From Neotabrizicola shimadae (GTDB lineage Bacteria; Pseudomonadota; Alphaproteobacteria; Rhodobacterales; Rhodobacteraceae): DNA of 64,000 bases. Below are positions 1 to 64,000 of this stretch, one piece after another; positions within the stretch are counted from its first letter, which is position 1, and each line of letters begins with the position of its first letter. The stretch is taken from contig NZ_CP069370.1 of NCBI RefSeq assembly GCF_019623905.1, forward strand, positions 930,001 through 994,000. Direction: 5' to 3'. Position numbers and translations under genes: made by a program. The notes under the pieces were generated by a model that saw only the letters and a list, made by a program, of their open reading frames with translations, was not told the origin of the DNA and ran no database searches.

Positions 1-327
1 GACCATGGAGATCGCCATGGCGACGAAGCCCACGGCGAGGCTGACCTTGCCGCCCGCCATCATGCGGGCCAGCATGTCGCGGCCGAGCTGGTCGGTGCCG
101 AGCGGGTTGCTCCACGAGGGTGGCTTGTTGCGCGACTTGATCATCGCGGCGGCGTCGGGGTTCACATAGGCCGGGTCGATGCGCCAGATCAGCGGGCCGA
201 CCACGACGAAAAGCACCAGGAGAATCAGCACGACGAGCGCGGTCATGGCGCCGCGGTGGTGCTTGAACTGGTCCCAGACATCGGCCCACTGGCTGCGGGG
301 GCGTTCGAGGGAGGTGCTGTCAGTCAT
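1..327 (-). CDS. dppC: Peptide ABC transporter permease, DppC type (N-terminal part, cut by window edge)
   Basis: Inner-membrane subunit of a dipeptide/oligopeptide importer; only the first 109 codons lie in the window. After a short cytoplasmic N-terminus (about residues 1-27) there is one hydrophobic helix (about 28-48), followed by the characteristic DppC/OppC signature GTDQLGRDMLAR just before the second membrane region. The start ATG overlaps the stop of dppB by 8 bases (ATGACTGA), which shows translational coupling and fixes the start. It is the last visible gene of the leftward dppD-dppF-binding protein-dppB-dppC operon. The substrate cannot be told from the permease; peptides, or other small compounds carried by this family such as nickel or glutathione, are possible. 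Confidence 0.92.
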   Translation of the reverse strand, partial: MTDSTSLERPRSQWADVWDQFKHHRGAMTALVVLILLVLFVVVGPLIWRIDPAYVNPDAAAMIKSRNKPPSWSNPLGTDQLGRDMLARMMAGGKVSLAVGFVAMAISMV

Positions 328-1327
328 AGCGGATCCTCGGGTCCAGGATGCCGTAGAGGATGTCGGCGATCAGGTTGAAGAGCACGATCAGCACGGCGAA
401 GATGAAGGTGATGGTCTGCACCATGGGCAGATCGTTGCCGTGGATGGCGCCGATGAGGGCAGAGCCGATGCCGTTCACCTTGAACACGTTCTCGGTGATG
501 ATGGCGCCGCCGAAGACCGAGGGCATCCCGAGCGCGATGATGGTCACGACGGGGATCAGGGAATTGCGCAGGACGTGCTTCATCACGACCTTGCCTTCGC
601 CCATGCCCTTGGCGCGGGCGGTGCGCACATAGTCCTGGCCCAGGTTTTCCAGCATGGACGAGCGGGTGTAGCGGCTGATCTCGGCCGCGTTGAACAGGGC
701 AAGGACGGCGACGGGGAGGGTCATCTGCATGACCTGCTTCACGAAGCTGGCCCAGTCGGTGACCTTCAGTGTGGTGTCGTAGATCGAGGGGAACCAGCCG
801 AGTTTGACTGAGAAGATCACGATGAACAGCACGCCGGTGAAGAAGGTGGGCACGGAATAGCCCACCATCGACACGAATGTGCCAAGCTGGTCGAACCAGG
901 AATACTGGCGGTAGGCCGAGTAGATGCCGATGGGCAGCGCGATCAGGATGCCCACGAGGTAGGCCATGCCGACCACGGTGAGGGTCTGCGGGATGCGCTG
1001 CATGATGACGTCGAAGACCGGGCCGCGGGTCTGGTAGCTGATGATGCGCTGCGCGCCCTGGGCCAGATCGGTGCCGAAGAGGGCGTCGATGGCGTAAAGC
1101 GGCTCAACCCAGAAGAACTGTTTCAGCCACAGGATATAGCGCGTCCAGAGCGGCTGGTTGACGCCCATGGATTCGAGGATCTTGGCGCGGACCTCGGGCG
1201 GAACGGTCAGAGGAATCTCGGATGCCGGCGAGCCGGGGGCGAGGTCGACGACAAGGAAGATGACGAAGCTGATGATGAGCAGCGTCGGGATCGCCAGCAG
1301 CAATCGTCGAAGGATGAAGGTGAGCAT
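320..1327 (-). CDS. dppB: Peptide ABC transporter permease, DppB type
   Basis: A 335-residue inner-membrane permease of the DppB/OppB family, close to the usual length. It opens with the typical MLTFILRRLLLAIPTLL transmembrane start, has an extracytoplasmic loop with the NQPLWTRY motif, and carries the binding-protein-dependent transport fold with the EAA-like coupling segment around residues 215-255 (SMLENLGQDYVRTARAKG), where it contacts the ATPases. It lies about 90 bases downstream of the binding-protein gene and overlaps dppC by 8 bases. Family knowledge gives the role of forming the membrane channel together with DppC; the substrate is not determined by this subunit. Confidence 0.95.
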   Translation of the reverse strand: MLTFILRRLLLAIPTLLIISFVIFLVVDLAPGSPASEIPLTVPPEVRAKILESMGVNQPLWTRYILWLKQFFWVEPLYAIDALFGTDLAQGAQRIISYQTRGPVFDVIMQRIPQTLTVVGMAYLVGILIALPIGIYSAYRQYSWFDQLGTFVSMVGYSVPTFFTGVLFIVIFSVKLGWFPSIYDTTLKVTDWASFVKQVMQMTLPVAVLALFNAAEISRYTRSSMLENLGQDYVRTARAKGMGEGKVVMKHVLRNSLIPVVTIIALGMPSVFGGAIITENVFKVNGIGSALIGAIHGNDLPMVQTITFIFAVLIVLFNLIADILYGILDPRIRYD

Positions 1328-1416
1328 CGGCCCCCCGGAAACGGGTCGGAAGAAAGGGGAGGGGCGGGGCCGCCGGATTCTCGCAGAAAACCCGCCAGCC
1401 CCGCCCCGGTTTCAGA

Positions 1417-3113
1417 TCACTTCATGCGGTACCAGTCCTGGGCATTCCACAGTTCGGTGTCCCAGGTGTTCAGCACGACGCCGCCGAGGGTGGTCGAGGC
1501 GGCGGACAGGCGACCGCGGTCCACCAGCGGAACCACGACGAAGCTGTCCTTCGTGAGCATGTCGTTCATCTGCTTGGCCAGCGCGCCGCGTTCGTTCATG
1601 TCGGCGGTGGCGGCCATCTTCTTGACCAGCTCGTCATAGGCCGGGTCGCAGAAGCGGTTGATGTTCTCGCCCTGCCACTGGTTGTCCGGGCCCGGGATCT
1701 TGTCGCAGAGATACTGCGCCAGATAGGGCTCGGGATCGGTGCCGTCGAAGTTGTTGGCGTACATTTCGACATCGGCATAGAACTTCTGGAAGGTGTCGGG
1801 CGAGCCCGCATCACCGCCGAAGAACACCGAGGCGTCGATGTTCTTCAGTTCCACCTGCACGCCAAGCTCGTTCCACCAGCCCTTGACGAGCGCCTGGAAG
1901 TCCTGGCGCACCGGGTTGGTCGAGGTCTGGTAGACCAGCGACAGCTTCTTGCCATCCTTTTCGCGGATGCCGTCGGCGCCCACGGTCCAGCCGGCTTCGT
2001 CCAGGAGCTTCTTGGCGCCTTCCATGTCCTGCGTCAGGCAGCCGGTGTTGTCGGAGGCATAGAGCTCCGGCGCCGGGACCAGGTTGCAGGTGGCACGGCC
2101 GGCCTGGCCGTAGCCAACCTCGACCAGCAGATTGCGGTCGATGGCCATAGACAGCGCCTGGCGCACCTTGATGTCGCTGAGGATCGGGTGCGGGTGCTTC
2201 ACGGTCGAACGCTCGCCTTCGGGCAGCGAGGGCGAGGGATCGGTCATGTTCATTTCGATCCGTTCGACCAGTGTGCCGAAGCCGTTCAGGAACACGCCCT
2301 TGCCGGCAGCGGCAAGGCGGGCTTGCTCTTCCGGGTTGATCTGGGTGTTCCAGGCATAGTCGAATTCGCCGGTTTCCATCACGGCACGGGCCGCGGCCGA
2401 AGCGTCGCCGCCGCCCTTGAGCGTCATGGTGGCGAAGGCGGGCTTGGCCGGATCGCGGTAGTTCGGGTTGGCCGCCAGGGTGACCACGTCGTTCACCTTG
2501 AAGTCGGTGACCATGAACGGGCCGGTGCCGATGGGCTTGAAGTTCTGCTCGTTGCAGGACGAGGCCGCAGCGCCGAGGCAGTTGGCGAATTGCGCCGCCT
2601 GCAGGATGGGCGAGGTGCCGCCGACGAAAGCCTGGTAGGGATTGGGCTTGGGCGATTCAAAGGTGATCACCACGGTCTGCGCATCGGGCGTGTCGATGGA
2701 CTTGATGCCTTCGTAGCGCGCCGCCTGGGCGCAGCCGCCCTCGGGATGGGTGCAGTATTCATAGGTGAACTTGGCGTCGGCCGAGGTGACCGGCGTGCCG
2801 TCCGACCAGACGAGGCCGGGCTTCAGCTTCCAGGTGACCTGGGTCAGGTCGGCCGAGACGCCGCCGTTTTCGACGGTCGGGACCGACTCGGCGAGGCGCG
2901 CGATGACCTCGCCCTTTTCGTTGAAGCCGGCCATGCCTTCGAGGATCAGCGAGGAGGCTTCCACATCCTTTGTGCCCGAGGACAGGTAGGGGTTCAGGAT
3001 CGACGGCGCCTGCCAGTAAAGCACGTTGACGTTGCCGTCGGCGCCGCGTTCGGCCCAGGCCGCGGGGGCCATCGCCACGAAGGCGGCGGCGCCCATCAGG
3101 GCGGTTCTCATGT

Positions 3114-3117
<4 letters not shown>
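1417..3117 (-). CDS. Peptide ABC transporter substrate-binding protein (SBP_bac_5 family)
   Basis: A 566-residue periplasmic binding protein of the extracellular solute-binding family 5 (DppA/OppA type). Residues 1-22 form a Sec signal peptide ending in AWA. The mature protein begins with the family hallmark [20 protein letters not shown] and contains the LAESVPTVE...[19 protein letters not shown] motif block. Its ATG overlaps the stop of the upstream ATPase gene by 4 bases (ATGA), and a second in-frame ATG two codons later is an alternative start. Its position between the ATPase and permease genes is an uncommon order but keeps the importer complete. The likely ligand is a peptide or peptide-like molecule; the nearby hydrolases suggest N-acyl amino acids or short peptides (inference). 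Confidence 0.93.
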
Positions 3118-4158
<1,041 letters not shown>

Positions 4159-4166
<8 letters not shown>

Positions 4167-5169
4167 CGGCGCCCTCCGGGGTCCAGTGGCAGGCGACGTC
4201 GTGGCCTTGGCCGACCGGCTTGCCGTCGATGGCGCGGCGGGCGGGGTTTTCCTTTTCGCAGCGGTCGAAGGCATGGGTGCAGCGGCCGCGGAAGGGGCAG
4301 GCGGCGGGTTCGCCCGACAGGATGGGCGGCTGGCCCTCGATCACCTGGAGCCGCGCCTCGCGCTGGCCGCCGAGTTTCGGGATCGTGCGCAGAAGCGCGC
4401 GGGTGTAGGGGTGGCGCGGGTTGGCGAAAAGCTCCTTCACCGGGGCCTGTTCGACGACCTGGCCGCCGTACATCACCATCACCCGGTCGGCGATGCCGGC
4501 GATCACGCCCAGGTCATGCGTGATCCAGACGATGGCCATGCCGAGCTTGTGCCGCAGGTCGCGGACCAGTTCGAGGATCTGCGCCTGGATCGTGACGTCG
4601 AGCGCGGTGGTGGGTTCGTCGGCGATCAGCACGTCGGGGTCGCAGGCCAGCGCGATGGCGATCATCACGCGCTGGCGCATCCCGCCCGAGAACTGGTGGG
4701 GATAGGATTTCAGCCGCTTGCGGGCATCGGGGATGCCGACCAGCGCCAGGAGTTCGGCGGCGCGGGTTTCGGCCTGGGCCTTGGTCATGCCCATGTGCTC
4801 GATCAGCGGTTCCATGAGCTGGTTGCCCACGGTGAACACCGGGTTCAGCGAGGTCATCGGGTCCTGGAAGACGAAGCCCACCTTGGCGCCGCGGATCTTG
4901 CGCAACTCGGCCGGCGAGACCTTCAGCACATCGGTGCCGTTCAGAAGCACCTGGCCGCTGCGGATTTCGGCGGGCGGTTCCGGCAGGAGCCGGATCAGCG
5001 ACATCATCGTCACGGACTTGCCCGAACCGCTTTCGCCGACAACGCCCAGAAGCTCGCCACGCTGGAGGTGGAAGCTGACCGAGTTGACGGCATGAACCTC
5101 GCCGCCCCGGGTGCGGAACACGGTTTTGAGGCCCCGGACATCCAGGACGGGCGCTGCCCCATCGGGCAT
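4159..5169 (-). CDS. dppD: Peptide ABC transporter ATP-binding protein, DppD type
   Basis: A 336-residue ATPase, first gene of the leftward importer operon. Walker A GESGSGKS lies at about residues 45-52, the signature is [15 protein letters not shown], Walker B is [12 protein letters not shown], and the C-terminal oligopeptide motif is [14 protein letters not shown]. The frame is open far upstream through the antisense of argE, but homology begins at [18 protein letters not shown], so the ATG at 5169 is used. Together with DppF it forms the nucleotide-binding heterodimer. The promoter must lie in the roughly 200-base divergent gap toward the ArgE-like gene, where I see no clear operator. Confidence 0.94.
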
Positions 5170-5370
5170 ATGGTACTCCCCGCGGTCTTTGTTTTTCACG
5201 TCTTTTTCGCCGGTCGCACCCCTCTGACGGGGGCATCGCCGGTCGCTTGTGCGGACCTTGGGGCATTTTTCGCGTTGCCGCAAGGCGGGATGCGGGACTC
5301 CCGTTGCGTAAGGCGCTGGAGGGGCGGGGCTTGACCCTGCCGGCGGGCGCGGCCACGTTCGGCGGGTCCG

Positions 5371-6543
5371 ATGGAGTGTGCCTTGCCCGAAGTCCTGTCG
5401 CCCCGCGAATTGCTGTCGCGCCTGGTCGCCTTTCCCACCGTCAGCCGGGGGTCGAACCTGGACCTGGTGGACTGGCTGGAGGACTACCTGCGCGGGCATG
5501 GCCTGGTGACCGGGCGGCAGTGGAACGAGGAGCGCACCAAGGCCGGGTTGTTCGCCCATGCCGGCCCCTGGAAGCCCGGCGGCGTGGTGCTGTCGGGCCA
5601 TTCCGACGTGGTGCCGGTGGACGGGCAGCCCTGGACCACGGACCCCTGGACGGTGGTGGAGCGGGACGGGCGGCTTTACGGGCGCGGCACCTGCGACATG
5701 AAGGGATTCGATGCACTGGCGATCTGGGCCCTGGTCGAGGCGCATCGGCTTGGCGTGGCGCGGCCGCTGCAACTGGCGCTGAGCTATGACGAAGAACTGG
5801 GGCTTCTGGGCGCGCCGCCACTGATCGAGGTGATGGCCGGGGCGCTGCCCAAGGCGCGCGAGGTCATCGTGGGCGAGCCGTCGCGGATGAAGGTCATCAC
5901 CGGCCACAAGGGCGGCGCGGGCTATTGGGTGAAGGTGAAGGGCCACGAGGTCCATTCCTCGCTGCTGCCCTATGGCGTCAGCGCGATCATGGAGGCGGCG
6001 CGGCTGATCGGCTGGATCAACGACCGCAATGCCGAGGTGCAAGCACGGCCGCCCTTGGCGCTGGCGGCGATGTTCGATCCGCCTTTCACCACGCTTCACA
6101 CCGGCATGATCGAGGGTGGCACGGCGCATAACATCACCGCAGCCGACTGCCGTTTTGCCTTCGAGATGCGCGTGGTCCCGGGCGAGACGCTGGAGGACTG
6201 GGAAGGCGCGTTCCGCGCAGAGGCGGCACGCTTGACGCAGGCAATGCAGAAGGTGGCGCCCACGACCGGAATCACGGTGGAGCGGTTCTTCGTGGCCCCG
6301 CCGCTGGTGCCCGAAGCGGAGGGCGCGGCTGAGGCGCTGGCCTGCCGGCTGACCGGGGAAAACACCGTGGAAACGGTGCCCTACGGAACGGAAGCCGGGC
6401 ACTTTCAGGCCGGAGGCTACTCTGCCGTGGTCTGCGGGCCGGGCGACATCGCGCAGGCCCACCAGCCCGACGAATGGCTGGCGGTTTCCGAATTCGAGGC
6501 GGGCCACCGCTTCATGCAGCGGCTGCTGGAGGCGCTGAGATGA
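5371..6543 (+). CDS. argE: M20 metallopeptidase, acetylornithine deacetylase (ArgE) type
   Basis: A 390-residue zinc hydrolase of the ArgE/DapE branch of family M20, which removes an N-acyl group from an amino acid. Metal and catalytic residues are visible: H77 and D79 in SGHSDVVPVD, D109 in GRGTCDMKGF, the E141-E142 pair in SYDEELGLLG, GEPSRM near residue 168, and a C-terminal histidine in TEAGHFQAGG. It is the first gene of the rightward group, divergent from the peptide importer, and overlaps the flavoenzyme gene by ATGA. True acetylornithine deacetylase activity is the closest family match; in this catabolic context an N-acyl or N-formyl amino acid may be the real substrate. Confidence 0.85.
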   Translation: MECALPEVLSPRELLSRLVAFPTVSRGSNLDLVDWLEDYLRGHGLVTGRQWNEERTKAGLFAHAGPWKPGGVVLSGHSDVVPVDGQPWTTDPWTVVERDGRLYGRGTCDMKGFDALAIWALVEAHRLGVARPLQLALSYDEELGLLGAPPLIEVMAGALPKAREVIVGEPSRMKVITGHKGGAGYWVKVKGHEVHSSLLPYGVSAIMEAARLIGWINDRNAEVQARPPLALAAMFDPPFTTLHTGMIEGGTAHNITAADCRFAFEMRVVPGETLEDWEGAFRAEAARLTQAMQKVAPTTGITVERFFVAPPLVPEAEGAAEALACRLTGENTVETVPYGTEAGHFQAGGYSAVVCGPGDIAQAHQPDEWLAVSEFEAGHRFMQRLLEALR

Positions 6544-7883
6544 CCTTTCCGATTTCCGAGGCGACCCCCATCCGCTTTCCGGGGCCGCCCCCGGCGCGCA
6601 CGGAGGTCGTGGTTCTGGGAGGCGGCGTGGTCGGCGTGATGACCGCATGGCACCTGGCCGAGCGCGGCTTGAAGGTGGTGCTTTGCGAAAAGGGCCGCAT
6701 TGCGGGAGAACAGTCCAGCCGCAACTGGGGCTGGGTGCGCCAGCAGGGCCGCGACCCGGCGGAACTGCCCATCATGGTCGAGGCGCAGCGCATCTGGGCG
6801 AGCCTTGCGCAGGAATTCGGCGACGCCATCGGCTATCAGCGCACCGGCGTGATGTATCTGGCCAATACCGAGGCTGATCTGGCCGGGTTCGAATCCTGGC
6901 TGCCCGAGGCCAAGGCGCAGGGCGTGGACACGCGGATGCTGTCGCGCGCCGAGGTGGCGCGGATGATTCCGCAGGCCCGCGCCGACTGGCCGGGGGCGAT
7001 GTTCACCGCCTCGGACGCCCGTGCCGAGCCCTGGGCGGCGGTGCCGGTGCTGGCTATGGGGGCCGTGCGGCGCGGCGCGGTGATCATCGAGAACTGCGCG
7101 GTGCGGGCACTAGACATTTCGGCCGGGCGCATCACCGGGGTGGTGACGGAACAGGGCCGCATCGGCTGTGAACAGGTCGTGGTGGCGGGGGGGACCTGGT
7201 CCTCGCTGTTTCTGGCCGCGCATGGCGTGAAGATCCCGCAACTGGCCGTGCTGGCCTCGGTCGCGGCAAGCGAGCCACTGCCCGAAGTCTTCGCAGGCGC
7301 GGCCTGCGACAACCACTTCGCCTTCCGCCGACGGGCAGACGGCGGCTATACTCTGGCGCCGGGGGCGGAGCACGACTTCTTCATCGGGCCGGATGCCTTT
7401 CGCAACTTCGGCTTCTATCTGCCTGTCCTGAAAGAGGATTTCCGGTCTACCCATTTCCGTCCCGCCGCGCCTTCGGGCTATCCTGATGGCTGGACCACGC
7501 CGCGCCGTTGGTCGGCCGACGAGACCAGCCCCTTCGAGCGCATCCGGGTGCTGAACCCGCGCCCCAACCGCGGGACACTGGACCGGGTGCAGGACAGCTT
7601 TGCGGCGGCATTTCCCCAGATCGGCCGCCCGCGACTGAAAGCGGCCTGGGCGGGAATGATCGACACCATGCCGGATGTGGTGCCGGTCATCGACCGCGCC
7701 GCCGCATTGCCGGGGCTGGTGGTCGCCACGGGGATGAGCGGGCATGGTTTCGGCATCGGGCCGGGGATTGGCCGCGTGGTGGCGGATCTGGTGGCCGACC
7801 GACCGGTAGGGCACGATCTGCACCGGTTCCGCCTGTCACGCTTTTCCGACGGCACGAAGGTCGCGCCGGGACCCGCGCTCTGA
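6540..7883 (+). CDS. FAD-dependent oxidoreductase, DAO (D-amino acid oxidase/dehydrogenase) family
   Basis: A 447-residue flavoprotein. The dinucleotide-binding motif VVVLGGGVVGVMTAWHLAERG lies at about residues 23-43 with the glycines at 27-32, followed by the CEKGRIAGEQSSRNWGW segment typical of glycine/D-amino acid oxidases of the DAO family. The C-terminal part has the second FAD contact (WAGMIDTMPDVVPVID, then GMSGHGFGIGPGIG). The start overlaps the stop of the ArgE-like gene (ATGA), so the two are translated together. Family members oxidise amines of amino acids such as D-amino acids, sarcosine or N-methyl amino acids; the exact substrate is unknown. The context suggests oxidation of an amino acid released by the flanking hydrolases. 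Confidence 0.85.
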   Translation: MTFPISEATPIRFPGPPPARTEVVVLGGGVVGVMTAWHLAERGLKVVLCEKGRIAGEQSSRNWGWVRQQGRDPAELPIMVEAQRIWASLAQEFGDAIGYQRTGVMYLANTEADLAGFESWLPEAKAQGVDTRMLSRAEVARMIPQARADWPGAMFTASDARAEPWAAVPVLAMGAVRRGAVIIENCAVRALDISAGRITGVVTEQGRIGCEQVVVAGGTWSSLFLAAHGVKIPQLAVLASVAASEPLPEVFAGAACDNHFAFRRRADGGYTLAPGAEHDFFIGPDAFRNFGFYLPVLKEDFRSTHFRPAAPSGYPDGWTTPRRWSADETSPFERIRVLNPRPNRGTLDRVQDSFAAAFPQIGRPRLKAAWAGMIDTMPDVVPVIDRAAALPGLVVATGMSGHGFGIGPGIGRVVADLVADRPVGHDLHRFRLSRFSDGTKVAPGPAL

Positions 7884-7931
7884 TCTGGTCATGCCGGGTA
7901 GACTGCGCCATTTTCTGCCTTCAAGTATCCT

Positions 7932-7952
7932 CGGGGGGAAGACGGCCCCCCG
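7932..7952. other. G/C hairpin in the gap before the first amidohydrolase
   Basis: A perfect 7-bp stem, CGGGGGG (7932-7938) with CCCCCCG (7946-7952), closes a loop of 7 bases. It sits between the flavoenzyme stop and the amidohydrolase start and has no T-run after it. It could be an mRNA processing or stability element that separates expression of the two halves of the gene group, or one of the G-run hairpins common between genes in this family of bacteria. Confidence 0.45.
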
Positions 7953-7976
7953 TCTGCCGTGGCCAGGAGCCGAAAC

Positions 7977-9152
7977 ATGCCTGTAAGAAACCGCTTTGCC
8001 GAGTTGCTGCACGAGATCACCGAGTGGCGGCGGGACATTCATGCGCATCCGGAGCTGATGTTCGACTGCCATCGCACGGCGGCCAAGGTCGCCGGGCTTT
8101 TGCGCGACTTCGGCTGCGACGAGGTGGTTGAAGGCATCGGGCGGACGGGTGTGGTCGGCGTGATCCGGGGACGGGCGCTGGGATCGGGCCGGGTCGTCGG
8201 CCTGCGCGCCGACATGGACGCGCTGCCCATCACGGAAATCACCGGGCTGCCCCATGCCAGCACCGTGCCGGGCAAGATGCATGCCTGCGGCCATGACGGA
8301 CATACGGCCATTCTTCTGGGTGCGGCGAAACACCTGGCCGAGACGCGCAATTTCGACGGCAGTGTCGTGGTGGTGTTCCAGCCGGCGGAGGAGGGCGAGG
8401 CCGGGGCTCTGGCGATGATCCAGGACGGGCTGATGGACCGCTTCGGCATCGACGAGATCTATGGGCTGCACAATGCGCCTGGCCTTCCTGTCGGGTCCTT
8501 CGCCACGCGGTCCGGGCCCTTGCAGGCCTCGGCCGACGAGTTCCGTATCGTCGTGACGGGGCGGGGCGGTCATGCGGCCGAGCCGCACCGGGCGGTGGAT
8601 ACCACGCTGGCGGCCTGCCAGATTGTCGTTTCGTTGCAGTCGATCGTGGCGCGGAATGTCGATCCGCTGCATTCGGTCGTGGTGACGGTGGGCACCTTCC
8701 GCACCGACAGCGGCGCGTCGAACATCATCGCGCACCGCGCCGAGATGGCGGGGACGGTGCGCTGCCTGGATGCCGGGATGCGCGATCTGGCGGAAGAACG
8801 GGTGAAGGCGGTGGCGGTTTCGACCGCGGCGGCCTTTGGCGCGGAGGCCGAGGTGATCTATGAGCGCGGCTATCCGGTCACGGTCAATGCGGCCGAGAAC
8901 ACGGGTCATGCCGTTGCGGCGGCTGCCGCCGTGGTCGGGCCGGACCGGGTGGACGGCAACACGCCACCGATCATGCCGGCCGAGGATTTCAGCTATATGC
9001 TGGAGGCCCGGCCGGGCGCCTATGTCTTTCTGGGCAATGGCGACAGCGCCCAATGCCATCATCCGGCCTATGAATTCGACGATTCCGCGATTCCGGTCGG
9101 GTGCAGCTATTTCGTGACGCTGGTCGAACAGCGCCTGCCCCTGCGATCCTGA
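7977..9152 (+). CDS. M20D amidohydrolase (hippurate hydrolase/N-acyl amino acid hydrolase type), copy 1
   Basis: A 391-residue cytoplasmic metallohydrolase that cleaves the amide bond of N-acyl amino acids or related conjugates. The dinuclear metal site is recognisable: C104, H106 and H109 in MHACGHDGH, E138-E139 in FQPAEEGE, H165 in IYGLHNAPG and the C-terminal HHPAYEFDD. The frame opens at 7959 but the ATG at 7977 gives MPVRNRFAELL, matching the start of its neighbour MPVKNRFAELL. It is followed after 13 bases by a closely related second copy, which points to a tandem duplication. Expected substrates are hippurate-like or N-acetyl amino acids; specificity cannot be read from sequence. Confidence 0.9.
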   Translation: MPVRNRFAELLHEITEWRRDIHAHPELMFDCHRTAAKVAGLLRDFGCDEVVEGIGRTGVVGVIRGRALGSGRVVGLRADMDALPITEITGLPHASTVPGKMHACGHDGHTAILLGAAKHLAETRNFDGSVVVVFQPAEEGEAGALAMIQDGLMDRFGIDEIYGLHNAPGLPVGSFATRSGPLQASADEFRIVVTGRGGHAAEPHRAVDTTLAACQIVVSLQSIVARNVDPLHSVVVTVGTFRTDSGASNIIAHRAEMAGTVRCLDAGMRDLAEERVKAVAVSTAAAFGAEAEVIYERGYPVTVNAAENTGHAVAAAAAVVGPDRVDGNTPPIMPAEDFSYMLEARPGAYVFLGNGDSAQCHHPAYEFDDSAIPVGCSYFVTLVEQRLPLRS

Positions 9153-9165
9153 AAGGACCCCGCCC

Positions 9166-10332
9166 ATGCCCGTGAAGAACCGTTTCGCCGAGCTTCTGCC
9201 CGAGATCACCGCCTGGCGGCGGGATTTCCACGAGAACCCCGAGCTTCTGTTCGAGGTTCACCGGACGGCGGGCCGGGTGGCCGAGCTGCTGCGCGGCTTT
9301 GGTTGTGACGAGGTGGTGGAAGGGATCGGGCGCACCGGCGTGGTGGGCGTGATCAAGGGCAAGACCGATACCGCGGGCCGCGTCATCGGCCTGCGCGCCG
9401 ACATGGACGCCCTGCCGATCATCGAGCAGACGGGCCTGCCCTATGCCAGCAAGACGAAGGGCAAGATGCATGCCTGCGGCCATGACGGGCATACGGCGAT
9501 GCTTCTGGGAGCGGCGAAGTACCTGGCCGAGACGCGGAACTTCGACGGCACGGCGGTGGTGATCTTCCAGCCGGCGGAAGAGGGCGGCGGCGGCGGGCGC
9601 GAGATGGTGAAGGACGGGATGCTGGATCGGTGGGGCATCCAGGAGGTGTACGGGATGCACAACATGCCCGGCATCCCTGTGGGTCATTTCGCGATCCGGC
9701 CGGGCGCGATGATGGCCGCGGCGGACCAGTTCGACATTACCATCACGGGGAAGGGCGGCCATGCGGCCAAGCCGCATGACTGCGTGGATACCACGGTGGT
9801 CGCGGCGCATGTGATCGTGGCGCTGCAGACCATTGCCAGTCGCAACGTGGACCCGCTGAAGCAGGTGGTGGTCTCGGTCTGCGTGGTGGAAACCGACAGC
9901 CCCGCGCACAACGTGATTCCCCAGGTGGTGAAGATGAAGGGCACCGTGCGGACCATGGATCCGGCGGTGCAGGACTTTGTGGAGCGCCGCATCGGCGAGA
10001 TCGTGCAGGGCACCTCCATGGCGCTTGGGGCGCGCGGCGAAGTGGCCTATGCGCGCGGCTATCCGGTGACGATGAATACGCCCGAGAACACGGATTACGC
10101 GGCCAGGGTGGCCAAGGCGGTGTCGGGTCATGTGGACACGGACACCGCGCCGCTGATGGGGGCCGAGGATTTCAGCTTCATGCTGAACGAGCGCCCCGGC
10201 GCCTATATCTTCCTGGGCAATGGCGACACCGCGATGGTGCACCACCCGGCCTACAATTTCGACGACAGTGCCATTCCCTTCGGATCCAGCTGGTATGCCG
10301 GCATGGTCGAGGCGCGGATGCCGGCGGCCTGA
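9166..10332 (+). CDS. M20D amidohydrolase (hippurate hydrolase type), copy 2
   Basis: A 388-residue paralogue of the preceding gene with the same metal-site motifs (MHACGHDGH, FQPAEEG, YGMHNMPG, HHPAYNFDD), similar along its whole length. The copies differ in the likely substrate-lid segment (for example DQFDITITGKGGHAAKPHD here against DEFRIVVTGRGGHAAEPHR in copy 1), which suggests different substrates rather than simple dosage. It is separated from copy 1 by 13 bases with a GAAAGGA Shine-Dalgarno sequence and is the last gene of the rightward group, ending just before a strong hairpin. Confidence 0.9.
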   Translation: MPVKNRFAELLPEITAWRRDFHENPELLFEVHRTAGRVAELLRGFGCDEVVEGIGRTGVVGVIKGKTDTAGRVIGLRADMDALPIIEQTGLPYASKTKGKMHACGHDGHTAMLLGAAKYLAETRNFDGTAVVIFQPAEEGGGGGREMVKDGMLDRWGIQEVYGMHNMPGIPVGHFAIRPGAMMAAADQFDITITGKGGHAAKPHDCVDTTVVAAHVIVALQTIASRNVDPLKQVVVSVCVVETDSPAHNVIPQVVKMKGTVRTMDPAVQDFVERRIGEIVQGTSMALGARGEVAYARGYPVTMNTPENTDYAARVAKAVSGHVDTDTAPLMGAEDFSFMLNERPGAYIFLGNGDTAMVHHPAYNFDDSAIPFGSSWYAGMVEARMPAA

Positions 10333-10339
10333 AACGGAA

Positions 10340-10365
10340 CGGGCCGCCCTTCGAGGGGCGGCCCG
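10340..10365. terminator. Hairpin between convergent genes (probable terminator)
   Basis: A perfect 10-bp stem, CGGGCCGCCC (10340-10349) with GGGCGGCCCG (10356-10365), closes a TTCGAG loop. It lies 8 bases after the stop of the second amidohydrolase and 22 bases beyond the end of the leftward DUF1127 gene. Read leftward it is followed by TTCCGTTTC, a weak T-rich tail. It probably ends transcription from both sides. Confidence 0.65.
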
Positions 10366-10387
10366 TCACGATGCGGTTGAAGGGGCC

Positions 10388-10558
10388 TCAGGCGGCCTTG
10401 CCATAGACGGCTTCCCAGGCGATGCGGTCGGCGTCTTCGGGAAAGATCCCGATGTCGGCGGCCTCGCGGCGGGTCATGCCGGCAATCTCGTCGCGGATCT
10501 GCCAGTAACGGCTGCGGCGGCTGGCGGCTTCCTTCAGGTTGTGGATCACGGTCAACAT
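10388..10558 (-). CDS. DUF1127 (YjiS-like) small arginine-rich protein, copy 1
   Basis: A 56-residue basic protein beginning MLTVIHNLKEAASRRSRYWQ, with the DUF1127 pattern of a short N-terminal helix, an R/Y-rich turn, then ...DIGIFPEDADRIAWEAVYG. The longer frame upstream is rejected because homology begins at this methionine and a Shine-Dalgarno-like AAAGGAC precedes it. In other alphaproteobacteria DUF1127 proteins have been linked to small-RNA and phosphate or carbon control through RNA contact (established for Agrobacterium). It is paired with a second DUF1127 gene immediately upstream, from which it is probably co-transcribed. Confidence 0.85.
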   Translation of the reverse strand: MLTVIHNLKEAASRRSRYWQIRDEIAGMTRREAADIGIFPEDADRIAWEAVYGKAA

Positions 10559-10627
10559 GTCGTTCGTCCTTTGGTTCGGGGGCGGGGCGGCCATTTGGCC
10601 GGGCCCCGCCATCATGGGGATCGGGCG

Positions 10628-10795
10628 TCAGGCCCGGGCATAGACGGCGTCGCGCGCGATGCGCTTGGCGTCGGCGGGGTCAAGGCCGAGGTCCAGCGCC
10701 AGGTCGTGCGGCAGCCGGGCAATCGCGTCGCGCGTCTGGACATAAAGAGCCCGGTTGCGCGCGGCGGCCTTCAGCTTTTCGATCACGGTCATCAT
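10628..10795 (-). CDS. DUF1127 small arginine-rich protein, copy 2
   Basis: A 55-residue gene that is easy to miss. Translation gives MMTVIEKLKAAARNRALYVQ, then TRDAIARLPHDLALDLGLDP and finally ADAKRIARDAVYARA. It shows the same pattern as its neighbour: ten N-terminal residues MxTVIxxLKxAA, a short basic turn, then a C-terminal LGLDPADAxRIAxxAVY. An AAAGGAC Shine-Dalgarno sequence lies about ten bases upstream, so the first ATG (or the adjacent second one) is the start. It is the promoter-proximal member of the tandem pair, and a LacI-type palindrome lies about 95 bases upstream. Function is probably regulatory, through RNA or protein contact, by analogy with the family. Confidence 0.85.
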   Translation of the reverse strand: MMTVIEKLKAAARNRALYVQTRDAIARLPHDLALDLGLDPADAKRIARDAVYARA

Positions 10796-10888
10796 GGTCT
10801 GTCCTTTCGTATCCGCAGCGGTGCCAGGACCCTTCCCGGCTGTCTTCCATCAGTGTTTCCCGCCGCGTGACCAAGATTTGGGACGGAA

Positions 10889-10902
10889 TGATACCGCTAA
10901 CA
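10889..10902. promoter_or_regulatory. LacI-type palindromic operator upstream of the DUF1127 pair
   Basis: The sequence TGATACCGCTAACA differs from the perfect palindrome TGTTAGCGCTAACA upstream of edd at only two positions and keeps the central CG typical of LacI-family operators. It lies about 95 bases upstream of the first DUF1127 gene, and a TTGTTA (leftward) that could serve as a -35 overlaps it. Family assignment is inferred from the palindrome; the regulator gene is not in the window. Confidence 0.55.
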
Positions 10903-10954
10903 ACGCCCAAGCGCGCCGCTCCGCCATGCGCTCAGTGCATGGCTAGTGCGGGGG

Positions 10955-13507
10955 TCAGGCTTTGCCGAGCAGGCGAAGGCGCCGAGGACGGGCCGGGGGA
11001 AGGTTGGCGAGGTCCAGCTTGACGCCACGGCTTGCGGCGTTGCGGCCGACCGCTTCGGTCAGGGCAGGATGGCGGCCCAGAAGGTCGATGAACCTTGCCT
11101 CGTCCAGGGTGAGAAAGGTGCAATGCGTCACGGTCGTGATGCGTGCGCGGCGGGGTGTCCGTGTCAGGATCGAGAGTTGGCCGAACATCTCGCCGCGGCC
11201 CAGAAGCACGCGCTGGCCGACCAGGGACTTCGATCCCGCGCGCAGCACTTCGACCGCGCCAGAAGCGATGAAATAGACCTCGGTTGGAATATCTTCTTTT
11301 CTGAACAGGACTTTGCCGGGCGGCGCGTAGACCGTGCGCAGCGCCTTGGCAAGCCGGGCGCGGTCGGCGGGTTCCATGTCTTCGAACAATGGGAAGGCCG
11401 CCACGATATCGGTTTTCTGCAGGGCAAGGTCCAGGCGGGGGCGCTGCGCCAGTTCGCGGCGGCGCCGGTTCAGGTCGGTGAACAGCGAAGCTCTGAGCTC
11501 GGGTCCGATGAGCCCGTCTTCGGTGAGGTCTTCGTATTCCTTCACCTCTTCTTGCAGCGAGATGCGGCGGATCAGGCGGCGCTCCAGTTCTTCGGCATGG
11601 CCGGGAAATTGCAGGCGCAGGCCCTCCAGCTCCTTGTCAGTGTCTGTGACGCGCTGGTCCACAAGGTCGTGTAGCAGGGCTGCAACACGTTTGCCGTGAA
11701 TTCGCACGATCCGGCCTTCGACAAAGCCATGCAGCTGCCGCAACACTTGAAGGCGGGCGATCAGCATCTCGAACCGGTCGCCGCTGAGTCGCGACAGAAG
11801 CCGCCCCCACCGAAGCCGGTTGTGCAGCGTTCCGGCCAGCGGCATCAGCCGGTCCGGTCGCAGCGCGGCGCGGGCGGCGGTGCGATAGCCGTGCCGGCCG
11901 GAAAGCCGCGTCGCCTCGACCAGGCGGTCGGCGTCAGCCAGCATCCGTTCGGCCAGATGGGCGGGCAGGATCTCGTCTCGGAAGGCCGCAAGGATGACTT
12001 CACGCTCATGCCCCGCGAGCGCGATGAGGCCCAGGGTCACGCGGTCGCGGTCGAGGATGTCCTGCGCCTCGTCGGCCCGCTCCACCGCCTTGGCCAGCCG
12101 GTCGCCATAGCGCACCGCCTCGTCACGGACGATGGCGGGCGTCAGCGACAGGCTTTTCGTGGTGTCGGCCACCGTCTCGCGCACGGATTGCAGCGCCACG
12201 GCGACCACCTGGTCGCCAAGCGCGCGATCCAGCCGCGACAGCTTGTCGAGGCCGAGCCTGGAGATGACCCACCGCAGGGTGGTGCCCTGCACCAGCAGGG
12301 TGAAGAGGGTGAAGCCGGTGGCGATGATACCGACCTGACGCTTGACCTCGACCGGGACGCCAAAGTCCTCGGTCACTGCAAGCGCAAGGGCGAGCGTGAC
12401 GGCGCCGCGCAACCCGCCCCAGAGGATGGCAATGCGGTAGGGCCGTTCCACCTTTGGAGACAGCCGGAGCGCGGTCAGAAGCGGCAGTATCCCAAACAGG
12501 ATCAGCGCGCGCGCGACGAAGGCGGCGGCGGCGGTGATCAGGACCAGGCCCAGGTCGGCAAGGTGAACGTCCCGCATGAGCCGCGGGATGAGGAGCGCGG
12601 CCATGATGAAGATGAGTGACCCCGCCCAGTAGGCCAGGAGGTCCCAGGTGTCGTGCATCCGTTCGGCGGCGGGGGGCGACATGCGTCCGGCCGACAGGAA
12701 GTTCAGCGTCATGCCCGCGGCGACTACGGCCACCACGCCCGAACTGTCCAACTGATCTGCCAGCAGGAAAGCGGCGTAGGGCAGGGCGATGGAAATGGAA
12801 ATCTGCGCCAGCGGCCAGCCGCCAATGCGGCCGATCAGCGCCATGGCGAGCCGCGCGACCAGCCAGCCGATGACGGCGCCGCCAAGGATCAGGCCCGGAA
12901 AACGCAGGAGCGCAGTTCCGATGGCGGGCTCGGTCTCGCGCAGGAGAACATCGGTCAGGAACACGCCGAACAGCGCGATGGCGGCGGCGTCGTTCAGGAG
13001 GCTTTCACCTTCGACGATACGCGCCAGCCGCTGCGGGGCGGGTGTGGCGCGGAAGATCGAGACCACGGCCGAGGGGTCGGTGGTCGAGACGATGGCACCG
13101 ATCAGCAGGCAGGCGATCAGAGGCAGGCCCGAGAAGGGGTAGAGCGCGAAGCCGATGACCCAGGTGGCCACGGCCACGGCGACAACGGCCAGCACCAGGA
13201 TCGGCACCCAGTCGTCCATGATGCGGCGCAGATTGAGCGTCAGCGCAACCTGGAAGATCAGGGTTGGCAGGAAGACATAGATGAAGACCTGGGAGCCCAC
13301 CGGAAAGGTGAGGATGGCCAGCGCAACCTCGTTCAGCGCGTCGGTATAGGTGGTGAAGTAGAACCAGCCAGCGCCAAGGCCGAGCGCGATGCCGATGGCG
13401 GCCAGCACAACCGAGACGGGCAGGCGCAGCCGGGCCGCCAGCGGCTCGGCCAGGCCGATGACGACGAAGAGGCCCGACAGGACGGAAAGAAGCAGCGCAA
13501 TATCCAT
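10955..13507 (-). CDS. Na+/H+ antiporter (CPA1 family) with C-terminal cyclic-nucleotide-binding-type domain
   Basis: An 850-residue inner-membrane antiporter. The N-terminal half (about residues 1-410) has some twelve hydrophobic segments and the CPA1 motif STTDPSAVVSIFRA near residue 150. A long cytoplasmic helical region follows, and about residues 690-820 form a cNMP-binding-type beta-roll (FPLFEDMEPADRARLAKALR, PPGKVLFRKEDIP, YFIASGAVEVLRAG, RGEMFGQLSILTRTPRRARI). This architecture matches the SOS1/NhaP-like exchangers. The start is MDIALLLSVLSG; nine further in-frame codons upstream are not conserved-looking. Its likely role is sodium and pH homeostasis, with the C-terminal domain sensing a ligand or regulating gating. 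It stands alone between the DUF1127 pair and gap. Confidence 0.88.
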   Translation of the reverse strand: MDIALLLSVLSGLFVVIGLAEPLAARLRLPVSVVLAAIGIALGLGAGWFYFTTYTDALNEVALAILTFPVGSQVFIYVFLPTLIFQVALTLNLRRIMDDWVPILVLAVVAVAVATWVIGFALYPFSGLPLIACLLIGAIVSTTDPSAVVSIFRATPAPQRLARIVEGESLLNDAAAIALFGVFLTDVLLRETEPAIGTALLRFPGLILGGAVIGWLVARLAMALIGRIGGWPLAQISISIALPYAAFLLADQLDSSGVVAVVAAGMTLNFLSAGRMSPPAAERMHDTWDLLAYWAGSLIFIMAALLIPRLMRDVHLADLGLVLITAAAAFVARALILFGILPLLTALRLSPKVERPYRIAILWGGLRGAVTLALALAVTEDFGVPVEVKRQVGIIATGFTLFTLLVQGTTLRWVISRLGLDKLSRLDRALGDQVVAVALQSVRETVADTTKSLSLTPAIVRDEAVRYGDRLAKAVERADEAQDILDRDRVTLGLIALAGHEREVILAAFRDEILPAHLAERMLADADRLVEATRLSGRHGYRTAARAALRPDRLMPLAGTLHNRLRWGRLLSRLSGDRFEMLIARLQVLRQLHGFVEGRIVRIHGKRVAALLHDLVDQRVTDTDKELEGLRLQFPGHAEELERRLIRRISLQEEVKEYEDLTEDGLIGPELRASLFTDLNRRRRELAQRPRLDLALQKTDIVAAFPLFEDMEPADRARLAKALRTVYAPPGKVLFRKEDIPTEVYFIASGAVEVLRAGSKSLVGQRVLLGRGEMFGQLSILTRTPRRARITTVTHCTFLTLDEARFIDLLGRHPALTEAVGRNAASRGVKLDLANLPPARPRRLRLLGKA

Positions 13508-13532
13508 GCCGCACCATAACCAACTGGTACCC

Positions 13533-13573
13533 AAGAAAAACAGGCGGGCCGGTCACGTTTCATGACCGGCCCG
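13533..13573 (-). terminator. Intrinsic terminator after gap
   Basis: An 11-bp perfect stem, CGGGCCGGTCA (13545-13555) with TGACCGGCCCG (13563-13573), has a 7-base loop. Read leftward it is followed by CCTGTTTTTCTT, a five-T run after a short spacer. It lies 33 bases beyond the stop of the leftward gap gene and ahead of the antiporter start, so it separates the two transcription units. Confidence 0.75.
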
Positions 13574-13606
13574 TTACAGAGGCTCAGATCGCCGGGAAAG
13601 TCCGGG

Positions 13607-14608
13607 TCAGATCAGCTTGCCCATGGCGACGGCGGTGTCGCTCATCCGGTTGGAGAAGCCCCATTCATTGTCGTACCAGGACAGGATCGACACGAAGGTG
13701 CCGTCCATGACCTTGGTCTGATCCATATGGAAGACCGAGGAATGGCTGTCGTGGTTGAAGTCGGACGAGACGTTCTTGAACATGGTGTAGCCGAGGATGC
13801 CCTTCAGCGGGCCATCGGCGGCTTCCTTGATCGCGGCGTTGATCTCGTCGACCGAGGTGGCACGCTTGGCGATGAACTTCAGGTCCACGACCGAGACGTT
13901 CGGCGTGGGCACGCGGATGGCGAAGCCGTCGAGCTTGCCCTTCAGGTCGGGCAGCACCAGACCCACGGCCTTTGCGGCGCCGGTCGAGGTGGGGATCATG
14001 GACAGCGCCGCGGCGCGGGCGCGGTACAGGTCCTTGTGCATGGTGTCGAGCGTGGGCTGGTCGCCGGTGTAGGAGTGGATGGTGGTCATCATCCCCTTCT
14101 CGATCCCGATCACCGAGTTCAGCACCGAAGCCACCGGGGCAAGGCAGTTGGTGGTGCACGATGCGTTGGACACCACGATGTCGTCCTTGGTCAGCGTGGT
14201 GTGGTTTACGCCGTACACGATGGTCTTGTCCGCGCCGTCGCCGGGGGCCGAGATCAGCACGCGCTTGGAGCCGTTCTCCAGGTGGGGCAGGCACTTTTCC
14301 TTCGAGGTGAAGATGCCGGTGCATTCCATGACGACATCGACATTGGCCCAGGGCAGGTCGGCCGGGTTCTTGATGGCGGTCACCTGCATGGGGCCACGGC
14401 CAACGTCGATCCAGTCGGGGCCGGTGGTGACCGTCACGGGGAAGCGGCCGTGAACCGAATCGAAGCGCAGCAGATGCGCGTTGGTCTCGACCGGGCCGAG
14501 GTCGTTGATGGCGACAACCTCGATGTCGGTGCGGCCCGACTCGATGATGGCGCGCAGCACGTTCCGTCCGATCCGGCCAAAGCCGTTGATGGCTACCTTG
14601 ACGGTCAT
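13607..14608 (-). CDS. gap: Glyceraldehyde-3-phosphate dehydrogenase, type I (copy 1, NAD-type residue)
   Basis: A 333-residue cytoplasmic enzyme that interconverts glyceraldehyde 3-phosphate and 1,3-bisphosphoglycerate. It has the NAD fold start [16 protein letters not shown], the catalytic cysteine C151 in [12 protein letters not shown] and the assisting histidine H178 in [10 protein letters not shown]. At the cofactor-selective position it has D36 (VVAINDLGP), the aspartate that normally binds the NAD ribose. The open frame upstream is rejected because the fold begins at this methionine, preceded by AAGGGAG. A LacI-type palindrome lies 45 bases upstream, and a second gap gene follows upstream on the same strand, about 175 bases away. 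Confidence 0.95.
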
Positions 14609-14652
14609 GTCCACTCCCTTAGCTGGGCGCCCGCGACTCGCGGCGCCGTGTG

Positions 14653-14666
14653 TGATAGCGCTAACA
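14653..14666. promoter_or_regulatory. LacI-type palindromic operator upstream of gap copy 1
   Basis: The sequence TGATAGCGCTAACA differs from the edd operator TGTTAGCGCTAACA at one position. It lies 45 bases upstream of the gap start, close enough to overlap the core promoter, although I cannot identify a convincing -10. It indicates that copy 1 has its own regulated promoter despite following a second gap gene on the same strand. Confidence 0.65.
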
Positions 14667-14783
14667 GCCGCAGTGCGGCCCAAAATGCAACCAGAGTTTG
14701 CCGCGACGGCACCGGAAAGGCCAGCATTTCAGGAGGACAAATGGGCGCGGGTCTGGCCCGCGCCTGCAACGGGGCTCTCGGGG

Positions 14784-15788
14784 CTAGTTCAGCAGGCGCC
14801 CCATCACGCCGGCCACGTCGGCCATGCGGCAGGAGAAGGCCCATTCGTTGTCGTACCAGGCCAGCACACGCACGGTGCGGCCGTTCACCACCTTGGTCTG
14901 GTCGGGGGCGAAGATCGAGGAATGAGTGGTGTGGTTGAAGTCGATCGAGACCTTGTGTTCCGGGTCATAGGCCAGGACCATGCCCATGTAGCCCGCGGCA
15001 GCTTCGCGCACGACTTCGTTCACGTCCTTCACGGTGACGCTGCGGGCGGCGACGAAGGTCAGGTCCACGGCCGACACGTTCGGCGTGGGCACGCGGATGG
15101 CCGAGCCGTCGAGCTTTCCCGCCAATTCCGGCAGAACCTCGCCGATGGCCTTGGCCGCGCCGGTGGTGGTGGGGATCATGGCCATGGCGGCGGCGCGGGC
15201 GCGGTAGAGGTCGCCGTGACGGCGGTCCAGGGTGGACTGGTCGCCGGTGTAGGAATGGATCGTGGTCATGATGCCGGACTCGATGCCGATGGCATCGTTC
15301 AGCACCTTGGCCAGCGGTGCGAGGCAGTTGGTGGTGCAGGAGCCGTTCGAGACGACGTGATGGTCGGCGGTCAGGGCGCGGTGGTTCACGCCATAGACCA
15401 CCGTCTTGTCGGCGGCCTTGGCCGGAGCCGAGACCAGCACGCGGCGGGCGCCGCGGCCAAGATGCACGGCGGCCTTGGCCCGGTCGTTGAACTTGCCGGT
15501 GCATTCGAGCACTACGTCCACGCCGCCCCAGTCCAGTTCCTCGGGATTGTAAGTGGACATGACCCTGATCGGGCCGCGTCCCAGGTCCAGCGCGCCGTCC
15601 TTCACCTTGACCGTGCCGGGAAAGCGGCCGTGCACGCTGTCGTATTTCAGCAGGTGGGCGTTGGTTTCCACCGGGCCGGTGGCGTTGATGGCCACCACCT
15701 GCACGTCATTGCGGTTCGATTCCGCGATATGGGCGAGGGTGCAGCGGCCGATGCGGCCGAAGCCGTTGATCCCGACGGTGATGGTCAT
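14784..15788 (-). CDS. gap: Glyceraldehyde-3-phosphate dehydrogenase, type I (copy 2, NADP-type residue)
   Basis: A 334-residue GAPDH with the start [16 protein letters not shown] and the catalytic cysteine C151 in [12 protein letters not shown]. Where copy 1 has N-D-L in the cofactor loop this copy reads VVAINATGPVETN: the ribose-binding aspartate is replaced by A36 and followed by T37, as in NADP-dependent GapB-type enzymes, so it probably uses NADP(H) and works in the gluconeogenic or reductive direction (inference). The two copies are about the same length and are alignable throughout. Two LacI-type half or full palindromes lie about 85-115 bases upstream. Upstream in-frame codons (24) were rejected. 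Confidence 0.95.
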   Translation of the reverse strand: MTITVGINGFGRIGRCTLAHIAESNRNDVQVVAINATGPVETNAHLLKYDSVHGRFPGTVKVKDGALDLGRGPIRVMSTYNPEELDWGGVDVVLECTGKFNDRAKAAVHLGRGARRVLVSAPAKAADKTVVYGVNHRALTADHHVVSNGSCTTNCLAPLAKVLNDAIGIESGIMTTIHSYTGDQSTLDRRHGDLYRARAAAMAMIPTTTGAAKAIGEVLPELAGKLDGSAIRVPTPNVSAVDLTFVAARSVTVKDVNEVVREAAAGYMGMVLAYDPEHKVSIDFNHTTHSSIFAPDQTKVVNGRTVRVLAWYDNEWAFSCRMADVAGVMGRLLN

Positions 15789-15870
15789 GCGCGTCTCCGA
15801 CTCTCTGTTCCCAATCCCGATAGCCTCATGCTGCGGGCGCGAAAAGGAGGAAAACGACATGATTTCCGTA

Positions 15871-15903
15871 TGTTAACGCAAACGGGCGCCGTTATCGCTA
15901 ACG
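15871..15903. promoter_or_regulatory. Two LacI-type operator-like sites upstream of gap copy 2
   Basis: CGTTATCGCTAACG (15890-15903) keeps the palindromic core of the edd operator, with symmetric changes at both ends and one inside. TGTTAACGCAAACG (15871-15884) is a weaker match with three differences, 19 bases away, so the two would be on nearly the same DNA face. They lie between gap copy 2 (leftward) and the DUF808 gene (rightward), which could both respond. Confidence 0.5.
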
Positions 15904-15964
15904 ATCTGCTTGGCCTGGGGCAGAAGGGCGGCTAGGGTCCGCCGAGCAGGATGACGAGGACGGG

Positions 15965-16936
15965 ATGAGCGGGCTTCTGGCGCTTCTGGACGATGTGGCG
16001 GCGATTTCCAAGGTCGCGGCGGCCTCGGTGGACGACATCGCCGGCGCGGCAGCCAAGGCCGGGGCCAAGGCCGCAGGCGTGGTGATCGACGATGCGGCGG
16101 TCACGCCGAAATACGTCCACGGCTTCTCGGCCGAGCGCGAACTGCCGATCATCTGGCGCATCGCACTTGGATCGGTGCGCAACAAGCTGGTCATCCTTCT
16201 GCCCGCGGCCCTGCTCTTGAACGAGTTCCTGCCGCAGGCGATCACGCCGCTTCTGATGCTGGGCGGGGCCTACCTCTGCTTCGAGGGCGCCGAGAAGGTG
16301 TTCCATCTGTTGTTCCCCCACGCTGAACACGGGGTTGAAGAGGATTTCGACACCAAGGATCCGGGCCACCTGGAAGAGGCGAAGATCGCCGGCGCGATCA
16401 AGACCGACTTCATCCTTTCGGCCGAGATCATGACGATCGCGCTCGCCGCCATCCCCGACAGCACGCTGGTCACCGAGGCGGTGACGCTGGCAGTCGTCGG
16501 CATCGGCATCACAGTGGGTGTCTATGGTGCGGTCGGGCTGATCGTGAAGATGGATGACCTGGGGCTGTTCATGGCCCGGCGCGGCCGGCTCGGGCTGACG
16601 CGGGCCTTCGGGCGCGGCCTAGTGAAGGGGATGCCGAAGTTCATGGCCGTGCTGTCCGCCGTGGGCACCGCGGCGATGCTCTGGGTCGGCGGGTCCATCG
16701 TGCTGCACGGGCTGGAGGCCACGCATCTGTGGCCCTGGCCCTACGAGACGATCCATCACATCGCCGAATCCGCCGCCCATGCCGTGCCGCAGGCGGCCGG
16801 TGCAGTGCAGTGGGGCGTAACGGCGGCACTGGACGGGTTGGCGGGGCTGGCGCTGGGGCTGGTGCTGATCCCCGTGGCGACAAGGGTCATCGGGCCGCTG
16901 GTGGGCCGCTTGACCGGGAAGGGCGCGGCGCACTAG
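15965..16936 (+). CDS. DUF808 (YedI-like) inner-membrane protein
   Basis: A 323-residue membrane protein of the DUF808 family. It starts with the family signature MSGLLALLDDVAAISKVAAASVDDIAG and continues with KAAGVVIDDAAVTPKYVHGF, the typical cytoplasmic N-terminal segment. About six hydrophobic helices follow, from residue 75 (LVILLPAALLLNEF) to the C-terminus (LAGLALGLVLIPVATRVI). Function of the family is not known. It is divergent from gap copy 2 with about 175 bases between, and its start is 8 bases after a GAGGACGGG Shine-Dalgarno region. It could share the LacI-type sites upstream of gap. Confidence 0.88.
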   Translation: MSGLLALLDDVAAISKVAAASVDDIAGAAAKAGAKAAGVVIDDAAVTPKYVHGFSAERELPIIWRIALGSVRNKLVILLPAALLLNEFLPQAITPLLMLGGAYLCFEGAEKVFHLLFPHAEHGVEEDFDTKDPGHLEEAKIAGAIKTDFILSAEIMTIALAAIPDSTLVTEAVTLAVVGIGITVGVYGAVGLIVKMDDLGLFMARRGRLGLTRAFGRGLVKGMPKFMAVLSAVGTAAMLWVGGSIVLHGLEATHLWPWPYETIHHIAESAAHAVPQAAGAVQWGVTAALDGLAGLALGLVLIPVATRVIGPLVGRLTGKGAAH

Positions 16937-16939
16937 CTG

Positions 16940-17998
16940 TCAGGTCCTCGCCAGCCCGCGCGTAAGGGCGGCGATCAGATCTGTGCGGGTGACGATCCCC
17001 ACCAGTCTGCCGTCTTCCAGCACGGGCACAGCCTCGATCCCGCCATCTGAGAGAAGGGGCAAAAGCGTTCCGATCGGCGTCCCCGGTCCGACCGAGGGCA
17101 AACCAGTTGCCATGAGTTCGGCGGCGGAGCCGGCGGCGAGACGAGCGATGAGATGGATCTGGAAAATGACACCCACAAGCCGGTCGTCGCGTTCCGTCAC
17201 GGGCAGGCTGTGGAAGCCGCGCATGGCGAAGGTGCGGGCGATTTCCTCGCGGGGGGCATCCGGGCCTACGGTGACCAGGTCCCGGGACATGATCTCGGCG
17301 CAGGCGGCCCAGGACAGATGACGTGCTGCCAGCATCTCTTCGACAGCGCCGACCAGTCGGGCCAGATCGGCCACGCCCAGGTTCGGTGACTGGCGGAAAC
17401 GGTCGAGGATGGCCGCCAGATCCGAAGGAGGCAGGCCAAGCCGGTCCGGCGGGGCAGGGTCACGGGTTCCATGCGGGCCAGGAGAAGCCGGTTGGCGGAA
17501 GGGATAGACCCGGCCCGTCAGCCGGTGCCAGCCCATGCCTGCCAGAACCAGCGCCGCACTGCCCAGCACGACGGGCAGAACGGAATGGGCTGGCTCTGCC
17601 AGGGCGGCCACCGGGTCCAGCGCCATCAAGAGCGCCACGGCCCCACCGGGAGGGTGGAGGCTGCGCGTCAGGAACATGGCGGCAATGGCCGCGCTTACGG
17701 CCAGGGCAGGCACGACAGGGCTGGCAGGCAGCAACGCCAGAGCGGCCAGTGCCGCCAGAACCGACACGGCATTGCCCACGACGACCGACCAGGGCTGCGC
17801 CAGAGGCGAGTTCGGCACAGCAAAGATCAGCACCGCCGAAGCGCCAAAGGGCGCGATCAGGTGCAGCCAGCCCGGCGCCAGCATTGACGCCAGGGCCACC
17901 AGGCCAAGGCCCGCCCCTGCGCCCAAGGCACCTCGAACGGTGTCAAGCGCGTGTGGTGCGGCAAGGGCGGGCGCAAGGCCGCGCAGGACGCGCCGCAT
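16940..17998 (-). CDS. HPP family membrane protein with C-terminal CBS pair
   Basis: A 352-residue protein. Residues about 15-165 form the four-helix HPP membrane domain with its name motif SLHPPGGAVALL and the preceding APFGASAVLIFAVPNSPLAQ. After a proline-rich linker, residues about 235-350 carry two CBS modules (MSRDLVTVGPDAPREEIART, then MATGLPSVGPGTPIGTLLPL and IVTRTDLIAALTRGLART), which bind adenine nucleotides in other proteins. HPP domains have been linked to nitrite transport in plants and cyanobacteria. The frame is open for 118 codons upstream, but homology begins at MRRVLRGLAPALAA. It is convergent with DUF808, the stops being four bases apart. Confidence 0.85.
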   Translation of the reverse strand: MRRVLRGLAPALAAPHALDTVRGALGAGAGLGLVALASMLAPGWLHLIAPFGASAVLIFAVPNSPLAQPWSVVVGNAVSVLAALAALALLPASPVVPALAVSAAIAAMFLTRSLHPPGGAVALLMALDPVAALAEPAHSVLPVVLGSAALVLAGMGWHRLTGRVYPFRQPASPGPHGTRDPAPPDRLGLPPSDLAAILDRFRQSPNLGVADLARLVGAVEEMLAARHLSWAACAEIMSRDLVTVGPDAPREEIARTFAMRGFHSLPVTERDDRLVGVIFQIHLIARLAAGSAAELMATGLPSVGPGTPIGTLLPLLSDGGIEAVPVLEDGRLVGIVTRTDLIAALTRGLART

Positions 17999-18065
17999 GG
18001 GACGCTCTCCCAATGAAGCCGCCCCCCGGCAGGAGGGCGGCGGGGCGGGGCCGGCGGCCCCTGGA

Positions 18066-20081
18066 TCAGAGAAGCGCCTTGACCTTTTCGACCGTGGCTT
18101 CGGCGGTGATGCCGAATTCCTTGTACAGCCGGTCATAGGGCGCCGAGGCGCCGAAGGTGGACATGCCGACAAAATCCGCCTTGCCGGGCCGCGCCCGCTC
18201 GCCCAGAAGCCAGCGGTCCCAGCCCTGGCGGACGCCGGCCTCGATGCCGACCCGAACAGGGCCGGCGGGCAGCACGCGCTTGCGATAGGCCTCGTCCTGC
18301 TCCGCGAAGAGTTCCATGCAGGGCATCGAGACGACGCGGGTGCCGATGCCATCCGCTTCCAGTGCGGCCTTGGCCTTTATGGCGATTTCGACCTCCGACC
18401 CGGTGGCGATCAGGATCGCCTTCCGCGGCGCCTCGGACTCGGCCAGCACATAGGCGCCGCGGGCGGTGAGGTTGGCGCTGGAATAGGTCTTGCGCACGGC
18501 CACCAGGTTCTGCCGGCTGAGTGCCAGAACCGAGGGCGTTTGCTGCGAGGTCAACGCGATTTCCCAGGCTTCCGCCACTTCGGTCAGGTCGGCGGGGCGG
18601 AACACCCAGGTGTTCGGCGTGGCGCGGCTGATCGCCAGATGCTCGACCGGTTGGTGCGTCGGGCCATCTTCGCCAAGGCCGATGGAATCGTGCGTCATCA
18701 CATAGACGACCGGAATCCCCATCAGTGCCGACAGGCGCATGGCCGGGCGGGCATAGTCCGTGAAGCACATGAAGGTGCCGCCATAGGGCCGCACACCACC
18801 ATGGAGCGCCATGCCATTCATCGCGGCAGCCATGCCATGTTCGCGGATGCCGTAATAGACATAGCGGCCCTTGCGGTCTTCGGGCGTGAAGACGCCCAGG
18901 TCGGCGGTCTTGGTGTTGTTCGAGCCGGTCAGGTCGGCCGAACCGCCGATGGTTTCCGGCAGGATCGGGTTGACCGCGGCCAGCACCTTCTCGCTCGCCG
19001 AACGGGTCGCAAGCTTTGGCGCCTCGTCCGCGGCGGCCTTCTTCAGCTTGCGGATGGCGGCGCCCAGCTTTGCGGGCACCTCGCCCGAGAACATGCGCTC
19101 GATCTCGGTCTTGCGGGCGGCGGGCACGGCAGCGAGGCGCGCTTCCCATTCGGCACGCGCCGCAGCGCCGCGGGCGCCAATGGCGACCCAGCCTTCGCGC
19201 ACATCGGCCGGCACCTCAAACGGGCCATAGGGCCAGCCGTAAGCCGCCTTGGTATCGGCGATCAGCTTGGCATCCGTCAGGGCGCCGTGACCCTTGGACG
19301 TGTCCTGTGCCGAAGAGCCAAGCGCAATATGCGTCTTGCAGGCGATCATCGAGGGACGCGCCGATTTCTTCGCCTTGACCAGCGCCCGGTCGATGTCTTC
19401 GGGGTCATGGCCGTCACATTCGAACACGTCCCAGCCGGCCGCCTGGAAGCGGGCCTTCTGGTCTGTCATGTCCGAGATCGAAACCTTGCCGTCGATGGTG
19501 ATGCCGTTGTTGTCCCACAGCACGATCAGGCGCGACAGTTCCAGCTTGCCGGCAAGGCCGATGGCCTCGTGGCTGACGCCCTCCATCAGGCAGCCGTCGC
19601 CCGCAATCACATAGGTGTGGTGGTTCATCACCTTCGCGCCATACCGGGCGCGCAGGCTTTCCTCGGCGATGGCAAAGCCCACGGCGTTGGCGATGCCCTG
19701 GCCAAGCGGCCCTGTGGTGGTTTCGATCCCGCCCGCATGGCCGAATTCGGGATGGCCCGCGGTGATGGCGCCCCACTGGCGGAAGGCCTTGATCTGGTCC
19801 AGCGTCATGTCGGCATAGCCGGTCAGATGCAGCAGCGCGTACAACAGCATCGAGCCGTGGCCGGCCGACAGGATGAACCGGTCGCGGTCAGGCCAGTTCG
19901 GCGCGGTCGGGTCGAACTTCAGGTGGCGCCCGAACAGGACCGTGGCCACATCGGCCATCCCCATGGGCATACCGGAGTGGCCCGAATTGGCCGCCGCAAC
20001 CGCATCCAGCGTAAGGGTGCGGATGGCACAGGCAAGTTTCCAGTGATCGGGGTGGCGGGAGCGGAGCGTCTCGATATCCAA
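18066..20081 (-). CDS. tkt: Transketolase
   Basis: A 671-residue thiamine diphosphate enzyme of the pentose phosphate and Calvin-type sugar interconversions, at the family's usual length. It has the thiamine-binding block [13 protein letters not shown] near residue 155, the N-terminal [15 protein letters not shown] active-site region, [18 protein letters not shown] around residue 412 in the pyrimidine domain, and the C-terminal TGSEVEIA motif. The start [20 protein letters not shown] fits the family. It is alone in its orientation, with the HPP-CBS gene downstream and the divergent zauP-zapA genes upstream. No LacI-type palindrome is seen in front of it, unlike gap and edd. Confidence 0.96.
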
Positions 20082-20284
20082 GGCGAGGTCCTTTGCGCGC
20101 GGGCTGGCTGGTCCGGCTGGCCTTACCGGCGCGAGGACGCAAGATCAAGCGCGGCTCGCAAGGCCTTGGGCGGAAAGGCTGGCATTGGCCCCCCGGTGAT
20201 GCGCTAATATGAATGCAACAAGCCCCTGGCGCGATTCGCTCCGGGCAATGACGCCGGAAAAGCCGGCGGGGGGACGGAACGGGG

Positions 20285-20797
20285 ATGCAGGAACTCGTCG
20301 AACTGGAACGCCGCATCGCTGCAGCCTTGGACCGGATCGGGCGCGGCATCGAAGGGTTGGCGCCCGAGGTGCCGGCGGCGCCGGCGGCTCAGCCCGTTGC
20401 CGATCCGGCCGAAGTGACCCAGTTGCGCGAAGCTCTGGAGGAAGAGCGGTTCATCAATGCGCAGCTGACCGAAAAGCTGCGGGCCGCGCGGGAAAAGGCG
20501 GTGACCGGCCAGACCCAGGCGCTTCTGGCCGCCAAGGTCGAGCGCATGACCAAGCAGCTGGACGTGCAGGGCCTGGAACTGCAGCGGATGCGCAAGACCG
20601 TGGTGCAGCTGCGCGAGACGCTGCGTGCATTGCGCGAGGCGGTGACCGACGGCATGCCGGATGCAGCCATGATCAACCGTGCGCTTCTCGCCGAAACCGA
20701 GGCGCTGCGTGCCACGCGGCTGACCGAGCTGTCGCTTCTGGACGAGATCCTCGACGAGTTGGAACCCCTGATCCCGGAGACCGGCGAAGATGCCTGA
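20285..20797 (+). CDS. ZauP-like coiled-coil protein upstream of ZapA
   Basis: A 170-residue soluble protein that is almost entirely helical: residues about 40-125 show heptad-like coiled coil (EVTQLREALEEERFINAQLT, then QLDVQGLELQRMRKTVVQLR). It begins MQELVELERRIAAALDRIGR and ends with LSLLDEILDELEPLIPETG. Its place directly upstream of zapA, with an 8-base overlap, and its coiled-coil nature match ZauP of Caulobacter, which with ZapA condenses the FtsZ ring. The identification rests on context and composition more than on motif identity. Its promoter would lie in the 200-base gap divergent from tkt. Confidence 0.72.
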   Translation: MQELVELERRIAAALDRIGRGIEGLAPEVPAAPAAQPVADPAEVTQLREALEEERFINAQLTEKLRAAREKAVTGQTQALLAAKVERMTKQLDVQGLELQRMRKTVVQLRETLRALREAVTDGMPDAAMINRALLAETEALRATRLTELSLLDEILDELEPLIPETGEDA

Positions 20798-21164
20798 AGT
20801 GACGATCACGATCGGCGGCAAGGGCTTTCAGGTTGCCTGTCAGCCCGGAGAAGAGCATTTCCTGCGCGCCGCCGCTGCCATGATGGATGCCGAGGCGCAG
20901 CCGCTGATGTCGCAGCTTGGCCGCCTGCCCGAGGCGCGAATGCTGCTGATGGCGGGGCTGATGGTGGCTGACAAGGCCGCGGGAGTGGAGGACGAGCTTC
21001 GCCAGGCCCGCGCGAGGATCGCCGAGCTGGAGGCCCGGCCCGAACCGGCGCCGCAGCGCGTGGAAGTGGCGGTGATCCCGCCGCAGGTGGGCGAGACCCT
21101 GGCCGAAATTGCTGCGCGGACCGAGGCTCTGGCCGCAGCTATGGAGGAGCGCCTGCAGGCATGA
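20790..21164 (+). CDS. zapA: Cell division protein ZapA
   Basis: A 124-residue cytoplasmic protein that cross-links FtsZ filaments. The N-terminal globular domain starts MPEVTITIGGKGFQVACQPG, the ZapA pattern of a short beta strand followed by a helix with E-E-H-x-x-x-A. A coiled coil spans about residues 55-85 (LMVADKAAGVEDELRQARARIAELEAR). The protein is longer than the enterobacterial form because of a C-terminal tail. It overlaps the upstream coiled-coil gene by 8 bases and the downstream lipoprotein gene by 4 bases (ATGA), forming a three-gene unit. Confidence 0.85.
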   Translation: MPEVTITIGGKGFQVACQPGEEHFLRAAAAMMDAEAQPLMSQLGRLPEARMLLMAGLMVADKAAGVEDELRQARARIAELEARPEPAPQRVEVAVIPPQVGETLAEIAARTEALAAAMEERLQA

Positions 21165-21496
21165 ACCGTGCCGTGGTCCTGCTTCTGCTGCTGGCCGGGT
21201 GCGTTCCGCCTCCGGGCGAGATCATGGTGCCTGACGGCACGGTGACCTACACCTGTGCGGGTGGCGAGCAGCTGGTTGTCCGGTACGACACCAGGGCCGA
21301 CCCGCCGTCCGCGATGATCAACCGGGACGGGCCCGAGACCTTGCTCTTGGACCCGAACACGCCGGGGCTGCGCTATTCCTGGCCCTCTGATGGGTCGTAC
21401 CACATCTGGGACACGGACGGGAAAACCGGCACGCTCAGCTATCGGGATGGCGAGCGGGGCGTGGTGGATGTGGTGCTGGCGGGGTGCCGGGCCTGA
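21161..21496 (+). CDS. Small lipoprotein with MliC-like domain
   Basis: A 111-residue lipoprotein. The signal sequence MNRAVVLLLLLAGC ends in a clear lipobox with the lipidated cysteine C14. The mature part has the beta-rich pattern of the membrane-bound lysozyme inhibitor (MliC) superfamily: TVTYTCAGGEQLVVRYD, then RYSWPSDGSYHIWDTDG and a final cysteine. The gene is coupled to zapA by a 4-base overlap, which is unexpected for an envelope protein. Its role may be protection of peptidoglycan from C-type lysozyme (family inference). The stop codon lies inside the downstream hairpin. Confidence 0.75.
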   Translation: MNRAVVLLLLLAGCVPPPGEIMVPDGTVTYTCAGGEQLVVRYDTRADPPSAMINRDGPETLLLDPNTPGLRYSWPSDGSYHIWDTDGKTGTLSYRDGERGVVDVVLAGCRA

Positions 21497-21506
21497 CGGC
21501 CCGGCA
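21485..21506. terminator. Hairpin between convergent genes
   Basis: A 9-bp perfect stem, TGCCGGGCC (21485-21493) with GGCCCGGCA (21498-21506), has a TGAC loop that contains the stop codon of the lipoprotein gene. It sits 10 bases beyond the end of the leftward grxD. There is no T-run, so it may protect transcript ends or act as a weak two-way terminator. Confidence 0.5.
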
Positions 21507-21515
21507 GTGCCCGCG

Positions 21516-21875
21516 TCAGGCGTTGGCTTCGCGGATCTTGTTGGCGGCGTCCTTGTCGTATGTCACGCCCTTCTGGTCGAACAGCGCGTCCAACTCGCCC
21601 GAGAGGGTCATCTCGGTGACGATGTCGCAGCCGCCGACGAATTCCCCCTTCACATAGAGCTGCGGGATCGTCGGCCAGTCCGAGAAGTCCTTGATGCCTT
21701 GCCGCACGTCCGGGTCGGCCAGCACGTTCACGTCGAGGAAGTCGACGCCCATGTAGTTCAGGACGCCGGCCACGCGGGAGGAGAACCCGCACTGCGGCAT
21801 CATCTTGGTGCCCTTCATGTAGAGGACGACGTCGTTCTTCTCGATCGTCTCGCGGATCTGGTCCTGTGCGCTCAT
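21516..21875 (-). CDS. grxD: Monothiol glutaredoxin, Grx4 type
   Basis: A 119-residue cytoplasmic glutaredoxin with the monothiol motif CGFS (C29 in PQCGFSSRV), preceded by the VVLYMKGTK strand-turn, and the WPTIPQLYVKGEFVGGCDI glutathione/cluster-binding region. Grx4-type proteins bind a [2Fe-2S] cluster and partner with BolA. Here bolA lies immediately upstream, 11 bases away, so the two form an operon, the usual arrangement for this iron-sensing and cluster-carrying pair. Five in-frame codons upstream of the chosen start were rejected in favour of MSAQDQIRETIEKN. Confidence 0.95.
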   Translation of the reverse strand: MSAQDQIRETIEKNDVVLYMKGTKMMPQCGFSSRVAGVLNYMGVDFLDVNVLADPDVRQGIKDFSDWPTIPQLYVKGEFVGGCDIVTEMTLSGELDALFDQKGVTYDKDAANKIREANA

Positions 21876-21886
21876 CGCGTTTCCTT

Positions 21887-22129
21887 TCACTCCGGCGCCT
21901 TGGTGGTCAGCGCCAGCGCATGGAGTTCCCCATGCGCGCCATCCATCTTGCCCTTCAGCGAGGCATAGACGGCCCGCTGCTGCTGGACCCGGTTCATGCC
22001 GCGGAAGCTTTCGTCGACGACCTCGGCCGCCCAGTGATTGCCGTCGCCGGCGAGGTCGGTGATGGTGATCTTCGCCTGCGGGAAGCTGGCGCGGATCAGG
22101 GCCTCGATGTCGTGGGCTTCCATCGCCAT
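21887..22129 (-). CDS. bolA: BolA family protein
   Basis: An 80-residue BolA protein. It shows the family pattern DIEALIRASFPQAKITITDL, then GDGNHWAAEVVDESFRGMNR (histidine H32 as candidate cluster ligand) and VQQQRAVYASLKGKM. The length suits BolA2/YrbA-like proteins. Two ATGs, at 22129 and 22123, are possible; the first follows AAGGACTTGCCC. BolA and Grx4 form a heterodimer holding an iron-sulfur cluster and feed into iron regulation. The gene starts about 110 bases downstream of a 75-base intergenic repeat described separately. Confidence 0.93.
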   Translation of the reverse strand: MAMEAHDIEALIRASFPQAKITITDLAGDGNHWAAEVVDESFRGMNRVQQQRAVYASLKGKMDGAHGELHALALTTKAPE

Positions 22130-22236
22130 GGGCAAGTCCTTCCGGTTATCCTGAGGCCAAAGACTTAGGGCCGCCGCCGGGTGGCTGCAAGGGCCTGCAA
22201 GGGGCGCCGCCAAGGGGGGCGGGGCGGGGCGAGAGA

Positions 22237-22311
22237 GCGTCCGAGCTCGGACACTTTCCCGGCCCTTAAAAATCAAGGGCTTGCGGGCGCGTCTTAACTT
22301 GGACTTAAGAC
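22237..22311. repeat. Intergenic repeat copy A: palindrome + IHF-type site + TTAA-N7-TTAA box
   Basis: This 75-base element is alignable with the elements at 48642-48717 (reverse orientation) and 54356-54431. It has GCGTCCGAGCTCGGACAC (palindrome core GTCCGAGCTCGGAC, 22239-22252), then AATCAAGGGCTTG (22271-22283), which fits the IHF consensus WATCAANNNNTTR exactly, then 17 bases after ATCAA the box TTAACTTGGACTTAA (22294-22308). It lies between the GNAT gene, whose stop codon is inside the box, and bolA. Confidence 0.85.
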
Positions 22312-22796
22312 TTTTCCGCGGGCGCCAGGTCCGAGCGGTTCAGGCCGTAGAGCATGAGATCGACCGAGCGACCAAGACTTGGGCGGAACCAGTGGTTGCG
22401 CAGGCGGCCTTCGAGGGTGAAGCCGACCGCCTGGTAGAGATGCTGCGCCCGGAGATTTTCGCCCGAGGCATCAAGCCAGATGCGCCGGGCGCCGAGCACA
22501 TCGAAACCATAGGCAATCAGCGCGGACATGAGGGCGCGGCCGCGGCCGCCGCCGGTCTGGTCCAGTGCCAGGCGGCGCAGTTCCACCCGACCGGAGGGAT
22601 CGCCGATTTCGCAGAAGAGGGCGAAGCCCGCCGCGCGACCGCCTTCCTGCCAGATGAGGAGGTGCGCGGATGGGTCGGCCAGATAGGCGGCCAGCCCCGC
22701 CTCGTCTTCATCCGAGATGAAGGGCGCATTCTCGGGGCGCTGCGCGAGACGCCGGATGAAGGCGAAATCCTCCGGCGTCGCGCGGCGCAGGCTCAT
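22305..22796 (-). CDS. GNAT family N-acetyltransferase
   Basis: A 163-residue acetyltransferase with the acetyl-CoA binding region [20 protein letters not shown] (motif A, R/Q-x-x-G-x-G/A-like) near residue 85-105 and the preceding strand VELRRLALD. The start [26 protein letters not shown] is RimI/RimL-like. It overlaps the purL stop by 4 bases (ATGA) and so is the second gene of a purL-GNAT unit. Substrate unknown; a protein N-terminus, an amino acid or a small molecule are all possible. The stop codon coincides with the TTAA box of repeat copy A. Confidence 0.82.
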
Positions 22797-24967
22797 GCCA
22801 CGGCCAGGGCGAAGGCGCTGCGGTAGAGGGTGGAAAGTTCGGCCAGCGGGGCGGATTCGGTGCCAAGCGTCACGTCGTTGCCGCCGAATTGTCCCGCCAC
22901 GGACAGGGCAACGCCGGCCGCTTCGGCGGCCGTTTTCAGCGCGGGCAGCTTCTCGGGCGCGATGGACAGAAGATAGCGCGCCTGATCCTCGCCGAAGAGG
23001 GTGGCGATCTCGCCGCTTTCGAGCCAGAGACCGAGGCCCGCGCCTTCGGCCATTTCAAAGGCGGCCAGCGCAAGGCCGCCATCCGACAGGTCGGTGCAGG
23101 CGCGGATGAGGTCGTGCGAGGCACGCACGAATTCGCCGTTGCGCTTTTCGGCGGCGAGGTCAACGGGCGGGGCATCGCCCTCTTCGATGCCGAAGGCTTC
23201 GGCCAGAAGCGCCGACTGGCCGAGATGGCCTGCGGTTTCGCCCACGACCACCGCCAGGTCGCCTGCCGTGGGGCGGCCGGCGATGATCTGGTCCAGCGAG
23301 GCGATCAGCCCGACCGCGCCGATGGTGGGCGTGGGCAGGATGCCCTTGCCGTCGGTTTCGTTGTAAAGCGAGACGTTGCCCGAGACGATGGGCATGTCCA
23401 GCGCCTTGACCGCCGCGCCGATGCCTTTGATGGCGCCGACGAACTGGCCCATGATCTCGGGCTTTTCGGGGTTGCCGAAGTTCAGGTTGTCGGTGGTGGC
23501 CAGCGGCAGGGCGCCCACGGCGGAGAGGTTGCGGTAGGCTTCGGCCACGGCCTGCTTGCCGCCCTCGAACGGGTTGGCCTTCACATAGCGCGGCGTCACG
23601 TCCGAAGTGAAGGCGAGCGCCTTGTTCGTGCCGTGCACGCGCACCACGCCGGCGGGCAGGCCGGGCGTGACCACGGTATCGGCGCCGACCTGGCAGTCGT
23701 ATTGTTCCCAGACCCAGGACTTGCGGGCATAGCTGGGCGCGCCGATCAGTGCGCGCAGGCCGGCGAGGGGCGCAATCTCGGGGACCGTGCCAAGCGGGGC
23801 GGCGGGCGGAGTTTCCACCCAGGGGCGGTCATATTCCGGCGCGCTGGATGACAGCTTCGACAAGGGCAGGTCGGCCTTCACCTCGTTGCCATGCAGGATG
23901 AGGAAGCGGTCTTCGGCAATGGTTTCGCCCACGATGGCGAAATCGAGATCCCACTTTTCGAAGATCGCCCGCGCCACGTCTTCCTTTTCGGGGCGAAGGA
24001 CCATGAGCATCCGCTCCTGGCTTTCGGAGAGCATCATTTCGTAGGCGGTCATGTTCGCCTCGCGCTGCGGCACGTCGTCGAGCTGCAGCTTGATGCCGAG
24101 GTTGCCCTTGTCGCCCATTTCGACGGCGGAGCAGGTGAGGCCCGCGGCGCCCATGTCCTGGATCGAGATGACGGCGCCGGTCGTCATCAGTTCAAGGCAG
24201 GCCTCCAGAAGGCACTTCTCGGTGAAGGGGTCGCCCACCTGCACGGTGGGGCGCTTTTCCTCGATCGTGTCGTCAAACTCGGCGCTGGCCATGGTGGCGC
24301 CGCCCACACCGTCGCGGCCGGTCTTGGCGCCCAGATAGACCACGGGCATCCCCACGCCCGAGGCGACCGAGTAGAAGATCTTGTCGGCATCGGCGAGGCC
24401 GGCCGCGAAGGCATTGACCAGGCAGTTGCCGTTGTAGCTGCGGTGGAAGCGGACCTCGCCGCCCACGGTGGGAACGCCGAAGGCATTGCCATAGGCACCG
24501 ATGCCTTCGACCACGCCTTTGACCAGATGCGCGGTCTTGGGATGCGAGGGCTCGCCGAAGGACAGCGCATTCATCGCCGCGATGGGACGCGCGCCCATGG
24601 TGAACACGTCACGCAGGATGCCGCCCACGCCGGTGGCCGCGCCCTGATGCGGTTCGATGTAGGAGGGGTGGTTGTGGCTTTCCATCTTGAAGATGACCGC
24701 CAGTTTTCTGCCATCGGGGCCATCGCCGATATCGACCACGCCCGCATTCTCGCCCGGCCCGCAGATCACCTGCGGCCCGGTGGTGGGCAGGGTGCGCAGC
24801 CATTTCTTCGACGATTTGTAGGAACAATGTTCGTTCCACATCGCCGAGAAGATGCCCAGTTCCGTGAAGGTCGGGACGCGCCCGATGATTCCCAGCAGGC
24901 GGTCGTATTCGTCGGGCTTCAACCCGTGGGCGGCGACCAGTTCCGGCGTGATGGCGGGCTCTTGCAT
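22793..24967 (-). CDS. purL: Phosphoribosylformylglycinamidine synthase subunit II
   Basis: A 724-residue enzyme of purine synthesis that converts FGAR and ATP to FGAM, with ammonia from PurQ. It is the short, three-component type: no glutaminase domain is present and PurQ and PurS are not in this window. Features are the N-terminal helix-rich start [25 protein letters not shown], the active-site block [15 protein letters not shown], the glycine-rich [21 protein letters not shown] and the second half repeat [15 protein letters not shown]. The frame extends 55 codons upstream but the family starts here. It leads a purL-GNAT unit. Confidence 0.96.
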
Positions 24968-25166
24968 GGCATCCCCTTCGGCAGCTTGCGGGCGTCTTAA
25001 GGGAAAGGGGCACGAAGGGCAAACCGCTCTGCCCGCGCGGCACCGGATTTCCGTGAGAAATTTCGCGGGTCCCGTGCGGTGAATGTCGAAATCCTGCGCG
25101 ACCCCGCGTCCTTGGTTTAGGATCGCGGGCAATCGTGCCGCGCGGCCTTAACCGGAAGGATCCGAG

Positions 25167-25514
25167 ATGAAGTACCTGCTTCTCCTCTATGCAGCCCCCG
25201 ATGCCGAACCGGCCTATGGCACGCCCGAGTTCGACGCCATGATGGGCGAATACATGACGCACAGCGACCGGATGAAGGACGTGGCCACCTTCATCGCGGG
25301 CGAGGGGCTGCAACCCGTGGCGACCGCCACCACGCTGCGCAAGCGCGGCACGAAGGTCGAGACGATCGACGGGCCCTTTGCCGAGACCCGCGAACATCTG
25401 GGCGGGTTCTACCTGATCGACGCGCCCGATCTGGATGCGGCGATGCGCTATGCTGCAGAGATTCCGGCGGCGCGTTACGGCTCGGTCGAGATCCGGCCGG
25501 TGATGGAGTACTGA
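25167..25514 (+). CDS. YCII-related (DGPF) protein
   Basis: A 115-residue protein starting MKYLLLLYAAPDAEPAYGTP, the typical YCII/DGPF fold, with the name motif as DGPF in VETIDGPFAETREHLGGFYL and the acid-rich helix before PAARYGSVEIRPVMEY. Its stop overlaps the start of the sigma factor gene (TGATG), so the two are translationally coupled. DGPF proteins are standard partners of ECF42-type sigma factors. Whether they regulate the sigma factor or serve as an enzyme is not settled. Confidence 0.9.
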   Translation: MKYLLLLYAAPDAEPAYGTPEFDAMMGEYMTHSDRMKDVATFIAGEGLQPVATATTLRKRGTKVETIDGPFAETREHLGGFYLIDAPDLDAAMRYAAEIPAARYGSVEIRPVMEY

Positions 25515-26734
25515 TGCCGCACCAGGCGCTGGAGGATGTCCTGCGCGCCGACAGGGGGCGGCTTCTGGCCGCCCTCATCGCGCGGACGGGCGAGATTCAG
25601 CGTGCCGAGGATGCGCTGCACGAGGCCGCCGCATCGGCGCTGGTGCACTGGGGGCGCAGCGGGGTGCCGGATAACCCTGCCGGATGGCTGCTGCGCGCGG
25701 CCTGGCGCAAGGCCATCGACGGCTGGCGACGGGAGGGGGCTGCCGCCCGGAACCGTGCCGCAAGGGAGCTTCTTGCGGAAGAAGAGGCGGCCGATCCCGA
25801 CCCGCAGGACATTGCCGACGACCGCCTGCGGCTGATCTTCACCTGCTGCCACCCGGCGCTGGAGCCGAAGACGCAGGTCGCGCTGACCCTGCGCACCATC
25901 TGCGGCCTGACCACGGCACAGATTGCCGCCGTGTTTCTTGATGCCGAACCGGCCATGGGCCAGCGGCTTTCGCGCGCGAAGGCCAAGATCGCCGCTGCGC
26001 GCATCCCCTATGCGGTGCCGGGGCCGGAGCTTTGGCCCGAGCGGCTGAATGCGGTGCTGACGGTGATCTACCTCATCTTCACCGCCGGCTACACCGCGGG
26101 GCCGGAGGCCGGCCTGGAGCTTTGCGGCGAGGCGATCCACCTCGCGCGGCTGGTCGATGCGTTGCGCCCCGGCGAGGCCGAGACCGAGGGGGCGCTGGCG
26201 CTTCTGCTGCTGACCGAGGCGCGAAGGCCGGCGCGGGTGGGGCCGGACGGCGCCACCGTTCCGCCATCGGATCAGGACCGCGGGCTGTGGCTGCCCGACC
26301 TGGCCGTCGAGGGGCTGGGATTGCTGGACCGCGCCATGGCGCGGCGCAGGCCCGGGCCGTTCCAGATCAAGGCTGCCATCGCCGCGCTGCACGCGGCGCC
26401 GCTGCCGACCGACTGGCCGCAGATCGCCGCCCTGTATACGCGGCTGCTGGACTGGGAGCCGACCCCTGTCGTCCGTCTGAACCGTGCCGTGGCGCTGGCC
26501 GGGTCCGGCGCGCTGGAGGCTGCCGCCCAGTCCATCGACGCGCTTGCGGCCGAACTCGACGGCTATCAGCCGTTCCACGCCGCCCGCGCCGACCTGCGCC
26601 TGCGGCAGGGCCGCCCGGCCGAATCGATTGCCGATTTCGACCGCGCGATCGCGCTGGCCCCGCATCCCGCCGACGCCCTGTTCCTGCGCAGACGCCGCGA
26701 TGCAGCGATGATTTCCGCGCCAAATCGCGGCTGA
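25514..26734 (+). CDS. ECF sigma factor of the ECF42 type with C-terminal extension
   Basis: A 406-residue extracytoplasmic-function sigma factor, about twice the length of a simple ECF protein. Region 2 is near the N-terminus (IARTGEIQRAEDALHEAAASA, PAGWLLRAAWRKAIDGWRRE) and region 4 near residue 125-160 (CGLTTAQIAAVFLDAEPAMG, QRLSRAKAKI). The remaining 240 residues form the helical, TPR-like ECF42 extension (PFQIKAAIAALHA, TDWPQIAALYTRLL, PTPVVRLNRAVALA). No anti-sigma gene is visible; the partner is the upstream DGPF protein. The extension probably controls activity. Targets are unknown. Confidence 0.92.
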   Translation: MPHQALEDVLRADRGRLLAALIARTGEIQRAEDALHEAAASALVHWGRSGVPDNPAGWLLRAAWRKAIDGWRREGAAARNRAARELLAEEEAADPDPQDIADDRLRLIFTCCHPALEPKTQVALTLRTICGLTTAQIAAVFLDAEPAMGQRLSRAKAKIAAARIPYAVPGPELWPERLNAVLTVIYLIFTAGYTAGPEAGLELCGEAIHLARLVDALRPGEAETEGALALLLLTEARRPARVGPDGATVPPSDQDRGLWLPDLAVEGLGLLDRAMARRRPGPFQIKAAIAALHAAPLPTDWPQIAALYTRLLDWEPTPVVRLNRAVALAGSGALEAAAQSIDALAAELDGYQPFHAARADLRLRQGRPAESIADFDRAIALAPHPADALFLRRRRDAAMISAPNRG

Positions 26735-26747
26735 CCAGCCGGAGGCG

Positions 26748-26775
26748 AAAAAAAAGGCCGAGCAGAAGCTCGGCC
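26748..26775 (-). terminator. Strong intrinsic terminator for a leftward transcript
   Basis: Read leftward, GGCCGAGC-TTCT-GCTCGGCC (8-bp perfect stem, tetraloop) is followed directly by TTTTTTTT (A-run 26748-26755 on the given strand). This is a textbook rho-independent terminator and it points leftward, although the adjacent sigma gene is rightward. It implies a leftward transcript from the region up to about 27.1 kb. Confidence 0.9.
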
Positions 26776-26934
26776 CAAGTCCAACAGGGAGGTATGAAGG
26801 TGTGAGAGAAACCTCAATCACGCCTTCGCCGCTGGATTTAGGTGTCCCGGAGATTCTTAGCAAGGCTCATGATGCCGCAGTGGCAGCATGTCCGCCATGC
26901 ATTGCGCGCATGGCTGTTTGCGGTAACGGCTTCG
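26776..26934 (-). other. Untranslated leftward transcript region before the terminator
   Basis: About 160 bases between the small membrane-protein gene and the leftward terminator have no credible protein; only 10-14 codon frames are found, none with a good Shine-Dalgarno site. It may be the 3' untranslated region of the small gene, or a small RNA that ends in the terminator. A CCTCCC stretch shortly before the terminator (leftward reading) could pair with a Shine-Dalgarno sequence. Confidence 0.35.
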
Positions 26935-27051
26935 TCAGTCTTCCGGGGCCTCGCTATGGGCCAGAACGCGCCTCAGAGCCGCGACCAGAATCATCGCGGA
27001 TGCGGTGCCCGTCAGGATCAAGGCAGGGTAGAGCAGGGCTGTCTCGGCCAT
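26935..27051 (-). CDS. Small single-span membrane protein
   Basis: A 38-codon gene. Translation from 27051 leftward gives MAETALLYPALILTGTASAM followed by ILVAALRRVLAHSEAPED. A strong Shine-Dalgarno sequence, GGAGGAAGCG, lies immediately upstream. One hydrophobic helix (about residues 5-25) is followed by a positively charged segment (RR) and an acidic tail, which fits a protein with the N-terminus outside or in the periplasm. It is the only good coding candidate in this leftward transcript, which ends in the terminator near 26.75 kb. No family recognised. The promoter should lie in the 155 bases upstream, shared with the divergent phnM. Confidence 0.6.
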   Translation of the reverse strand: MAETALLYPALILTGTASAMILVAALRRVLAHSEAPED

Positions 27052-27206
27052 CGCTTCCTCCATTCCAGGCCAGTTATCCACAGGCTGCTCTCGAATTTGG
27101 GTGACAATGTGGCAGATCGCATCCGGATTGGGCGGGATATGGAAACGTATGGCCGGCCTTTCCCCTCCACACGTGCCGCGCTACGCATGGGGCCGGAGGG
27201 CGGCGC

Positions 27207-28346
27207 ATGGTTTCGGTTCTTGCAAATGCACTGATGGTCCTGCCCGGCAAGCTGGTGCTCGGGCGGCTGACGATGGGGGACGGGCGCATCCTGGCGCTGG
27301 AACCTGGCACGGGGGTGCCCGAGGGCGCGCTGGATTGCGGGGGCGATCTGGTGATGCCGGGGCTGGTGGAACTGCACACCGACAATCTGGAGCGCCACAT
27401 CGAGCCGCGCCCGCGCGTGGCCTGGCCCCATGCGCCGGCCATCGTGGCGCATGATGCGGAACTGGCGGGCGTGGGAATCACCACGGTTTTCGATGCGCTG
27501 CGGGTGGGCTCGATCCCCGACCGGTCGAAGGGCAGCTATTTCGAATACGCCCGCGCGCTGGCGTCGGAGATCCTGGCGCTCCGGGCGGCGGGGGCCTTGC
27601 GGATCAGCCATCTTCTGCACCTGCGGGCGGAACTGTGCTCGGAGACGCTGAGCGAGGAACTGGCAGGGTTCGGCCCCGAGGACGGGGTGGGGATCATCAG
27701 CCTGATGGACCACACGCCAGGGCAGCGGCAGTTCACCGATGTGACACAGTTGCGCGCCTATCTGATGGGCAAGCACGGGTTCACCGAGGCGGATTTCGAG
27801 GCGCATGTGGCGGACCGCAAGGACATATGGGCGCGCAAGGGGGCGGCGCACGAGGCAGCCGCGGTCGCGGCGGCAGGACGGTTCGGCGCGGTGCTGGCCA
27901 GCCACGACGACAGCACGGCGGCCCATGTCGCGGCCTCGGCGGTACATGGCGTGGCCTTTGCCGAATTCCCCACCACGCTGGAGGCGGCGCGGGCCTGCCG
28001 CGCGGCAGGCATCGCGGTGATGGGCGGGGCGCCGAACCTGATCCGCGGGGGCAGCCATGCGGGCAATGTCGCCGCGCGCGAACTGGCCGAGGCGGATTGC
28101 CTGGACATCCTGTCCTCGGACTATGTGCCGGCGGCCCTGCTGACGGCGGGGCTGCGCCTGGGCGAGTTGTGGGGCGATTTGGCCCGCGGCATTGCCACCG
28201 TGACAGCAGCGCCCGCCCGCGTGGCGGGGCTGGACGACCGCGGTCGGCTGGAGCCGGGGCTGCGCGCCGACGTGATCCGCGTGACCCGCATCGGCGGCGC
28301 GGCGGTGGTGCGCGGCACCTGGGTTGCGGGTCGCCGTGTTGCCTGA
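27207..28346 (+). CDS. phnM: Ribose 1-methylphosphonate 5-triphosphate diphosphatase (PhnM family)
   Basis: A 379-residue amidohydrolase-fold enzyme of the phosphonate C-P lyase pathway, removing diphosphate from the triphosphate intermediate. It starts MVSVLANALMVLPGKLVLGR, has the metal-binding strand motif VMPGLVELHTDNLERHIEPR (H-x-D/H region), and the C-terminal DILSSDYVPAALL and NLIRGGSHAGN motifs diagnostic for PhnM. No other phn genes (phnG-L, N, P or transporters) are in the window, so either the rest are elsewhere or the enzyme acts separately. Downstream is a PHP-family hydrolase that could act on a later cyclic-phosphate intermediate. Confidence 0.92.
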   Translation: MVSVLANALMVLPGKLVLGRLTMGDGRILALEPGTGVPEGALDCGGDLVMPGLVELHTDNLERHIEPRPRVAWPHAPAIVAHDAELAGVGITTVFDALRVGSIPDRSKGSYFEYARALASEILALRAAGALRISHLLHLRAELCSETLSEELAGFGPEDGVGIISLMDHTPGQRQFTDVTQLRAYLMGKHGFTEADFEAHVADRKDIWARKGAAHEAAAVAAAGRFGAVLASHDDSTAAHVAASAVHGVAFAEFPTTLEAARACRAAGIAVMGGAPNLIRGGSHAGNVAARELAEADCLDILSSDYVPAALLTAGLRLGELWGDLARGIATVTAAPARVAGLDDRGRLEPGLRADVIRVTRIGGAAVVRGTWVAGRRVA

Positions 28347-28367
28347 AATCTGACGAATGAGGATGCC

Positions 28368-29297
28368 ATGACCACCAGCCTTCCCGCCTTCACCGCCCCC
28401 GGCCGTTTCTGGCGCGGCAACCTGCACACCCATTCGACCCGGTCGGACGGCGTGCTGGACCCCGAGGAGGTCTGCCGCCGCTATCGGCGCGAGGGCTATG
28501 ATTTCCTGGCGCTGACGGATCATTTCGTGGGCCAGTTCGGCTATCCCATCGTGGACACCGTTCCGTTCCGCACCAACAGCTTCACCACCATTCTGGGGGC
28601 CGAGCTTCATTCGGGCGCCATGGCGAATGGCGAGTTGTGGCATATCCTGGCGGTGGGCCTGCCGGCGGACTTCGCGCCGTCGAACACGCCCTCGTTCCGC
28701 CCGGTGCCGGATCAGGAGAGCGGGGCCGAGATCGCGGCGCGGGCCGTGGCGGCGGGAGCCTTCGTCGCCATCGCGCATCCGCAATGGTCGGGGCTGACGC
28801 TGGCCGATGCGCGCGGCATCGGTGCGGCCCATGCGGTGGAGATCTACAACCACGGCTGTGCCGAGGGCTGCGACCGTGCGGACGGCTTTGCCATCGCCGA
28901 CCTTCTGTTGAGCGAGGGGCGCCGGCTGACGCTGGTGGCGACGGATGACGCGCATTTCTCGGAGCCCGACCATTTCGGGGGCTGGGTCATGGTGAAGGCC
29001 GAGGCGAACGAGCCCGAGGCGCTGTTGGCCGCGCTTAAGGCGGGGCATTTCTATTCCAGCCAGGGCCCTGACCTGCATGACGTGCGCATCACCGACGAGG
29101 CGGTCGAGGTCGAATGTTCCTCGGTCCGCTCGATCATCGTGCAGGGGTCGGGCACGGCGGCGAAGGCCGTCCACGGCATGTCGCTGAACGGGGCCAGCAT
29201 TCCGCTGGAGCGGTTCCGCAATTCGCCCTTCGTGCGGGTTTCGGTCATCGACCATTCGGGGCGCCGCGCCTGGTCGAACCCGCATTTCTTCGGCTGA
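28368..29297 (+). CDS. PHP-domain phosphoesterase
   Basis: A 309-residue hydrolase of the polymerase and histidinol phosphatase (PHP) family. Metal ligands are seen in the first motif GNLHTHSTRSDG (about residues 18-29), in LALTDHF (around residue 50), the IAHPQWSG motif in the middle (near residue 140), and LVATDDAHF (around residue 190). It follows phnM by 21 bases, so it is probably in the same transcript. A PHP-family cyclic phosphodiesterase that opens ribose 1,2-cyclic phosphate 5-phosphate is known from other bacteria, which makes a PhnP-like replacement role plausible (inference). Confidence 0.82.
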   Translation: MTTSLPAFTAPGRFWRGNLHTHSTRSDGVLDPEEVCRRYRREGYDFLALTDHFVGQFGYPIVDTVPFRTNSFTTILGAELHSGAMANGELWHILAVGLPADFAPSNTPSFRPVPDQESGAEIAARAVAAGAFVAIAHPQWSGLTLADARGIGAAHAVEIYNHGCAEGCDRADGFAIADLLLSEGRRLTLVATDDAHFSEPDHFGGWVMVKAEANEPEALLAALKAGHFYSSQGPDLHDVRITDEAVEVECSSVRSIIVQGSGTAAKAVHGMSLNGASIPLERFRNSPFVRVSVIDHSGRRAWSNPHFFG

Positions 29298-29312
29298 GGC
29301 CGAAGCCCGGAC

Positions 29313-29336
29313 CGGCAAGCGTTCGGACGCTTGCCG
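29313..29336. terminator. Hairpin between convergent genes
   Basis: A 9-bp perfect stem, CGGCAAGCG (29313-29321) with CGCTTGCCG (29328-29336), closes a TTCGGA loop. It lies 15 bases after the PHP gene stop and 54 bases beyond the end of the leftward reductase gene. No T-run follows on either side. It probably ends or protects both transcripts. Confidence 0.55.
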
Positions 29337-29390
29337 TCCCGTGTGATGCGTGCAAGCGGCGCTGTGGATGGTGCTGGATGAGCCGGGCGG

Positions 29391-30416
29391 TCAGCCCGGA
29401 ACGGGCGCATCGCGGCGCAAGAGACCCTGATCCTTCAGATCCGACCAGAGCCCGGCGGGAAGGGGCCTGGCCAGAGCGCGGGCATTGGCCTGAACCTCTG
29501 CGGCGCGCTGCGCCCCCAGAACCACCGAGACCACGGCGGGATGGGCCAGCGGAAAGTGCAGCGCGGCCTCGGCCAGCGTGACGCCATGGGCGGCACAGAC
29601 GGCCTCGATCCGCGCGACGCGGGACAGCACGTCCGGCGGGGCGGGATCGTAGTTGTAGAAGGCACCGGGTCGCGCACCGGTGGCCAGGATGCCAGAGTTG
29701 AACACGCCGCCCAGCATCACGCCGATGCCGCGCGCCTCGGCCAGCGGCAGGAACCCGTCCAGCGCGCCCTGTTCCAGAAGCGTGTAGCGGCCCGCCAGCA
29801 GGAACAGGTCGAAGTCGCCGCGTTCGGCCAGCCAGGTGCAGCAGTCCGCCTCGTTCACGCCGGCGCCGAAGGCCCGGATCACGCCTTCGTCGCGCAGGCG
29901 TAGCAGCGCAGGATACGCGCCGGCCATGAAGGCGGCGCGGTGGTCATCCAGCACCTCTTGCCGCTTGTGGGTGAACAGGTCGAGGTCATGGGCATGGACC
30001 ACGTCGATGCGGTCCACCCCCAGTCGCTCCAGCGAAAACTCCAGGCTGCGCAGGACGCCATCGTGCGAATAGTCGTATTCGCCGATGCGGGCGGGCACGT
30101 CGAACCACTTGCCGATGCCCTCGCGGGTTTCGGCCGTGGCGGGACGCAGGACGCGCCCGATCTTGGTGCAAAGCACGATTTCGTCGCGCGGATGGTCGCG
30201 CAGGAAGGGGTTCAGCCGGGTTTCCGACAGGCCGAGACCGTAGAGCGGCGCCGTGTCGAACAGCCGCACGCCCGCGTCCCAGGCGGCATCCATCACCGCG
30301 CGCGCGTCTTGCGGCGAAACGGCGCGGTACAGATTGCCAAGCGGCGCGGTGCCCAGGCCCATCTGCGTAAAACCGATGCCGCCCGTGCCACGCCTGTCCC
30401 AGTGATTGACCTTCAT
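29391..30416 (-). CDS. Aldo/keto reductase (D-threo-aldose 1-dehydrogenase/L-fucose dehydrogenase type)
   Basis: A 341-residue NAD(P)-dependent oxidoreductase with the aldo/keto reductase barrel. Active-site residues can be placed as aspartate and tyrosine in RLFDTAPLYGLGLSE, lysine in IVLCTKIGRVLRP, and histidine in VVHAHDLDLF. The order and the length of the C-terminal segments (VVSVVLGAQRAAEVQANARA) match the branch annotated as D-threo-aldose or L-fucose dehydrogenase. The start MKVNHWDRRGTGGIGFTQMG follows GGGAGGACGC; 26 upstream in-frame codons were rejected. It lies 20 bases downstream of the DDAH-like gene and may share its transcript. Confidence 0.85.
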   Translation of the reverse strand: MKVNHWDRRGTGGIGFTQMGLGTAPLGNLYRAVSPQDARAVMDAAWDAGVRLFDTAPLYGLGLSETRLNPFLRDHPRDEIVLCTKIGRVLRPATAETREGIGKWFDVPARIGEYDYSHDGVLRSLEFSLERLGVDRIDVVHAHDLDLFTHKRQEVLDDHRAAFMAGAYPALLRLRDEGVIRAFGAGVNEADCCTWLAERGDFDLFLLAGRYTLLEQGALDGFLPLAEARGIGVMLGGVFNSGILATGARPGAFYNYDPAPPDVLSRVARIEAVCAAHGVTLAEAALHFPLAHPAVVSVVLGAQRAAEVQANARALARPLPAGLWSDLKDQGLLRRDAPVPG

Positions 30417-30436
30417 GCGTCCTCCCAAGGTTGATG

Positions 30437-31237
30437 TCAGCGCGGGCTGAACCGCAGGGACAGGCAGGACATGCCGCCGTCGAGCTTGGCACATTCGCTG
30501 TTGCCGATCTCGCGGACCGTGTAGCCGGCGGTAAGGATCGCGTCGCGGGTGTGGGGGAAGCCTTCCGGCATCAGCACGAGATCATTGAAGCGGATGGTGT
30601 TGGCGGCGGCTTCCTCGCCCTCGGCCACAGGGATCACCCGGTAGCCGGCAAAGCAGCCGGAGCCGGCGAGGCGGTCGGTGGACAGGATCGTCTCGGCATC
30701 GAGAAGCGAGCAGTCGGTCTTGAAATGCAGCACGCCAGGCGGGGTGTGGACTTCGCGCAAGCGGTGGCCCCAGTCGGCAACGAGCCGGGCAAGGCTGGCG
30801 ATTCCTGTCGCATCGGTGCGGGCAGAGCGGCCGACGAGGATCTCGCGGCCGGTGACAAGGATGTCGCCGCCTTCGATATGGCCTTCGTCCACCGTGCGAA
30901 CCTCGGTGTAAAGCGCCTTGAGATGCGGGGCCATTTCGGCGGCCTCGCCCAGGCGCGAGGGCGCGCCGGGGCGCATGACCACGGCGCCTTCGGGCAGGCA
31001 AAGCGCGGTATCCTCGACGAAGACGGAATCGGGGAAGTCTTCCAGGGGGCCGAGCTCGACCACGGTCGCGCCGGTTTCGCGCAGCGTGGCGATGTAGGCG
31101 TCGTGATGGGCACGGAGCGTGGCGAGGTCGGGGTTGCCGGTATCGACCGCGCGCAGGCCGCGGATGATGGAGGTCGCGGGGGCGCGGGTGATGGCATGGG
31201 TGAAACGGTAGGGGAAGGCAGGGTCGCGCGCGGGCAT
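30437..31237 (-). CDS. ddaH: Dimethylarginine dimethylaminohydrolase (DDAH) / arginine deiminase-type amidinohydrolase
   Basis: A 266-residue enzyme of the amidinotransferase superfamily with the DDAH arrangement: [20 protein letters not shown] with the substrate-carboxylate region, [13 protein letters not shown], a catalytic histidine in [12 protein letters not shown] and the nucleophile C258 in [10 protein letters not shown]. Length and the C-terminal cysteine fit DDAH more than full arginine deiminase (about 400 residues). The expected reaction is hydrolysis of methylated arginines to citrulline and dimethylamine. It is followed by an aldo/keto reductase and is divergent from tex. Confidence 0.88.
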
Positions 31238-31416
31238 GGGTCACTCCGGGTTTGGCGGCAGGGTGGCAGAAGGCGCGGGCGGGGGCCAGAGGGTGTGGGG
31301 CGTCGAGGCCCCGGCCTTCGCCGGGGCGGGGTTTGCCGGGTGGGGCAAGCATCGCGCCGGGCTTGCCTGTCGCGCGCGGGGCTGGCTATGGTCCGGCCTC
31401 CCGAACGGAGGATTCC

Positions 31417-33747
31417 ATGACTGACGCCACGCAGATCCGCATTGCCCATGCCATTGCCGCAGAGATCGGCGCCACGCCGGGGCAGGTGAACGCGGCAGTG
31501 GAGCTTCTGGACGGGGGGGCGACGGTGCCCTTCGTCGCGCGCTATCGCAAGGAAGTGACGGGCGGGCTTGACGATTCCCAGTTGCGCACTCTGGCCGAGC
31601 GGCTGGCCTACCTGCGCGAGATGGAGGCGCGGCGGGCGGCGATTGTTGCCTCGATCACCGAGCAGGGGAAAATGACCGATGCGCTGGCGCTGTCGCTGGC
31701 GAAGGCGGCGACGAAGGCGGAGCTGGAGGACATCTATCTGCCCTACAAGCCCAAGCGCCGGACCCGGGCCATGATCGCGCGGGAAAACGGGTTGGGGCCG
31801 CTGTATGAGGCGATCCTGGCCGACAGGGGCGCGGACCCGGCGGCGCTGGCGGCGGGCTATGTGAGCGAGGCGGTGCCGGATGCGAAGGCGGCGCTGGAAG
31901 GCGCGCGGGACATTCTGGCCGAGGGTCTGGCGGAAAACGCCACGCTTCTGGGGCGGCTTCGGTCGCACATGAAGGATGTGGGGCGCATCGTGGCCAGGGT
32001 CGCCGAGGGCGCGGCGGCGGAGGGGGCGAAGTTTTCGGACTATTTCGACCACAACGAGCCCTGGGCCACGGCGCCTTCGCACCGTGTCCTGGCCATGCTG
32101 CGCGGGCGCAACGAGGGCGTGCTGACCGTGGACCTGGAGGTCGATGCCGAGGCGGCCAAAGGTGAAAGCCCGGCGGAGCGGGCCTGTGCGGCGGCGCTGG
32201 AGGCGACTGGCCGGGGGCCGGGCGACCAATGGCTGCGCGAGGCGGCGGCCTGGGCCTGGCGGGTGAAGATTCGCACATCGCTGGTGCTGGACCTGATGGC
32301 GGACCTGCGCGAGCGGGCCGAGGAGGAGGCGATCCGCGTCTTTGCGCGGAACCTGAAGGACCTGCTTCTGGCGGCGCCGGCGGGGGGCAAGGCCACGATG
32401 GGGCTGGACCCCGGCATCCGGACAGGCGTGAAGGTGGCGGTGGTGGATGCGACCGGCAAGGTCACGGCGACCGACACGGTCTATCCGTTCCAGCCAAAGA
32501 ACGACCTGCGCGGCGCACAGGTCACGCTGGCGCAACTGATCGCGAAGCATGGCGTGCGGCTGATCGCCATCGGCAATGGCACGGCGAGCCGCGAGACCGA
32601 GAAGATGGTGGCGGACCTGCTGGCGGTGCTTCCGGGCGCGGAGAAGCCGGTGAAGGTGATCGTGAGCGAGGCTGGGGCTTCGGTCTATTCGGCCAGCGAA
32701 CTGGCGGCGAAGGAGTTTCCCGACCTGGACGTGTCGTTGCGCGGCGCGGTCAGCATCGCGCGGCGGTTGCAGGATCCGCTGGCGGAACTGGTGAAGATCG
32801 AGCCGAAGTCGATCGGCGTGGGGCAGTACCAGCATGACGTGGACCAGCACCGGCTGGGCAAGTCTCTGGAAGCCGTGGTCGAGGATGCGGTGAACGCGGT
32901 CGGGGTGGACCTGAACACCGCCTCGGCGCCCCTGCTGGCGCGGGTCTCGGGCGTGGGGCCGTCGCTGGCCGAGGCGATTGTCAGCCATCGCGATGCAAAC
33001 GGTCCCTTCGCCACGCGGCGGGAGTTGCTGAAGGTGGCGCGGCTGGGGCCCAAGGCCTTTGAACAGGCGGCGGGCTTCCTGCGCATCACCGGGGGGAAGG
33101 AGCCGCTGGATGCCTCGTCCGTGCACCCCGAGGCCTATGACGTTGCGCGGCGGATCGTGGCGGCCTGCGGGCGCGACATCCGCGCGCTGATGGGCGATGC
33201 GGCGGCGTTGAAGAAGGTTGACCCGCGGGCTTTCGTGGACGACCGTTTCGGCCTGCCCACGGTGAAGGACATCCTGGCAGAACTGGAAAAGCCGGGGCGC
33301 GACCCGCGGCCTTCGTTCCGCACAGCGGCTTTTGCCGATGGGGTGGAGGATATCAAGGACCTGAAGCCGGGGATGATGCTGGAGGGGACCGTCACCAACG
33401 TTGCCGCCTTCGGCGCCTTTGTGGACATCGGCGTGCACCAGGACGGGCTGGTGCATGTGAGCCAGCTGGCCGACCGCTTCGTGAAGGACCCGCATGAGGT
33501 GGTGAAGGCGGGCGATGTGGTGAAGGTCAGGGTGGTCGAGGTCGATGTGGCGAGGAAGCGCATCGGCCTGACCATGCGGTCGGACAGCGCGCCCGCACGC
33601 GATCAGGCGCGGGATGCGGCGCGCGAGCGGGGGGCACCGGTGGCCAAGGGCAAGCCGGGGCCGATGCAGGCGGGGCCCAAGGGGCAGGGCGGCGCGGGCG
33701 GGGGCAATGCCTTTGCCGATGCGCTGAAGGGCAAGTTCGGGCGGTGA
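31417..33747 (+). CDS. tex: RNA-binding transcription accessory protein Tex
   Basis: A 776-residue cytoplasmic protein. An N-terminal helical domain ([20 protein letters not shown]) with [26 protein letters not shown] is followed by a YqgF-type nuclease-like domain ([20 protein letters not shown], about residues 328-347), two helix-hairpin-helix motifs ([20 protein letters not shown]) and a C-terminal S1 domain ([20 protein letters not shown], about residues 648-667). The tail after the S1 domain is glycine-, lysine- and proline-rich. Tex binds nucleic acid and affects transcription. The open frame extends 55 codons upstream, but the family starts here. It overlaps by 3 bases or abuts the next gene, depending on start choice. 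Confidence 0.95.
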
Positions 33748-33752
33748 GGGCC

Positions 33753-34592
33753 ATGGAAAACGCTGATCAGACTGCGTTCTGGAATGCCGACCCCGGCCGG
33801 ATGTGGGTGCGGTTCCAGCCGGACATGGACCTGTTTCTGGGCGGCGTGACCGGGCTTCTGCTGGACGAGGCGGCGCCCAGGCCGGGCGGGCGGGTGCTGG
33901 ACGTGGGCTGCGGGGCGGGGGCCACGTCCCTGGCCTTTGCCGAAGCGGCCGGTCCGGGCGGCCAGGTTCTGGGGCTGGACGTGTCGGCACCGCTTCTGGC
34001 GCGGGCGCGCGAGCGGGCGGCGGGCCTGCCGCAGCTGGCCTTTGCCGAGGCCGATGCGCAGGTGGCGGAGCTGGAGGCGGGGCGCTTCGACCTGGTGGTG
34101 TCGCGGTTCGGCGTGATGTTCTTCAGCGATCCGGTGGCGGCCTTCCGCAACCTGGGCCGGGCGCTGGCTCCGGACGGGCGGATGGTGCTGGCCGCTTGGG
34201 CGGGGGTGGAGGCCAATCCGTTTTTCCGCGATCCGGGGCGGATCGGCGTCGCGCGGCTTGGGGCCTTGCCGCCCACTGACCCGGACGGTCCGGGGCCGAT
34301 GGCTTTTCGGGACATCGACCGGGTGGCGGGGCTGTTGCAGGCGGCGGGGCTCAAGGCGGTCGAAGGCCGCGCGGTGGATCTGGCGCTGGTGCATCCGGGC
34401 GGGATCGAACCGGTCTTGGAGATGCTGACCGGCATCGGCGGCCTGTCGCGGCTGATGCGCGAACGGGGCGGCACGACCGAGGACATGGCGGCGATCCAGG
34501 CGGCGCTGCGCGATGCCTGGGCGGAGCATGACGGGCCGGAGGGGCTGCGGCTGCCGGCGCGGGTGAACCTGTTCACGGCGCGGGCAGGCTGA
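33753..34592 (+). CDS. SAM-dependent methyltransferase (class I)
   Basis: A 279-residue methyltransferase. The SAM-binding motif I is VLDVGCGAGATSLAFA at about residues 50-65, motif II region LGLDVSAPLLARAR lies further on and motif post-I is FDLVVSRFGVMFFSD near 110-124. The segment WNADPGRMWVRFQPDMD at the start resembles UbiE/Coq5-like or small-molecule methyltransferases, but the substrate is not recognised. The ATG at 33753 is chosen; an in-frame GTG at 33744 overlaps the tex stop and is an alternative. The pairing with tex is probably a simple read-through arrangement. Confidence 0.8.
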   Translation: MENADQTAFWNADPGRMWVRFQPDMDLFLGGVTGLLLDEAAPRPGGRVLDVGCGAGATSLAFAEAAGPGGQVLGLDVSAPLLARARERAAGLPQLAFAEADAQVAELEAGRFDLVVSRFGVMFFSDPVAAFRNLGRALAPDGRMVLAAWAGVEANPFFRDPGRIGVARLGALPPTDPDGPGPMAFRDIDRVAGLLQAAGLKAVEGRAVDLALVHPGGIEPVLEMLTGIGGLSRLMRERGGTTEDMAAIQAALRDAWAEHDGPEGLRLPARVNLFTARAG

Positions 34593-34720
34593 GGATCGGC
34601 GGCGGACCGCCGGCAGGTCGGGGTGCCATGATTCCGCCATGATTGCGACGCTGGCGCGCCGTGAAACGGGAGGACGCCTAACCCAGGTCTCGCCACCGCC
34701 CCCCTAGCCGGAGCCCAGCC

Positions 34721-36034
34721 ATGGCCCTTTCGCTGCAATCTCTGACCGATGCCCTTGCCAATGATCCCGGGCTTCAGGCCCTTCCCGCACAGCAGCTGGC
34801 CGATGGGCTGAAAGCTGCGGAGGAGCTGAACCGCATCCTCCTGATGATGATCACGCAGACCGGGGTGAACAATGACGGACTGATCACCCCCGAAGACATG
34901 CAGGCGATCTCGGATGAAATCTGGAAGCCTGCCAATGCGCAGCCCTGGCGCGAGTTCTGGCTGGCGCATGGAAATGACAGCGGCACGGTGGAGACCGGCT
35001 ATCACCTGTTGCAGAACGACGGGGGGCAGCTGGAGTTCCGCGGCCGCAACTTTGCGGACACCATCGCCGACAGCATCTACCACTTCGGCTTTCAGGTTCA
35101 GGACGGCAACTATTTCAACGAGGACGGCAACACCAATGCCGCGCTGAGTGACGTGGCGGGTTGGCTGAACTACTTCCTGAACGGGCGCAGCGTGGTGTTC
35201 GGCACGGAAGGGGCCGAGTCGCTTGGAACCTCGGATTATGACGCCTATTTCGCGGCGGCCCGGAGCGAGACCTTCTATGCCGGCGGCGGCGATGACCAGG
35301 TTTGGTCCGGCCTTGGCGCGGACAAGGTCTATGGCGGGGCAGGGAACGACCGGGTCGGTGCCGGGGAGGGGTCTGACCGTGTGTGGGGGGAAGGCGGGCA
35401 TGACACGCTGTATGGCGAGGCTGGCAACGACCTGCTTCTGGGGGCCGGGGGCAATGACGTGCTGGGCGGCGGCACCGAGCTGGACACGCTGAAGGGCGGG
35501 ACAGGGGACGACACTCTGTACGGCGATGACGGCGACGATGAGTTGTGGGGCGAGGACGGGCTGGACATCCTGCACGGCGGTGCCGGGCGCGACCGGCTGG
35601 ACGGTGGGACGGGCACTGACAAGCTTTATGGCGGCGACAGCGCAGATCGGCTGTTCGGCGGGGCCGGCAATGACACCCTGTCAGGCGGTGAAGGCACCGA
35701 CCTGCTGATCGGCGGCGGAGGCGCGGACCTGATCCAGCTTTGGGAGACGACGCAGGCCGCCGACACCGTGGTGCTGCGCGCGGGCGAAAGCGGGCTGACC
35801 CGAACCACGATCGACCGGATCGAGGGCTTCGCCAGCGGCACTGACAAGATCGACCTGAGCGCCCTCGGCGTTGCGTCGCTGGAGGATCTGGACTATCGGC
35901 GCGACGGGCTCGCATCGTGCTTCTATGACGGTGAGTTCCTGCGCATAGACAGCGATGGCGACGCAAGGACCGACATGATCGTGGCCTTTTCCTGGGTGGG
36001 CGAGCTGACGGCTGCGGATTTCCTCTTCGCCTGA
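34721..36034 (+). CDS. RTX calcium-binding repeat protein
   Basis: A 437-residue protein with no signal peptide, so probably secreted by a type I system. Residues about 185-345 hold about fifteen glycine-aspartate nonapeptide repeats of the GGxGxDxLx type (for example GGAGNDRVGAG, GEAGNDLLLGAGGNDVLGGG, GGAGNDTLSGG), which form a calcium-binding beta-roll. The last 90 residues resemble the serralysin-type C-terminus (DTVVLRAGESG, DRIEGFASGTDKIDLSALGV, TAADFLFA). The N-terminus (residues 1-180) has an EF-hand-like loop GVNNDGLITPEDM and otherwise no recognised enzyme motif. No type I transporter genes are nearby. Confidence 0.85.
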   Translation: MALSLQSLTDALANDPGLQALPAQQLADGLKAAEELNRILLMMITQTGVNNDGLITPEDMQAISDEIWKPANAQPWREFWLAHGNDSGTVETGYHLLQNDGGQLEFRGRNFADTIADSIYHFGFQVQDGNYFNEDGNTNAALSDVAGWLNYFLNGRSVVFGTEGAESLGTSDYDAYFAAARSETFYAGGGDDQVWSGLGADKVYGGAGNDRVGAGEGSDRVWGEGGHDTLYGEAGNDLLLGAGGNDVLGGGTELDTLKGGTGDDTLYGDDGDDELWGEDGLDILHGGAGRDRLDGGTGTDKLYGGDSADRLFGGAGNDTLSGGEGTDLLIGGGGADLIQLWETTQAADTVVLRAGESGLTRTTIDRIEGFASGTDKIDLSALGVASLEDLDYRRDGLASCFYDGEFLRIDSDGDARTDMIVAFSWVGELTAADFLFA

Positions 36035-36044
36035 CGGCGCAGGC

Positions 36045-36464
36045 TCAGCTGCCGGGGTCGAAGGCGGCGGGGGCGGTGGCCCCGAGAATGGCGCGCAGGG
36101 CAAGCAGCATGACCATGCCAAAGGCGCCGGCGTAGTCGGCCGCCGCATAAAGGCCGATGAGCCAGCCCGCAAAGGCGCCGATCAGGGCGGCGGGCAGCCA
36201 GCCGAACCAGCCGACGTGCAGGGCAAGGGCGGTGAGCGGCAGGGCCATCAGCCAGCCCGCCCAGGAGAAGAGCGGCGACACACCGAGCGCCGAAGCGATC
36301 TGCCAGAGCCGGTAACCACCCTCGCCCGCGCCCGGATCGGCCAGGGCGAACAGGGCCGCACCGACGGCGCCGGGGGCAAGCCACAATACCGTGGCCGTCA
36401 GCACCAGCCGCACCCGCCCGACCAGCGCAAGCCCGCCGGGGGCAGAGCGGAGGTGGCGGCTCAT
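36045..36464 (-). CDS. Small membrane protein, unknown function
   Basis: A 139-residue hydrophobic protein with three or four predicted membrane segments (LVLTATVLWLAPGAVGAALF, WAGWLMALPLTALALHVGWF, LPAALIGAFAGWLIGLYAA, FGMVMLLALRAIL). The start MSRHLRSAPGGLALVGRVRL overlaps the tldD stop by 4 bases (ATGA), so it is translated with tldD. I do not recognise a family. It could act in the same envelope or quality-control process as TldD, but this is only context. Confidence 0.65.
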   Translation of the reverse strand: MSRHLRSAPGGLALVGRVRLVLTATVLWLAPGAVGAALFALADPGAGEGGYRLWQIASALGVSPLFSWAGWLMALPLTALALHVGWFGWLPAALIGAFAGWLIGLYAAADYAGAFGMVMLLALRAILGATAPAAFDPGS

Positions 36465-37882
36465 GCCGCCGAGCCGCCCACGGTGAGGCCGCCGATCATC
36501 AGCGTGGGCTGGCCCACGCCGACAGGCACCCATTGACCGGCCTTGCCGCAATTGCCGATGCCGGGATCGAGTGCGAGGTCGTTGCCGATGGCGCGGATGT
36601 GTTTCAGCGCGGTGGCGCCGTCGCCGATGAGCGTGGCGCCCTTCACCGGGCGGCCGACCTTGCCATCCTTCACCCGGTAGGCCTCGGTGCAGGAAAACAC
36701 GAACTTGCCGTTGGTGATGTCGACCTGCCCGCCGCCGAAGCCCACGGCCCAGATGCCGTCCTTGAGCCCCGCGAGGATGTCCTTCGGGTCATCCTGCCCG
36801 GCCAGCATGTAGGTGTTGGTCATGCGCGGCATGGGGATATGGGCAAAGCTTTCGCGCCGGCCGTTGCCGGTGGGGGCCACGCCCATCAGGCGGGCGTTCT
36901 GGCGGTCCTGCATGTAGCCCACCAGGACGCCATCCTCGATCAGCACGTTCTTGCCCGAGGGCGTGCCCTCGTCATCCACGCTGATCGATCCGCGCCGGTC
37001 GGGCAGCGTGCCGTCGTCCAGCACGGTGACACCCTTCGCCGCGATCTGGCTCCCCAGAAGGCCGGCGAAGGCCGAGGTCTTCTTGCGGTTGAAGTCGCCT
37101 TCAAGCCCGTGGCCGATGGCCTCGTGCAGCAGGATGCCGGGCCAGCCGGGACCAAGCACCACATCCATCACACCGGCGGGGGCGGGTTCGGCGTCCAGGT
37201 TTACCAGCGCGATGCGCAGCGCCTCGCGCACCAGGGGCTGCCAGTGGCCGGCCTCCATCAGCCGGGCCAGGCCAAAGCGGCCGCCGCCGCCGGTGCCGCC
37301 GCTTTCGCGCCGGCCACCCTGATCGACGATGACCGAAACGTTCATGCGCGCCATCGGGCGGATGTCGGTCAGGCGCAGGCCCTCGGGGCGCAGGATTTCG
37401 ATCTCCTGGAAACTGGCCGACAGGGTGGCCGAGACCTGCACCACGCGGGGGTCAAGGCCGCGGGCATAGGCGTCGATCTCGCGCAGGAGGTCGATCTTCA
37501 CGGCGAAGGTGGCGTCCTCCATCGGGTCCATGTCGCCATAGAGCTTCACGTTCGTGCCCTTCGGGGGCGGGGCCAGCACGCCGCCGCCCTGGCCCACGGC
37601 AAGACGCGCGGTCTCGGCGGCGCGGGCAAGCGAGCGTTCCGAGATCTCCGTGGAATGGGCATAGCCAGCGACCTCGCCCGTTACCGCCCGCAGGCCGAAG
37701 CCTTCCGAGGCGTCATAACTGGCCTGCCGGATGCGGCCGTCGTCCAGCACGATGGCCTCGGACCGGCGGCGTTCGAGGTAAAGCTCGCCATCCTCGGCGC
37801 CGGCAGTGGCGGCGCGCAGGACATTCAGCGCCGCGGCCTCGTCCAGATGGGTGTCGAAGGGGCGGAACGGGGCCTCGGCCAT
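36461..37882 (-). CDS. tldD: TldD metalloprotease (modulator of gyrase/microcin maturation protein)
   Basis: A 473-residue cytoplasmic protease. It has the zinc-binding motif in HEAIGHGLEGDFN (HExxxH, residues about 250-262), the signature VVLGPGWPGILLHEAIGHGL, and a C-terminal FGGGQVDITNGKFVFSC. TldD pairs with TldE/PmbA, which is not in the window. Starting with MAEAPFRPFDTHLDEAA is supported by an AAGGA Shine-Dalgarno sequence 8 bases before; MTQIKDCP eight codons earlier lacks one. It is coupled to a small membrane-protein gene and divergent from ctaC. Confidence 0.93.
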   Translation of the reverse strand: MAEAPFRPFDTHLDEAAALNVLRAATAGAEDGELYLERRRSEAIVLDDGRIRQASYDASEGFGLRAVTGEVAGYAHSTEISERSLARAAETARLAVGQGGGVLAPPPKGTNVKLYGDMDPMEDATFAVKIDLLREIDAYARGLDPRVVQVSATLSASFQEIEILRPEGLRLTDIRPMARMNVSVIVDQGGRRESGGTGGGGRFGLARLMEAGHWQPLVREALRIALVNLDAEPAPAGVMDVVLGPGWPGILLHEAIGHGLEGDFNRKKTSAFAGLLGSQIAAKGVTVLDDGTLPDRRGSISVDDEGTPSGKNVLIEDGVLVGYMQDRQNARLMGVAPTGNGRRESFAHIPMPRMTNTYMLAGQDDPKDILAGLKDGIWAVGFGGGQVDITNGKFVFSCTEAYRVKDGKVGRPVKGATLIGDGATALKHIRAIGNDLALDPGIGNCGKAGQWVPVGVGQPTLMIGGLTVGGSAA

Positions 37883-38045
37883 GGGGCAGTCCTTGATCTG
37901 GGTCAATTGGCGGCTGTTTGCCGCAACGGGGGTGCTTGTCGTCGCACCCGTAATATGGTTTCAAAAACACAGCCCACAACGGGATTCTGCCTGCAAGGGC
38001 GGCATAGACCAGACAAGCGGTGAAAAGCCGCGATCAGAACGGGAA

Positions 38046-38939
38046 ATGAACATGCGTCTTCTGAGCAAGTCACTCGGAGCGACCGCTGCTGCAATGGTCC
38101 TGGCCCTGGCCGGCGCCGTGCAAGCGGAGGATCTGCCGATCATCGGCCAGCCCCTGGACAAGGGGATCGGGTTCCAGCCGGCCTCGACCATCGTGGCCGA
38201 GCATACCTTCGCGCTGGAGCACATGATCCTGATCATCATTTCGGTGATCGTGGTGTTCGTGACCGGGCTGCTGATCTGGGTGATCGTGCGCTACAACCAG
38301 CGCGCCAACCCCAAGCCCGCGAGCTTCACCCACAACAGCCCGCTGGAGATCGCCTGGACGCTCGTGCCGATCCTGATCCTGGTGTTCATCGGCGCCTATT
38401 CGCTGCCCGTCCTGTTCAAGCAGGAAGAGATCCCGGTGGCCGAGGTCAGCATCAAGGCGACCGGCAACCAGTGGTACTGGTCCTATGAATACCCGAAGGA
38501 AGGCCTGTCCTTCGATGCCATGATGGTCGGCGCCGGCGAGAACCGCCTGACGCCCGAGGTCGAGGAACAGCTGAAGGCGATGGGACTGGGCAAGGAACAG
38601 TTCCTGCTGGCCACCGACAACGCCGTGGTCGTGCCGGTGGGCAAGATCGTGGTTGTCACCGTGACCGGCGCGGATGTGATCCACTCCTGGAAAGTGCCGG
38701 CCTTTGGCGTGATGCAGGATGCGGTGCCCGGACGCCTGGCGCAGACCTGGTTCAAGGTCGACAAGGAAGGCATCTATTTCGGCCAGTGCTCGGAACTGTG
38801 CGGCAAGGACCATGCCTACATGCCGATCATGGTGAAGGCGGTCAGCCCGGAAGCCTATGACCAGTGGGTCACCGAAATGGGCGGCACCGTGGCCGATGCC
38901 GGCGCGGCCCCCTCGACGGTGCAGGTCGCGTCGAACTGA
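38046..38939 (+). CDS. ctaC: Cytochrome c oxidase subunit II
   Basis: A 297-residue membrane-anchored subunit of aa3-type oxidase that receives electrons from cytochrome c through the CuA centre. A signal peptide (about residues 1-26, ending in VQA) is followed by two transmembrane helices ([38 protein letters not shown]). CuA ligands are recognisable in [12 protein letters not shown] (near 212) and [12 protein letters not shown] (near 247). Two methionines (MNMR) are possible starts. Subunit I is not in this cluster, as usual in this family of bacteria, where it is encoded elsewhere. It opens the rightward ctaC-ctaB-ctaG-ctaE unit. Confidence 0.97.
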
Positions 38940-39006
38940 GACGGCGCCCCTTTTCAGGGCCGGCCCGGCAGCGGGGCGGCCCCATCCTTCCACCAGACGG
39001 CAGAAG

Positions 39007-39939
39007 ATGACTGACCTGAGCTCCTACGAAGGCACCGGCGAGGCGCAGTTCGGCGACTATGTCGCCCTGCTGAAGCCGCGCGTGATGTCGCTGGTGGTGT
39101 TCACCGCCCTGGTCGGCCTTCTGGTGGCGCCGGTCCACGTTCATCCCGTGGTGGCGCTGGCCTCGATCCTGTTCATCGCGCTTGGGGCAGGGGCCTCGGG
39201 CGCGCTGAACATGTGGTGGGATGCCGACATCGACCAGAAGATGCGGCGCACCCGCAGCCGGCCCATTCCAGCAGGCCGCGTGGCTCCGGGCGAGGCGCTT
39301 GGCCTGGGGCTGGCGCTGTCGGGCATCGCGGTGGTGATGCTTGGTCTGGCGGCGAACCTGCTGGCAGCTGGCCTGCTGGCCTTCACCATCTTCTTCTACG
39401 CCGTGGTCTATTCGATGTGGCTGAAGCGGCTGACACCGCAAAACATCGTGATCGGCGGCGCGGCCGGGGCCTTCCCGCCCATGATCGGCTGGGTCTGCGC
39501 CACGGGCTCCGTCTCGGTCGAGGCGGTGCTGATGTTCCTGATCATCTTCATGTGGACGCCCCCCCATTTCTGGGCGCTGGCGCTGTTCCTGAAGGGCGAT
39601 TACCACAACGCCGGCGTGCCGATGCTGACCGTGACCCACGGGCGCAAGGCGACGCGGGCGCATATCCTGGCCTACACGCTGGCGCTCGCGCCGGTCGCCG
39701 TGGGCGCCGCTTTCACCTCGATCGGCGGGCCGGTCTATCTGGCGGTGGCGCTGGCGCTGAACGGCTGGTTCATCCTGGGCGCCGTCCGCATCTGGCGGCG
39801 CGACGAGGCGATGGCCGAGGCCGACAGCTATGCGGTGGAAAAGGCGTTCTTCCGCTTTTCGCTGTACTACATGTTCCTGCACTTCGTGGCCTTCCTGGTG
39901 GAAGCGGCGCTGAAGACGCAGGGCCTGGGAGGCTGGTGA
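39007..39939 (+). CDS. ctaB: Protoheme IX farnesyltransferase
   Basis: A 310-residue membrane prenyltransferase that makes heme O from heme B, a step toward heme A. The aspartate-rich prenyl-diphosphate motif [19 protein letters not shown] is at about residues 67-85 and the second motif near residue 180 is [20 protein letters not shown]. There are about nine hydrophobic helices. The start [20 protein letters not shown] is typical; the ATG is chosen over a frame open 50 codons earlier. It lies 67 bases after ctaC and one base before the small membrane-protein gene. Confidence 0.96.
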
Positions 39940-39940
39940 C

Positions 39941-40123
39941 ATGGCATTCAAGCCCGCCCATGAAATGCACCGCCGCCGGTTCGGTCGGAACGTCGGCCTG
40001 GGCGTGGCGCTGGCGGCTTTCGTCGTGCTGGTCTTTGCGCTGACCGTGGTGAAGGTCACCGGGGGCGATCCCATGCGCGCGGTTTCGGGTGCTCCCGAGG
40101 CGCCGGCAGAGGGCACGCCATGA
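39941..40123 (+). CDS. Small single-span membrane protein of the cytochrome oxidase cluster (CoxF-like)
   Basis: A 60-residue protein with a basic N-terminus (MAFKPAHEMHRRRFGRNVG), one membrane helix (LGVALAAFVVLVFALTVVKV) and a proline-rich tail outside. In related bacteria a gene of this size and pattern sits between ctaB and ctaG and is regarded as an oxidase assembly or minor subunit protein. It starts one base after the ctaB stop and overlaps ctaG by 4 bases (ATGA), so it is tightly coupled. The exact role is not known. Confidence 0.82.
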   Translation: MAFKPAHEMHRRRFGRNVGLGVALAAFVVLVFALTVVKVTGGDPMRAVSGAPEAPAEGTP

Positions 40124-40689
40124 CGCCGCAAGCTCGCACCGGGTTCATGCTGGGCGGCATCGTCGCCGTGATGGTCGGCGCCTCCTTCGCGGCGGTGCCG
40201 TTCTATTCCTGGTTCTGCAAGGTGACCGGCTACGGCGGCACCACGGGCGAGGCGCTGGCCGCCCCCGGCGAGATCCTGGACCAGACGATCCGCGTGAACT
40301 TCGACGCCTCGCTGGAACGGGGGATGCCGTGGGAGTTCAAGCCCGTGCAGATCTCGATGGATCTGCGCATCGGCGAAACCGGCATGGCCTTCTACGAAGC
40401 CTACAACCCCACCGACCGGGTGGTGGCGGGCACGGCAACCTTCAACGTCACGCCCGATGCCGCCGGCGGCTATTTCGACAAGATCGCCTGCTTCTGCTTC
40501 ACCGAACAGGTGCTGAAACCCGGCGAGCGGGTCGAGATGCCGGTGACCTTCTTCGTGGACCCCTCGATCGTGACCGATCCCGAAGGGCGCTTCGTCAAGG
40601 AGATCACCTTATCCTATACTTTCCACGAAACGCCCCTGCCCGAGGAACAGGCCGCCCTGGCCGGGGACGACGGCAAGTCCGTGAACTGA
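40120..40689 (+). CDS. ctaG: Cytochrome c oxidase assembly protein CtaG/Cox11
   Basis: A 189-residue membrane protein that delivers copper to the CuB site of subunit I. It has one N-terminal transmembrane helix ([19 protein letters not shown]), the conserved [14 protein letters not shown], and the copper-binding motif CFCFTEQ (C124 and C126). Most of the protein is a periplasmic beta-sandwich domain. It overlaps the small membrane-protein gene by 4 bases and precedes ctaE by 52 bases. Confidence 0.96.
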
Positions 40690-40741
40690 GACCGACCGCT
40701 CCGGCCCGCCAGAGGCCGGACGCAACAACGAGGGAACCGAC

Positions 40742-41554
40742 ATGGCGCATGCCAAGAACCACGACTACCACATCCTGCCGCCGTCGATCTGGCCCTTCCT
40801 GGGTGCCGTGGGCGCCTTCGTCATGCTGTGGGGCGCGGTCCACATGATCTCGCCGCAGATCGAGGATCGCCAGCCCTGGGTCTTCCTGATCGGCCTGGCG
40901 CTGGTTCTTTACGTGATGTTCGCCTGGTGGTCGGATGTCATCAAGGAAAGCCTGGCAGGCGATCACACGCCGGTGGTGGTCATCGGCCTGCGCTATGGCT
41001 TCATCATGTTCATCATGTCGGAAGTCATGTTCTTCGCGGCATGGTTCTGGAACTTCTTCAAGAACGCGCTGTATCCCCTGGGTCCGGAGTATCCCATGGT
41101 GGACGGCCCCTGGCCGCCCGCCGGGATCGAGACCTTCGACCCCTGGCACCTGCCGCTGATCAACACGCTGATCCTGTTGTGCTCGGGCGCGGCCGCCACC
41201 TGGGCGCACCATGCGCTGGTGCACGAGAACAACCGCAAGGACATGAAGAACGGCCTGATCCTCGCGATCCTGCTCGGTGTGCTGTTCACCTTCTTCCAGG
41301 TCTACGAATACAGCCACGCGGCCTTCGGCTTTGCCGGAAACGTCTATGGCGCGTCCTTCTTCATGGCGACCGGTTTCCACGGCTTCCACGTCGTGATCGG
41401 GACGATCTTCCTGACCGTCTGCCTGATCCGCGTCTACAAGGGCCACTTCACCCCGGAAAAGCACGTGGGCTTCGAAGCCGCCGCCTGGTACTGGCACTTT
41501 GTTGACGTGGTCTGGCTGTTCCTGTTTGCCGCGATCTACGTCTGGGGCCGCTGA
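40742..41554 (+). CDS. ctaE: Cytochrome c oxidase subunit III
   Basis: A 270-residue subunit III with seven membrane helices. It starts [20 protein letters not shown], contains [20 protein letters not shown] (the conserved glutamate in helix III), [13 protein letters not shown], and near the C-terminus [20 protein letters not shown] and [16 protein letters not shown]. It supports proton uptake and turnover stability of the oxidase. It is the last gene of the ctaC-ctaB-ctaG-ctaE unit; a strong terminator follows 22 bases after its stop. Confidence 0.97.
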
Positions 41555-41576
41555 CCGCCCCTGCCTGACGGCATGA

Positions 41577-41608
41577 AGCGCGGGCCCATGGGCCCGTGCT
41601 TTCGTTTG
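41577..41608 (+). terminator. Intrinsic terminator after ctaE
   Basis: The stem pairs AGCGCGGGCC with GGCCCGTGCT (10 pairs including one G-T) around a CATG loop, and TTTCGTTT follows. It ends 10 bases before the SURF1 start, so SURF1 expression may depend on read-through or on a promoter close to the hairpin. Confidence 0.75.
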
Positions 41609-41618
41609 AAGGACCGCC

Positions 41619-42296
41619 ATGACACGCCGCTTCCTTGTCGCCCTGATCTTCGGCCTGGCCGGCGCGGCCGTGCTGATCGGTCTGGGCATCTGGCAGATGC
41701 AGCGGCTGGCCTGGAAAGAGGCGATCCTGGCCGAGATCACCGCGAAGATCGGGGCCGATCCGGTGGCGCTGCCGCCCGCGCCTGTCACGGAAACCGAGGC
41801 ACTGCGCTATCTGCCCGTCACGGTCTCAGGCCGGTTGACGGGCGAGACGCTGCGCGTGCTGGTCAGCCGCAAGGAAGTGGGGCCAGGCGTCCGCGTGATC
41901 GAGGTGCTGGCCCTGGCCGACGGCCGCCGCGTGATGGTGGACCGGGGCTTCCTGCCCGATGCGCGCAAGGACGATGTCCTGACGGCGGGCGAGGTCATTG
42001 TGACGGGCAACCTGCACTGGCCGTCCGAGGTGGACGGCTTCACGCCCCCGCCCGACCCGAAGGCCGGGCTGTGGTTTGCCCGCGACGTGCCAGCCATGGC
42101 GGCGGCCCTGCAGGCCGAGCCGGTGCTGGTGGTGGCGAAGTCAGACACCGGCGACGGGATCGAGCCGATGCCGGCCGATACCAGCGGCATCCCCAACGAC
42201 CATTTCGGCTATGCGATCCAGTGGTTCGGCATGGCAATCGTGTGGCTGGGGATGACAGCCTATCTTCTCTGGCGTATCAGACGCCGGACAGTGTGA
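41619..42296 (+). CDS. SURF1 family cytochrome oxidase biogenesis protein
   Basis: A 225-residue protein with a membrane helix at each end (FLVALIFGLAGAAVLIGLGI and YAIQWFGMAIVWLGMTAYLL) and a periplasmic domain between them. The conserved signatures are GIWQMQRLAWKEA near residue 27-39 and the C-terminal NDHFGYAIQWFGMA. SURF1 aids heme A insertion into subunit I. It is separated from ctaE by a terminator-like hairpin and is 10 bases upstream of thrC, an arrangement conserved in related bacteria. Confidence 0.95.
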   Translation: MTRRFLVALIFGLAGAAVLIGLGIWQMQRLAWKEAILAEITAKIGADPVALPPAPVTETEALRYLPVTVSGRLTGETLRVLVSRKEVGPGVRVIEVLALADGRRVMVDRGFLPDARKDDVLTAGEVIVTGNLHWPSEVDGFTPPPDPKAGLWFARDVPAMAAALQAEPVLVVAKSDTGDGIEPMPADTSGIPNDHFGYAIQWFGMAIVWLGMTAYLLWRIRRRTV

Positions 42297-42306
42297 AGGT
42301 TTGACG

Positions 42307-43692
42307 ATGCGATACATCTCTACCCGCGGCGCGGCCCCGACCTTGAGTTTCGCCGAGGCGATGATGACGGGCCTGGCGCGGGACGGCGGGCTTTATGTGC
42401 CCGAAACGGTGCCGCAGATGGCAAAGGCCGAGATCGCGGCGCTGGCGGGCCTGCCCTACGAAGAGGTGGCCTTCCGCGTGATGCGCCCCTTCATCGGCGG
42501 CGCGTTCACCGATGAAGAGTTCCACGGGCTGATCGAGAAAGCCTATTCCGGTTTCGGTCACGCCGCCCGGGCACCGCTGGTGGAACTGGCCGCCAATCAT
42601 TTCCTGCTGGAACTGTTCCACGGGCCGACGCTGGCCTTCAAGGACTTTGCCATGCAGATCATCGGCCAGATGATGCAGGCGCAGCTGGCCAAGACCGGGG
42701 AACGCATCACCATCGTCGGTGCGACCTCTGGCGATACCGGCTCGGCCGCCATCGAGGCGTTCCGGGGGCTGGCCAATGTGGATGTGTTCATCCTCTTCCC
42801 GCATGGCCGGGTCAGCGAGGTGCAGCGCCGACAGATGACCACGCCCGCCGAGACCAACGTGCATGCCCTGGCGCTGGACGGCGATTTCGATGATTGCCAG
42901 GCCCGGCTGAAGGACATGTTCAACGACTTCGCCTTCCGCGACGGCGTGCGGCTGGCGGGGGTGAACAGCATCAACTGGGCGCGGGTCCTGGCGCAGGTGG
43001 TCTATTACTTTACCGCTGCCGTGGCGCTTGGCGCGCCGCACCGTCCGGTCAGCTTCACCGTGCCCACGGGGAATTTCGGCGACATCTACGCCGGCCATAT
43101 CGCCCGTGCGATGGGCCTGCCCATCGAGCGGCTGGTGATCGCCACCAACCAGAACGACATCCTGGACCGGGCGATGCGGTCGGGCGTGTACGAGACGAAG
43201 GGCGTCGCGCCCTCGATCAGCCCGTCGATGGACATTCAGGTCTCATCCAACTTCGAACGCGCGCTGTTTGATGCCTATGGCCGCGACGGCGCCGCCGTGG
43301 CGCAGCTGATGGGCGAGCTGAAGGCCGGGCGCTTTGCCATCAGCCAGGGCGCGTTGCAGCGCCTGCGCGAGGAGTTCGGGTCGGGCCGGGCGTCGGAAGA
43401 CGATACACGCGCGACCATCGCTGCAACGCTTGTCGCGACGGGCGAACTTCTGTGCCCCCATTCCGCAGTTGGGGTGAAGGTTGCGTCCGAGCATCTGTCA
43501 GAGGTGCCGATGATCACGCTGGCCACCGCCCATCCGGCCAAGTTCCCCGATGCGGTCGAAACCGCGACCGGCATCCGCCCGGCCCTGCCACCGCGCATGG
43601 CCGACCTGTTCCAGCGGCCCGAACGGGTGACGCGGGTGCCGAACGACCTGGCCGCGCTGGAGGCGCTGGTGCGCGCGCGGAAGGGGGCCTGA
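42307..43692 (+). CDS. thrC: Threonine synthase
   Basis: A 461-residue pyridoxal-phosphate enzyme that makes threonine from O-phosphohomoserine. It is the longer bacterial/fungal type, starting MRYISTRGAAPTLSFAEAM, and contains the PLP lysine K112 in GPTLAFKDFAMQ, the phosphate-binding GATSGDTGSAAIEAFRG and VPTGNFGDIYAGHIA. A TTG six bases earlier is in frame but the ATG is a better start. It follows SURF1 by 10 bases and leads into the M16 peptidase gene with one base between. Confidence 0.96.
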   Translation: MRYISTRGAAPTLSFAEAMMTGLARDGGLYVPETVPQMAKAEIAALAGLPYEEVAFRVMRPFIGGAFTDEEFHGLIEKAYSGFGHAARAPLVELAANHFLLELFHGPTLAFKDFAMQIIGQMMQAQLAKTGERITIVGATSGDTGSAAIEAFRGLANVDVFILFPHGRVSEVQRRQMTTPAETNVHALALDGDFDDCQARLKDMFNDFAFRDGVRLAGVNSINWARVLAQVVYYFTAAVALGAPHRPVSFTVPTGNFGDIYAGHIARAMGLPIERLVIATNQNDILDRAMRSGVYETKGVAPSISPSMDIQVSSNFERALFDAYGRDGAAVAQLMGELKAGRFAISQGALQRLREEFGSGRASEDDTRATIAATLVATGELLCPHSAVGVKVASEHLSEVPMITLATAHPAKFPDAVETATGIRPALPPRMADLFQRPERVTRVPNDLAALEALVRARKGA

Positions 43693-43693
43693 G

Positions 43694-44950
43694 ATGCTGC
43701 GGACCACGACGCTGCCCAACGGCTTTCGCATTGTGACCGAATCCATGCCGGGCCTCATGTCGGCCTCGGTCGGGCTGTGGGTGACGGCGGGCGGCCGGCA
43801 CGAGCGGGCCGAGCAGAACGGCATCGCGCATTTCCTGGAACACATGGCCTTCAAGGGCACGGCCCGGCGCACCGCCCTGAAGATCGCCGAAGAAATCGAG
43901 GACGTGGGCGGTTACATCAACGCCTATACCTCGCGCGAGATGACGGCCTATTACGCGCGGGTCCTGGCGGGCGACGTGGCGCTGGCGCTGGACGTGATTT
44001 CCGACATCGTGCTGAACCCGGCCTTCCACGCCCAGGACATCGAGACCGAGCGTCATGTGATCCTGCAGGAAATCGGCCAGGCACTGGACACGCCCGACGA
44101 CATCATCTTCGACTGGCTGCACGAGGTCGCCTATCCCGACCAGCCCTTCGGCCGCACCATCCTTGGCCCCGAGGAACGCGTCAGCGCCTTCTCGCGCGAG
44201 GATCTGACGGGCTTCGTGGGCGAACACTACGGGCCCGACCAGATGATCCTGTCGGCTGCCGGCGGCGTGGACCACGAGTCCATCGTGGCGCAGGCCACGG
44301 CCATCTTCGGCGCGCTGAAGCCGGTGGGCGATCTGGGTCTGGCCCCGGCCCGCTTTGCCGGCGGCGAGCGGCGCGAGGTGAAGGACCTGGAGCAGGTGCA
44401 TTTCGCCCTGGCCTTCGAATCGCCCGGCTACCGCGACGACACGGTCTACACCGCGCAGGTCTATGCCACCGCACTCGGCGGCGGCATGTCCAGCCGCCTC
44501 TTCCAGAAGGTGCGCGAGGAACGCGGGCTCTGCTATTCGATCTACGCGCAGTCCGGCGCCTATGAGGATACCGGCCAGGTCACCATCTACGCCGGCACCT
44601 CCGAGGACGAGATCGGCGAACTGACCCAGCTCACGCTGGACGAGCTGAAGCGCTCGGCCGACGACATGGGCGAGGCAGAGGTGGCCCGCGCCCGCGCGCA
44701 GCTCAAGGCCGGGATGCTGATGGGGCTGGAAAGCCCGTCGAACCGGGCCGAACGCAACGCGCGGCTTCTGTCGATCTGGGGCCGGGTGCCCGACGTGGCC
44801 GAAGCCGTGGCCAAGATCGACGCGGTCAGCACGGGCGCGGTGCGCGACTGGGCGGGGGCCATGCTGTCGGCCCGTTCGGCGCTGGCGCTTTACGGCCCGG
44901 TCTCCGGTGCGCCGGGGCTGGAGGCGATCCGCGGCAGGCTCGCCGCCTGA
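43694..44950 (+). CDS. M16 family zinc peptidase (mitochondrial processing peptidase beta-like)
   Basis: A 418-residue metallopeptidase. The inverted zinc motif HFLEH is H46, E49 and H50 (NGIAHFLEHMAFKGTARRT), with the downstream glutamate in EIEDVGGYINAYTSREMTAYYAR. The start MLRTTTLPNGFRIVTESMPG is typical for the family. It begins just after the thrC stop and overlaps the acetyltransferase gene (TGATG). The thrC-M16-GNAT run is characteristic of these bacteria. Its natural substrate is not known. Confidence 0.92.
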   Translation: MLRTTTLPNGFRIVTESMPGLMSASVGLWVTAGGRHERAEQNGIAHFLEHMAFKGTARRTALKIAEEIEDVGGYINAYTSREMTAYYARVLAGDVALALDVISDIVLNPAFHAQDIETERHVILQEIGQALDTPDDIIFDWLHEVAYPDQPFGRTILGPEERVSAFSREDLTGFVGEHYGPDQMILSAAGGVDHESIVAQATAIFGALKPVGDLGLAPARFAGGERREVKDLEQVHFALAFESPGYRDDTVYTAQVYATALGGGMSSRLFQKVREERGLCYSIYAQSGAYEDTGQVTIYAGTSEDEIGELTQLTLDELKRSADDMGEAEVARARAQLKAGMLMGLESPSNRAERNARLLSIWGRVPDVAEAVAKIDAVSTGAVRDWAGAMLSARSALALYGPVSGAPGLEAIRGRLAA

Positions 44951-45534
44951 TGCTGGGATTTCGCCGGCGCCCGAAGCTGGAGTCCGAGCGCCTGACGCTG
45001 CGGCTGCCCCAGCATGGCGACTGGCGGGCCTGGAGCGAGCTGCGCGAAAGCTCGGCCGCCTTCCTGACCCCCTGGGAGCCGACCTGGTCGCCCGACCATC
45101 TGAGCCGCAAGGCATTCACCAACCGGGTCTATTGGGCGCAGCGCGCCGAAGCCTCGGGCGCGGCGCTGCCGCTTCTCCTGATCCGCCGCGAGGACCAGGC
45201 GCTTCTGGGCGCGATCACGCTGGACAACATCCGCCGCGGCCCGGCCCAGGCCGGAACGCTTGGCTACTGGATGGGGCAGGTCCATGCCCGCCAGGGCTTC
45301 ATGCGCGAGGCGATCCAGGCCGTCGTGCACCATGCTTTCAACGTGATGGACCTCAGCCGCATCGAAGCCGCCTGCCTGCCCGAAAACGCGCCCTCGCGCG
45401 GCGTGCTGGAGAAGAGCGGCTTCAAGTACGAAGGCGTGGCGCAAAGCTATCTGCAGATCAACGGCCGCTGGCGCAACCATGTGCTCTACGCCAACCTGCG
45501 CAGCGACCGCCGGGGCCGCACCGATGTGGGCTAG
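44950..45534 (+). CDS. GNAT N-acetyltransferase, RimJ/RimL type
   Basis: A 194-residue acetyltransferase with the RimJ start LGFRRRPKLESERLTLRLPQ, the region WSELRESSAAFLTPWEPTW, the acetyl-CoA binding MGQVHARQGFMREAIQAVVHHAFN and the following IEAACLPENAPSRGVLEKSGF. The family acetylates N-terminal residues of ribosomal proteins or similar targets. It overlaps the M16 gene by one base. Which protein it modifies is not known. Confidence 0.9.
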   Translation: MLGFRRRPKLESERLTLRLPQHGDWRAWSELRESSAAFLTPWEPTWSPDHLSRKAFTNRVYWAQRAEASGAALPLLLIRREDQALLGAITLDNIRRGPAQAGTLGYWMGQVHARQGFMREAIQAVVHHAFNVMDLSRIEAACLPENAPSRGVLEKSGFKYEGVAQSYLQINGRWRNHVLYANLRSDRRGRTDVG

Positions 45535-45561
45535 TCCCGCGCGCCGGCCGGATGCCGGCGC

Positions 45562-46083
45562 ATGACCCGCCGCGTGGCGCTCTTGCGCGGGGTAAACGTG
45601 GGCGGGGCGGGCAAGCTGCCGATGGCCGGGTTCCGTGCGCTGCTGCAAGGCCTGGGCTTCGCACGCGTCGAAACGCTGATCCAAAGCGGCAACGCGGTGT
45701 TCCAGGCGGATGAAGAGGCGACGGCACTGGAAGCCGCGATCCGCGACGCAATCGGCCGGCACTATGGCTTTGCGCCCGAAGTCTTCCTGCGCTCCGCCTC
45801 TGAAATGGCCGCGGCGGCCACAGATCACCCCTTTGCCGGGGCCGAGGGCAAGGCGGTGCATGTCTTCTTCCTGCGCGAAGCGCCGGTGCTGGACGAGGCG
45901 GCGCTCAGGCTGGCGGCTGCGCCGGGGGATGCCTGGGCGGTGGCGCCCGGTCGGGTGACGGTCTTCCTGCCCGCTGGCATCGGCCGGTCAAGGCTGGCCG
46001 AGCGCCTGGCGCGGCAACTGCCTGCGCATACGGCACGCAACCTGAACACCGTGGCCAAACTGGCCGCCATGGCGGCCGGCTGA
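45562..46083 (+). CDS. DUF1697 family protein
   Basis: A 173-residue protein of the DUF1697 family: RRVALLRGVNVGGAGKLPMA at the start, ALLQGLGFARVETLIQSGNA, and the C-terminal PAHTARNLNTVAKLAAMAAG, which matches the family's R-N-x-x-T-V-x-K-L pattern. Function is unknown. It follows the acetyltransferase by 27 bases and probably shares the transcript. No odd composition. Confidence 0.88.
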   Translation: MTRRVALLRGVNVGGAGKLPMAGFRALLQGLGFARVETLIQSGNAVFQADEEATALEAAIRDAIGRHYGFAPEVFLRSASEMAAAATDHPFAGAEGKAVHVFFLREAPVLDEAALRLAAAPGDAWAVAPGRVTVFLPAGIGRSRLAERLARQLPAHTARNLNTVAKLAAMAAG

Positions 46084-46107
46084 CGCAAGCGTGATCGCCG
46101 GTTTGGC

Positions 46108-46140
46108 TGACCCTAGGTCAGGATCAGGCTTCCCTGATCC
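46108..46140. promoter_or_regulatory. Inverted repeat and hairpin in the leader of the MBL-fold gene
   Basis: The short inverted repeat TGACC-CTA-GGTCA (46108-46120) is followed at once by a perfect 8-bp hairpin, GGATCAGG (46121-46128) with CCTGATCC (46133-46140) and a CTTC loop. The hairpin ends at the Shine-Dalgarno sequence GGAGG (46141-46145) of the next gene. The first could be an operator and the second a leader structure affecting translation. Confidence 0.5.
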
Positions 46141-46152
46141 GGAGGTTGACCG

Positions 46153-46959
46153 ATGCTTCGCCTGCTTGGCCCGCTGGCCGCCCTTCTTGCGCTTGCCCTG
46201 CCGGCCCATGCCCGCATCCCCTCGCATTGCATCGCCCTGGCCGATGCGGGGCCCGAGCGGGTGATGACGGCGGCCTTCGGCGACCCGCTGGCCGAGGATG
46301 CGGTGCGCATCCGCTATCTCGATCACGCCTCCTTTGCCATCGAGGCGGGGGGTCTGCTGGCCGTGACCGACTACACCGGATGGATCGGCAACCCCGATGT
46401 GGTGCCGGACGTGGTGACGATGAACAACGCCCATTCATCGCACTGGACCGACAACCCCGATCCACGCATCCCGAATGTGCTGCGCGGCTGGCCGCAAGAG
46501 GGCCAGCCGGCCTGGTACGAGCTGGATCTGGGCGAGATGCTGGTGCGCAACGTCACCACCGACACGCGGGGACCGTTCGGCGAAGGCGCGCGGGCGGATG
46601 GCAATTCGATCTTCATCTTCGAGGCAGGGGGGCTCTGCATCGGCCATCTGGGCCACCTGCACCAGATCCCGAGCCCGGCGCAATATGCGGCCATCGGGCG
46701 GCTGGACGTGGTGATGGTGCCCGTGGACGGTGGCTACACCATGGACCTTTCCTCGATGATGGGGGTGGTCAAGGAATTGCGGGCCAGCATGGTCATTCCG
46801 ATGCACTGGTTTTCCGGCGCCTCGCTCGAGACCTTTCTGACCGGCATGTCCGCCGAATTCGAGGTGGTGAGGTCAGAAGGGCCAGAGGTCGAGGTCACGC
46901 TGCAAAGCCTGCCCGACCGGCCGACCATCGTGGTTCTGCGCCCGGCCTGGCTGCCCTGA
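46153..46959 (+). CDS. Exported metallo-beta-lactamase-fold hydrolase
   Basis: A 268-residue periplasmic protein: residues 1-21 are a signal peptide (MLRLLGPLAALLALALPAHA). The rest has the MBL fold start VRIRYLDHASFAIEAGGLLAVTDYTGWI. The usual metal motif HxHxDH is replaced by NAHSSH (in MNNAHSSHWTD), while IFIFEAGGLCIGHLGHLHQI and VIPMHWFSGAS keep further histidines. It resembles the UlaG-like MBL proteins of unknown role. It starts after a strong GGAGG, and downstream is an FAD-linked oxidase gene, 39 bases away. Confidence 0.82.
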   Translation: MLRLLGPLAALLALALPAHARIPSHCIALADAGPERVMTAAFGDPLAEDAVRIRYLDHASFAIEAGGLLAVTDYTGWIGNPDVVPDVVTMNNAHSSHWTDNPDPRIPNVLRGWPQEGQPAWYELDLGEMLVRNVTTDTRGPFGEGARADGNSIFIFEAGGLCIGHLGHLHQIPSPAQYAAIGRLDVVMVPVDGGYTMDLSSMMGVVKELRASMVIPMHWFSGASLETFLTGMSAEFEVVRSEGPEVEVTLQSLPDRPTIVVLRPAWLP

Positions 46960-46998
46960 CCCCTTGCACCCCGCGGGGCGGCGGCGGATTGTGGGCCC

Positions 46999-48402
46999 AT
47001 GCTGATGGATTGCTCCCCCGCCTTTGTCGAAACGCTGGCCGGCCTTCTGCCGCCCGGAACACTGCGCGCGCCCGAGCCGCGCGATCTGGAAGAGCCGCGC
47101 GGACGCTGGACGGGGCAGGCTGGCGCCGTCGCCCTGCCGCGCAGCACCGATGAGGTGGCGGCCATCGTGCGGGCCTGTGCGGCGGCGCGGGTGGGCATCG
47201 TGCCCCTGGGTGGCGGCACGGGTCTGGTGGGCGGGCAGGTGATGCCCGAGGGGCCATTGCCGCTGGTCGTCTCGCTGGAGCGGATGGTGGCCTGCCGCGG
47301 TGTCTGGCCCGAGGAGAACGTGCTGGTGGTCGAGGCCGGCATGGTGCTGGCCGAGGTGCAGGCGCAGTCAGAGCGGGTGGGGCGGCTTTTCCCGCTGTCG
47401 CTGGCCTCGGAAGGCTCGGCCCGGATCGGGGGCTGCCTGTCCACCAATGCCGGGGGCACGGGGGTGCTGCGCTATGGCAATGCCCGCGACCTGTGCCTTG
47501 GGATCGAGGCGGTGCTTCCCGACGGGTCGGTGCTGCATGGGCTGAAGCGGCTGCGGAAGGACAACACCGGCTACGACCTGCGCCACCTGCTCATTGGCGC
47601 AGAGGGGACCTTGGGCATCCTGACCGCCGCCAGCCTGAAGATGGTGGCGCCGCCCTCGGGCGTGGCCGTGGCGATGCTGGTGGTCGAAAGCCCCGCTGTG
47701 GCGCTGGACCTGCTGGCCCTGGCGCAGGGGCGCTTCGCCGGGCTGGTCTCGGCCTTCGAGCTGATCGCTGGGCAGGGGCTGCGCTTCCTGACCGAGACAA
47801 TGCCCGAGGTGCGCCAGCCCTTCGCCGTGGCCCCCGACTGGTCGGTGCTGGTGGAACTGGGTCTGCCCGCAGGGCTGGACCCGGAAGGCGCGATGGCAAG
47901 CCTTCTGGACGAGGCGATGGAGGCGGGGCTGGTCAGCGACGGGGTGGTCGCCGCCTCGGGCGCACAGGCCCAGGCGCTGTGGCAGGTGCGCGAGTCGATC
48001 CCGCTGGCCAATCGCAAGATCGGGGCGGTCTCCAGCCACGATGTCTCGCTGCCCCTGTCCGAAGTGGCGGGCTTCATCGCCGAGGCCGACCGCGAACTGG
48101 CGGCCTTCGGCGACCTGCGGGTCAACTGCTTCGGGCACCTTGGCGACGGAAACCTGCACTACAATGCCTTCCCGGCGGTGGGGCGGGGCCGGGAAGAGTA
48201 TGACGGAAAGGCCGTCCAGCGGCTGGTGCATGATCTGGTCCATGCACGGGGCGGCTCGGTCAGTGCCGAGCATGGGGTGGGGCGGCTCAAGGTGGGGGAC
48301 CTGACCCGCTACGGCGACCCGGCCCGGCTGGCCGCGATGCGCGCCATCAAGACGGCGCTGGACCCTCTCGGCATCATGAACCCCGGCGCGGTGCTGGGAT
48401 AG
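46999..48402 (+). CDS. FAD-linked oxidase (GlcD / D-2-hydroxyacid dehydrogenase type)
   Basis: A 467-residue flavoprotein of the PCMH-type FAD-binding family. The FAD-binding segment is VGIVPLGGGTGLVGGQVMPE (near residue 70-90), followed by PLVVSLERMVACRGVWPEE and the glycine-rich GGCLSTNAGGTGVLRYGNAR. The C-terminal NCFGHLGDGNLHYNAFPA and EHGVGRLKVGDL are diagnostic of the GlcD/D-lactate/D-2-hydroxyglutarate dehydrogenase group. Which hydroxyacid it oxidises is not shown. A methionine two codons later is an alternative start. No partner subunit GlcE/GlcF is visible. Confidence 0.9.
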   Translation: MLMDCSPAFVETLAGLLPPGTLRAPEPRDLEEPRGRWTGQAGAVALPRSTDEVAAIVRACAAARVGIVPLGGGTGLVGGQVMPEGPLPLVVSLERMVACRGVWPEENVLVVEAGMVLAEVQAQSERVGRLFPLSLASEGSARIGGCLSTNAGGTGVLRYGNARDLCLGIEAVLPDGSVLHGLKRLRKDNTGYDLRHLLIGAEGTLGILTAASLKMVAPPSGVAVAMLVVESPAVALDLLALAQGRFAGLVSAFELIAGQGLRFLTETMPEVRQPFAVAPDWSVLVELGLPAGLDPEGAMASLLDEAMEAGLVSDGVVAASGAQAQALWQVRESIPLANRKIGAVSSHDVSLPLSEVAGFIAEADRELAAFGDLRVNCFGHLGDGNLHYNAFPAVGRGREEYDGKAVQRLVHDLVHARGGSVSAEHGVGRLKVGDLTRYGDPARLAAMRAIKTALDPLGIMNPGAVLG

Positions 48403-48641
48403 GGCGCCCGAACCCGGCCCCTTGGTCAAGGTGCCGTGAATCCAGCGGTTTGCGGGAACGGAGTTTGCGGCAAGGATCGGTCCTGCGGTCAGAGGCAGGC
48501 TCCGGGCCGACAGGATGACGACACGGTGAATGAAATCCCTGAGGCTCGTGCCGTCGGAGTCTCGGCCGCCACCAGTCGAAACGGCGGGTGTGACTCATCC
48601 AGAAATGCGCGCGCGCGGCGCCTCTCGCATGGTGACGAGAA
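48403..48641. other. Intergenic stretch without recognised gene
   Basis: About 240 bases between the FAD-linked oxidase and repeat copy B. I see no convincing gene or RNA; the short open frames here lack Shine-Dalgarno sequences and family resemblance. The G+C content falls toward repeat copy B. Confidence 0.5.
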
Positions 48642-48717
48642 GTGTTAAGTCCAAGTTAACTTGGGCGCGTAAGTCATTGATAAAAAATGGATCAGCAAAG
48701 CGTCCGAGCTCGGACGC
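48642..48717. repeat. Intergenic repeat copy B (reverse orientation)
   Basis: This 76-base element reads leftward as the same module as copies A and C. The palindrome GCGTCCGAGCTCGGACGC is complete (48700-48717), the IHF-type site is TATCAATGACTTA in leftward reading (48670-48682), and the TTAA box TTAAGTCCAAGTTAA lies at 48645-48659. Spacing between ATCAA and the TTAA box is 17 bases, as in the others. It lies between convergent genes, 22 bases beyond the aa-tRNA-protein transferase stop. Confidence 0.87.
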
Positions 48718-48738
48718 CCCCTCGGACGCCCTGGGGCC

Positions 48739-49584
48739 TCAGCTCTTGTGGTCCCGCGGCCCCCGGGCTTCGGGCAGGCTGATCCGGGCCACCTGCTCGG
48801 CAATCGGGTCCACCGACAGGGGGTGCAGCTCGGCCGAATGGTCCGCCGGGTCGCCGATCTCCTGCCAGCGGCCCCCCTTATAGATCTCCAGGGCCGAAAA
48901 CCCGGCCTTGTAGCCCATCTTCCGGCTCCCCGGCACCCAGTAGCCCAGGTAGACATAGGGCAGCTTGGCCTCCCGGGCGATCTCGACGTGGTCGAGGATC
49001 AGATAGGTCCCCAGGCTCATGCGGGTCAGGTCCGGGTCATAGAATGAATAGACCATGGACAGCCCGTCATCGAAGACATCGGTCAGGCAGACCGCCGCCA
49101 GCGCCCGCCCCTTTTCCCCCGCCTCCGCCGGCCGGGTATACTCGATCACCCGGCTGCGGATCGGCGTCTCCTCGATCATGGCCGCGAACTCGAAGATATC
49201 CATGTCGGCCATGCCCCCATCGGCATGCCGGTGGTCCAGGTAGCGCCGGAACAGCGCGAACTGGTCCTCGGTCGCCCAGGGACTGGTGGCATTCCGCCTC
49301 AGCGCCCCGTTCCGCGCCATCAGCCGCCGCTGTGTCCGGTTCGGCTCGAAATCCTCCACCCGGATGCGGGCGGAAAGACAGGCCGAACACTCCGCGCAAG
49401 AGGGCCGGTACAGCACGTTCTGGCTGCGCCGGAACCCCTGCTTGGACAGGGTATCATTCAAACGCTGCGCATGGTCCCCCTGCAGCGCCGTGAACAGCTT
49501 CCGCTCCATCCGCCCGTCAAGGTACGGACAGGGCTGCGGAGCGGTCACATAGAACTGCGGCGCAATGGGAAGGGTGTGGCGCAT
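48739..49584 (-). CDS. bpt: Aminoacyl-tRNA-protein transferase (Bpt/Ate type, N-degron pathway)
   Basis: A 281-residue enzyme that transfers leucine (or arginine) from aminoacyl-tRNA to protein N-termini, marking them for degradation by ClpAP. The family patterns are [42 protein letters not shown] with conserved cysteines, and [20 protein letters not shown] followed by [20 protein letters not shown]. Bacterial members of this Ate-like family with an N-terminal cysteine group are called Bpt and attach leucine to acidic N-termini. It is convergent with the FAD-linked oxidase and divergent from nothing close. Confidence 0.9.
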
Positions 49585-49651
49585 CTTGGGAGCGAGAGGT
49601 GGACAACCCCCTCACGTTAGCAAGCCCCAATGCAGCCGCCAAGCGCCGAGT

Positions 49652-50104
49652 TCAACGATCAGACGGCCGATTGATCGCAACCGTTCCCAGCACCATGTCG
49701 GTCAAGCCCTGACCGCGCGGGCTGAGGATCATGAAGGCGACCGAAATCAACTGAGGGAAGACGAAGGCCATCGAGATTGTATAGCCCAACGTGTGGCCAA
49801 GCGCGGTGGCCACGTCCAGTGGACGGCCCCACCGGTCAAGCAGCATGATGCCAAAGAGCCGCATCCCCCAGGTTCCGGCCCCGCGCGAGATGGTGACCCA
49901 GCGGTAGAGGAACCCCACCGCGAGGAACAGGGCGCCCAGGAAGAACAGACCCAGGAAAGCCGTGAAAAGCACCACCACCGCGGTCAGCGCCGAGATCACG
50001 ACGAAATCCACGATCCAGGCCAACCCGCGCTTCAGCGCGACACCCGAATAGAACTCGGAATGGCGCACAGGATCGGGCAACATCGTTTCGGAATAGAAGG
50101 TCAT
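49652..50104 (-). CDS. RDD family membrane protein
   Basis: A 150-residue protein with the RDD pattern: SGVALKRGLAWIVDFVVISA (R..D) near the start, a central pair of hydrophobic helices (VVVLFTAFLGLFFLGALFLAVGFLY), and GTWGMRLFGIMLLDRWGRPL. Function unknown; family members have been linked to ion exchange. It lies 62 bases after a DUF2852 gene on the same strand and may share its regulation. Confidence 0.85.
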   Translation of the reverse strand: MTFYSETMLPDPVRHSEFYSGVALKRGLAWIVDFVVISALTAVVVLFTAFLGLFFLGALFLAVGFLYRWVTISRGAGTWGMRLFGIMLLDRWGRPLDVATALGHTLGYTISMAFVFPQLISVAFMILSPRGQGLTDMVLGTVAINRPSDR

Positions 50105-50166
50105 CGGTCACTCGTGCTGATGTATCGGTGAAGATGATGCCCCGGCCGAAGCCGGAGCATCTGCGA

Positions 50167-50646
50167 TCAATAGGCGCCAGGCGCAGGCGCGTCACCCTGC
50201 GGCGCAGCCGGAGGCGTGCTGCGGGCGGCGCGGGCACGGTCGTCCATGAAGGCGTCGAATTCCTGCTTGTCCTTGGCTTCGCGCAAGCGCTGCAGGAAAG
50301 TCTCGAACGCTTCCTGCTCTTCCTCCAGCCGACGCAGCGTTTCGGCCTTGTAGGCATCGAATGCCACGTTGCCCGAGGGGCGCATCGCGCTGAACATGTG
50401 GTGACGCCGGCGCGACATCTCTTCCCAGTTGCGGGCATTGCGGCCCTGGCAGGCGGAACGGTTGAACATGCGTTTGCTCCAGATCATGTAGGCAAGGATG
50501 GCAAGGCCGAGCGGCCAGAACAGGACGAAGCCCAGGATCATCGCGGCGATCCAGGCGGGTTTGCCGCGATCGTCCAGCCAGGCTTCCGTCCGGCGGAACC
50601 AGCCGGAGGGGCGCTCCGGGGCAGCGGTGTACGAAGTTGAGTACAT
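50167..50646 (-). CDS. DUF2852 membrane protein
   Basis: A 159-residue protein of the DUF2852 family, known mostly from alphaproteobacteria. One long hydrophobic segment (PAWIAAMILGFVLFWPLGLAILAYMI) is followed by a basic, helix-rich C-terminal half (SRRRHHMFSAMRPSGNVAFD, LRRLEEEQEAFETFLQRLRE), probably coiled coil. The start MYSTSYTAAPERPSGWFR follows GGAGAG; 25 upstream in-frame codons were rejected. Two similar palindromes lie directly upstream. Function unknown. Confidence 0.82.
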   Translation of the reverse strand: MYSTSYTAAPERPSGWFRRTEAWLDDRGKPAWIAAMILGFVLFWPLGLAILAYMIWSKRMFNRSACQGRNARNWEEMSRRRHHMFSAMRPSGNVAFDAYKAETLRRLEEEQEAFETFLQRLREAKDKQEFDAFMDDRARAARSTPPAAPQGDAPAPGAY

Positions 50647-50667
50647 GGGCGGTCTCTCCGGTAAGAA

Positions 50668-50746
50668 CATGTGAATGCTTTTCACATGAGCGAAGATGCT
50701 CCCGGCAAGACGCTGCTTCAAGAGGTATGTGAAACTATTTTACATG
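50668..50746. promoter_or_regulatory. Two similar palindromes upstream of the DUF2852 gene
   Basis: The first site (50668-50688) is CATGTGAA-N5-TTCACATG with perfect 8-bp arms. The second (50726-50746) is TATGTGAA-N5-TTTACATG with two arm mismatches. Their centres are 58 bases apart. The first lies just upstream of the Shine-Dalgarno sequence of the DUF2852 gene; the second overlaps the stop codon of the YbaK gene. They look like operators for a dimeric regulator; alternatively the first could form an RNA hairpin. Confidence 0.6.
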
Positions 50747-51228
50747 TCTGCCGGGGCTGGCATGGCAAAGCTGGCAAGCCGGGCACCGCTGATCCGCAAA
50801 AGCACCGTTGGTTCCACCGGAAAGATGTGTCTCGGCGTGCCGGCAGCGGCCCAGACACAGCTGAAATCCATCAGCCGCGGGTCGGCCCAGGCGGGCAGTG
50901 GACTGAGGTGCCCGACCGGGGCTACCCCGCCGATGGCAAAGCCCGTGACCTGCCGCACCAGCATTCCATCGGCACGTCCCATCGGCTCGCCCGTCAGGTG
51001 GGCGGCGGCCTCTGCATCTACGCGGTTGCCGCCTGCCGTCAGGAACAGGAACAGACCACCGGTCGTCTCTCCCCGGAACAGGATCGACTTCACGATCTGG
51101 TCCAGTTCGCAGCCGGCCGCGGCCGCCGCCTGCTCGGCGGTCCGCGTTTCGGCTCCGGTCTCCAGCACCTCGGTCGCAATCCCCGCCGCTTCGAGTGCCG
51201 CGATAACCCTTTTCAGGCTCTTGCTCAT
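50740..51228 (-). CDS. YbaK/EbsC family aminoacyl-tRNA deacylase
   Basis: A 162-residue protein of the YbaK/ProX family, which removes wrong amino acids from tRNA. It shows the pattern TRTAEQAAAAAGCELDQIVKSILFR with a conserved lysine, then TAGGNRVDAEAAAHLTGEPM, TGFAIGGVAPVGH and a final PVEPTVLLRISGARLASFAM. It is close to the INS/YbaK domain that acts on mischarged tRNA(Pro). It is alone on its strand between DUF2852 and glnE. Exact specificity unknown. Confidence 0.85.
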   Translation of the reverse strand: MSKSLKRVIAALEAAGIATEVLETGAETRTAEQAAAAAGCELDQIVKSILFRGETTGGLFLFLTAGGNRVDAEAAAHLTGEPMGRADGMLVRQVTGFAIGGVAPVGHLSPLPAWADPRLMDFSCVWAAAGTPRHIFPVEPTVLLRISGARLASFAMPAPADM

Positions 51229-51286
51229 GGGTCCTCCGTTTCGCGTCAGGATTGACCGCGGTCAGGGCTGGTCGCAAGGTCCGCGC

Positions 51287-54094
51287 ATGACAGAGCCTCT
51301 TCCCTTTGCCGCCCGCCTGACCCGTGCGCCGATCCCGTTCGATGAACAGGCGGGCACCGATGCGGCCCGCGCGTTCCTTGACCTTGGCACCGAATTGCAG
51401 CCGCTGATCGCCGGTGCGGCCGGTTGCAGTCCCTACCTCAACACCCTCTTGACGCGAGAGGGCGACTGGTTGCGCCATGCCCTGTCCGGCGCTCCCGAAA
51501 CTGCGGCTGCTCAGGTTCTGGCCAGTCTGGCACCCCTGCCACCCGACCGGCTTGGCCCGGCGCTACGGCAGGCCAAGCGACGCATTGCCCTGCTGACGGC
51601 CCTTGCCGACCTGGGCGGCGTCTGGCCGCTGGAAGAGGTAACGGGTTGGCTGACCCGGCTGTCCGACCGGGCGGTGGACCTTTCGATGCAGGTGCTGGTG
51701 TCTGAAGAGATCCGTCGCGGCAAGCTGCCGGGGCAGGGGCCGGACGATGCAGCCACGGCTGCCGGGATGGTGAGCATCGCCATGGGCAAGACCGGGGCGG
51801 GCGAGCTGAACTATTCCTCCGACATCGACCTGATCTGCCTGTTCGACGATGCACGATATGGGGCCGAGGCCGTCGAGGCGCGGGCGGCGTTCATCCGGGT
51901 CACGCGGCGGATGACGGCGCTCTTGTCCGACCAGACGGGCGAGGGCTACGTCTTCCGCACCGATCTGCGGCTGCGCCCCGATGCCAGTGTGACCCCAGTC
52001 TGCCTGTCGATGTCGGCGGCCTATGCCTACTACGAGGCCGAGGGCCGCACGTGGGAACGCGCGGCCTATATCAAGGCCCGGCCCTGCGGCGGCGACATCG
52101 CGGCGGGCGAACGGTTCCTTGCGGCGCTGACGCCCTTCGTCTGGCGCAAGCATCTGGATTTCGCGGCCATCCAGGATGCCCATGACATGCGCCTGCGCAT
52201 CCGTGAACATCGCCATCTGCATGGCCCGCTGAAGGTGGAAGGCCACAACATAAAGCTGGGGCAGGGCGGCATCCGCGAGATCGAGTTCTTCACCCAGACC
52301 CGCCAGCTGATTGCCGGCGGGCGCGACCCGAGCCTGCGCGACCGTACCACGGTGGGCGGCCTGGCTGCGCTGGCGGCGGCCGGTTGGGTGCCGGTGGATG
52401 TGGCGGATGATCTGACTGCGCTCTACCGGGCGCACCGCGAAGTCGAACACCGGCTGCAGATGGTGCAGGATGCCCGGACCCATGAGATGCCTTCGACGGC
52501 CGAGGGCGTGGCCCGCATCGCCGCCTTCTGCGGGCAGGACGAGACAGCGTTCCGCGCGGGGTTCCTGGATCGCCTCGCCCGCACCGACCGGCTGACCGAG
52601 GGCTTCTTCGCACCCTCCGAGGCCGAGGAAGGGCCGGAGCTTTCCGAAACCGCCCGTGCCATCGTACAGGGCTGGGGCAGCTATCCGGCGCTGCGGTCGG
52701 ACCGGGCGCAGGGGATCTTCCGGCGTCTGCGTCCGGCCTTCCTCAAGCGGTTGTCGCGCGCGGCCAATCCGGACGAGGCACTGATGGCGCTGGACGGCTT
52801 CCTCAAGGGGCTGCCGGCTGGGGTGCAGGTCTTTTCTCTCTTCCAGGCGAACCCGGCGCTGATCGACCTGATCGTGGACATTGCCGGCACCGCGCCCGAA
52901 CTGGCGGCCTATCTCTCGCGCAACTCTTCGGTGCTGGATGCGGTGATCGGGGGCAGCTTCTTTGCGCCCTGGCCTGGGAAGGCGGCGCTGGTGAAGGAAC
53001 TGGCGGACAGGCTGGAGGCCGTGCCGGACTACGAAAGGAAGCTGGATGCGGCCCGGCGATGGATGAAGGAATGGCACTTCCGCGTCGGGGTCCATCACCT
53101 GCGCGGCCTGATCGACGGGTTCGAGTCGGCGAAGGAGTATGCCGATCTGGCCGAGGCGGTGATCGCCGGGCTTTGGCCCGTGGTGGGTGCCGACTTTGCC
53201 CGCAAGCATGGGCCCGCGCCGGGGCGGGGCGCAGTGGTTTTGGGCATGGGCTCGCTTGGCGCGGCGCGGTTGAACGCCGCCTCGGATCTGGACCTGATCG
53301 TGATCTATGACGCCGAAGGGGTGGAGCAGTCAGAGGGTCCCAGGCCGCTGGCCGCCCGGCCCTATTTCGCCCGTCTGACCCAGGCCTTCGTCACGGCACT
53401 GACTGCGCCCATGGCCGAGGGGCGGCTTTACGAGGTGGACATGAGGCTCAGGCCTTCGGGGCGGCAGGGGCCGGTGGCGACCTCGCTGGCCTCGTTCACC
53501 GCCTACCAGGAGACCGAGGCCTGGACCTGGGAGCATCTGGCGTTGACCCGGGCGCGGGTGCTGGCGGGGGAGGCCACTCTGGCGGCCGATGTCGAGGCGG
53601 TGCGGCGGAGGGTGATCCAGGCCAAGGGACAGGGCGCGGGGGTGCGGGCCGACGTGGCTGCGATGCGGGCACGGCTAGCCGAGGCCAAGCCCGCGAAGGG
53701 GGCCTGGGAGGCAAAGAACGGGCCGGGGCGGCTTCTGGATATCGAGCTTCTGGCCCAGATGGCGGCCCTTCAGTCGGGGTCGGCGGCGCGCGGGGTCGAG
53801 ACGCAGCTGGCCTCTGGCGTGAAGGGCGCGATCCTGTCGGTTTCGGACCAGACGGCCTTGATGGAGGCCTACAGGCTTCTGTGGCAGCTGCAGGCCGGGG
53901 CGAGGCTGCTGACCGACCGGCCGCTGGAGCTGGAGCGGTTGGGCGAGGGCGGGCGGGCGTTCCTTCTGCGCGAGACGGGGGAGGCCGATGCGGCGGCCCT
54001 GTCGGCGCGGCTGGACCGGGCGGTCGCGGAGGCCGGGGCGGTGATCTCGGCCAGGGTCGGGGGCGAGGATGGGGAGACGGGCGATGAAGGTTGA
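51287..54094 (+). CDS. glnE: Glutamine-synthetase adenylyltransferase/adenylyl-removing enzyme
   Basis: A 935-residue enzyme that adds and removes AMP on glutamine synthetase, controlled by PII and glutamine. It has two nucleotidyltransferase domains: GKTGAGELNYSSDIDLICLF at about residues 166-185, and GMGSLGAARLNAASDLDLIV near residue 655-675, each with the catalytic D-x-D. The long frame from 50696 is rejected because homology begins at MTEPLPFAARLTRAPIPFDE and it would overlap the divergent YbaK gene. The gene is close to the family's usual length. It overlaps the next small gene by 11 bases. Confidence 0.95.
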   Translation: MTEPLPFAARLTRAPIPFDEQAGTDAARAFLDLGTELQPLIAGAAGCSPYLNTLLTREGDWLRHALSGAPETAAAQVLASLAPLPPDRLGPALRQAKRRIALLTALADLGGVWPLEEVTGWLTRLSDRAVDLSMQVLVSEEIRRGKLPGQGPDDAATAAGMVSIAMGKTGAGELNYSSDIDLICLFDDARYGAEAVEARAAFIRVTRRMTALLSDQTGEGYVFRTDLRLRPDASVTPVCLSMSAAYAYYEAEGRTWERAAYIKARPCGGDIAAGERFLAALTPFVWRKHLDFAAIQDAHDMRLRIREHRHLHGPLKVEGHNIKLGQGGIREIEFFTQTRQLIAGGRDPSLRDRTTVGGLAALAAAGWVPVDVADDLTALYRAHREVEHRLQMVQDARTHEMPSTAEGVARIAAFCGQDETAFRAGFLDRLARTDRLTEGFFAPSEAEEGPELSETARAIVQGWGSYPALRSDRAQGIFRRLRPAFLKRLSRAANPDEALMALDGFLKGLPAGVQVFSLFQANPALIDLIVDIAGTAPELAAYLSRNSSVLDAVIGGSFFAPWPGKAALVKELADRLEAVPDYERKLDAARRWMKEWHFRVGVHHLRGLIDGFESAKEYADLAEAVIAGLWPVVGADFARKHGPAPGRGAVVLGMGSLGAARLNAASDLDLIVIYDAEGVEQSEGPRPLAARPYFARLTQAFVTALTAPMAEGRLYEVDMRLRPSGRQGPVATSLASFTAYQETEAWTWEHLALTRARVLAGEATLAADVEAVRRRVIQAKGQGAGVRADVAAMRARLAEAKPAKGAWEAKNGPGRLLDIELLAQMAALQSGSAARGVETQLASGVKGAILSVSDQTALMEAYRLLWQLQAGARLLTDRPLELERLGEGGRAFLLRETGEADAAALSARLDRAVAEAGAVISARVGGEDGETGDEG

Positions 54095-54353
54095 AGAGGC
54101 GGACCCCAAGGGGCTGGTGCGGGAGGCCTATGCCATCGAGGGGATCACCCCCGGCGAGTGCCGGTCGATCCTTCTGGACTGGGCCCTGGGCCTGCCGGGC
54201 GGGACCAATATCCCCGATGCCCTGCGGGCCCTGCTGGCCCATTACGGGCCGGGGGCGGAGGAGCATCCGATGACCGGGGTCATGACCGAGGGCCTGACCC
54301 CACCCGACACCCCCCGCCGCCGAGGCGGCCGGGCCGCGAGGGTGGGGGCCTGA
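54084..54353 (+). CDS. Small conserved-looking protein of unknown function
   Basis: An 89-residue protein, MKVEEADPKGLVREAYAIEG onward, with a compact helical region GECRSILLDWALGLPGGTNI and PDALRALLAHYGPGAEEHPM, and a basic tail (RRRGGRAARVGA). I do not recognise a named domain. It overlaps the glnE stop by 11 bases, so it is translated with glnE and might act with glutamine synthetase control, but that is context only. Repeat copy C begins 2 bases after its stop. Confidence 0.7.
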   Translation: MKVEEADPKGLVREAYAIEGITPGECRSILLDWALGLPGGTNIPDALRALLAHYGPGAEEHPMTGVMTEGLTPPDTPRRRGGRAARVGA

Positions 54354-54355
54354 AG

Positions 54356-54431
54356 GCGTCCGAGCTCGGACGCTTGGCCTGATGATTTAGAATCAATGGG
54401 TTGCATGTGGGAATTAACTCGGCGTTAGGAA
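54356..54431. repeat. Intergenic repeat copy C
   Basis: The 76-base element has the complete palindrome GCGTCCGAGCTCGGACGC (54356-54373), the IHF-type site AATCAATGGGTTG (54391-54403) and a slightly worn TTAA box TTAACTCGGCGTTAG (54414-54428). ATCAA-to-TTAA spacing is 17 bases as in copies A and B. It starts 2 bases after the stop of the small gene following glnE and ends about 130 bases before the EamA gene. Confidence 0.85.
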
Positions 54432-54561
54432 TTTGCCTGCTGCGTTCCGGCTCGGCCCGCTCTGGCCGGGCGCTTGGGCGCCGGCACGATGGCATCCCCG
54501 CAGAGGCGGCCCTGGAAGGACAGGGGCAATCCGGTCAAGCCGCCCCGCAGGGCGACCCACG

Positions 54562-55446
54562 ATGACAGCGGCCCCGGCAATGCCCGCGGCACGGCCGCTG
54601 CGTGGGGTGGCTTTGGTGGTGCTGGCGGTGCTGGCCTTCGCGCTGGCCGATGTGCTTACGAAGCTGCAGGCGGAGCGGCACCCGGTCACCGTGGTCATCG
54701 CCGTGCGCTATCTGGTGAACCTTGCGCTGCTGGTGGTTCTGCTGGCGCCGCGCCAGGGGCGGGCGTTGTGGCGGACCGACCGGACCCTTCTAGTCATGCT
54801 GCGCGCGCTCTGCCTTGCCTTTGCCTCGCTGACGATGGGCATCGCGTTGACGCTTATGCCGGTGGCCGAGACGGTTGCCATCATCTACCTCTCGCCTTTC
54901 CTGGTGATGCTTCTGGCGATCCCGCTCCTGGGCGAAAGAGTGCCATTGGCTGGCTGGCTCGGCGCCGCCGCCGGCTTTGCCGGAGTGCTGCTGATCGTGC
55001 GGCCGGGCGGGGGGCTTGCGCCATGGGGCGTGGTGATGGCGTTGGTCAACACGCTATTCGCCACCGCCTATCACCTGATGACCCGGCAGCTGTCGCGTAC
55101 TGAAACGGTGCAGGCGATGCTGTTCCACGTCGCTCTGGTCGGCACTGTCGTCTTCTGTGTGCTGGCCCTGCCGGACCTGCCGGGCCTGGTATTGCCGCCC
55201 GGCGACCTTGCGATGATGGCGGCGCTCGGGGCGCTTGCGACTACCGGGCATTTCCTATTCACCTCAGCCTACCGCGAGGCGCCGGCCTCGCTTCTGGCGC
55301 CGGTGAACTACCTGCATCTCGTCTGGGCGGCGGGGCTGGGCTGGCTGGTCTTTGGCCATGTTCCGGATGCCGTCACGCTGGTCGGCATCGTGCTGGTGGC
55401 CGGCGCGGGCGTGGCGGTGGCGATCCGGACGGCGCGGGCAAGCTGA
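54562..55446 (+). CDS. EamA/DMT-family transporter
   Basis: A 294-residue inner-membrane protein with about ten helices in two EamA repeats (GVALVVLAVLAFALADVLTK and WGVVMALVNTLFATAYHLMT begin the halves). The segment LAIPLLGERVPLAGWLGAAA after the first repeat is typical. Family members export metabolites such as amino acids or nucleotides; the substrate is unknown. The start MTAAPAMPAARPLRG is one of several in-frame methionines; earlier in-frame codons (43) would overlap repeat copy C. Confidence 0.85.
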   Translation: MTAAPAMPAARPLRGVALVVLAVLAFALADVLTKLQAERHPVTVVIAVRYLVNLALLVVLLAPRQGRALWRTDRTLLVMLRALCLAFASLTMGIALTLMPVAETVAIIYLSPFLVMLLAIPLLGERVPLAGWLGAAAGFAGVLLIVRPGGGLAPWGVVMALVNTLFATAYHLMTRQLSRTETVQAMLFHVALVGTVVFCVLALPDLPGLVLPPGDLAMMAALGALATTGHFLFTSAYREAPASLLAPVNYLHLVWAAGLGWLVFGHVPDAVTLVGIVLVAGAGVAVAIRTARAS

Positions 55447-55467
55447 AGGGCGTTACCTCCGGCGCGG

Positions 55468-55929
55468 TCAGGCCCGCGCCGCGGCCTCCAGCGCCGCCAT
55501 GTCGAGCTTGACCATGCCCATCATCGCCTGCGTCACCCGCCCGGCAACGGCGTCGTCGGTGGTCAGCATCAGGTCGATGAGCACGCGGGGAATGATCTGC
55601 CACGACACGCCGAAACGGTCGGTGAGCCAGCCGCAGCGCATGGGCTCGCCTCCGGCAAGCAGGGCGTCCCAGAGGCGGTCCACCTCGGCCTGGGTGTCTA
55701 GATGAACCTCGATCGAGGCGGCGGGGGTAAGCTTGTAATGGGGACCGCCGTTCAGGAAGGAGTAGCGCTGACCCAAGAGCTCGACATGGACGAGGAAGGT
55801 CTTGCCGGGATTGCCGCGCGCCGGGTAGCTGGCAACGATCCGGCTGTCGGGCAGGAGGGAGACATAGGTTTCGGCGGCGTCCTGGGCCTGGTGGTCGAAC
55901 CACAGGCAGGTTTGCACGGTGGGAGACAT
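55468..55929 (-). CDS. VOC-superfamily (PhnB/3-demethylubiquinone methyltransferase-like) protein
   Basis: A 153-residue protein of the glyoxalase/bleomycin-resistance (VOC) superfamily, PhnB-like branch. It shows TVQTCLWFDHQAQDAAETYV at the start, LGQRYSFLNGGPHYKLTPAA, and WDALLAGGEPMRCGWLTDRF followed by GVSWQIIPRVLIDLM, which is characteristic of the branch. No metal site is obvious. Function unknown. It is convergent with the EamA gene. Confidence 0.87.
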   Translation of the reverse strand: MSPTVQTCLWFDHQAQDAAETYVSLLPDSRIVASYPARGNPGKTFLVHVELLGQRYSFLNGGPHYKLTPAASIEVHLDTQAEVDRLWDALLAGGEPMRCGWLTDRFGVSWQIIPRVLIDLMLTTDDAVAGRVTQAMMGMVKLDMAALEAAARA

Positions 55930-56025
55930 GGCGCGGCCTCGTCCTGGTTAGTGTGGCGAGGATAGCGCAAGCGGGGGAAGGTGGGGGAGGATTCGTTGCG
56001 GGGCGGAACGGCTGTTCATGCCCTT

Positions 56026-56066
56026 GCCCCCCTCCCCTGACCCCTCCCCACAAGGGGGAGGGGAGG
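56026..56066. repeat. C/G-run hairpin repeat, copy 1 (beyond eda stop)
   Basis: The sequence reads CCCCCCTCCCCTGACCCCTC followed by CCCACAAGGGGGAGGGGAGG. It can fold into a G/C stem (CCCCTCCCC against GGGGAGGGG). A near-identical copy lies at 56751-56794 in the same orientation, upstream of eda, so eda is flanked by the pair. Confidence 0.7.
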
Positions 56067-56090
56067 CGCGGGGCGCGGAGGCGTGTGGCT

Positions 56091-56732
56091 TCAGGCCTTG
56101 AGCGCGGCGGCCTCGGCGGCAAGCGCGGTGATCGCGGCCCAGTCGCCGCGGGCCATGGCGTCCTTGGGCGCGACCCAGCTTCCACCGACGCAGAGGATGT
56201 TGGAAAGCGACAGGTAATCCTTCGCATTTTTCAGCGAGATGCCGCCGGTGGGGCAGAATTTCGCCTGGGGGATGGGCGAGCCGATGGATTTGAGGAAGGC
56301 CGAGCCGCCGGATTGTTCGGCGGGGAAGAACTTCATCGCGGTGTAACCGGCTTCGAGAAGTGACATGATCTCGGACGCCGTGGCCGCGCCAGCGAGGAGC
56401 GGCAGGTCATGTTCGCAGCAGGCGTCGATCAGGCGCTGCGTGGCGCCGGGCGAGACGCCGAAGGTGGCGCCGGCGGCCTTGGCGGCCTTGACGTCGGCGG
56501 GGGTGAGGAGGGTGCCGGCACCGACGGCGCCGCCTTCGACTTCGGCCATGGCGCGGATGCAGTCGAGCGCCACGGGTGTGCGGAGCGTGACTTCCAGCGC
56601 GGGCAGGCCGCCTGCGACCAGCGCCTGAGCGAGGGGTCGCGCATGGGCCACGTCATCCAGCACCAGAACCGGGACGACCGGGGCGAGGCGGCAGATGCGC
56701 ATGGCTTCGAGGGATTGCTGGGCGGGGGTCAT
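56091..56732 (-). CDS. eda: 2-keto-3-deoxy-6-phosphogluconate (KDPG) aldolase
   Basis: A 213-residue aldolase that splits KDPG into pyruvate and glyceraldehyde 3-phosphate, the last step of the Entner-Doudoroff pathway. The Schiff-base lysine lies in YTAMKFFPAEQSGG, preceded by EVTLRTPVALD with the catalytic glutamate and the GTLLTPADVKAAKAAGATF block. The start MTPAQQSLEAMRICRLAPVVP fits the family; 15 in-frame codons upstream were rejected. It is downstream of edd by about 80 bases, with a G/C hairpin between, and is probably transcribed from the edd promoter. Confidence 0.96.
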   Translation of the reverse strand: MTPAQQSLEAMRICRLAPVVPVLVLDDVAHARPLAQALVAGGLPALEVTLRTPVALDCIRAMAEVEGGAVGAGTLLTPADVKAAKAAGATFGVSPGATQRLIDACCEHDLPLLAGAATASEIMSLLEAGYTAMKFFPAEQSGGSAFLKSIGSPIPQAKFCPTGGISLKNAKDYLSLSNILCVGGSWVAPKDAMARGDWAAITALAAEAAALKA

Positions 56733-56750
56733 GTGATTTTCCTTTGCGGG

Positions 56751-56794
56751 TGCCCCCCTCCCCTGACCCCTCCCCACGAGGGTGAGGGGAAGCG
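56751..56794. repeat. C/G-run hairpin repeat, copy 2 (between edd and eda)
   Basis: TGCCCCCCTCCCCTGACCCC is followed by TCCCCACGAGGGTGAGGGGA, differing from copy 1 in few positions. It lies in the gap between edd and eda and could stall or process the shared transcript, changing the relative amount of the two enzymes. Confidence 0.7.
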
Positions 56795-56813
56795 CCGGAG
56801 GGAGGCGCGTTTC

Positions 56814-58619
56814 TCAGACCACCAGCGCGCCGCCAGTGGTGGCGGGGCCGGCGTAGCGGCGGAAGACCTCGAACAACTCGCGGCCAAGCCCATGGCCATT
56901 GGCCGAGAGGTCGGCGGTGACGGCGGGGCGGTGATCGAAATCCTCGGCGAAGACGGTCAGCGTGCCGGCATCGGCATCGAGCCGGATGAGGTCGCCGTCG
57001 CGCAAGCGTGCCAGCGGGCCGCCGCAGGCAGCTTCGGGCGAGACATGGATGGCGGCGGGCACCTTGCCGGAGGCGCCGGACATGCGCCCATCGGTGACGA
57101 GGGCCACCTTGAGCCCGCGGTCCTGCAGGACGCTGAGCGTGGGGGTGAGGGAGTGCAGTTCCGGCATCCCGTTGGCTTGCGGCCCCTGGAAGCGGACGAC
57201 GACGATGCAGTCCGAGGTGAACTCTCCCGCCCTGAAGGCGCGCTTTACCGCCTCCTGGTCGTGGAAGATGCGGGCGGGGGCTTCGATCACATGGCGTTCG
57301 GGGGCGACGGCCGAGACCTTGATGACGCCGGTGCCGAGGTTGCCGGCCAGGCGCTTGAGCCCGCCGATGGGCTGGAACGGTTCGGTCGCGGGGCGGAGGA
57401 TCTTGTCGTTGAGCGTGGTGGCGGGGCCGGGTTCCCAGGCGAGCTTGCCCGCCTTGAGCTTCGGTTCCTGCCGGTAGAGCGTGAGGCCGTCGCCCGCGAC
57501 GGTGCGGGCGTCGTCGTGCAGGAGGCCCGCGTCGAGAAGCTGGCCGATCATGTATTGCAGGCCGCCCGCGGCGTGGAAGTGGTTCACGTCGGCGAGGCCG
57601 TTGGGATAGACCTTGGCCATCAGCGGCACGACGTTGGAGATTTCGGCGAAGTCTTCGAGGTCGAGGTGGATGCCGGCGGCGCGGGCCATGGCGGGCAGGT
57701 GCAGCACGAGATTGGTGGAGCCACCCGTCGCCATGAGGCCCACGATGCCGTTGACGAAGGCGCGTTCGTCGAGGATCTCGCCCGCCGGGCGGTAATCGTT
57801 GCCAAGCGCGGTGATGGCGGCGGCGCGGTCAACCGCGGCGGTGGTCAGCGCCTCGCGCAAGGGCGTGTTCGGGTTGACGAAGCTGGCGCCGGGCAGGTGG
57901 AGTCCCATGAACTCCATCAGCATCTGGTTGGTGTTGGCGGTGCCGTAGAAGGTGCAGGTGCCGGGGCCGTGGTAGCTGGCCATTTCGGCGGCCATCAGCT
58001 CCTCGCGGCTGGCCTTGCCTTCGGCATAGGCATTGCGGACGCGGGATTTCTCGTCGTTGGGGATGCCCGAGGTCATGGGGCCCGCGGGGACGAAAACTGC
58101 GGGGATGTGCGAGAAGGTGGCGGCGGCCATGACGAGGCCGGGCACAATCTTGTCGCAGACGCCGAGGTAGAGCGAGGAGTCGAAGGTGTTGTGGCTGAGG
58201 GCCACGCCTGCGGCGAGCGCGATCACGTCGCGGGAGAAGAGCGAGAGCTCCATGCCCGCCTGGCCCTGCGTGACGCCGTCGCACATCGCGGGAACGCCGC
58301 CGGCGACCTGGGCCGTGGCACCGGCCTTGCGGGCGGCTTCGCGGATGATCCTGGGGTAGTCCTCGTAGGGCTGGTGGGCGGAGAGCATGTCATTGTAGGC
58401 GGTGACGATGCCGATGTTGGGCAGCCGGGCCTGGGCGAGGGTGTCCTTGTCCTGGCCCATCGCGGCGTAGGCATGGGCCTGGTTGCCGCAGCTGAGATGT
58501 GCGCGGGCGGGGCCGGAGCGGGCGGCGGCGGCCATGCGGTCGAGGTAGAGGCCGCGGCTGGCTTCGGAACGGGCGCGGATGCGGGCGGTGACACGGGCGA
58601 TGGTGGCGTTCAGGGCCAT
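56814..58619 (-). CDS. edd: Phosphogluconate dehydratase
   Basis: A 601-residue iron-sulfur enzyme of the IlvD/Edd family that dehydrates 6-phosphogluconate to KDPG. Features include [20 protein letters not shown] near the start, [20 protein letters not shown], cluster ligand region [40 protein letters not shown], and [20 protein letters not shown] at the C-terminus. The start [15 protein letters not shown] is 54 codons into the open frame. A strong promoter and operator lie just upstream. It forms the ED operon with eda; glucose-6-phosphate dehydrogenase (zwf) is not in the window. Confidence 0.97.
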
Positions 58620-58647
58620 GATGGCGGGCTCCCCTTGATCGGGTGGC

Positions 58648-58676
58648 AGTATAGCAGGCATTGTTAGCGCTAACAA
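58648..58676 (-). promoter_or_regulatory. edd promoter with LacI-type operator over the -35
   Basis: Read leftward, TTGTTA (58671-58676) and TATACT (58648-58653) are separated by exactly 17 bases, a good sigma-70 arrangement. The perfect 14-bp palindrome TGTTAGCGCTAACA (58662-58675; 16 bp with the flanking T and A) covers the -35. The start codon of edd is about 30 bases downstream of the -10. The position suggests repression by a bound LacI-family regulator. Confidence 0.8.
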
Positions 58677-58915
58677 CTGGCCTTGCCGGTTAAGACTGAT
58701 CGCGCTTTCCGGGTGGGGCGGCAAGGGCGGCTGAGCAGTTTCACGGGCGCAACCGGGCCACTGGTGCCCAAGCGTACACAATAGGGGCCGAGGTGGGCAG
58801 GATTCCTCTGATTTGCTGCCAGTCTGGCGAAATCATGCCACATTTTGACGGCATTTGTCGTTGGAACGCACATAAAGCGGCCGGATGGCGGCATCCGCGG
58901 CGAGGAGAGACTGAC

Positions 58916-59599
58916 ATGATCGCGACGAAGACGGTCCTTGGTACAGGTCTTGCCCTTGGGCTTCTGGCGCTGACCTCGGCCTGCGCGCCGACCGGCGTGG
59001 CGAGCCGGCTTGATTCCGATGTGACGACGCTGTCCACCGCGACAGAGGGGCGCCCGGTCGCCGCCGTCTATGACGTGCAGCGCGTGGATATCGTGGTGCC
59101 GCAGAACCTGAGGGTCTCGGAGGCGAACAAGTACTACCCGGTCGCCGACATCGTCTGGCGGGGCGAGCCGCGGGGGGATCGTTTCGCGCAGGTCGAGGCG
59201 ATCTGGAGGGAAGCGGCCGACCGAGCGACGTCCGGCATGGGACAGGGTGTGCCCGTGGTGGTGACGGTGGAGGTGACGCGCTTCCATTGCCTGACGGAAA
59301 AGACCCGCTACAGCGTGGGGGGCACGCATTCGCTGCACTTCCTGCTGACGGTGACCAATGCCGCGACGGGCGAGGCGATCGACGGGCCGCGCCGTGTGGT
59401 GGCCGATGTGAAGGCTTCGGGCGGGCAGAAGGCCATCGAGGAAGAAGCGCGCGGGCTGACGCAGCGCGTGGTGGTGGTGAACCGGCTGAGCGAAGTGCTG
59501 CAGCGCGAACTGGCAGCGCCGGTGGCGGTGCCGATGGCGGTTGTGGAGACGACGCGGGCGGACAGCGACCTGCGCTTGACCGTGGCGCCGGTGAACTGA
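58916..59599 (+). CDS. Lipoprotein of unknown function (DUF6778-like)
   Basis: A 227-residue lipoprotein: MIATKTVLGTGLALGLLALTSAC ends in a lipobox with C23. The mature part has DVQRVDIVVPQNLRVSEANK and EVTRFHCLTEKTRYSVGG, and a C-terminal VVVVNRLSEVLQRELA. It resembles an uncharacterised family common in Rhodobacterales. A GAGGAGAGA Shine-Dalgarno sequence precedes the start; 41 upstream in-frame codons were rejected. It is divergent from edd across a 296-base gap. Role unknown; probably envelope-associated. Confidence 0.75.
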   Translation: MIATKTVLGTGLALGLLALTSACAPTGVASRLDSDVTTLSTATEGRPVAAVYDVQRVDIVVPQNLRVSEANKYYPVADIVWRGEPRGDRFAQVEAIWREAADRATSGMGQGVPVVVTVEVTRFHCLTEKTRYSVGGTHSLHFLLTVTNAATGEAIDGPRRVVADVKASGGQKAIEEEARGLTQRVVVVNRLSEVLQRELAAPVAVPMAVVETTRADSDLRLTVAPVN

Positions 59600-59654
59600 G
59601 CGCGGGCCAGCGGGTCTGGACTGCGCGGGCTTTCGCGCGGACGGATGAGCGGAT

Positions 59655-59681
59655 AAAGGGAGGGCATGGAGCCCTCCCTTT
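59655..59681 (+). promoter_or_regulatory. Perfect hairpin that encloses Shine-Dalgarno and start codon of the RlmI-like gene
   Basis: AAAGGGAGGGC (59655-59665) pairs perfectly over 11 bp with GCCCTCCCTTT (59671-59681); the 5-base loop ATGGA holds the ATG. The Shine-Dalgarno-like GGGAGGG is inside the stem. The fold could block ribosome access (temperature- or protein-dependent control), or it could be a terminator for the upstream lipoprotein gene, with a later start for the downstream gene. Confidence 0.7.
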
Positions 59682-60892
59682 CCCAATCCGACGAAGCGCC
59701 GCGCGGCCGGCCCGTGGTGCGCCTGCGGCCCAAGGCCGAGGCGCGTGCGATCCGCCACGGCTTTCCCTGGGTCTATGCTGACGAGCTGGTGCTGGACCGG
59801 CGCACGCAGGGCCTGATGCCCGGTGCGCTGGCGGTGCTGGAGGATGCCGAGCGGCGGCCTCTGGCGCTGGTGACGGTGAATCCGGCGTCGAAGATCGTGG
59901 CGCGGGTTCTGGACCGCGATCCGGCGGCCGAAGTGGACGAGGCCTGGCTCGCGGCGCGGCTTTCGCGCGCGCTGGCCCTGCGCGAACGCCTGTTCGATGA
60001 GCCGTTCTATCGGCTGGTCCATGCCGAGGCCGATGGCCTGCCGGGGGTGATCATCGACCGGTTCGGCGGGGCGGCGGTGATCCAGCCCAATGCGGCCTGG
60101 GCGGAGATGCATCTTGAGGCGCTGGCGGCAGCGCTGCGTGCCGTGACGGGCGTAACGACGATCATCAAGAACGGATCGGGGCGGGCGCGGGGGCTGGAGG
60201 GGCTGGCTGAGGAAACCACTGTCCTGTCGGGCGGGGTGGCAGGGCCGGTGCCGGTGCCGATGAACGGCGCGATCTACATGGCTGACCTGACAGGCGGGCA
60301 GAAGACCGGCCTGTTCTATGACCAGCGGCCGAACCATGCCTTTGCCGCACGGCTGGCGCGCGGCGCGCGGGTGCTGGACGTGTTTTCCCATGTCGGCGGC
60401 TTTGCCCTGGCGGCGCTGGCCGGGGGCGCGGACCATGCGCTGGCGGTGGATGCCAGCGCGGCGGCACTTGATCTGGCGGGACAGGGCGCGGCGAAGATGG
60501 GTATGGCGGACCGCTTTGCCACACGGCAGGGCGATGCCTTTGCCGCGCTGGAGGCCTTGGGGGCCGAAGGGGCGCGGTTTGATCTGGTGGTCTGCGATCC
60601 GCCGGCCTTTGCGCCATCGAAGCAGGCGCTGGAGGCGGGCTTGCGCGCCTATGAGCGGGTGGCGCGGCTCGCGGCTCCGCTGGTCGCACCGGGCGGATAC
60701 CTTGTCTTGTGTTCGTGTTCCCATGCGGCCGACCTGTCGGCCTTTCGCAATGCCTGCGCGCGCGGCATCGGGCGGGGCGGGCGGCGGGCGCAACTGATCC
60801 ACACCGGCTTTGCCGGCTCGGATCATCCGATGCTGCCGCAGCTTGCGGAAAGCGCCTATCTGAAATCGTTGTTCTTTCGGCTGGACGGGTGA
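59666..60892 (+). CDS. Class I SAM-dependent rRNA methyltransferase, RlmI type
   Basis: A 408-residue enzyme that methylates a cytosine in 23S rRNA. An N-terminal PUA-like domain (VVRLRPKAEARAIRHGFPWV, YADELVLDRRTQGLMPGALA) is followed by the central part (VHAEADGLPGVIIDRFGGAA) and the SAM-binding domain (TGGQKTGLFYDQRPNHAFAA, VLDVFSHVGGFALAALAGGA, VVCDPPAFAPSK). The ATG at 59666 lies in a strong hairpin; the catalytic core starts about 20 residues later, so a downstream GTG cannot be excluded. It overlaps the PIN gene by 4 bases (GTGA). Confidence 0.88.
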   Translation: MEPSLSQSDEAPRGRPVVRLRPKAEARAIRHGFPWVYADELVLDRRTQGLMPGALAVLEDAERRPLALVTVNPASKIVARVLDRDPAAEVDEAWLAARLSRALALRERLFDEPFYRLVHAEADGLPGVIIDRFGGAAVIQPNAAWAEMHLEALAAALRAVTGVTTIIKNGSGRARGLEGLAEETTVLSGGVAGPVPVPMNGAIYMADLTGGQKTGLFYDQRPNHAFAARLARGARVLDVFSHVGGFALAALAGGADHALAVDASAAALDLAGQGAAKMGMADRFATRQGDAFAALEALGAEGARFDLVVCDPPAFAPSKQALEAGLRAYERVARLAAPLVAPGGYLVLCSCSHAADLSAFRNACARGIGRGGRRAQLIHTGFAGSDHPMLPQLAESAYLKSLFFRLDG

Positions 60893-61458
60893 GCGCGCCG
60901 CTGACCTCGGGCCCGCCCAAGGCGGTGCTTGACGCCTGCGTGCTGTTTCCAACCGTGCTGCGCGAGATCCTTCTGGGTGTGGCGGCGGCGGGGCTGTACC
61001 GGCCGCTGTGGTCGGCGCGTATCCTGGAGGAATGGGCGCGGGCCACTGTGAAGCTGGGACCGGGGGCCGAGGTGGTGGCTCGGGGCGAGATTGCCGTGAT
61101 GCGCGCGGACTGGCCTCAGGCGCTGGCCGAGCCGGGGCCGGGGGTGGAGGCGCGGCTGTGGCTGCCGGACCCGGCGGATGCGCATGTGCTGGCGCTGGCG
61201 GTTTCGGCCCATGCCGATGGCATCGTGACCTTCAACGCGGCGGACTTCCCGCGCGGGCTCTTGGCCGAAGAGGGCGTGGCGCGTTGGGACCCCGACAACT
61301 TCCTGCGCGATCTCTGGGCGCGCTCGCCCGCGGCGGTGTCTGCGGCGGTGGAGGCGGTTCGGGCCAAGGCCGAGCGGATTTCGGGGCGGGAGCAGCCCAT
61401 GAAGGCGCTGTTGAAGCGCGCGAAGCTGCCGCGGCTGGCGAAGGCGCTGGCGGGCTGA
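60889..61458 (+). CDS. PIN-domain protein (nuclease fold, VapC-like)
   Basis: A 189-residue protein. The PIN start is AVLDACVLFPTVLREILLGV with the first acidic residue, followed by ILEEWARATVKLGPGAE, then DPADAHVLALAVSAHADGIV and TFNAADFPRGL, which supply the other acidic residues. The C-terminal 70 residues form a basic helical extension. The start is GTG at 60889, overlapping the RlmI-like stop (GTGA), so the two are coupled; no antitoxin gene is adjacent. It could cleave RNA, perhaps linked to rRNA modification, but this is inference. Confidence 0.8.
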   Translation: MSAPLTSGPPKAVLDACVLFPTVLREILLGVAAAGLYRPLWSARILEEWARATVKLGPGAEVVARGEIAVMRADWPQALAEPGPGVEARLWLPDPADAHVLALAVSAHADGIVTFNAADFPRGLLAEEGVARWDPDNFLRDLWARSPAAVSAAVEAVRAKAERISGREQPMKALLKRAKLPRLAKALAG

Positions 61459-61464
61459 GCGGCC

Positions 61465-62352
61465 TCAGACCCGAGGCTTTTTCCAGCGGCGGTGGGTCCA
61501 GAGCCATTGGTCCGGGTGCAGGCGCACCTGGGCGGCCAGACTGTCGTTCAGGGCCTGGGTCATCGCCTCGGGCGTGCCCGAAGGGATCGGGGCTTCGAAG
61601 ACCAGGTCGAAGTCCAGCCCGTTGGGCTGGCGGATGCCATAGGTCGGCACCACGAGCGCGTCGTAACGCAGCGCCATTTCCGCGGCAGAAAGCGCGGTGA
61701 GCGCCGGGTGCCCCATGAAATCCAGCTCGACCCCGGCGCGCATGTACTGGTCGATCACGATGCCCAGCATGCCCCCCGAGCGCAGGAAGCGCACCATGTC
61801 GGACAACCCGTGCCGGCCACGCGGGAAAAGCGGCTTGCCGATGCGGCTGATCGCTTCGACGTAATGGTCATTGAAATAGCGGTTGTTCATAGGGCGGTAG
61901 AGCCCGCCGACCTTGAAGCCGCGCGCCAGCAGGGCGGCGCGGACGGCGTCGTAGTTGCCGATATGGCCGGTGACGAGAAGCACGGGCCGGCCTTCGGCAT
62001 GGGCCGCGTCCAGAGCGGGGAGGCCTTCGCCGGTCACGGTGGCGCGCGCGGCGCGGGCCGCGAATTCGGGACCGGAGTAGAGCTCGATCAGGGTTCGGCC
62101 CAGGTTCTCGGGCACCTTGCGCTGCATCCGGCGCACCTCGGACTCGGGCAGGTCGGGCATGATGAGTGCGAGGTTGTGGCGGATGCGGCGGCGGTATCCG
62201 GCGATGGGTGCCAGGACATGCGCCGCAAGCCAGCCGGCCAGCACGACCCGGCGGTCATAGGGCACGCGCATGAGCAGCCAGAGCAGCGCGCGGATCATGC
62301 GATCCGACACCCAATCGACCGCAAGCTGCAGCGACGAGTCCCGCTTGGCCAT
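61465..62352 (-). CDS. Lipid A-type lysophospholipid acyltransferase (LpxL/HtrB family)
   Basis: A 295-residue membrane-associated acyltransferase with the catalytic HxxxxD motif in TGHIGNYDAVRAALLARG, the KVGGLYRPMNNRYFNDHYVE block and the C-terminal QWLWTHRRWKKP typical of late lipid A acyltransferases. An N-terminal hydrophobic segment (ALLWLLMRVPYDRRVVLAGW) anchors it. The start at ATG 62352 is preferred to a GTG 6 bases earlier. It is convergent with the PIN gene (stops 6 bases apart) and adds a secondary acyl chain to lipid A or a similar lipid. Confidence 0.87.
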   Translation of the reverse strand: MAKRDSSLQLAVDWVSDRMIRALLWLLMRVPYDRRVVLAGWLAAHVLAPIAGYRRRIRHNLALIMPDLPESEVRRMQRKVPENLGRTLIELYSGPEFAARAARATVTGEGLPALDAAHAEGRPVLLVTGHIGNYDAVRAALLARGFKVGGLYRPMNNRYFNDHYVEAISRIGKPLFPRGRHGLSDMVRFLRSGGMLGIVIDQYMRAGVELDFMGHPALTALSAAEMALRYDALVVPTYGIRQPNGLDFDLVFEAPIPSGTPEAMTQALNDSLAAQVRLHPDQWLWTHRRWKKPRV

Positions 62353-62543
62353 TCCCACCCGCCCGGAGTTCCCGATTCGCGGGGCTTATAGCAGAGGGCC
62401 GCACCCCCACAAGGCGCAGCCGGAACCAAGCCCACGGGTGACAGGCGGGCGGTTGCCGTGGCACAAGGACCGTAACGGTTGTGGAGGTTGCCCATGGTTC
62501 CGATTCCTCGTTGCGCCGACAGTCTGTCCGGGGCGCGGGCGGA

Positions 62544-63503
62544 ATGAGCGAGCGCCGCAGCCTGTATCCGCCGATCGAGCCTTTTCGCACCGGGCGGCTG
62601 CGCGTGTCGGACCTGCACGAGATTGCCTGGGCGGAAAGCGGGAACCCTGCCGGCAAGCCGGTGGTGGTGCTGCATGGCGGGCCGGGCGGGGGATCATCGC
62701 CCTTCCTGCGGCAGGGGCACGATCCGGCGCGCTATCGCGTGGTGACCTTCGACCAGCGGGGCTGCGGGCTGTCGACGCCCCATGCCGAGCTGGAGGGCAA
62801 CACGACCTGGGACCTGGTGGCCGATATCGAGCGACTGCGGGAGCACCTGGGGATTGACCGCTGGCAGGTGGTGGGCGGGTCCTGGGGATCGACCCTGGCG
62901 CTGGCCTATGCGGTGACGCACGCCGAGCGGGTGACCGAGATGGTGCTGCGCGGGCTGTTCACCATCCGCAAGGCCGAGATCGACTGGTTCTACCAGCACG
63001 GCGCCAGCATGATCTTTCCCGACCGCTGGCAGGAGTACATCGCGCCGATCCCCGAGGCCGAGCGGGGCGACCTGGTGGCGGCCTTCTACCGGCGGCTGAC
63101 GGGGAACGACCCCGAGGTGCGGCGTGCCGCGGCCCGTGCCTGGAGCGTGTGGGAGGGGGCGACGCTGTCGCTTCTGCCGGTGCCCGAGCGCGAGGCGGCC
63201 TTCGGCGAGGACGAGTTCGCCGATGCCATGGCGCGAATCGAATGCCATTACTTCGTGAACCGTGGCTTCTTTCCGCGCGATGGCTGGCTGATTGACGAGG
63301 CTCGCAAGCTTTCGCACCTGCCGGTCACGATGATTCACGGCCGGTATGACGTAGTGACACCTCTGGACACCGCGCTGCTTTTGAAGCAGGCGATGCCCGA
63401 TGCCCAACTTTTGATCATACCTGATGCCGGGCACTGGGGGATGGAACCCGGCATCCAGGATGCGATGGTGCGCACGACCGATGCCTATGCGGGCCTGGGC
63501 TGA
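62544..63503 (+). CDS. pip: Prolyl aminopeptidase (proline iminopeptidase)
   Basis: A 319-residue alpha/beta hydrolase that removes N-terminal proline. The oxyanion region VVVLHGGPGGGSSPFLRQGH and YRVVTFDQRGCGLSTPHA are followed by the nucleophile S113 in VVGGSWGSTLALAYA. The aspartate lies in HGRYDVVTPLDTA, and the histidine in PDAGHWGMEPG. The start MSERRSLYPPIEPFRTGRLR is typical of the family, preceded by GGGCGGA; 21 in-frame codons upstream were rejected. It would complete peptide use together with the importer encoded nearby. Confidence 0.94.
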   Translation: MSERRSLYPPIEPFRTGRLRVSDLHEIAWAESGNPAGKPVVVLHGGPGGGSSPFLRQGHDPARYRVVTFDQRGCGLSTPHAELEGNTTWDLVADIERLREHLGIDRWQVVGGSWGSTLALAYAVTHAERVTEMVLRGLFTIRKAEIDWFYQHGASMIFPDRWQEYIAPIPEAERGDLVAAFYRRLTGNDPEVRRAAARAWSVWEGATLSLLPVPEREAAFGEDEFADAMARIECHYFVNRGFFPRDGWLIDEARKLSHLPVTMIHGRYDVVTPLDTALLLKQAMPDAQLLIIPDAGHWGMEPGIQDAMVRTTDAYAGLG

Positions 63504-63585
63504 GGCCCGGTCCAACGCCGCCTCGGGCGGGACAAAGAATCACGGCCCTGCCGAGGATGCGGGGCGGAACCAAGGGAGACGATCC

Positions 63586-64000
63586 ATGACCCTGAGCTTC
63601 AAGTCGCTGCTTCTGTGCAGCGCGCTGGTGCTGGCCGGCACGCAGGCCTTTGCCGCCGGCACGCTGAACCGCGGCAACACCGGCGATCCGGAATCGCTGG
63701 ACCCGCACAAGACCTCGACGGTGCAGGAAGCCAACATCCTGCGCGATCTGTTCGAGGGCCTGGTGGCGCATGACGCCAATGCCAACATCATGCCGGGGGC
63801 CGCGGAAAGCTGGACCGTTTCGGAAGACGGCAAGGTCTATACCTTCAAGCTGCGCGCCGATGGCAAATGGTCGGACGGCACCCCGGTTACCGCCGATGAC
63901 TTCGTGTTTTCGCTGCGCCGCGTGGTCTCGCCCGAGACCGCCGCAGAATATGCCTACATGCTGGCCCCGATCGTGAACGCCGAGGCGATCACCGCGGGCG
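63586..64000 (+). CDS. Peptide ABC transporter substrate-binding protein (5' part, cut by window edge)
   Basis: The first 138 codons of a family 5 solute-binding protein (OppA type). Residues 1-23 are a signal peptide ending in AFA; the mature protein starts AGTLNRGNTGDPESLDPHKTS, followed by WTVSEDGKVYTFKLRADGKW and SDGTPVTADDFVFSLRRVVS, all strongly typical. The Shine-Dalgarno sequence AAGGGAG precedes the ATG. It probably starts an oppABCDF-type operon that continues beyond the window; the neighbouring prolyl aminopeptidase fits peptide use. Confidence 0.94.
   Translation, partial: MTLSFKSLLLCSALVLAGTQAFAAGTLNRGNTGDPESLDPHKTSTVQEANILRDLFEGLVAHDANANIMPGAAESWTVSEDGKVYTFKLRADGKWSDGTPVTADDFVFSLRRVVSPETAAEYAYMLAPIVNAEAITAG

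Follow-up and report, generated by a model that had tools for sequence, protein, structure and literature searches.

Divergent DUF1127-like mini-proteins often linked to gap are probable members of a CceR-type central-carbon regulon in Neotabrizicola shimadae and related Rhodobacteraceae

Do two very small genes that follow one another in the genome of Neotabrizicola shimadae belong to the central-carbon regulon of a LacI-family regulator? The window that we analyzed is a stretch of 64,000 nucleotides (contig NZ_CP069370.1, positions 930,001 to 994,000), and a sequence-only reading of it had placed a tandem of DUF1127 mini-proteins under a carbon-type operator about 95 bases upstream. In several bacteria, DUF1127 proteins have been reported to influence stress, photosynthesis, the use of carbon and the uptake of phosphate; as switches acting on them, the passages that we consulted give the LysR-type VtlR and heat-shock sigma factors (PMC11323563, PMC5507952, PMC12595884, PMC12501420, PMC10253847, PMC7204398, PMC7486931). 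CceR, a LacI-family protein, has been described as sensing 6-phosphogluconate and acting on glycolysis and gluconeogenesis genes in Rhodobacteraceae (PMC11323563, PMC5507952). The literature on DUF1127 and on CceR that we covered, mostly titles and the beginnings of abstracts, yielded no link between DUF1127 genes and LacI/CceR control; regulon tables and the main CceR target list lie outside that scope and could already contain such genes.

Both open reading frames of the proposed tandem of 55- and 56-residue proteins are present on the minus strand (Table 1). The gene at 10628-10795 had been taken as the second of the two, and the direction of transcription makes it the first; a ribosome-binding-like AAAGGA lies upstream of it. 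The assignment to DUF1127 held in part: the match to the Pfam profile PF06568 spans nearly the whole domain in each protein (profile positions 2-36 of 37 in the first, 3-36 of 37 in the second), whereas neither score (14.3 bits, E 0.035, and 21.8 bits, E 1.6e-4, respectively) reaches the gathering score of 23.3 bits. Because both proteins fall below this cut-off, we call them divergent DUF1127-like, and for the same reason the two could stay unannotated. The branch to which they belong is alignable and conserved (alignments A1-A3), and tandem copies occur in 10 of 90 loci of this short branch. The sister species (G001) has both genes, the second being 84% identical; codon differences between the two species were 4 synonymous and 2 non-synonymous in the first gene, and 11 and 9 in the second. 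An AlphaFold model of the second mini-protein consists of three helices (mean pLDDT 88.2), and no significant match to this model was found among solved folds (best E 4.6). Convergent with the pair are two tandem M20-family peptidase/amidohydrolase genes (7959-10332).

Table 1. Features in and around the mini-protein locus, with positions counted in the window
Feature	Position	Strand	Description and basis
GC-rich hairpin	10340..10365		Probable terminator shared by the pair and the convergent M20 gene, between which it lies; deduced from sequence
Second mini-protein gene	10388..10558	-	56 aa, divergent DUF1127-like; open reading frame, PF06568, AlphaFold model
First mini-protein gene	10628..10795	-	55 aa, divergent DUF1127-like; open reading frame, PF06568, alignment A1, sister copy
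Predicted weak -10, CAAATC	10875..10880	-	17 bp from the predicted -35; deduced from sequence
Predicted operator, CceR/GntR type (LacI family), TGATACCGCTAACA	10889..10902		Pattern matches, family-wide conservation, comparison with G001
Predicted -35, TTGTTA	10898..10903	-	Overlaps the operator; deduced from sequence and from the matching layout in relatives
Second dyad ATGCGCTCAGTGCAT (WTGCN7GCAW, LysR-box-like)	10926..10940		Sequence, family spacing, alignment with G001
Na+/H+ exchanger with cNMP-binding domain	10955..13534	-	Between gap and the pair; domain match
gap (type I GAPDH)	13607..14608	-	TIGR01534, 416.3 bits; synteny
Operator TGATAGCGCTAACA	14653..14666		In front of gap; pattern match
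Perfect-palindrome operator TGTTAGCGCTAACA	58662..58675		Upstream of edd (56826-58607, minus strand); pattern match

The palindrome TGATACCGCTAACA was found where it had been proposed and starts 93 bp before the first ATG of the pair. When up to three mismatches were allowed, the window contained six strand-matches at four places, two palindromes being counted twice, against 1.03 expected, and none of 100 shuffles of the window reached six. Throughout the genome, the pattern TGWTANCGNTAWCA with at most one mismatch occurs at 12 places, compared with 0 for the reversed pattern used as a control. Eight of these places fall at gap, edd, zwf, two PfkB-type sugar kinases, one LacI-family gene and two DUF1127 loci, namely the window pair and C1:492829; of the other four, one is at a gene resembling that of ribosomal protein L13 and one falls within a reading frame that resembles PHA synthase, both recognized by eye in the translation, and two are at unnamed places. 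An off-centre variant of the palindrome, TGATACCTTTATCA, was noticed at C1:1021495 (L043), before the L13-like gene. Between the window and the sister species, the operator keeps 13 of its 14 bases, and, as judged by eye, the operator and a second dyad form conserved islands in a diverged promoter.

Conservation across the family was measured with a weight matrix trained solely on 19 edd-promoter sites; for this training 30 edd loci were taken among the 39 genomes over the family cut-off, and in 19 of them the 200 bp preceding the match contained a site. Orthologues of the mini-proteins were collected by protein similarity with alignment A1, whose query rows were picked by hand for length and similarity after the presence of sites had been seen, rows without a site being kept; it matches in 254 of 296 family genomes. 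The short set comprises the best-ranked locus per genome, with one genome per genus, from the top 90 of these 254, second copies being skipped. For the named set, which partly overlaps the short set, the best 80 were taken out of 127 relatives. A set of 50 canonical DUF1127 genes was made up of 30 top loci and 20 chosen by hand from further down the same list; a few members of this set adjoin CcsR matches.

A site with a matrix score of at least 8 was present within 300 bp upstream in 66 of the 90 short-branch orthologues, and 59 of these 66 sites lie 25-100 bp before the gene. Widening the search to 650 bp raised the count to 67, so that the operator was not found in 24 loci within 300 bp and in 23 within 650 bp. 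The second gene of the window (L128) was counted as a miss because its 300 bp upstream stop short of the operator. In the named set, the operator was present in 68 of 80 loci (control, 0 of 79). Control stretches elsewhere gave 0 of 89 and 0 of 90 for short-branch loci and 0 of 50 for canonical loci; 200 matrices with permuted half-sites gave a mean of 1.9 and a maximum of 15 of 90, and 50 mono-nucleotide shuffles of the sequences a mean of 1.4 and a maximum of 6 of 90. None of the 50 canonical DUF1127 genes carried the operator at the same score and distance, and the notion that all DUF1127 genes are targets was therefore rejected. The sequence-only reading had called for a comparison across related genomes and had set lack of conservation before orthologous genes as its refutation; the palindrome is kept upstream of most orthologues in both sets, and the comparison did not refute the reading.

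Which protein might read this operator? The genome contains 14 LacI-family genes, and within 500 bp upstream of the HTH match only one of the 14, L109, has the operator, with a score of 21.0 (next best, 3.3). The closest curated family to L109 is GntR, at 291.6 bits and below the cut-off of 400. An operator precedes the regulator's own gene in 24 of the 30 best-matching regulator loci, L109 included, and a match to L109 at E<=1e-60 was found in 266 of 296 family genomes. Sites were present in 0 of 6 loci of genomes without the regulator and in 85 of 114 others (Fisher p 4e-4), a count that takes in both edd and mini-protein loci, includes the 19 training edd sites and lets some genomes enter twice. 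Presence of the regulator was read by eye in this comparison, with the weak-match genomes G002, G016 and G254 counted as present; G030, in which the regulator is absent, has a weak edd match at -277, beyond the 200 bp counted. Because of its regulon content and its family, we take L109 to be the putative orthologue of CceR. Taken together, the agreement of the operator with those of targets in the same genome (12 places vs 0), its retention in 66 of 90 orthologues and the co-occurrence of the regulator support the proposed link, and the placement of the pair in the central-carbon regulon of a LacI/CceR-type regulator is, as far as sequence evidence goes, strongly supported. The pair is probably expressed according to the carbon source being used.

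The surroundings of the mini-protein genes are conserved as well. In 51 of 90 loci of the short set, 63 of 80 of the named set and 0 of 50 canonical loci, the DUF1127-type gene is preceded in the same orientation by gap, at a median distance of about 210 bp, and coaD, named from a CTP_transf_like match, is convergent downstream in 58 of 90, 59 of 80 and 0 of 50, respectively. The flanks covered 1-2 kb, so more distant neighbours were missed. In the window, the start codon of gap was set from the family match, whose start lies at residue 26-29 of a longer open reading frame, and the exchanger gene separates gap from the pair; a homologue of this exchanger precedes the mini-protein gene in the same orientation in 5 of 90 and 9 of 80 loci, counts that take in the locus of the window. 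Two tandem type I gap paralogues occupy 13607-15860 on the minus strand, and all 114 of 114 gap neighbours in relatives match the first of the two better.

Viewed in isolation, the palindrome before the pair amounts to one 14-mer within one intergenic region and might have arisen by chance, but the family-wide matrix controls and the comparison of the two species led us to reject this explanation, to which we give practically no credence. That the operator acts on the adjacent gap gene, or is a remnant of gap control, would fit the frequent position of a mini-protein gene after gap; we nevertheless reject this explanation as very improbable. Wherever a gap-linked locus has the operator (93 of 93 cases), it lies after the gap stop codon, the gap gene of the window has a separate operator at 14653, and the operator of the pair overlaps a predicted promoter that faces the mini-proteins. 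Moreover, sites were present in 38 of 50 gap-linked loci of the short set and in 28 of 40 without gap within 1 kb (p 0.63), and in 54 of 61 and 14 of 19, respectively, in the named set (p 0.14). Since the operator is about equally common with and without a nearby gap gene, it goes with the mini-protein gene.

It is also conceivable that the operator is real and that a LacI-family regulator different from the CceR orthologue reads it: close paralogues among the 14 LacI-family proteins could share half-sites, and L109 was matched to R. sphaeroides CceR by regulon content and family. We consider this unlikely, because L109 is the only one with the operator upstream of its own gene, because zwf, edd and gap carry the same motif, and because the operator is missing from the six loci in genomes without an L109 match, a small class in which training sites were counted and presence was judged by eye. 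We thus favor, as a likely account drawn from these comparisons, that the pair represents a divergent, often gap-linked DUF1127-like branch that has its own promoter and is under a CceR-type LacI-family regulator.

How such control might work is suggested by the layout of the promoter. In other genera, the operator was seen by eye over the -35 element, over the -10 element or just above the -35 element. Because the operator of the pair overlaps the predicted promoter, this geometry suggests repression as the likeliest direction of control; the direction could nonetheless go either way, since the position of the operator varies and CceR has been reported to activate gluconeogenic genes besides repressing glycolytic ones (PMC11323563). 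The second dyad starts 38 bp upstream of the operator start on the strand of the gene, and 38 bp is the commonest dyad-operator spacing in the family, with 52 pairs (next, 39 and 47 bp with 10 pairs each). The centre of the dyad in the window is situated about 65 bp ahead of the predicted start, a position at which LysR-type activators commonly bind; the dyad is perhaps read by a LysR-type protein. Sequences of the form WTGCN7GCAW are common to short and canonical DUF1127 promoters, being found within 250 bp upstream in 68 of 90 and 38 of 50, respectively (approximate dinucleotide shuffles, mean 4.0 and maximum 8). VtlR was not accepted as the owner of this dyad, as its geometry differs from that of the VtlR box, given as GCAT-N3-TG-N3-T or CAATGCAGCCATGCA (PMC7486931, PMC12595884).

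The other operator-bearing DUF1127 gene of the genome is followed by a match to Rfam CcsR1 (90.1 bits). This ccaF1-CcsR-type locus (L361/L002, C1:492698-492918) has a CceR-like site, TGTTAGGGGTAACA, with a non-canonical centre. Some longer DUF1127 genes linked to CcsR do have an operator-like site. Of 30 CcsR loci examined, that of the N. shimadae genome included, 10 have no DUF1127 open reading frame upstream; an operator-like site (score at least 8) was present in 12 of the 20 that do. Nine of these 12 sites have a CCC centre, which makes CceR binding less certain there, and may overlap the -10 element. CcsR matches were obtained in 126 of 150 genomes at E<=0.001 and in 7 of 150 over the Rfam gathering cut-off. 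In R. sphaeroides, ccaF1 has been reported to have an RpoHI/RpoHII promoter (PMC10253847). Given the CCC centres, the mostly sub-gathering CcsR matches and this reported RpoHI/RpoHII control, we treat the CcsR-linked operator as a lead.

A further element, CTGCN3GCAG, which we take to be the consensus of PhaR, the PHB regulator, was located in the 250 bp ahead of the gene for 44 of 90 short and 10 of 50 canonical DUF1127 genes; 20 approximate dinucleotide shuffles gave a mean of 1.0 and a maximum of 3, and other stretches 0 and 1 of 90. The exact longer form TGCTGCN3GCAGCA occurs at three places in the genome (C1:152248, C1:255350 and C1:2481028), where it precedes a phasin-like gene (Phasin_2 at 20.8 bits, short of the 24.9 cut-off), a canonical DUF1127 gene and one that encodes a PUA_2-type domain. 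Allowing up to one mismatch raises the number of places to 41, compared with 8 in the control. The promoter of the window pair has no PhaR-type element, and the element therefore stays outside our main claim.

What the two proteins do can be approached by analogy, and the RNA binding that the sequence-only reading had ascribed to them would be one possibility. R. sphaeroides CcaF1, a DUF1127 protein, has been reported to bind RNA and to be co-transcribed with the CcsR sRNAs (PMC10253847). The short DUF1127 proteins (SDPs) of Agrobacterium have been reported to act through protein-protein interaction with PhoR, both they and E. coli YjiS being described as interacting with PhoR and affecting pst genes, and DUF1127 proteins from other species complement in the same work (PMC12501420). 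At the pair (L007), no CcsR-type sRNA matched Rfam at the gathering threshold, and none of 170 stretches located 150-450 bp after the start, searched on the gene strand only, contained the motif CUCCUCCC; within this scope, a small RNA at the pair was rejected. Counted by hand, the net charge of the second mini-protein is close to zero, and the branch has a median of +2. Partner proteins such as a sensor kinase, rather than RNA, might then be what the pair binds, a view favored by the PhoR interaction and cross-species complementation of the SDPs, by the low charge of the second protein and by the lack of a CcsR sRNA and of CUCCUCCC, and opposed by the RNA binding of CcaF1, which comes from the same bacterial family. 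To us these arguments appear evenly balanced, and either kind of partner would be compatible with CceR-type control of the pair.

Under the explanation that we favor, the CceR-type operator would overlap the core promoter of the pair, and the regulator bound to it would block this promoter during growth on gluconeogenic substrates. Sugar flux would raise 6-phosphogluconate, the effector reported for CceR, upon which the regulator would leave and the promoter fire, probably with the help of an activator at the LysR-box-like dyad. The mini-proteins might then act post-transcriptionally, either on RNA, as CcaF1 does, or on a protein partner, for instance a sensor kinase, in the manner of the SDPs, and so tune physiology to glycolytic growth. 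This step of protein action, which is argued from analogy, is the least certain part of the explanation.

A wider proposal, which we find rather doubtful and offer tentatively, is that DUF1127-type mini-proteins form the post-transcriptional arm of the carbon switch throughout Rhodobacteraceae, with both the gap-linked branch and CcaF1/CcsR under a 6-phosphogluconate-responsive CceR-type regulator and with a PhaR-type element that reports stored PHB added at many promoters. If this were true, one sugar signal would set enzyme synthesis together with the tuning of RNA or of a sensor kinase. For the locus itself, the operator and the linkage to gap mark a widespread mini-protein branch, and a conserved LacI-type operator combined with this linkage points to a simple signal that can be tested, the flux of sugar acids. 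LacI-type control could explain the carbon phenotypes of DUF1127 mutants.

The arrangement resembles three known systems. It shares with the CceR regulon of R. sphaeroides and Paracoccus denitrificans the LacI-family regulator, the bacterial family, the Entner-Doudoroff and glycolysis targets and the palindromic operator, but the targets named in the parts of those reports that we compared are metabolic enzymes, with no DUF1127 target among them (PMC11323563, PMC5507952). Like the CcaF1-CcsR (CIN1) locus of R. sphaeroides, it encodes small DUF1127-type proteins, and the locus with CcsR1 in the same genome as the pair has an operator-like site; unlike in that system, the proteins of the window pair are shorter and below the Pfam cut-off, and their genes lie after gap with one gene between and without CcsR at the gathering threshold. 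The Agrobacterium SDPs and the DUF1127 genes under VtlR in Brucella and Agrobacterium likewise concern very small DUF1127 proteins that are connected with carbon use, although the geometry of the dyad is different here and a LacI operator is not described in the available parts of those reports (PMC7486931, PMC12595884, PMC12501420). VtlR, a LysR-type protein, activates the DUF1127 genes in Brucella and Agrobacterium, and the window pair likewise has a LysR-box-like dyad in front of its promoter.

Follow-up and report, generated by a model that had tools for sequence, protein, structure and literature searches.

Dispersed elements termed RIB or RIP were reportedly described in E. coli by Boccard and Prentki in 1993, and the replication origin of Caulobacter is said, after Brassinga in 2002, to carry both CtrA and IHF sites. 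E. coli BIMEs are candidate supercoil-domain barriers, one of which impeded the diffusion of supercoils (PMC6907758). The CGTC-tagged REPs of Alphaproteobacteria measure 20-40 bp, are AT-paired at the start of the stem and occur mostly as head-to-head dimers; the paper that reports them does not mention a Rhodobacter or Paracoccus CGTC-REP family (PMC3733652). The published CtrA full site is TTAA-N7-TTAA (PMC6180460).

An initial annotation of the window (the whole 64-kb stretch of DNA analysed here) had reported three boxes fitting this CtrA consensus, the last with one change, each next to an IHF-type site. Their coordinates were right, box A shares bases with the stop codon of a minus-strand GNAT ORF as claimed, and a putative IHF-type site does lie beside each box. 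The three boxes are real and not a product of chance: they were the only matches to TTAA-N7-TTAA in the window at up to one mismatch, 0.43 being expected, and three were reached in 2 of 100 shuffles. All three lie in copies of one 88-bp element, which consists of the palindrome GCGTCCGAGCTCGGACGC, the IHF-type site WATCARNNNNTTR and TTAA-N7-TTAA. The annotation had the boxes and their IHF neighbours, and overlooked that the palindrome forms a third fixed module, that the copies are evenly spaced along the whole chromosome and that the element has spread through the family. The window held no Rfam match. The features are as follows.

22234-22320 (+): element copy A, intergenic, with one base less between palindrome and IHF site; the end of the box overlaps the 3' end of the GNAT gene (-)
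22237-22254 (no strand): copy A palindrome, GCGTCCGAGCTCGGACAC
22271-22283 (+): copy A IHF-type site, AATCAAGGGCTTG; consensus from the element alignment
22294-22308 (+): copy A CtrA-type box, TTAACTTGGACTTAA, on the stop codon of the GNAT ORF 22305-22796 (-)
48633-48720 (-): element copy B, in the convergent gap between ORF 46999-48402 (+) and ORF 48739-49584 (-)
48645-48659 (-): copy B CtrA-type box, TTAACTTGGACTTAA as reverse complement; the box in the heading of the initial annotation
48670-48682 (-): copy B IHF-type site, TATCAATGACTTA
48700-48717 (no strand): copy B palindrome, GCGTCCGAGCTCGGACGC
54353-54440 (+): element copy C; its palindrome starts 2 nt past the plus-strand frame upstream, whose stop codon is at 54351-54353
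54356-54373 (no strand): copy C palindrome, GCGTCCGAGCTCGGACGC
54391-54403 (+): copy C IHF-type site, AATCAATGGGTTG
54414-54428 (+): copy C CtrA-type box, TTAACTCGGCGTTAG, of a minor subtype

The exact palindrome GTCCGAGCTCGGAC occurs 162 times in the genome. We analysed the element over 2.374 Mb (about 57%) of the 4.154-Mb chromosome, with some counts made on the first 2.05 Mb. That smaller portion holds 83 exact palindromes, of which 82 are accompanied, at the set distance, by a box recognisably of the TTAA type; 76 of these 82 boxes score at least 10 of 15 against TTAACTTGGACTTAA. When copies were aligned on the palindrome, information stood above background from -5 to +82, with three conserved blocks: GGCGTCCGAGCTCGGACGC spans -3 to +15, the IHF-type site +33 to +45, and TTAA-N7-TTAA +56 to +70. 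Within the second block the invariant letters are those of the IHF consensus WATCARNNNNTTR: the determinants C36, A37, T43 and T44 were found in 83 of 83 copies, with A or G at 38 and G or A at 45. Module spacing in the 76 high-scoring copies varied by at most one base, located between palindrome and IHF site, and about 56 bp separate the centre of the palindrome from that of the box. Since the copies were first gathered by exact palindrome, this alignment is biased towards palindrome conservation, and a full-length profile scan is the fairer test. The scan returned 102 matches in 2.374 Mb, all above 50 bits (the maximum in simulated DNA was -55), and none between 15 and 50 bits, that is, no decayed copies. 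With scores divided in this way, copies of the element are therefore either complete or absent. The 14-bp palindrome was exact in 97 of the 102 matches, any change being confined to five.

At the right tail, +71 to +82, a repeat of half the palindrome, TGTCCGAG, is present in 45 of 170 copies from two species, and GTCCC occurs there in a few copies of other genera, possibly as a half-site for the same palindrome reader. An RNA hairpin at the right end, pairing CTTGGAC with GTCCGAG, was ruled out by mutual information across the 170 copies, which showed coupling of neighbouring bases only. A second A/T-rich palindrome close to a few copies proved not to be associated with the element.

Like the E. 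coli RIB and BIME, the element is a dispersed intergenic repeat that combines a palindrome with an IHF site (here predicted) and favours the 3' ends of transcription units. However, in RIB and RIP the IHF site lies between two REP palindromes, whereas here one palindrome stands at one end, and the tail half is without base-paired covariation, so that it does not make a second RIB-type palindrome. The element also differs in having another palindrome, an added TTAA-N7-TTAA box, a genome without a Y1 transposase, a spacing evener than random and no decayed copies. On the best reading it would work like an E. coli RIB/BIME to which a CtrA site has been added, without being a member of that group by sequence. 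It resembles the CGTC REPs as a set of dispersed palindromic repeats lacking a dedicated transposase, and contains CGTC by chance within GGCGTCC, but IHF and TTAA modules are not described for those repeats (PMC3733652).

The third module was examined across the genome and beyond it. TTAA-N7-TTAA occurred 106 times genome-wide against 5 for the reversed control, and nearly all sites listed shared one 15-mer, set at a constant distance from GTCCGAGCTCGGAC. The masking check proposed in the initial annotation gave a clear outcome: 67 of 69 sites in 2.374 Mb lay inside the repeat, and the 2 left after masking matched the 2 of an AATT-N7-AATT control, so the enrichment lies wholly within the repeat. 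Both half-sites read TTAA in 114 of the 170 copies from the two species, the rest mostly having one half-site changed (TTCA, GTAA, TTAG or TTTA), and variants with quite different centres retained the frame TTMA-N7-KTMA. The centre CTTGGAC was kept in 138 of these 170 copies of the window's genus, which is more than CtrA alone requires and counts against the explanation that we favour below. From +65 to +71 the second half-site shows coupled variants (GGAC-TTAA[C/G], GGAC-TTCAT and GGCG-TTAG/GTAAG), and C at position 69 co-occurs with T at 71 in 25 copies, so that there may be more than one type of half-site.

In 34 copies from 12 other genera the best box spacing was again N7, with 6.6 of 8 half-site letters matched versus 2.6 in shuffles (z 24); the seven central letters varied and the frame TTMA-N7-TTMA was kept. 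The CtrA gene of the genome (C1:1736795-1737469) encodes a protein 73% identical to Caulobacter CtrA and without any substitution across the DNA-recognition region from LTGKEYQML to KLRKKLA. Genes for both IHF subunits are present. The CtrA reading of the initial annotation is supported: with the N7 frame kept while centres vary, and the recognition region unchanged, the box behaves as a CtrA-type site, and we strongly infer that it is a predicted site for this regulator. It shares with the CtrA full sites of Caulobacter and Rhodobacteraceae the half-sites, the seven-base spacing, a centre that is free across genera and the unchanged recognition region. The known full sites, however, lie in promoters near -35 or at the origin, whereas the candidate sites described here belong to a repeat biased to gene ends. 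The analogy with the Caulobacter replication origin drawn in that annotation applies to the adjacency of IHF-type and CtrA-type sites but not to function, since the element is present in about 160 dispersed copies, with a palindrome and at gene ends, and is not an origin.

Outside the elements, 2.05 Mb contained 20 near-matches to the CtrA site, of which 17 lie upstream of a gene; judged by their sequence, ordinary promoter CtrA sites seem to exist too, outnumbered by those in elements. The ctrA promoter itself has GTAACCCTGCGTTAAC; at about -70 relative to C1:1736795 the region reads GTAACCCTGCGTTAACC, a CtrA site with one mismatch at the position usual for promoters, and autoregulation is possible.

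We compared the copies with those of a sister species, the one other species of the genus examined (CP059262.1), which has 138 palindromes. Thirteen sister elements had both flanks syntenic; twelve share an intact element with the present genome, and the thirteenth is matched by a mutated, recognisable copy. A supposed empty site at C1:763 kb was in fact a mutated copy. For 22 orthologues anchored by their flanks, agreement was 0.99 in the palindrome, 0.79 in the IHF core and 1.00 in the first half-site, while spacer 1 agreed at 0.41, as against 0.39 in random pairs. Fourfold sites agree at 0.71 between the two species. In a gapped comparison non-coding flanks were near saturation too, and the spacers diverge much like other intergenic DNA; the idea that spacers are hypermutable or replaced, raised by the values of 0.41 and 0.71, was dropped, intergenic DNA in general being near saturation. 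The orthologue pattern is a phylogenetic footprint of the three boxes and their spacing.

Placement was assessed with gene calls from a codon-usage script; gene starts are approximate. Among gaps 80 bp or longer, 10.6% are convergent and hold 28 of 86 elements, an enrichment (p 4e-8); 30% are divergent and hold 8 of 86, a depletion (p 5e-6), and the remaining 50 elements lie in tandem gaps. In 33 of the 54 copies whose palindrome faces the 3' end of a gene, the palindrome starts 0-3 nt past the stop codon; in the remaining 30-32 copies it faces a gene start, usually 40-110 nt off. The description of the boxes as lying at gene ends stands as a bias but not as a rule; 58 of the 86 copies are also flanked on one side by the start of a gene. 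The bias may reflect no more than tolerance of insertion at gene ends. Mean spacing was 22.5 kb, with a coefficient of variation of 0.67 versus 0.95 in class-matched random gaps over about 57% of the chromosome (P 0.0002), and the variance-to-mean ratio of element counts was 0.36 per 100 kb and 0.22 per 200 kb. The evenness was weaker in the sister species (P 0.03, on a thinned list). The 76.6 kb of plasmid contigs of this strain contained no copies, about 3 being expected. Strain La 6 has a related copy on one of its plasmids, located 15 nt past the stop codon of hutU.

The explanation that we favour, tentatively and at slightly less than an even chance, is that each box serves as third module in a non-mobile nucleoprotein element found along the whole chromosome, its copies being regularly placed architectural nodes. 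Each copy would gather a putative palindrome-binding factor (or form a hairpin) at GTCCGAGCTCGGAC, IHF, and a reader of TTAA-N7-TTAA, most likely the response regulator CtrA, with IHF bending the DNA between the outer modules. As intergenic nodes at intervals of about 22 kb, the complexes may organise the chromosome or mark it, serving as domain barriers or as complexes at 3' boundaries. Their state could track the phosphorylation of CtrA, and they would not switch the promoters of individual genes. We infer binding by IHF and CtrA, and an architectural function. The element is kept at individual intergenic places and is evenly spread, and an organising or boundary role is therefore likelier than single-gene regulation. 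The fullest version, in which nodes of CtrA, IHF and a palindrome factor exist in at least a dozen genera (about 160 here, one per about 22 kb) and provide architecture or insulation switched by the CtrA phosphorelay, is conceivable but rather doubtful as a whole.

The main rivals are three other explanations, a terminator, an old repeat and CtrA titration, and each leaves part of the data unexplained. The element may be a transcription terminator or mRNA 3'-end hairpin placed right after the stop codon and followed by a short T run, with the IHF and CtrA-type sites assisting or incidental. The frequent start of the palindrome directly past the stop codon, its folding to -14 kcal/mol with a tetraloop, the enrichment of T at +16 to +18 and of convergent gaps, and the survival of pairing through changes of letters and centre length across genera are all consistent with this. 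However, the T run is merely 2-3 long, and the GC hairpin with its 2-3 T is present equally in the roughly 30 copies that face the 5' end of a gene; T content past the palindrome and box quality are the same in both groups, which speaks against a pure terminator. The central AGCT, which would form the unpaired hairpin loop, varies as little as the stem, mutual information reveals no covariation of paired bases in the rest of the element, and the fixed IHF and TTAA modules and the even spacing are left unexplained. We consider a terminator unlikely on balance. The element could instead be an old mobile or selfish repeat of the REP, BIME or MITE type, spread by transposition and now a relic, as its dispersed, intergenic, multi-copy nature, its partial tail copy of half the palindrome and the turnover of the palindrome between genera, typical of REP families (PMC3733652), would suggest. 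Mobilisation as a REP by a Y1 transposase was ruled out, as the genome has no such gene: the Y1 (RAYT-type) transposase PF01797 was absent from it, with control genomes positive. All 13 fully syntenic sites checked for insertion polymorphism were occupied. Against a relic also stand the absence of decayed copies and of near-identical recent ones in this genome (the nearest paralogue reaches at most 0.84 at variable positions, with one close pair, at 0.94, in the sister species), the occupation of corresponding loci in two species between which the spacers have diverged, the evener-than-random spacing and the lack of any match to this genus's form in plasmid, phage and IMG/VR collections; such an origin seems improbable to us.

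Titration, the third rival, and one further reading differ in the purpose of the box or in its reader. With a logic like that of datA/DARS for DnaA, some 160 strong sites could titrate CtrA as a buffering reservoir, replication shifting the free pool through the cell cycle. The element sites are evenly spread, hold nearly all perfect sites and far outnumber ordinary CtrA-like ones, that of the ctrA promoter included, as titration would have it, but a reservoir has no need for an IHF site and a palindrome at fixed distance, for placement after stop codons or for conservation of each locus between species, and we give it little credence. Alternatively, the box may be read by a protein other than CtrA, either another OmpR-type regulator or a dedicated factor. 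The conserved CTTGGAC centre points in this direction, and the genome encodes several further candidate OmpR-type regulators, which are about 30% identical to CtrA. In the 12 other genera, however, only the published CtrA full site is kept (PMC6180460), with the centre free, and the recognition region of CtrA is unchanged; we regard a different reader as quite unlikely.

Should CtrA bind, most perfect consensus sites in the genome would be non-promoter sites within a genome-wide structural element, and the reading of CtrA regulons from motifs or ChIP would change. The element offers a clean, testable case of a regulated, evenly spaced mark on a bacterial chromosome, and suggests that these bacteria mark or organise their whole chromosome with a cell-cycle or motility regulator, which is not described in the literature that we found. 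The function of RIB in E. coli is apparently still open, and this element family could make the question tractable. We found no description of the element, its exact palindrome included, in a literature made up mostly of open-access papers, and its novelty is accordingly provisional.

Searched in 296 family genomes, a sequence model built on the element gave at least 9-14 matches in nine genera besides the window's and 7 in one more, and a strict palindrome-plus-IHF pattern was positive in 13 of 295 genera, with zero matches to its reversed controls in all 296 genomes. For the window's genus the strict pattern gave counts of 138 and 118; the 12 other genera had 56, 53, 47, 34, 31, 23, 19, 13, 7, 2, 1 and 1. 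By this pattern the element is missing from most genera of the family and is therefore not essential in the group. Outside the family we found one isolated match among 385 genomes drawn across the class. The palindrome in other genera is typically GTCCCA-N3/4-TGGGAC, and in a second genus GTCCCANNNTGGGAC; its letters and centre length change across genera and its pairing is kept. This turnover, together with the persistence of the IHF and CtrA modules, offers a route to the putative palindrome-binding factor. The centre of the palindrome is 2, 3 or 4 bases long depending on the genus, with the distance to the IHF site about constant, which is unusual for a simple dimer site.

The record that served as sister species, CP059262.1, is titled 'Exiguobacterium profundum isolate SSD5' (a MAG). 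Copies of the element family that belongs to this alphaproteobacterial genus occur in it, and fragments of it match the Neotabrizicola shimadae genome at about 86% nucleotide identity; the record is very probably mislabelled.
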